From positions 1 through 16,971 of the forward strand of contig CAJVPP010001962.1 in the NCBI GenBank assembly GCA_910592005.1: DNA of 16,971 nucleotides. Reading direction: 5' to 3'. The stretch's first letter is position 1. Each line of letters opens with the position of its first letter. Below the pieces are notes generated by a model. It worked only from the letters and a program-made list of their open reading frames with translations. It was not told where the DNA came from and ran no database searches. Positions 1 to 16,971 of the stretch are shown one piece after another. The translations under genes and the position numbers were made by a program. This stretch comes from Funneliformis mosseae. Taxonomy: Eukaryota > Glomeromycota > Glomeromycetes > Glomerales > Glomeraceae.

Positions 1-1738
1 TAAAAATTCATAAACTTTTATATAATCTAAAAATCTTCAATTTTACTATAAATTACTAAGTAAAATTTATAAAATCCAGTAATTTATAGTAGGGCAGTGT
101 ATAAGCTGGGCTATATCTTTATTTATTTTTGACATTTTTTAGATACCGCTCTTTTACCAGATAGGTGAGATTCTATAGCACATAAATATCAATAAGGTTC
201 CCTTGAAATGTTCCCTTTGTCTAATGCTCTAACTACTAATTCAATTTTTTGTTTTTTTAGCCTTATCTTCATCATCATAATAGATATCAAAGATATGATT
301 TTTAATAAGTAATGTATATTTTCTAATACTGAAATTTCTTTTATGTTATAAAATTTTGGTACTTTCTCATTGAATTTAGCTAATACATATTTTTCAATAG
401 ATATGGTTCATCTTGTAAGAGTAGAATTGCCATATTGATTAATTTGCTTTAATACATATACATATCATTTTCTATCTCTTGTCTTATCTAATATTTTAAG
501 TTGAAGAATAAATAAATAAATACCTGATATCTTAGTTCTTATTTACAAAGTATAATATTATAAAAAATGAATTTTAGTTAGTTAACATAAGAAAGTAAAA
601 ATACTAACAAATATTTTAATATATAGATTTTATGAAATAAATTTGTAACATCTGTAGCAGTTTTAACTAAAGAAACACTACTTTCAAAACATTTTTCAAA
701 CCAGACTTAAAAAATTGGCTTATTATCATTATAATTAATAAGACATTGAATGGTACACTGATTTATACTTCTATCCTAAATTATTTCTATAATTTAGTCA
801 TCAGGAATATGATACTTATTTGGCAGAAAAATATAAGCTAATGATTCTTTATTATAATATATTTTTTCCTTTATAATTTTATATAAAAAACTACATCTTA
901 GTTGTTTAAACTTAATAACTAAATTAAAGAATAGTTATGATTTTCATTTATTTTTGCAAATTGTAAGTAAAAAAAATTAATACAGTACACGTAAAATTAT
1001 TTATCAGAATAAATTTTTTTAAAAAACTTCATGAAATATATTTTTTGTTCTAGTTATCTAATTGAGATCATCAATCAAAATGATTGTAAGTAGTGTTACA
1101 ATAATATCAACTTAATGACTATCATTTAGAATTATGTTTCAAAAATTAGGGTTAAGGTTAAGATCTGCACATATGATTTATATAAAATATATGCTTGCAT
1201 TATCAGAAATATAAAATTATCGTAAAAAATATTATAAAATTATAAGATTCTAATAATTAATAATATTCAAATTTTCTGTTTTAACTTATTTAGATTGATA
1301 GAAACTTCTATAATAAATTAAAAATTATGAGATTGTTTGCAATATACCACCAAATTTTTCACTTCACGTGATTTATTATATAACTTGACTGAAATTAATT
1401 ATATGATAAATGAAATTACAAATAGGATTTTTCGCTAAAAAAATTCAGAATACATAGTAAAAATAAAAATGTAGAGGATGTGACATTTTGTGATATATAA
1501 TTTAAGGTTATATAAGGTAAAAACTTGATGATATTATTGCTATATATCTAATTAGTTAATAGTAACTTATTTTTTATATACATTATAGAAGGCAGAGTTT
1601 AAATTCTAATAAATTAGTTAAGTATATAAATTTAATTGAAAAATTTTATAATATACAACATTTTTGTTTGATATTCTTAACTATTATTAGTTATAAGAGT
1701 TTTAAAAGATTAGTATAAAGTAATTCTTGATAAGGTAA
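1..1738. other. AT-rich stretch without a recognisable gene
   Basis: No reading frame of useful length is visible on either strand. The stretch is dominated by A/T runs and short degenerate repeats. The only structured item I can point to is a short perfect inverted repeat near the start. It could be old intergenic or eroded repeat DNA; I see no promoter-like or RNA-gene signature. Confidence 0.6.
44..91. repeat. Perfect 14-bp inverted repeat (hairpin)
   Basis: TACTATAAATTACT at 44-57 is the exact reverse complement of AGTAATTTATAGTA at 78-91, with a 20-bp spacer. Role unknown. In DNA this AT-rich it may be a chance palindrome or the remnant of a small transposon. I found no partner terminal repeat or target duplication that would make it an element. 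Confidence 0.5.
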
Positions 1739-1755
1739 CATAACATTGATTATTT
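1739..1755. repeat. Target-site duplication of the LINE, 3'-side copy
   Basis: CATAACATTGATTATTT here is repeated exactly at 3521-3537. The copy merges into the element's T-run, so its inner edge is uncertain by a few bases. A long, exact duplication bracketing a poly(T)-ended insert is the signature of target-primed reverse transcription. Confidence 0.9.
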
Positions 1756-1794
1756 TTTTTTTTTTTTTTTTATGTGTGATAGCTTTGTACAATC

Positions 1795-1800
1795 TTTATT
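1795..1800 (-). promoter_or_regulatory. Candidate polyadenylation signal AATAAA of the LINE
   Basis: TTTATT on the plus strand reads AATAAA on the minus strand. It lies about 24 bases before the start of the element's poly(A) tail (the T-run at 1753-1771), the usual spacing. The hexamer is common in DNA this AT-rich, so position is the main support. Confidence 0.5.
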
Positions 1801-2040
1801 TAAAAATAAAGTAAATTTTACAAAATTATAAATTACAAGATAGAGAGTACAAAAATTTCTATTTAGCAAATAAAACCAAATTAAAATCAACCTTGCATTG
1901 TTTCAGACTAACCTACCTAAATAAACTTAGAATAGATTCAACTATCTAGTACAGGGGGTGTGGTTGCTACTAATCTAAAAATTTAACCAGTTTGTACTGA
2001 ACTTAAAGGAGGAAATAAAATATAAGAGAATACTAAAGTC

Positions 2041-3520
2041 ATGTGATGGTGATAAAGGGAAGCCTGTGTTAGTGAAATGTAATTTTCAATCATTGAATGA
2101 GATGTAGTTGAGGTTTTCAAATGATTTGATGTTATTACAACGATCAAACCAGATGGATTTTATATGTGAGAATACATGATAGTAAGTAGAAGATAGGAGG
2201 CTGTTTATTAATTAGATATTATTAATAAGGCAGTGTGTTTTGTTGAATAGAGGAAGGAGTATAATTCCTTTGATTAAGTCAATAAAGTTAAAAGAATCAG
2301 GTCGATCATTTAGGAACCAGATGGTCAAATCTAAAAGATCTGTAAAATCCTGAGTGTCAAAGGCTAATGTAGTGAGATATTGTATGAAAAAATTTTTAGT
2401 TGAGGATATAATGTCAATGAGTTAGTGTGCAACTTTGGCACAAGTCCAAACGTAGTTAAAAGTTTCATAAGTACACAAGCATCTAGGATAATTTTATGAT
2501 TGGTCATACAGATTCAGGTATCTTATTTTAAGGATTTCTAATATAGAGAGCAATTCAAATATCAGTTTAATTTTAAATTTGCGAATGGAAGAAACTTTGA
2601 AGGATATATAAAAGTTGTTTTTATTATCATTAAGGATGAAGGAAGTCTGAATCTAATCAACATCTATTTTATTATATTTCTTGAAGTTGTATATTATAAA
2701 AATCGATTGATCTGAGAAGATCTTTTACAAACAATCTCAGTAGAATGAGTACAATATCTTCTTTAAAATATAGATTATAGTGATACCCTAGAAATTTGTT
2801 GTCTGGTATAATTAGAGGACCATCAGCTTTAGCTAATGCGTCAACTACATTATTAAAATAATTATTTGAGTGTGCTTTAACTTTGTGAAATTCAATGGAT
2901 ATGAATTTTTCTCTGATTAACTTTATGATAAGAAACCAAATTGGATAGAAGAAGATTTTAAAAATCGGGTTAAAGGTGGGAGAGAAAGTGTAGAAATAGT
3001 TCATTTTATCAAAAAATGAAATGATATTTTGTAAATCTGTGAAAATATTGACTGCGGCATTTGTAGAAGCTACATATATAGCAAATAGTACTGCTACTAA
3101 TTCTGCTAGAGAAGATGAAGGTTGGAGAAGAATGAGTGTAGCATTAAAGAAAAGTAGAGGTGCTGAAGGCTCAGATTGCAACTAGACCACGCCCATACAG
3201 ATTGAAGAAGTACCTAAGTTGATAAGGGAACTATCAGTATAAAATAAGAGGTTAGTTGATTGTATGAAGTGACTTTTGAGATTATCTAAACTATTAAGAA
3301 TTTCTATATTAAATAATTGATCAGTAGTGAAGGAAGGAAGGGATAAAATAGAGGGACCAATAGGTGTATTATTATCTATTAAATGATAGCTATGTAAAGC
3401 AATTTCATAAAGCATGTAGAGAAACAACAAACAGATATGATCAACATTTGGAAGAAGAGGAGCTTTGATGTTAGCACACAGGTGTAAAGGAAGAATTACA
3501 AAGCAAGCTTCATGTTTATT
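2041..3520 (-). pseudogene. LINE ORF fragment: RNase H domain and Cys-rich tail, broken
   Basis: Two blocks in one minus-strand frame (about 3523-3185 and 3181-2672) are separated only by a TAG at 3182-3184. Together they form an RNase H fold. The catalytic acids are all visible: Asp in FYTDSSL near 3234, Glu in SLAELVAV, Asp in NIFTDLQ, and Asp in NNVVDALAKA. A His lies in HKVKAHS. After a frameshift near 2640 the protein goes on to about 2041. That part holds a Cys-rich stretch (RCLCTYETFNYVWTC, about 2425-2475) and a second block around IWFDRCNNIKSFE. Further TAA stops interrupt this tail. The apparent Met at 3521-3523 lies in the duplicated target, so the original protein extended upstream. 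RNase H would remove RNA from the RNA:DNA hybrid during retrotransposition. This copy is not functional. Confidence 0.85.
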
Positions 3521-3537
3521 CATAACATTGATTATTT
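3521..3537. repeat. Target-site duplication of the LINE, 5'-side copy
   Basis: Exact copy of the 17-bp sequence at 1739-1755. Its first three bases read ATG on the minus strand and create a false start codon for the RNase H frame. Confidence 0.9.
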
Positions 3538-4120
3538 AAGAAAATTGGTTATAATAAATAAAGATCTATATAGTTAATATTTGACTTTAGAATTTATTAA
3601 TAGTTATTAAAATGTAATATATATTGAAAATTAAAGTTATTTTAAAATAAATAATAAATAAGTATGATCTAATATAAAAATTATTTATTAATATATAATT
3701 CTGTAATAATTTTTGTATCAATTATTTTTCTATAAAGCTCATAATAAATTAATTAGATTCTATTATCCTTTTGAAGATTTAAATTTTATAATATTATAAT
3801 AGTATTTCTATTTTTAATTTTTTTAAATTTTATTAATTTAATAAAATCTATATTAGTAATTAATTTTATTACTTTCATATACCTTTACAAAAATAAATAA
3901 TATAAGATTACTGAGATAATATTAATATGAAAAATATGTAATATAATAGGTATTATTTAATAAAAACTTTTTTAAAACAAAAAAGTTTACTATTGATAAT
4001 TTATCAACTTTATAAAATATTTAATTAATTACTTTAAATATAAATTTATAAATTATTAGAATTTTATTTTATATAAAAATATTTGTTAAGATAATTAAAT
4101 ATATCTTTTTACTTCTTTAT

Positions 4121-4290
4121 AAAATAATGATGAGGGATGAAACCCCTTAATAACAGTCAAAACTTAGACGAAACTATATTAAAATCATAATAAGGGATAC
4201 GACAAAATCCTTTCAATACAACGAAAACTGAAACTATCGAAACTATATTAAAAATATAGAAAAGGATATGACGAAATTATTTTGAGAAGA
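4121..4290. repeat. Degenerate tandem repeat, about 65-70 bp unit, with GACGAAACT motifs
   Basis: Roughly two and a half copies. Each begins near ATAATRAGGGATR, continues through an ACGAAAxCCTTT-like segment, and ends with GAAACTATATTAAAA (seen near 4170-4185 and 4238-4253). A third, shorter GACGAAATTAT copy follows. Base composition is less A/T-monotonous than the surroundings. No coding frame runs through it. I read it as a minisatellite-like repeat, function unknown. Confidence 0.6.
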
Positions 4291-5194
4291 TTTTAGCAGA
4301 TATCTATATTATAAAATATTATATATTGAAAATTAGTTCAGTTTATATAAAATTTTGAATTAAAAATATGTTATTCTATTTTATTTGTTAAAGTATATAA
4401 TTCTAAAGACTATAATAATTTTATTAAATAATCTAATAATTATTAATAAAGTATTATATAAAAATATTATCAGATCTATTTATAAAAAAATATCTACTTT
4501 CATATCTAATTGCTTATATAATAACATTATATATTATAAATTAATCTTCATTTAATAAATCTTTAAATTATATAATATAATATAATTTTTTTTCACAAAT
4601 TAATTGATTTAAGTTATTAATATTTAGTAATATTTTAGAAAACTAACATATTTAGAAAATCTTTAGCAATTTTTATTAAGTAAAAATATTCTTTTAATTA
4701 ATAAAATATCTTCTATTTAATTATATTATTTATCCTGATCAAATAATTCAAATCATCTAAAATTAAATGATTAAATTTAAGCTGATTTTAATACTATTTA
4801 TAGCTGATTGATCATGTTTTCTGATTATCTAAATTACTACTAATTGATTCAAATTCAAAAAAAAAATTATTTAATATTATAATTAAATTTTATTTAGCAT
4901 TAATTTAGACTTAAATATAAAAATTAGCCTATAAGTTAGTATCAATTTAGTCAAATAAGCATATAAAATTAATATATTTTATTTAATTAAATTTATTAAA
5001 TATTAAAATTTTATTAATAATAAAAACATATTATAAATATGTAAAAAATACAACAAAAATATTACTAAATTTTATTAACTAATTTCTTATTAAAAAATAA
5101 AAAAAAAATAATATAAAAGATAATAAAATAATAAAATATAATCTATTTTCCTTTCATAATTCCTTGAGATTATTCTAAATATAATATTATTACT

Positions 5195-5580
5195 ATCTAA
5201 ATATCTAAATAACATAAAGATAAATAAATAAAAAATAAAGTGTATGATAAAAATATAATCTATTTTTTCTTAAGATTGCTCAAAAAATATAAAAATAAAC
5301 CTTTTAAAATCATCTAAAAAAAATGTAAAAATAAAAATAAAAAATTAACACTTTTCTTGAAATAGTCTAAAAAATGTAAAAATAAATAATAAAATCAATT
5401 TTTTTTCACTTTAGATTATCTGAAAAAATGTAAAAATAATAATAAAAATTAATCCTTTTTATTTTGATTTGCTTAAAAAATAAAAAAATAATAAAATTAA
5501 TACTTTTTTACCATAAATATCTAAGAAATATAAAGATAAATAATAAAAATTAACACTTTCTTATTCTGAATTACTCAAAT
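5195..5580. repeat. Degenerate minisatellite, about 52-bp unit
   Basis: Units begin with CTVARAAAATRTAAARATAA and go on to a TTAACACTTTTT-like segment. Starts can be placed at 5314, 5367, 5420, 5472, 5521 and 5574, giving spacings of 53, 53, 52, 49 and 53 bp. A shorter unit starts at 5279 and looser copies lie upstream from about 5195. The units differ at many positions, so the array is old. It is not a CRISPR array, because there are no unique spacers between exact repeats. Confidence 0.7.
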
Positions 5581-7336
5581 TTATTATTTATTATTGTTTA
5601 TTATAAGATCTTTTTTACTTTTAATAGTGAATGATATACTTTTTTAATTCTATAAATTCTTAATTTTTCATAATATATTTTTAGTTATAATATCTGCTTC
5701 GACTTTAGTATTATAAATTATATCAATTTAAGCTTTATATAACTATTTTAGAGTATTAATAAGATATAACTAATCATAACTCTATACATTATTTTCATTT
5801 TTGTTACATTTGTGATAATAATTAAATACTAAAATTAAGTACTTTTCAGAAATATTTTAGCTAATAATAGAAAATAAGAAAAAATATTAAAGAAATATAC
5901 TAAATAAATTTGAAAAATGTTAAAATTAGATAATAAATCTCAATTATTCATCATAAATAATCATATATAGTAATAACTAGAACATAAAATAGAATATAAA
6001 ATTTTCTAAATAAATATCTAGTTATATAAAAATTTATCAGAATTTTTTAAAATTAATCAAAAAAATATTCAGTTTAAAATTTATATTTTTTAATATATCT
6101 GAAAAAATATTTAATTCTAAAAAAAATTTATTAAATATTAATTGAACTCTCTTATCTATTTTGCTAATTTTAGGTAAATTATATTGATAATTATTAAATA
6201 TTTAAAGTAAAAATTACTGATCTATTTTACAATTCATTTATTATTTTGCTTAAATAAATATTTTGTAATCTTTACTTACTAAATTTTTTTCTAATAAATA
6301 ATAAATAATAAATAATACTAAATTATTAATTCAAATAGGCTCAAACTTAAAAGTTATTCTATTTGCTTATATTATATACTCAATTATTATTATATATTTA
6401 CTGCTACTTTAAATGATCTTTTCTATTTTCTTTTTCTTTAAACTAATCAATATAATTTATGAAGAAATTTTAATCAATTTATTACAAAAGACTAATAATT
6501 TAAAACTAGATTTTCATAATTTTAAATTAGATTATAATATTTTTTTAGTATTTTCTTGCTATTAAAAAATTTGTTATAATTCAAATTGTTTTTTATATAA
6601 ATAATTTTCAAAATTACTTTCATTTCAACTTAAATATGAAAAACTGAAAAAAAATTTAAATATTTAAATATAAATTTAAATATATTCTGCTCTTTTTACA
6701 TTAATCTCTTCTATTACTAAATTATTGTTATCTTTAAAATTATTTTATAATAATTCTAATTTATTATCAATACAATAAACTAGTCTTTTTCTTTTGATTT
6801 TAACAAATAATTTACTGATTTTTTTATTTTATAGGAGAATTGTTATTTAATTACCTCAACAATTTAAATAGTTGTATTTTTCAATCAGTCAAATTTAAAA
6901 TATTAAAAAGAAAAATTAATTATTTGTAAATATTAGGATATTATTATAAAAATTTTTATTTTACTTATAATTATCATTTTTTTGCTAAATTTTTTATTAA
7001 TTTTAGTAAAAAATCAACTTTTCTTTAAAAAATTAAAATTTTACTACTGTAATTTCTTAATATTTTTACTAAATTTTACAAGCTTTTCTTTCGTTAAGGT
7101 TTAAGAAAATGAACTGATAACTTAAATGGTAAAGAAAAAGACTAAGAAAAATATGATAAATTTTATAAGCAGAAAAATCTTATTCTGCTATACTATATAA
7201 TAATAACTTTAAACTAGGTAAAAAGTAAATCTTCTGGCTAACTATCACTAAAAATTCAATTCAGTATATCTAAAAAGACTTCTGATAATAGTTTTGATTT
7301 ACTGATATATTTTAAAATATATTATAGCATAATATT

Positions 7337-7544
7337 AGTAGGTAGTAATCTTATAAGACTACAGTCAACTCTTGTTATAACGAACTCTATGTCCTAGACC
7401 TCAACTTCGCTATAAGGCTATAGTGAAGATTTTAAGAGATTTGATTGGCCAATTCGCTATAACAAGAGTATTTTTATTATATTTGTTTAAAAAATTCGTT
7501 ATATCAAGAGTTCGCTATATCAAGAGTTGACTGTATTACCTACT
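7337..7544. repeat. Palindrome at the left outer edge of the large element, split by the MITE
   Basis: With the MITE (7362-7533) and one TA removed, AGTAGGTAGTAATCTTA is followed directly by TAAGACTATTACCTACT. The two halves are inverted copies with 15 of 17 positions matching, centred on CTTA|TAAG at 7350-7357. The right half runs into the terminal sequence of the large inverted repeat at 7541. Looser mirror symmetry continues to the left to about 7311. Confidence 0.6.
7362..7533. mobile_element. MITE of Tc1/mariner-pogo type, 172 bp
   Basis: It starts with CAGTCAACTCTTGTTATAAC and ends with the inverse, GCTATATCAAGAGTTGACTG. TA is duplicated at 7360-7361 and 7534-7535. It is too short to code for anything and would have been moved in trans by a transposase of the TA-targeting superfamily. 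Near its right end a 16-bp motif, TTCGYTATATCAAGAG, is repeated in tandem (7495-7510 and 7511-7526), with a third copy at 7453-7468. These could be transposase-binding sites. Confidence 0.85.
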
Positions 7545-7570
7545 TGTGTTATAATGCTATCTACTTATGG

Positions 7571-8322
7571 TGTTACTGGATTCATTTTCATTTATCTTAA
7601 CATCTAAGTTAAGTGATTATAGCAATTGATTCTATATGTTAAAGTTTCTAACCTTAGGATTTTTCTCTAAGCTCTACAGGTATCTGTTATACTTGAATCA
7701 ACTCAGCAATTTATTACGTCTTAGAATTTAAGATATATTTAATCAAACTTGTAATGACGAACTCAATAGCAAGTTAGTGTAAGATATCACAATAATCCTA
7801 GATGAGAAACAACGTTGAAGAAAAAGTAGTTTGTATAGATTTAAATTAATTCCTTTATTTATAATACTGAAACTCGTAAATAACTTACAAATGAGTTAAT
7901 TTATTTGCAGAGGAGTTAATTTACAATTAAGCAAAAAGCTATTCTATTTATACAAAATTAATTTACTATGGCTAACTACTTATTATGCTATAAATTAACT
8001 AAATATAGATATATATTCTAATAAAAATATACTTAAATATAATAAAATGATAAAAATAATATAAACTATAAAAATAATAAAAAGAAATAAAATAAATTAC
8101 AGATATTAAAAAAATTACAGGCGAAACAGAATAACAGGCTGTACAGAAAATACAGAAGAAATAAGCAAATCAGATGAATTTTGTAAATCCTTCAAATTAA
8201 ATAAATTAGTCTAATTTTCTAATGTAATACATCAATCAAGATCTTCCTTAATATGATCTACATAAAATTAAATCTAATGACTTTGTAAATTTTTTTTTTA
8301 GGGTAAATTTTCAATGCTGACA
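7571..8322. mobile_element. Solo LTR inserted in the left arm
   Basis: This 752-bp block is absent from the right arm of the inverted repeat, where the flanks are joined (ACTTATGAGTATAC). It begins TGTTACTGG and ends GCTGACA, the TG...CA boundary of an LTR. It is flanked by ATGG at 7567-7570 and ATGG at 8323-8326. No internal retrotransposon genes or second LTR are present, so recombination between two LTRs probably left this one. A four-base duplication is short but within the range known for LTR elements. Retrotransposon family and orientation are not determined. Confidence 0.78.
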
Positions 8323-9233
8323 ATGGGTATACTGCTACTTATTTATATATTTTTGATACTCTATGCTCTTTTTATAGTTAAATTAATATTCATTCATTTT
8401 TAACACTTTGTAATTATTTGATTACTGAGTAGAATAAAAATCTTTTTTTCAGTTTGTAATCTTTTAGTTATTAGAAGAGAATGAGGCTTATTTTCCTGCT
8501 CTATTACCTTTTAGTTACTAAGATTTAAATTTAGGATACTTACTCTTTATGCCTATTTGGTTACCTTTCTAGATACTAAAATGTGATAAAAAATATTGCA
8601 TCAAGTGGCGCAATAAATCTGTAATTGATTTCAGCTAACATTATACTATAATTTTGACTGATCTTTAGGATACGTGATTTGAGGATTTAGCTTAATAATT
8701 CAATGGTATTATGATAGTATCATGGAATTCTCCTAAAACTATTATAGAATTGGCATAGAATTAGAATAGTTCTATTAGTTTGCCAGTTTTAGATCACCTA
8801 TATGCTAACTTGAATGCTGAGTTATTATGTTCAAAGATCTAATCAATTTATAGAATAGTATTAGCCAAAATTATTGTAATTTACCATACTTATTACACCA
8901 GTTACATAATTTTCATTGATCTGTAGATCAGAGAATTCAAAATGCAAAAAATAAAAATATTGCTAATATATAGTTAATATATGTTGATTTTATAATAAAT
9001 AAAATTAAATTCAGGTTTATTCTTTATAATTTTTACTATGTATTAAGTCATATATCTTACTCATGATCTTAGATTAGTCAATAATATAATAATATTCTCT
9101 TTTTCTATTATATTGTAAATGTGTTCTATCAATATTAATTTAGAGAAATTTCTTTTTATCTTAGTTTCTGTTCTAGCTCATTCAAGAAAACTTAGACAGA
9201 TTTTCTAAGATGGATTTTTGTTCTCACCAGCTA

Positions 9234-9535
9234 TCACTAGTATCACTAATTTTGAATACTAACTAGTAACAAAATTAGTGATACATTCATTATGCTTATT
9301 ATGATTATTAGATTATTTTATTTCTTTCTTGATTAATATCACTAGTGTCACTAGTGTTACTAGTAAAAAGTAGTAAATCTAAGGAAAAAATTGAATTTTT
9401 TCTAATATTATCTTCTATGATATAGTATAGTATATATATTGATGTATGTATAGTATTTATATGCTATATAAAAAAAATAAAAAAATAAGTCAAGAACTTC
9501 AGATTTTTCTAGTGATGCAAATAATACTAGTGATA
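9234..9535. repeat. Cluster of CACTAGTG motifs in the left arm
   Basis: TCACTAGTG occurs at 9339-9347 and 9348-9356, followed by TTACTAGTA at 9357-9365, an exact 9-bp period. Single or variant copies lie at 9234-9242 (TCACTAGTA), 9509-9515 (CTAGTGA) and 9526-9535 (ACTAGTGATA, opposite orientation). The core is itself palindromic. The right arm has a matching cluster. Repeated short palindromic sites near an element's end are typical of binding sites for a replication initiator or transposase. That role is inferred. Confidence 0.65.
9241..9283. repeat. 14-bp perfect hairpin in the left arm
   Basis: TATCACTAATTTTG (9241-9254) pairs exactly with CAAAATTAGTGATA (9270-9283) across a 15-base loop. 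The equivalent hairpin in the right arm is at 14804-14846, where one T-A pair is replaced by C-G. Confidence 0.75.
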
Positions 9536-9840
9536 CCTATAAAAAAGCTTTCTTTTAGTCTAGAATTTCTAAAAAGTCTATCATCTTATCATTAGTTCTG
9601 TCACCAGCTTTTTTTCTAATAACACCAGTAATAAGTTATATTATTTTTATTTACCTTTAAATTACCTACTAGTATTTACATTGAAGCTAAGTATACCAGC
9701 TTTTCTAATGATAATATTCTTTTGATCTATATTTTTTTGCATGCATATTATAATATTCATATTTGGATCTTGTTGACTCACCACATTCTTTACAAGAAAC
9801 TTACCTAAAATTCCTATAAACTTTACATTCAAATACAATA

Positions 9841-9860
9841 ACGGTCATAAGTATCTGACC
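9841..9860 (+). repeat. Left terminal inverted repeat of the Tc1 copy
   Basis: It is paired with 11077-11096. Internal similarity weakens beyond 20 bp. Confidence 0.93.
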
Positions 9861-10005
9861 ACTTGAGATTATCTAAAATTATTATATAATTACCCTTTAA
9901 ATTTTTCAGAAATATAATATAACATAATACATAATCACCTGTAAATTTATAAGTGTCAATGATACAAAAAAAAATTTAGATGATCATCAAACTTTCACTT
10001 GAAAA

Positions 10006-11001
10006 ATGGAACTTTCTTTAGAGAAACAATATGAAATTATCTTTTTACGTGAGCATTCAGCTAGTCTAAAATTTAGTTTTAGGTTTATTGCTAAACAGAT
10101 ATGTTGTAGTAAATCTACAGCTATTTATTGGATTAAAAGATATCATAAAAATCAGAACCTAAGTACTTCAGAAAGACCAGGATAGCTTTGTATAATATCC
10201 GCAAAATAAGATAACAAGATTGTAAAGATGGCAGAGAAAAAACATAATATAACAGCCATTCAAATACAAGAAAAAATAGAAGAAAGAAGTGTTAGACTTA
10301 GTGTAGAAACAGTAAGATGACGTCATTATAAGTCTGAAGGAAAGTTTAGTAATAAAATTTCTAAACCTTTGCTTAAAGAAGACCATTGAAAGAAAGGTTG
10401 CAATAGGCAAAAAAATAAGAATTTTGGTTGGAATCGAGTTGTTTTTACAGATGAGAATACATTTCAATTATATACATCAAAAAAAAAAGGTTTGGCAGTT
10501 TTCTGGTAGAAAAAAAGTGTTTTGTTTTGTTAAGCATCCACCAAAAGTTCATGTTTAGGGATGTTTTTTTGCTTCTGAATTTGATAAGCTATTTTACTTT
10601 CAGAGGAACCTTAATGCTGAATTTATGTATACTTTTTATGAGCAGGGTCTTCTGGCTTTCATCTTTAAACTTTTTGGTGAAGATAACATAGATTGGATTT
10701 TACAAGAAGATAATGATCTAAAGCATCAATCAAAAATTGCAAAAAAATGGAAGGAAGAAAATAGCATTGAAGTACTTTCTTAGCCACCAATGTTTTCAGA
10801 CCAAAACTCTATAGAAAACGTTTGGAGATTAATGAAAATTAATATACAAAAAAAAAAATTTGATTAATTAGAGGATTAAAGGAAAAACTTACAAAAGAAT
10901 GGAATTGATTATCACCTGTATTTGCTGTTAATTTGGTAGCTAGCATGAAAAGGTGTACAACTGCACTTATAGAGTCAGATGGTGACTACACAATGTATTA
11001 A
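10006..11001 (+). pseudogene. Tc1/mariner transposase, DD34E, inactivated
   Basis: The ATG at 10006 opens with an N-terminal helix-turn-helix region containing IAKQICCSKSTAIYWIKRY, the DNA-binding part that recognises the inverted repeats. The catalytic acids are visible: Asp in VVFTDENTF (10450-10452), Asp in QEDND (10709-10711) and Glu in IENVW (10814-10816). The last two are in the same frame with 34 residues between them, the Tc1 spacing. The protein ends at TAA 10999-11001 after NLVASMKRC. At about 332 codons it has the normal family length. It is broken by TAG, TAA and TGA codons and by indels in A-runs, for example near 10480-10490 between the first and second Asp. It would have cut and pasted the element at TA sites. 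Confidence 0.92.
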
Positions 11002-11076
11002 TTTTAGTTAGTTGATTATGCATTTTTTAAATAAAAAAATTTTTGAATTTACTTACTTGTAGCTGGAGTTAAAGGC

Positions 11077-11096
11077 GGTCAGATACTTATGACTGC
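11077..11096 (-). repeat. Right terminal inverted repeat of the Tc1 copy
   Basis: Inverse of 9841-9860 with two mismatches. TA follows at 11097-11098. Confidence 0.93.
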
Positions 11097-14000
11097 TACT
11101 ATATATTCATTAGGATCATCTTCTATCTTTTTTACATAACCATATATTTGAACATCAGTCTCTATCCTATTCTGGAATACAATAGAATCAAGTTTATTCT
11201 TCTCTGTGATAATTATGAAGGCATCTGAATTTTTACCAAGTTTGACTGCCTTTTTTCTAAGATACTTTTCTCACTATTGTCTAGCTGAAGATGTGAAAGA
11301 AGCTTTTTTATTACTGATTCAATATATTTAGAAGACTTATCAATTACTGCCTCAGAAGGAAATTTTTTATCGCTAAGACTAATAGTCTTCAGGAACTTAC
11401 TCTTAGCGTCTTCAGCAGATTCTTTAGAAGTTTCAGATGTTAAGACAATTAGAACTTCTACTTATTCTGCTATATAATCAAAAAGAGCTTAAATCAAATT
11501 ATTCTATTTATCCACTTTCTTATTTCTTAGATAAAGATTCTTTTCTGGCTGAGATGAGATTATTTTTGGAGGAATAATTTCTAGCATATTGAATATGATA
11601 TGTCTGTGGTCTCATTGATAAGTAACTTATCTTGAGGTATATCAAAGAACTCCTCAATATTATCTAGGCGGATTTACAGAGCTTAGCCATAATTTTGAAG
11701 CAGTTAAGAATATATTATCATTCCCTTTTTCCACTACTCACTTGTGCCTGTTTATACTCAATACTAATATATAGGAATTTCTTGTTGAGGATATTATTAG
11801 AAAACAGTTTTTCACTATTCTTTTCACACTAGGTAAGATATTCTTGATATAATAATGTACGACTTGACTTGACTATACTATTCTCAGCCCAAGATGTAAT
11901 ATAGTCAATTATAAATTGAATAGGATTAGGAAGCTGATCATGCATTGTATCTATTTTAATTTTTGTAAAAGGAAATTTTTTCTGGTTTGAATTTTGATAA
12001 ATTACGATTAAGAAGGTATAACATGACTACTTTTAGCATATTAAGATGATCTAGAATTCTTTTTAATCGATCAAATATGATATATTACTCTTATAGTATA
12101 ATAAAACATTAAAACAGATAATACAAGAATCACTTATATCTATTTTGAGTGGGATATTCTGATTGCTTGTTACCATCCAATTAGTAAAGTCTTTTGTTCA
12201 TTTGATTTTAAGACCTTTTTGCTTTATAGCTATTCTTATTTCTGTTATGAGGGATTTAAAATGTCTGTTAAATCTATATCATTCTCTGCTAGACATTTTA
12301 GTTTTATTTATAATAATAAGCTTTCAGACTTAAATGACACTATTAAAATACCCAAAAATTTTTTCAAATCTGATATAGTAAAATAAAGATGTTATCTCAA
12401 GACTTTATTACCAATAAAATCTATGATAATATTTTTCTATACTGTTGTAGTATGAATTTTAGTACTAAGATTATTTAAGGCTTTTTCTATGATTTCTATA
12501 CCAAATGTACTTACCAATTTCAGATGTATTCATTAAGCTCTTCGTTACTATTACAGATAATATTTTGTACATATTAGAGAATCAGATTTATAATTTTTTT
12601 ATTAATTTCTATCACTAGTTTAGCCAAAAATCCTAAAAAAATATTAAAGAAACTTGTATTTGGTTGGAAGACATTTATGGAATATAGGAAGAAATCATAA
12701 TTTTTATAAACTATTAAGTCTTTGATAACTATCTGGTCTATCAATAATTTTAATTTCACTGCTTTACCTTCATATTTAATTATTTTAATCTCAAACTTGA
12801 TAATCTTTAGTTCAGCTTTCATATCAAAATAAAGTTTATTCTTTAAATCTTTATGCTTTAGTATCTATATTGGTATTTCTTCTGAATATAGGCAACTGTT
12901 ATTTGAATTGCTTTATAACTTCAATAAAAAAGAGAATTTTTTATCTGAAGTATACATACATATTAAATCCTATCATATGAAATGATCATTTGGATTTGAA
13001 ATCCTGAATTACTTTAATCTAATAGGAGCTGGTAGGTTTTTTGTTAACTCAAAACTAATTTGCTAAGGATAAGCTTTATTAAAGACTTTCTTGTCTTTAA
13101 TTGTCTTTCCTGATTTATATGGTAGCAATAAAAACTATAGAATTTTTTATTTCGTATAATATATGCATTTTTATTAATGTATTTCAAATTATACAATGAA
13201 TAATATAATAGGATTATACATTTAAAAGAAAAGATGTCAGAAGATATTTCTGATGAATATAAGAGGTTGAATCCTTCAATAGTGATCTCTCAAAGCAATT
13301 TTTCTATTAGTTCAAGATTGAGTTCAGTTTTGGTAGTTTTATTATTTGTATCATTACATCTTCTGATTTTCAGCTTTAAAATAGCTAAAAGAGGACTTTT
13401 TATGACTTCTGATTCATTATTGGACAGATAAAGCATAAAGTTGAAGATTATTTCATCTTTTGGAAAAATAGCTTTTTTTATACAAACGTATTCTTCAGTC
13501 TTTTCAATGAATTTGGATGTTCTAACTATCTGTAAGGAAAATAATCATTTATTTGTGATATTATTGATAATACTATTTCTTTACAATCCTTCTGGAAGTT
13601 TTTTACGAATGAGCTCAATGAATATTCTAGTCTAAGTAATATTTTAAAGTCTCATACTAAAAGTTAAGATATAGAGAGATATTTTTTTTGCATCACTACT
13701 TTTGATAATAGTTATAGTTTTTTATCACATTTTGAAAATATTTCTAAACAAGTATTTTTAAAGGAATTGCAGAATAAATTTTTGCTTATTTGTCTGAAAG
13801 TTTAGAGAAAATAGTATTTAATGTCTCTACTGGTAAATCAAAATTTATAACAGAATAAAGTGACTCATCTCTATCTATAAACTCATGTAAGAAATGGCCT
13901 TCACAATCTGAAAATATAACCTCTATTTCATTTTCATTGTTTATATTAAGGAAATTTTTTGGTCTAATACTATTATCACGAATTTTATATGAGTATTGGC

Positions 14001-14209
14001 TAATATTAGAGACTTTAAATCTATAATATTAAGGGTAAGGATATCAAAGAACTCGAAAAGCTTAGATTAGATCATTTTTTTTGAAAGTTTTATAATTATA
14101 CTAAATTTTAAGATATATTTTTTACAAGAAAAAATTTAAAATGAAATTAATTCTCTGATATTATTAATTGATATATACAAATAGGAGACAGAAAAAAATA
14201 ACCACCTGA

Positions 14210-14404
14210 CATTTTTATTATTGTCTATATATTCTTAAGACTAGAGAAGTGTGCAATCGAAGATGTTATCATCCATTTAGATGTAAACTTTATAGGAATT
14301 CTAGGCAAATTTCTTGCAAAGAATGCAGTGAGCTAACAAGATCCAAATATGACTATTGCAATACATATGCAAAAAAATATAGATTAAAGGAAAATTATCA
14401 TTAG
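14210..14404 (+). pseudogene. Second copy of the C-terminal Cys-rich finger, right arm
   Basis: The open frame follows a TGA at 14207-14209, has no Met, and ends at TAG 14402-14404. From about 14275 on it matches the finger at the end of the primase-helicase gene in the left arm (CKLYRN, ISCKEC, SKYDYC, AKKYR). Both copies share the terminal YH-TAG. Upstream the sequence differs from the primase-helicase gene and adds Cys residues (CLY, EVCNRRC, FRC), giving a pattern close to C-x3-C-x5-C-x10-C-x2-C-x11-C. It may be the last exon or decayed end of a second gene reading outward, or a duplicated gene end. I do not recognise its function. Confidence 0.55.
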
Positions 14405-14477
14405 AAAAAGCTAGTAGACTTAGCTTTGACGTAAATACTAATACATAATTTAGAGATAAACAAAATAATACAATTTG

Positions 14478-14756
14478 TCACTAGTGTTACTAGAAAAAAA
14501 GCTGATGATAGAACTAGTGATAAGATAATAAGCTCTAAAAATTCTAGACTAAAAGAAAGTTTTCTTGACAAATGTCACTAGTATCACTCACATCACTAAA
14601 AAAATCTGAAGTTTCTAGCTTACTTTTTTTATTTTTTTTATATAGTATACAAATACTACATATATACTATATTATATTATAAAAGATAATATAAAAAAAT
14701 TCGATTTTTTCCTTAGATTTTACTACTTTTTACTAGTGACATTAGTGACACTAATC
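14478..14756. repeat. Cluster of CACTAGTG motifs in the right arm
   Basis: TCACTAGTG occurs at 14478-14486, directly followed by TTACTAG. Further copies are ACTAGTGA at 14513-14520, TCACTAGTA at 14575-14583, and two opposite-strand copies in TACTAGTGACATTAGTGACA (about 14731-14750). This mirrors the left cluster, but the number and exact spacing of copies differ, so the motif seems to have been kept while the array changed. Confidence 0.65.
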
Positions 14757-14803
14757 AAGAAAAAAATAAATTAACCTAATAATTTTAATAAGCATAACAA
14801 ACA

Positions 14804-14846
14804 TATTACTAATTCTGTTATTAGTTAGTATTCAGAATTAGTGATA
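14804..14846. repeat. Hairpin in the right arm, counterpart of 9241-9283
   Basis: TATTACTAATTCTG (14804-14817) pairs with CAGAATTAGTGATA (14833-14846) with one wobble mismatch. Relative to the left-arm hairpin, one base pair has changed on both sides of the stem. Confidence 0.7.
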
Positions 14847-15782
14847 CTAATGATAGTTAATGAGAACAAAAATCCATCCTAAAAAATCTGTCTAAGTTTT
14901 CTTGAATGAACTAGAACGAGAACTAGGATGTAAAAAAATTTCTTTAAATTGATATTAATAGAACATGTTTATGATATAATGAAAAAAGAGAATATTATTA
15001 TATTATTAACTAATCTAAGATCATGAGTAAAATATATGGCTTAATATATAGTGAAAATTATAAAGAATAAACCTGATTTTAATTTTATTTATTACAAAAT
15101 CAGTATACATTGACCATATATCAGCAATATTTTTACATTTGTGTTTCAAATTCTCTGATCTATATATTAGTAAAAGTTATGTAACTAGCATAATAGATAC
15201 AGTAAATTATGATAATTTCAACTAGTACTATTTCATAAATTCAGCCAGATCTTTAAACATAATAACTTAGTATCCAAGCTAGCATTTAGGTGATTTAAAA
15301 CTGGCAAACTAATAGAACTACTCTAATTCTATGCCAATTATATGATAGTTTCAGGAAAATACTATAATAATATTATGGCACTATTGAGTTGTTAAGCTAG
15401 ATCCTCAAATCACGTATCCTAAAGATCAACCAAAATTATAACATAATGTTAGCTGAAATTAATTATAGATTTACTGTACTATCTGATGTAATATTTTTTA
15501 TTATATTTTGACATTTAGAAAGGCAATTAAATAGGCACAAAAGGTAAGTACTTTTAATCTCAATCTTAGTAATCAAAAGATAATAGAGCAAGAAAACAAG
15601 CTTCATCCTCTTTCAATAACTAAAAAGTCACAGACTGAAAAAAGATTTCTATTCTACTCAATAACCAAATAATTATAAAGCATTAAAAATGAATAGATAT
15701 CAATTTAACTATAAAAAGAGTATATAATATCAAAAACATATTAATAGGTAACAGTATACTCATAAGTAAATAGCATTATAAC

Positions 15783-15829
15783 GCAAGTATATTATATTTA
15801 AAATTAGCTTTAAATTTATATTAACTTGC
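15783..15829. repeat. Palindrome at the right outer edge of the large element
   Basis: GCAAGT (15783-15788) to TTTAAA (15797-15802) is mirrored by TTTAAA (15809-15814) to ACTTGC (15824-15829), with arms of 20 and 21 bp around ATTAGC. The left arm of this palindrome is the end of the right inverted repeat. The AT-rich middle makes part of the pairing cheap; the GCAAGT/ACTTGC ends are the stronger evidence. Confidence 0.5.
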
Positions 15830-16971
15830 TATTCTTGTAACTAAAGTCAACTATGTAAATTGATATACTAATTATTATTTTCTATCACAATTTCAAGTGT
15901 CTATAATCATCTTCTCATATAAATATTTTGAATAACTTTTTTAAATATTCAAATCTATAGAATTGCTTTTCTTTTCAATTTGTATAAAGATAATATATTC
16001 GGCTATATCAGGTATATCTTTATAGCTTGTTTATTAAGTCAATATAATCTTATTAATCATTATCTAATTCATTAGTATTAATGCTATTAAGGAACAGTTA
16101 TATTGAGTTTCAGATTTACTGTAAGAATTAGATTATTAAGATATTGCATAACTTCAGTTATTATATATTTATTTTCCTTTATCTTTTCATATTCTATTGC
16201 AGATGTGTTTTTTTTTTCTTATTTTATAAATTTATATATTACTATAATGTTACTATTCAAATCTGTGCTACTAATTTTTTAAATTCTATTGTACTTTAGA
16301 ATATCATTAAAGAAAATTTTAAATTACTTACTAAAAAACTAAATCTTAATATAAGGATTATTAATAATAATTTGATTATATTATCAGAATAAAGTTTTAA
16401 AGTTATTATTAGTTAATATAAGCTTATAAAATCTTAACTAATGCAGATAATAACATTAAATATAAAAAAATTAAACTTTTATTTCTATTTGCTTAATTAT
16501 ATTAGAAAGTTCATAATGCTATAAATTTTAAAATTAATAATAATTATGTAATTCTTTTTTAAATTGTATTATCATTCAAAGTAATCCTTTCTTATATATC
16601 TATAATAATAATTTGAAAATCAGTAGAATTTTATTTAATATATATTTTTCTTTCTGTAGCATTCTCTAATGTATTTAAAATTTTAAAATAAAATTTTGTT
16701 AATAAATATAATATGAAAATCTTTTATCTTATATATAAGAAGATGCTTAAAGTCTTCAGTAGGCTTTATATCTCTAATATATTTTGCATAAAGATTCAGT
16801 TAGATATAAAGATAGAAATACACATATATACCTTGACATCTAAAATTTGTTAATAGGATTACTATTAATTTATGATTATATAATAGGTTATTTCATTTTA
16901 TATTTGATTGAGTGTATTTTTAATAATAATATTTTTTACTATTATAGAAGAAAAAAGTAGAACAAAACTTT
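15830..16971. other. AT-rich stretch without a recognisable gene
   Basis: I see no open frame, RNA gene, transposon terminus or tandem array on either strand, only A/T-rich sequence with short runs. Confidence 0.6.

What the first reader, a model, noticed from the sequence alone, without database searches (positions are those of the whole stretch)
7541..15789. Possible undescribed element: 1.5-kb inverted repeats around a D5-like primase-helicase
The sequence shows two long inverted arms in register, with a single long gene between them that bears SF3 helicase motifs and a primase-like front. Once the LTR and Tc1 insertions are subtracted, the unit is about 6.2 kb with equal arms. Known TIR transposons encode a transposase or integrase, and I see none here. 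A primase-helicase with long inverted ends suits a linear replicon, a virus-derived element, or an element that borrows its integration enzyme. The gene family seems repeated in arbuscular mycorrhizal fungi as I remember them, but a TIR-bounded element is, to my knowledge, not a standard description of it.
Basis: partly seen in the sequence, partly recalled or inferred. Interest (0 to 1): 0.9.

Follow-up and report, generated by a model that had tools for sequence, protein, structure and literature searches.

The report
Decayed plasmid-like fungal mobile element
The window holds a dead copy of a multigene mobile element that carries a virus-like DNA-copying enzyme and, in its relatives, what looks like its own integration enzyme; the striking inverted repeats are not its ends but a second, flipped copy of its front part joined on at a later transposon insertion.

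Summary
The inverted arms are real: 1,517 bp at 82%. Between them lie a broken D5-like primase-helicase gene and a Tc1 insert (9841-11096); arm 1 holds an LTR-like insert. But the arms are not the family's terminal repeats. In the 9 other contigs listed for both leader and gene, the "arm" lies only upstream of the gene: it is a 5' leader with a small divergent Cys/His ORF. In the window, family homology stops at the Tc1 on both sides, so arm 1 is the front of a second, inverted copy joined there, in the genome or by misassembly. The family is unusual: 44 of 64 contigs with helicase matches carry a tyrosine-recombinase-like ORF downstream on the same strand, median gap 369 bp. One well-preserved D5 copy (L026) ends at left in repeats and a palindrome shared with a sister branch; the one sister copy read carries a herpes-origin-binding-like helicase instead. 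I read the family as capsid-less, plasmid-like integrating elements. The recombinase call rests on motifs, which most D5 copies may partly lack; the left end of most D5 copies and the right end are unresolved.

The parts
14275..15796 (+). Arm 2 = 5' leader of copy A (outer end at right)
   Evidence: continuous with the gene in relatives
14210..14404 (+). Remnant of the divergent small Cys/His-rich ORF
   Evidence: ORF; better preserved in L017, L026, L035, L048
13777..14037 (-). Primase-like N-terminal part of gene A, 2 stops inside
   Evidence: E 1.5e-22; motif IIDFDL reads VINFDL here
12433..13736 (-). Middle of gene A: two overlapping matches in different frames, 11 stops in each
   Evidence: E 5.2e-62 and 8.2e-56
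11100..12278 (-). SF3/D5-like helicase part of gene A, broken, cut short at the Tc1 insertion
   Evidence: E 3.0e-52 and 1.9e-13; nucleotide homology to L024, L025, L026, L035 and L036 ends at 11099-11101
9841..11096 (+). Tc1-like transposon, transposase remnants on + strand, TA on both sides
   Evidence: Sequence; ORFs 10003-10783; 92% copy of 251 bp of its end in L007
8323..9834 (-). Arm 1 = truncated 5' leader of a second copy B in inverted orientation; inner edge at the Tc1
   Evidence: in 14 of 16 loci with a match to this inner part homology stops at 9827-9831 (L020 and L023 stop earlier; duplicate L019 not counted)
7571..8322 (.). LTR-like insert (TG...CA, CCAT on both sides), probably a solo LTR
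   Evidence: By eye; about 80% relatives in L016 and L023
7534..7570 (-). Outermost part of arm 1, beyond the LTR-like insert
   Evidence: I11
7362..7533 (.). Small pogo-like inverted-repeat element with TA on both sides, beside the outer end of copy B
   Evidence: By eye
7335..7361 (-). Possible outer half of a terminal palindrome of copy B (TCTTATAAGA, 10 of 10 with the core in L052)
   Evidence: palindrome score reached by 74 of 2000 shuffles, so suggestive only

Best explanation
The window holds a decayed copy (A) of a high-copy, multigene integrating element, plus the inverted, truncated front of a second copy (B) joined to it at a Tc1 insertion. The order seen in other D5 copies is: a leader with a divergent small Cys/His-rich ORF; a primase-like domain and SF3/D5 helicase; a tyrosine-recombinase-like (YR) gene; a coiled-coil ORF; a retropepsin-like ORF; an LRR ORF. 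In one well-preserved copy (L026) the leader ends in repeats of about 22 bp and a palindrome. Shown: anatomy, order, copy number, and that left end for L026 and for sister copies. Inferred: the YR (its own or a sister's) excises or inserts the element, probably as a circle; the primase-helicase starts replication at the repeat/palindrome end, which resembles an origin; the element persists as an integrating plasmid-like replicon without a capsid. The window copy cannot do any of this.
For: Leader only upstream in the 9 other contigs listed in both; three more contigs with gene matches only in the protein searches agree (C52, C152, C193). Homology stops at the Tc1 on both sides; the gene tail seen in L026, L028 and L035 is absent from the window. 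Of 64 helicase contigs, 45 have a YR match, 44 of them same-strand downstream, median 369 bp (from 42, 43, 99). Helicase: DUF5906 E 1.6e-20, Pox_D5 over cut-off, profile hit to the solved chain 6k9c 'Primase', E 2.5e-6. YR motifs R, K, HxxR, H, Y line up in L026 and L031. Left end: of the 40 places scored, none but the query itself matches past position 352 of 391. Palindrome pattern: 57 places, 0 in the reversed control. In 12 YR contigs it lies 4.9-7.9 kb upstream of the YR, 11 of them 4.9-5.6 kb; in L026's contig the distance is 5.3 kb. The 3' LRR region lies same-strand downstream of a YR in 15 of 40 scored places.
Against: The YR has no plausible Pfam, NCBIfam or PDB match; its only profile support is phrog_1 integrase at E 0.054 for one piece. 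40 of the 45 D5 contigs with a YR are matched by the L035-type YR, and in the copies of that type that I read (L035, L036, L037, and a piece in L027) the HxxR motif is missing: it may be inactive or no recombinase. None of the 12 palindrome-plus-YR contigs is in the D5 helicase or primase lists, so for the D5 branch the left end rests on L026 and on leader copies (L048 on C3718; C95 and C3832 also have both leader match and palindrome). The primase half matches no plausible family; its motifs are by eye. The 3' end was not found, and no empty site was shown. In 25 of 40 places the 3' region is not shown downstream of a YR. The coiled-coil, retropepsin-like and LRR ORFs could be host or other mobile genes.
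Confidence: 0.62

Rival explanations
1. The inverted arrangement is an assembly chimera: two unlinked copies of the element, each carrying a Tc1, were joined through the shared Tc1 sequence. (This concerns only the arrangement in the window and is compatible with the family model.)
For: Both homologies stop at the Tc1. The inverted repeat stops at 7534 and 15796, so the outer flanks differ. The contig is 16,971 bp in a 4154-contig assembly. L007 holds a 92% copy of 251 bp of the same Tc1 end inside another copy of the gene.
Against: The two arms are sisters with 100/99 support among 17 leader rows, two of them the same locus, which a random misjoin would seldom give; but only part of the family was in the tree.
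Confidence: 0.3
2. One reading: a TIR-bounded element whose 1.5-kb arms are its functional ends.
For: Equal arms in register, about 6.2 kb after subtraction; arms are sisters, as homogenised TIRs would be.
Against: 0 of the 9 other contigs listed for both parts show a second arm past the gene. No inverted repeat over 60 bp in L025-L028. In 8 copies read over 12 loci, no inverted leader lies past the gene's 3' end. The arm's inner edge falls inside the Cys/His ORF, at a Tc1.
Confidence: 0.05
3. Endogenised virus (Polinton-like, virophage-like or NCLDV-derived), or a Polinton that lost its capsid, rather than a plasmid-like element.
For: SF3 primase-helicase and YR genes together are known from Polinton-like viruses and virophages (passages of PMC4642659, PMC12220804). 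Polintons without a detectable capsid gene are reported for Rhizophagus irregularis (passage of PMC7805220). D5-type helicase; retropepsin-like ORF.
Against: No capsid or packaging match among the ORFs scanned with Pfam; no relative in viral contigs with single YR, primase and helicase queries. Only selected ORFs were scanned; PolB and rve integrase were not searched for.
Confidence: 0.15
4. The downstream ORF is not a working recombinase but a protein of unknown function, so how the element inserts is unknown.
For: No family or structure match; HxxR missing in the copies read of the type that accompanies most D5 copies.
Against: Ordered R, K, HxxR, H, Y pattern in the L026/L031 type; weak integrase match for L028; conserved place next to the helicase.
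Confidence: 0.25

Closest known systems
Cryptons and other YR DNA transposons of fungi (Starships included)
   Same: A YR-like gene, no long terminal repeats seen, dispersed copies in a eukaryotic genome; Crypton families are reported in R. irregularis (PMC11075540, passages)
   Different: Those are recalled as lacking a primase-helicase; here a replication module, further ORFs and, in L026, a palindromic left end are present
Polinton-like viruses and virophages with YR and primase-SF3 helicase
   Same: The pair primase/SF3 helicase plus tyrosine recombinase, and exchange of replication genes (PMC4642659, PMC12220804, passages)
   Different: No capsid or packaging gene among the ORFs scanned; no TIRs in the copies compared
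NCLDV D5 primase-helicase and the DUF5906/Pox_D5 helicases
   Same: SF3 helicase with DUF5906 and Pox_D5 matches over cut-off
   Different: Primase half too divergent for any profile tried; context is a repeated element
Herpes origin-binding-like genes reported in Glomeromycotina (PMC10234402, one passage)
   Same: A PF02399 match lies in a sister copy with the same kind of left end and YR (C24)
   Different: There described as probable horizontally acquired genes; here seen, in one copy, as part of a repeated element
Prokaryotic integrative plasmids (YR plus PrimPol/helicase)
   Same: Gene logic: integrase plus replication protein, repeats near one end
   Different: Recalled analogy only; an 82-Mb genome with LRR, Crinkler-like and retroelement genes, and different proteins

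Membership tests
TIR DNA transposon | Inverted repeats at both ends in independent copies | tested here: not met
   Leader only upstream in the 9 other contigs listed in both searches; no inverted repeat over 60 bp in L025-L028
TIR DNA transposon | Target-site duplication round the arms | not tested
   Ends of the arms were not set precisely; flanks not compared systematically
Crypton-like YR transposon | Tyrosine recombinase with R..HxxR..Y | tested here: inconclusive
   R, HxxR and Y present in L026 and L031, HxxR missing in L035, L036, L037; no profile or structure support
Crypton-like YR transposon | No terminal repeats, both ends defined | tested here: inconclusive
   Left end defined for L026 and sister copies; right end not resolved
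Polinton-like virus / virophage | Major and minor capsid proteins and packaging ATPase | tested here: inconclusive
   No such Pfam match among the ORFs chosen for scanning; not every ORF was scanned
Polinton | Protein-primed PolB and rve integrase | not tested
   Not searched for as families in the genome
D5-type primase-helicase | SF3 helicase with D5 features | tested here: met
   DUF5906 and Pox_D5 over cut-off in relatives; window gene homologous to them
D5-type primase-helicase | AEP primase N-terminal domain | tested here: inconclusive
   DFD and SLH motifs by eye (motif meaning recalled); no plausible Pfam or PDB match
D5-type primase-helicase | D5_N domain (PF08706) | tested here: not met
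   0 matches in the whole own genome; the search rang in 3 of 14 control genomes

The most novel reading that the evidence does not exclude
A class of nuclear, capsid-less integrating plasmids in this fungal-type genome: an origin-like repeat/palindrome left end and a tyrosine recombinase form a chassis on which the replication module is exchanged (D5-type primase-SF3 helicase in one branch, herpes-origin-binding-like helicase in another), with retropepsin-like and LRR genes carried along; copies with a recombinase lacking HxxR may be moved in trans by the others.
Probability: 0.3. Interest if true: 0.85.

Novelty: new variant of a known kind. Interest (0 to 1): 0.58.

Why it matters
If right, virus-like replication genes in such genomes (D5-type helicases, herpes-origin-binding-like proteins) would be working parts of repeated, self-replicating and self-integrating elements rather than stray viral gene transfers. 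It would give eukaryotes a counterpart of bacterial integrative plasmids, with a concrete end and enzyme to test. It also warns that long inverted repeats in a single copy can come from a later transposon joining two copies.

Tried and rejected
TIR reading: tested against other copies and dropped. D5_N family search of the own genome: 0 matches. Terminal palindrome at the window's own ends: copy B suggestive (74 of 2000 shuffles reach the score), copy A not significant (221 of 2000). Second palindrome at a right end: none found by the scan in the loci given to it. Of the 50 palindrome places listed of 57, only C285 has two, 34 kb apart. Right end from the 3' region: homology tapers without a sharp end; L057 and L058 are 90% alike throughout, so they count as one. 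Relatives elsewhere: viral contigs and prokaryote genome contigs gave none; phage records gave 6 weak matches for the helicase, best E 5e-9, and 7 for the YR, none better than E 4. The leader tree used 17 rows (L043 and L026 are the same locus); matches spanning under 450 bp of the query, and loci that repeat others (L001, L002, L008, L011, L013, L015, L017, L019, L022), were left out.
Full report
1. The observation. The window is a whole contig, C1962, of an 82-Mb assembly in 4154 contigs. Self-alignment gives one strong inverted pair, 8323-9834 against 14275-15763, 82.4% over 1,517 bp, with an outer piece at 7534-7578 against 15752-15796. Arm 1 is split by a 752-bp insert (7571-8322) that begins TG, ends CA, is flanked by CCAT and has relatives at about 80% in two other loci. 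Between the arms lie a Tc1 (9841-11096) and a gene on the minus strand.

2. The gene. None of the seven gene pieces of the window scanned reaches a D5 or helicase Pfam model, but relatives in the same genome do. L017 has DUF5906 at 1.6e-20 and L015 has Pox_D5 at 7.8e-5, both over the curated cut-off; likewise L026 and L035. A profile of the helicase half finds the solved chain 6k9c, named Primase (from phage NrS-1, recalled), at 2.5e-6. The window gene is hit by the relative's two halves in five stretches, each with stops inside. The N-terminal half matches no plausible family, and D5_N rings nowhere in the genome. IIDFDL and SLH in relatives look like archaeo-eukaryotic primase motifs (recalled), and the window reads VINFDL. 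It is a dead copy.

3. The arms. A DNA search of the own genome with arm 2 scored 40 of 199 candidates, and with the gene 40 of 153. Nine contigs other than the window's appear in both lists. In these nine the leader matches lie upstream of the gene's 5' end in the reverse sense: 11 bp away in five, 101-108 bp in three, 3.3 kb in one. Three more contigs (C52, C152, C193), whose gene matches come from the protein searches, show the same order; C193 has a further leader piece over 30 kb away. Direct comparison shows alignments running from gene into leader, in L025 from 11461 to 14849 without a break. Four copies of about 10 kb have no inverted repeat over 60 bp. In 8 copies read over 12 loci no inverted leader lies past the gene's 3' end. 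Stray opposite-sense pieces of 43-106 bp were seen in L028, L007, L037, L038 and L024. The leader holds a divergent ORF with a C..C..GC..H..C..C..C..H pattern, best kept in L017, L026, L035 and L048.

4. The junction. Homology of gene A to the five relatives noted as reaching so far (L024, L025, L026, L035, L036) stops at window 11099-11101, and that of arm 1 at 9827-9831 in 14 of 16 relatives with a match there; the Tc1 with its TA pair lies between. The tail of the gene, which in L026, L028 and L035 runs some 30-50 residues further, and the YR are absent from the window. So A is cut in its tail and B in its leader, at one Tc1. The two arms have different outer flanks. On a tree of 17 leader rows (16 different) the arms are sisters at 100/99, 82.3% identical, each on a branch of 0.12. 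Two readings fit: two neighbouring related copies joined by recombination between Tc1s, or an assembly joined through the Tc1. I cannot choose between them.

5. The family beyond the window. In L026 and L035 the gene is followed by a 409- or 388-residue ORF. Searches with both (105 matches; 117 matches) and with the helicase half (112 matches on 64 contigs, 94 of 195 candidates scored) were compared. 45 of the 64 contigs carry such an ORF, 44 on the same strand and downstream, gap 135-1047 bp except one of 3504 bp; one (C3348) is on the other strand; 19 have none, the window among them (capped scoring, so lower bounds). 40 of the 45 are matched by the L035-type query, five only by the L026-type. 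The L026/L031 type shows R(MRP), K, HxxR (KHACR, KHASR), H and Y in tyrosine-recombinase order (order recalled). It has no plausible Pfam, NCBIfam or PDB match, and phrog_1 integrase only at 0.054 for the L028 piece. The L035 type lacks HxxR in L035, L036, L037 and a piece in L027. Further on come a coiled-coil ORF and a retropepsin-like ORF (PF13975 at 0.0066, below cut-off) and LRR ORFs, co-linear by nucleotide match among several of L026, L027, L028, L035, L036, L037 and their continuations. The last region lies same-strand downstream of a YR in 15 of 40 scored places; one place is on the other strand and 24 are on contigs without a YR match.

6. The left end. L026 has repeats of about 22 bp and then a palindrome. 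Of the 40 places scored for this end (of 87 candidates), none but the query matches past position 352 of 391. Of the 14 loci fetched (L043 being L026 itself), a scan with at most one mismatch finds the palindrome in 10; in the other four I see it by eye with more mismatches. The flanks after it are unlike. In L052 it reads AACTGGATAACACTCTTATAAGAGTGTTATCCAGTT. The core occurs 57 times with up to 3 mismatches and never in the reversed control (50 places listed). In 12 contigs with a YR match it lies 4.9-7.9 kb upstream of the YR, 11 of 12 within 4.9-5.6 kb; in C2797 (L026) the distance is 5.3 kb. None of those 12 contigs is in the D5 helicase or primase lists. So for the D5 branch this end rests on L026 and on leader copies: L048 on C3718, with C95 and C3832 carrying both a leader match and the palindrome. 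Copy B of the window has a TCTTATAAGA core beyond its arm; the palindrome there is only suggestive, and that of copy A is not significant.

7. A sister element. On C24 the same kind of left end (88% match; palindrome in L044) and a YR with stops inside enclose not the D5 gene but ORFs of which one matches Herpes_ori_bp at 2.8e-6, over cut-off. Only this sister copy was read. A paper on Rhizophagus irregularis reports replication-origin-binding genes as probable horizontal gains in Glomeromycotina (PMC10234402, one passage).

8. Literature. Nine searches of the held library listed no paper that I recognised as describing a YR plus D5-type element in fungi; I read listings and passages, no whole paper. 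One paper filters helicase-primase genes as transposon-related (PMC8647823, passages). Another did not detect D5 in five R. irregularis strains (PMC10640383, passage). Crypton families are reported in that species (PMC11075540, passages), as are Polintons without a detectable capsid gene (PMC7805220, passage). The pair YR plus primase-helicase is known in Polinton-like viruses and virophages (PMC4642659, PMC12220804, passages). Most subscription papers and bioRxiv preprints are not held, so absence here is weak evidence.

9. How it most likely works. Shown: gene order, copy number, left end in L026 and sister copies. Inferred: recombinase activity, circular intermediate, replication from the repeat/palindrome end, capsid-less life. 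The window copy is a fossil.

10. Verdict. The family is worth attention for another reason: a replication module and a recombinase-like gene travelling together, in at least one copy behind an origin-like palindromic end.

Noticed in passing
window 2672-3181 (-): ORF with an RNase H domain (PF00075, 8.6e-7, over cut-off), remnant of a retroelement.
   Followed up: no
window 4125-4308: Short interspersed repeat: copies at 92% and 82% in L005 and 89% inside the primase-helicase gene copy of L036 (5041-5220).
   Followed up: no
leader 649-748, i.e. window 14923-15022: A stretch of the leader matches the helicase gene in the opposite sense in L037, L038 and L024: an old inverted gene fragment or an antisense piece.
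   Followed up: partly
L061, L032, L044 (C24): Sister element with the same kind of left end and YR but a Herpes_ori_bp-like helicase.
   Followed up: partly
L035 5634-6668 (-): ORF with NUMOD4 and HNH endonuclease domains between the YR and the coiled-coil ORF; no such ORF of 75 aa or more is listed there in L036 and L037.
   Followed up: no
L035 4437-5603, L036, L037, L027 7455-7610: YR type that lacks HxxR and accompanies most D5 copies.
   Followed up: partly
L028 816-865, L036 8221-8269, L037 7933-7970: Another long near-perfect palindrome shared by three loci, perhaps the end of a different repeat.
   Followed up: no
L025 4691-4987 (-): Crinkler N-terminal domain match just under the cut-off (23.8 against 24.6 bits).
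   Followed up: no
L047 422-1099: DDE_1 transposase ORF (PF03184, 3.5e-18) within 1 kb of a palindromic left end.
   Followed up: no
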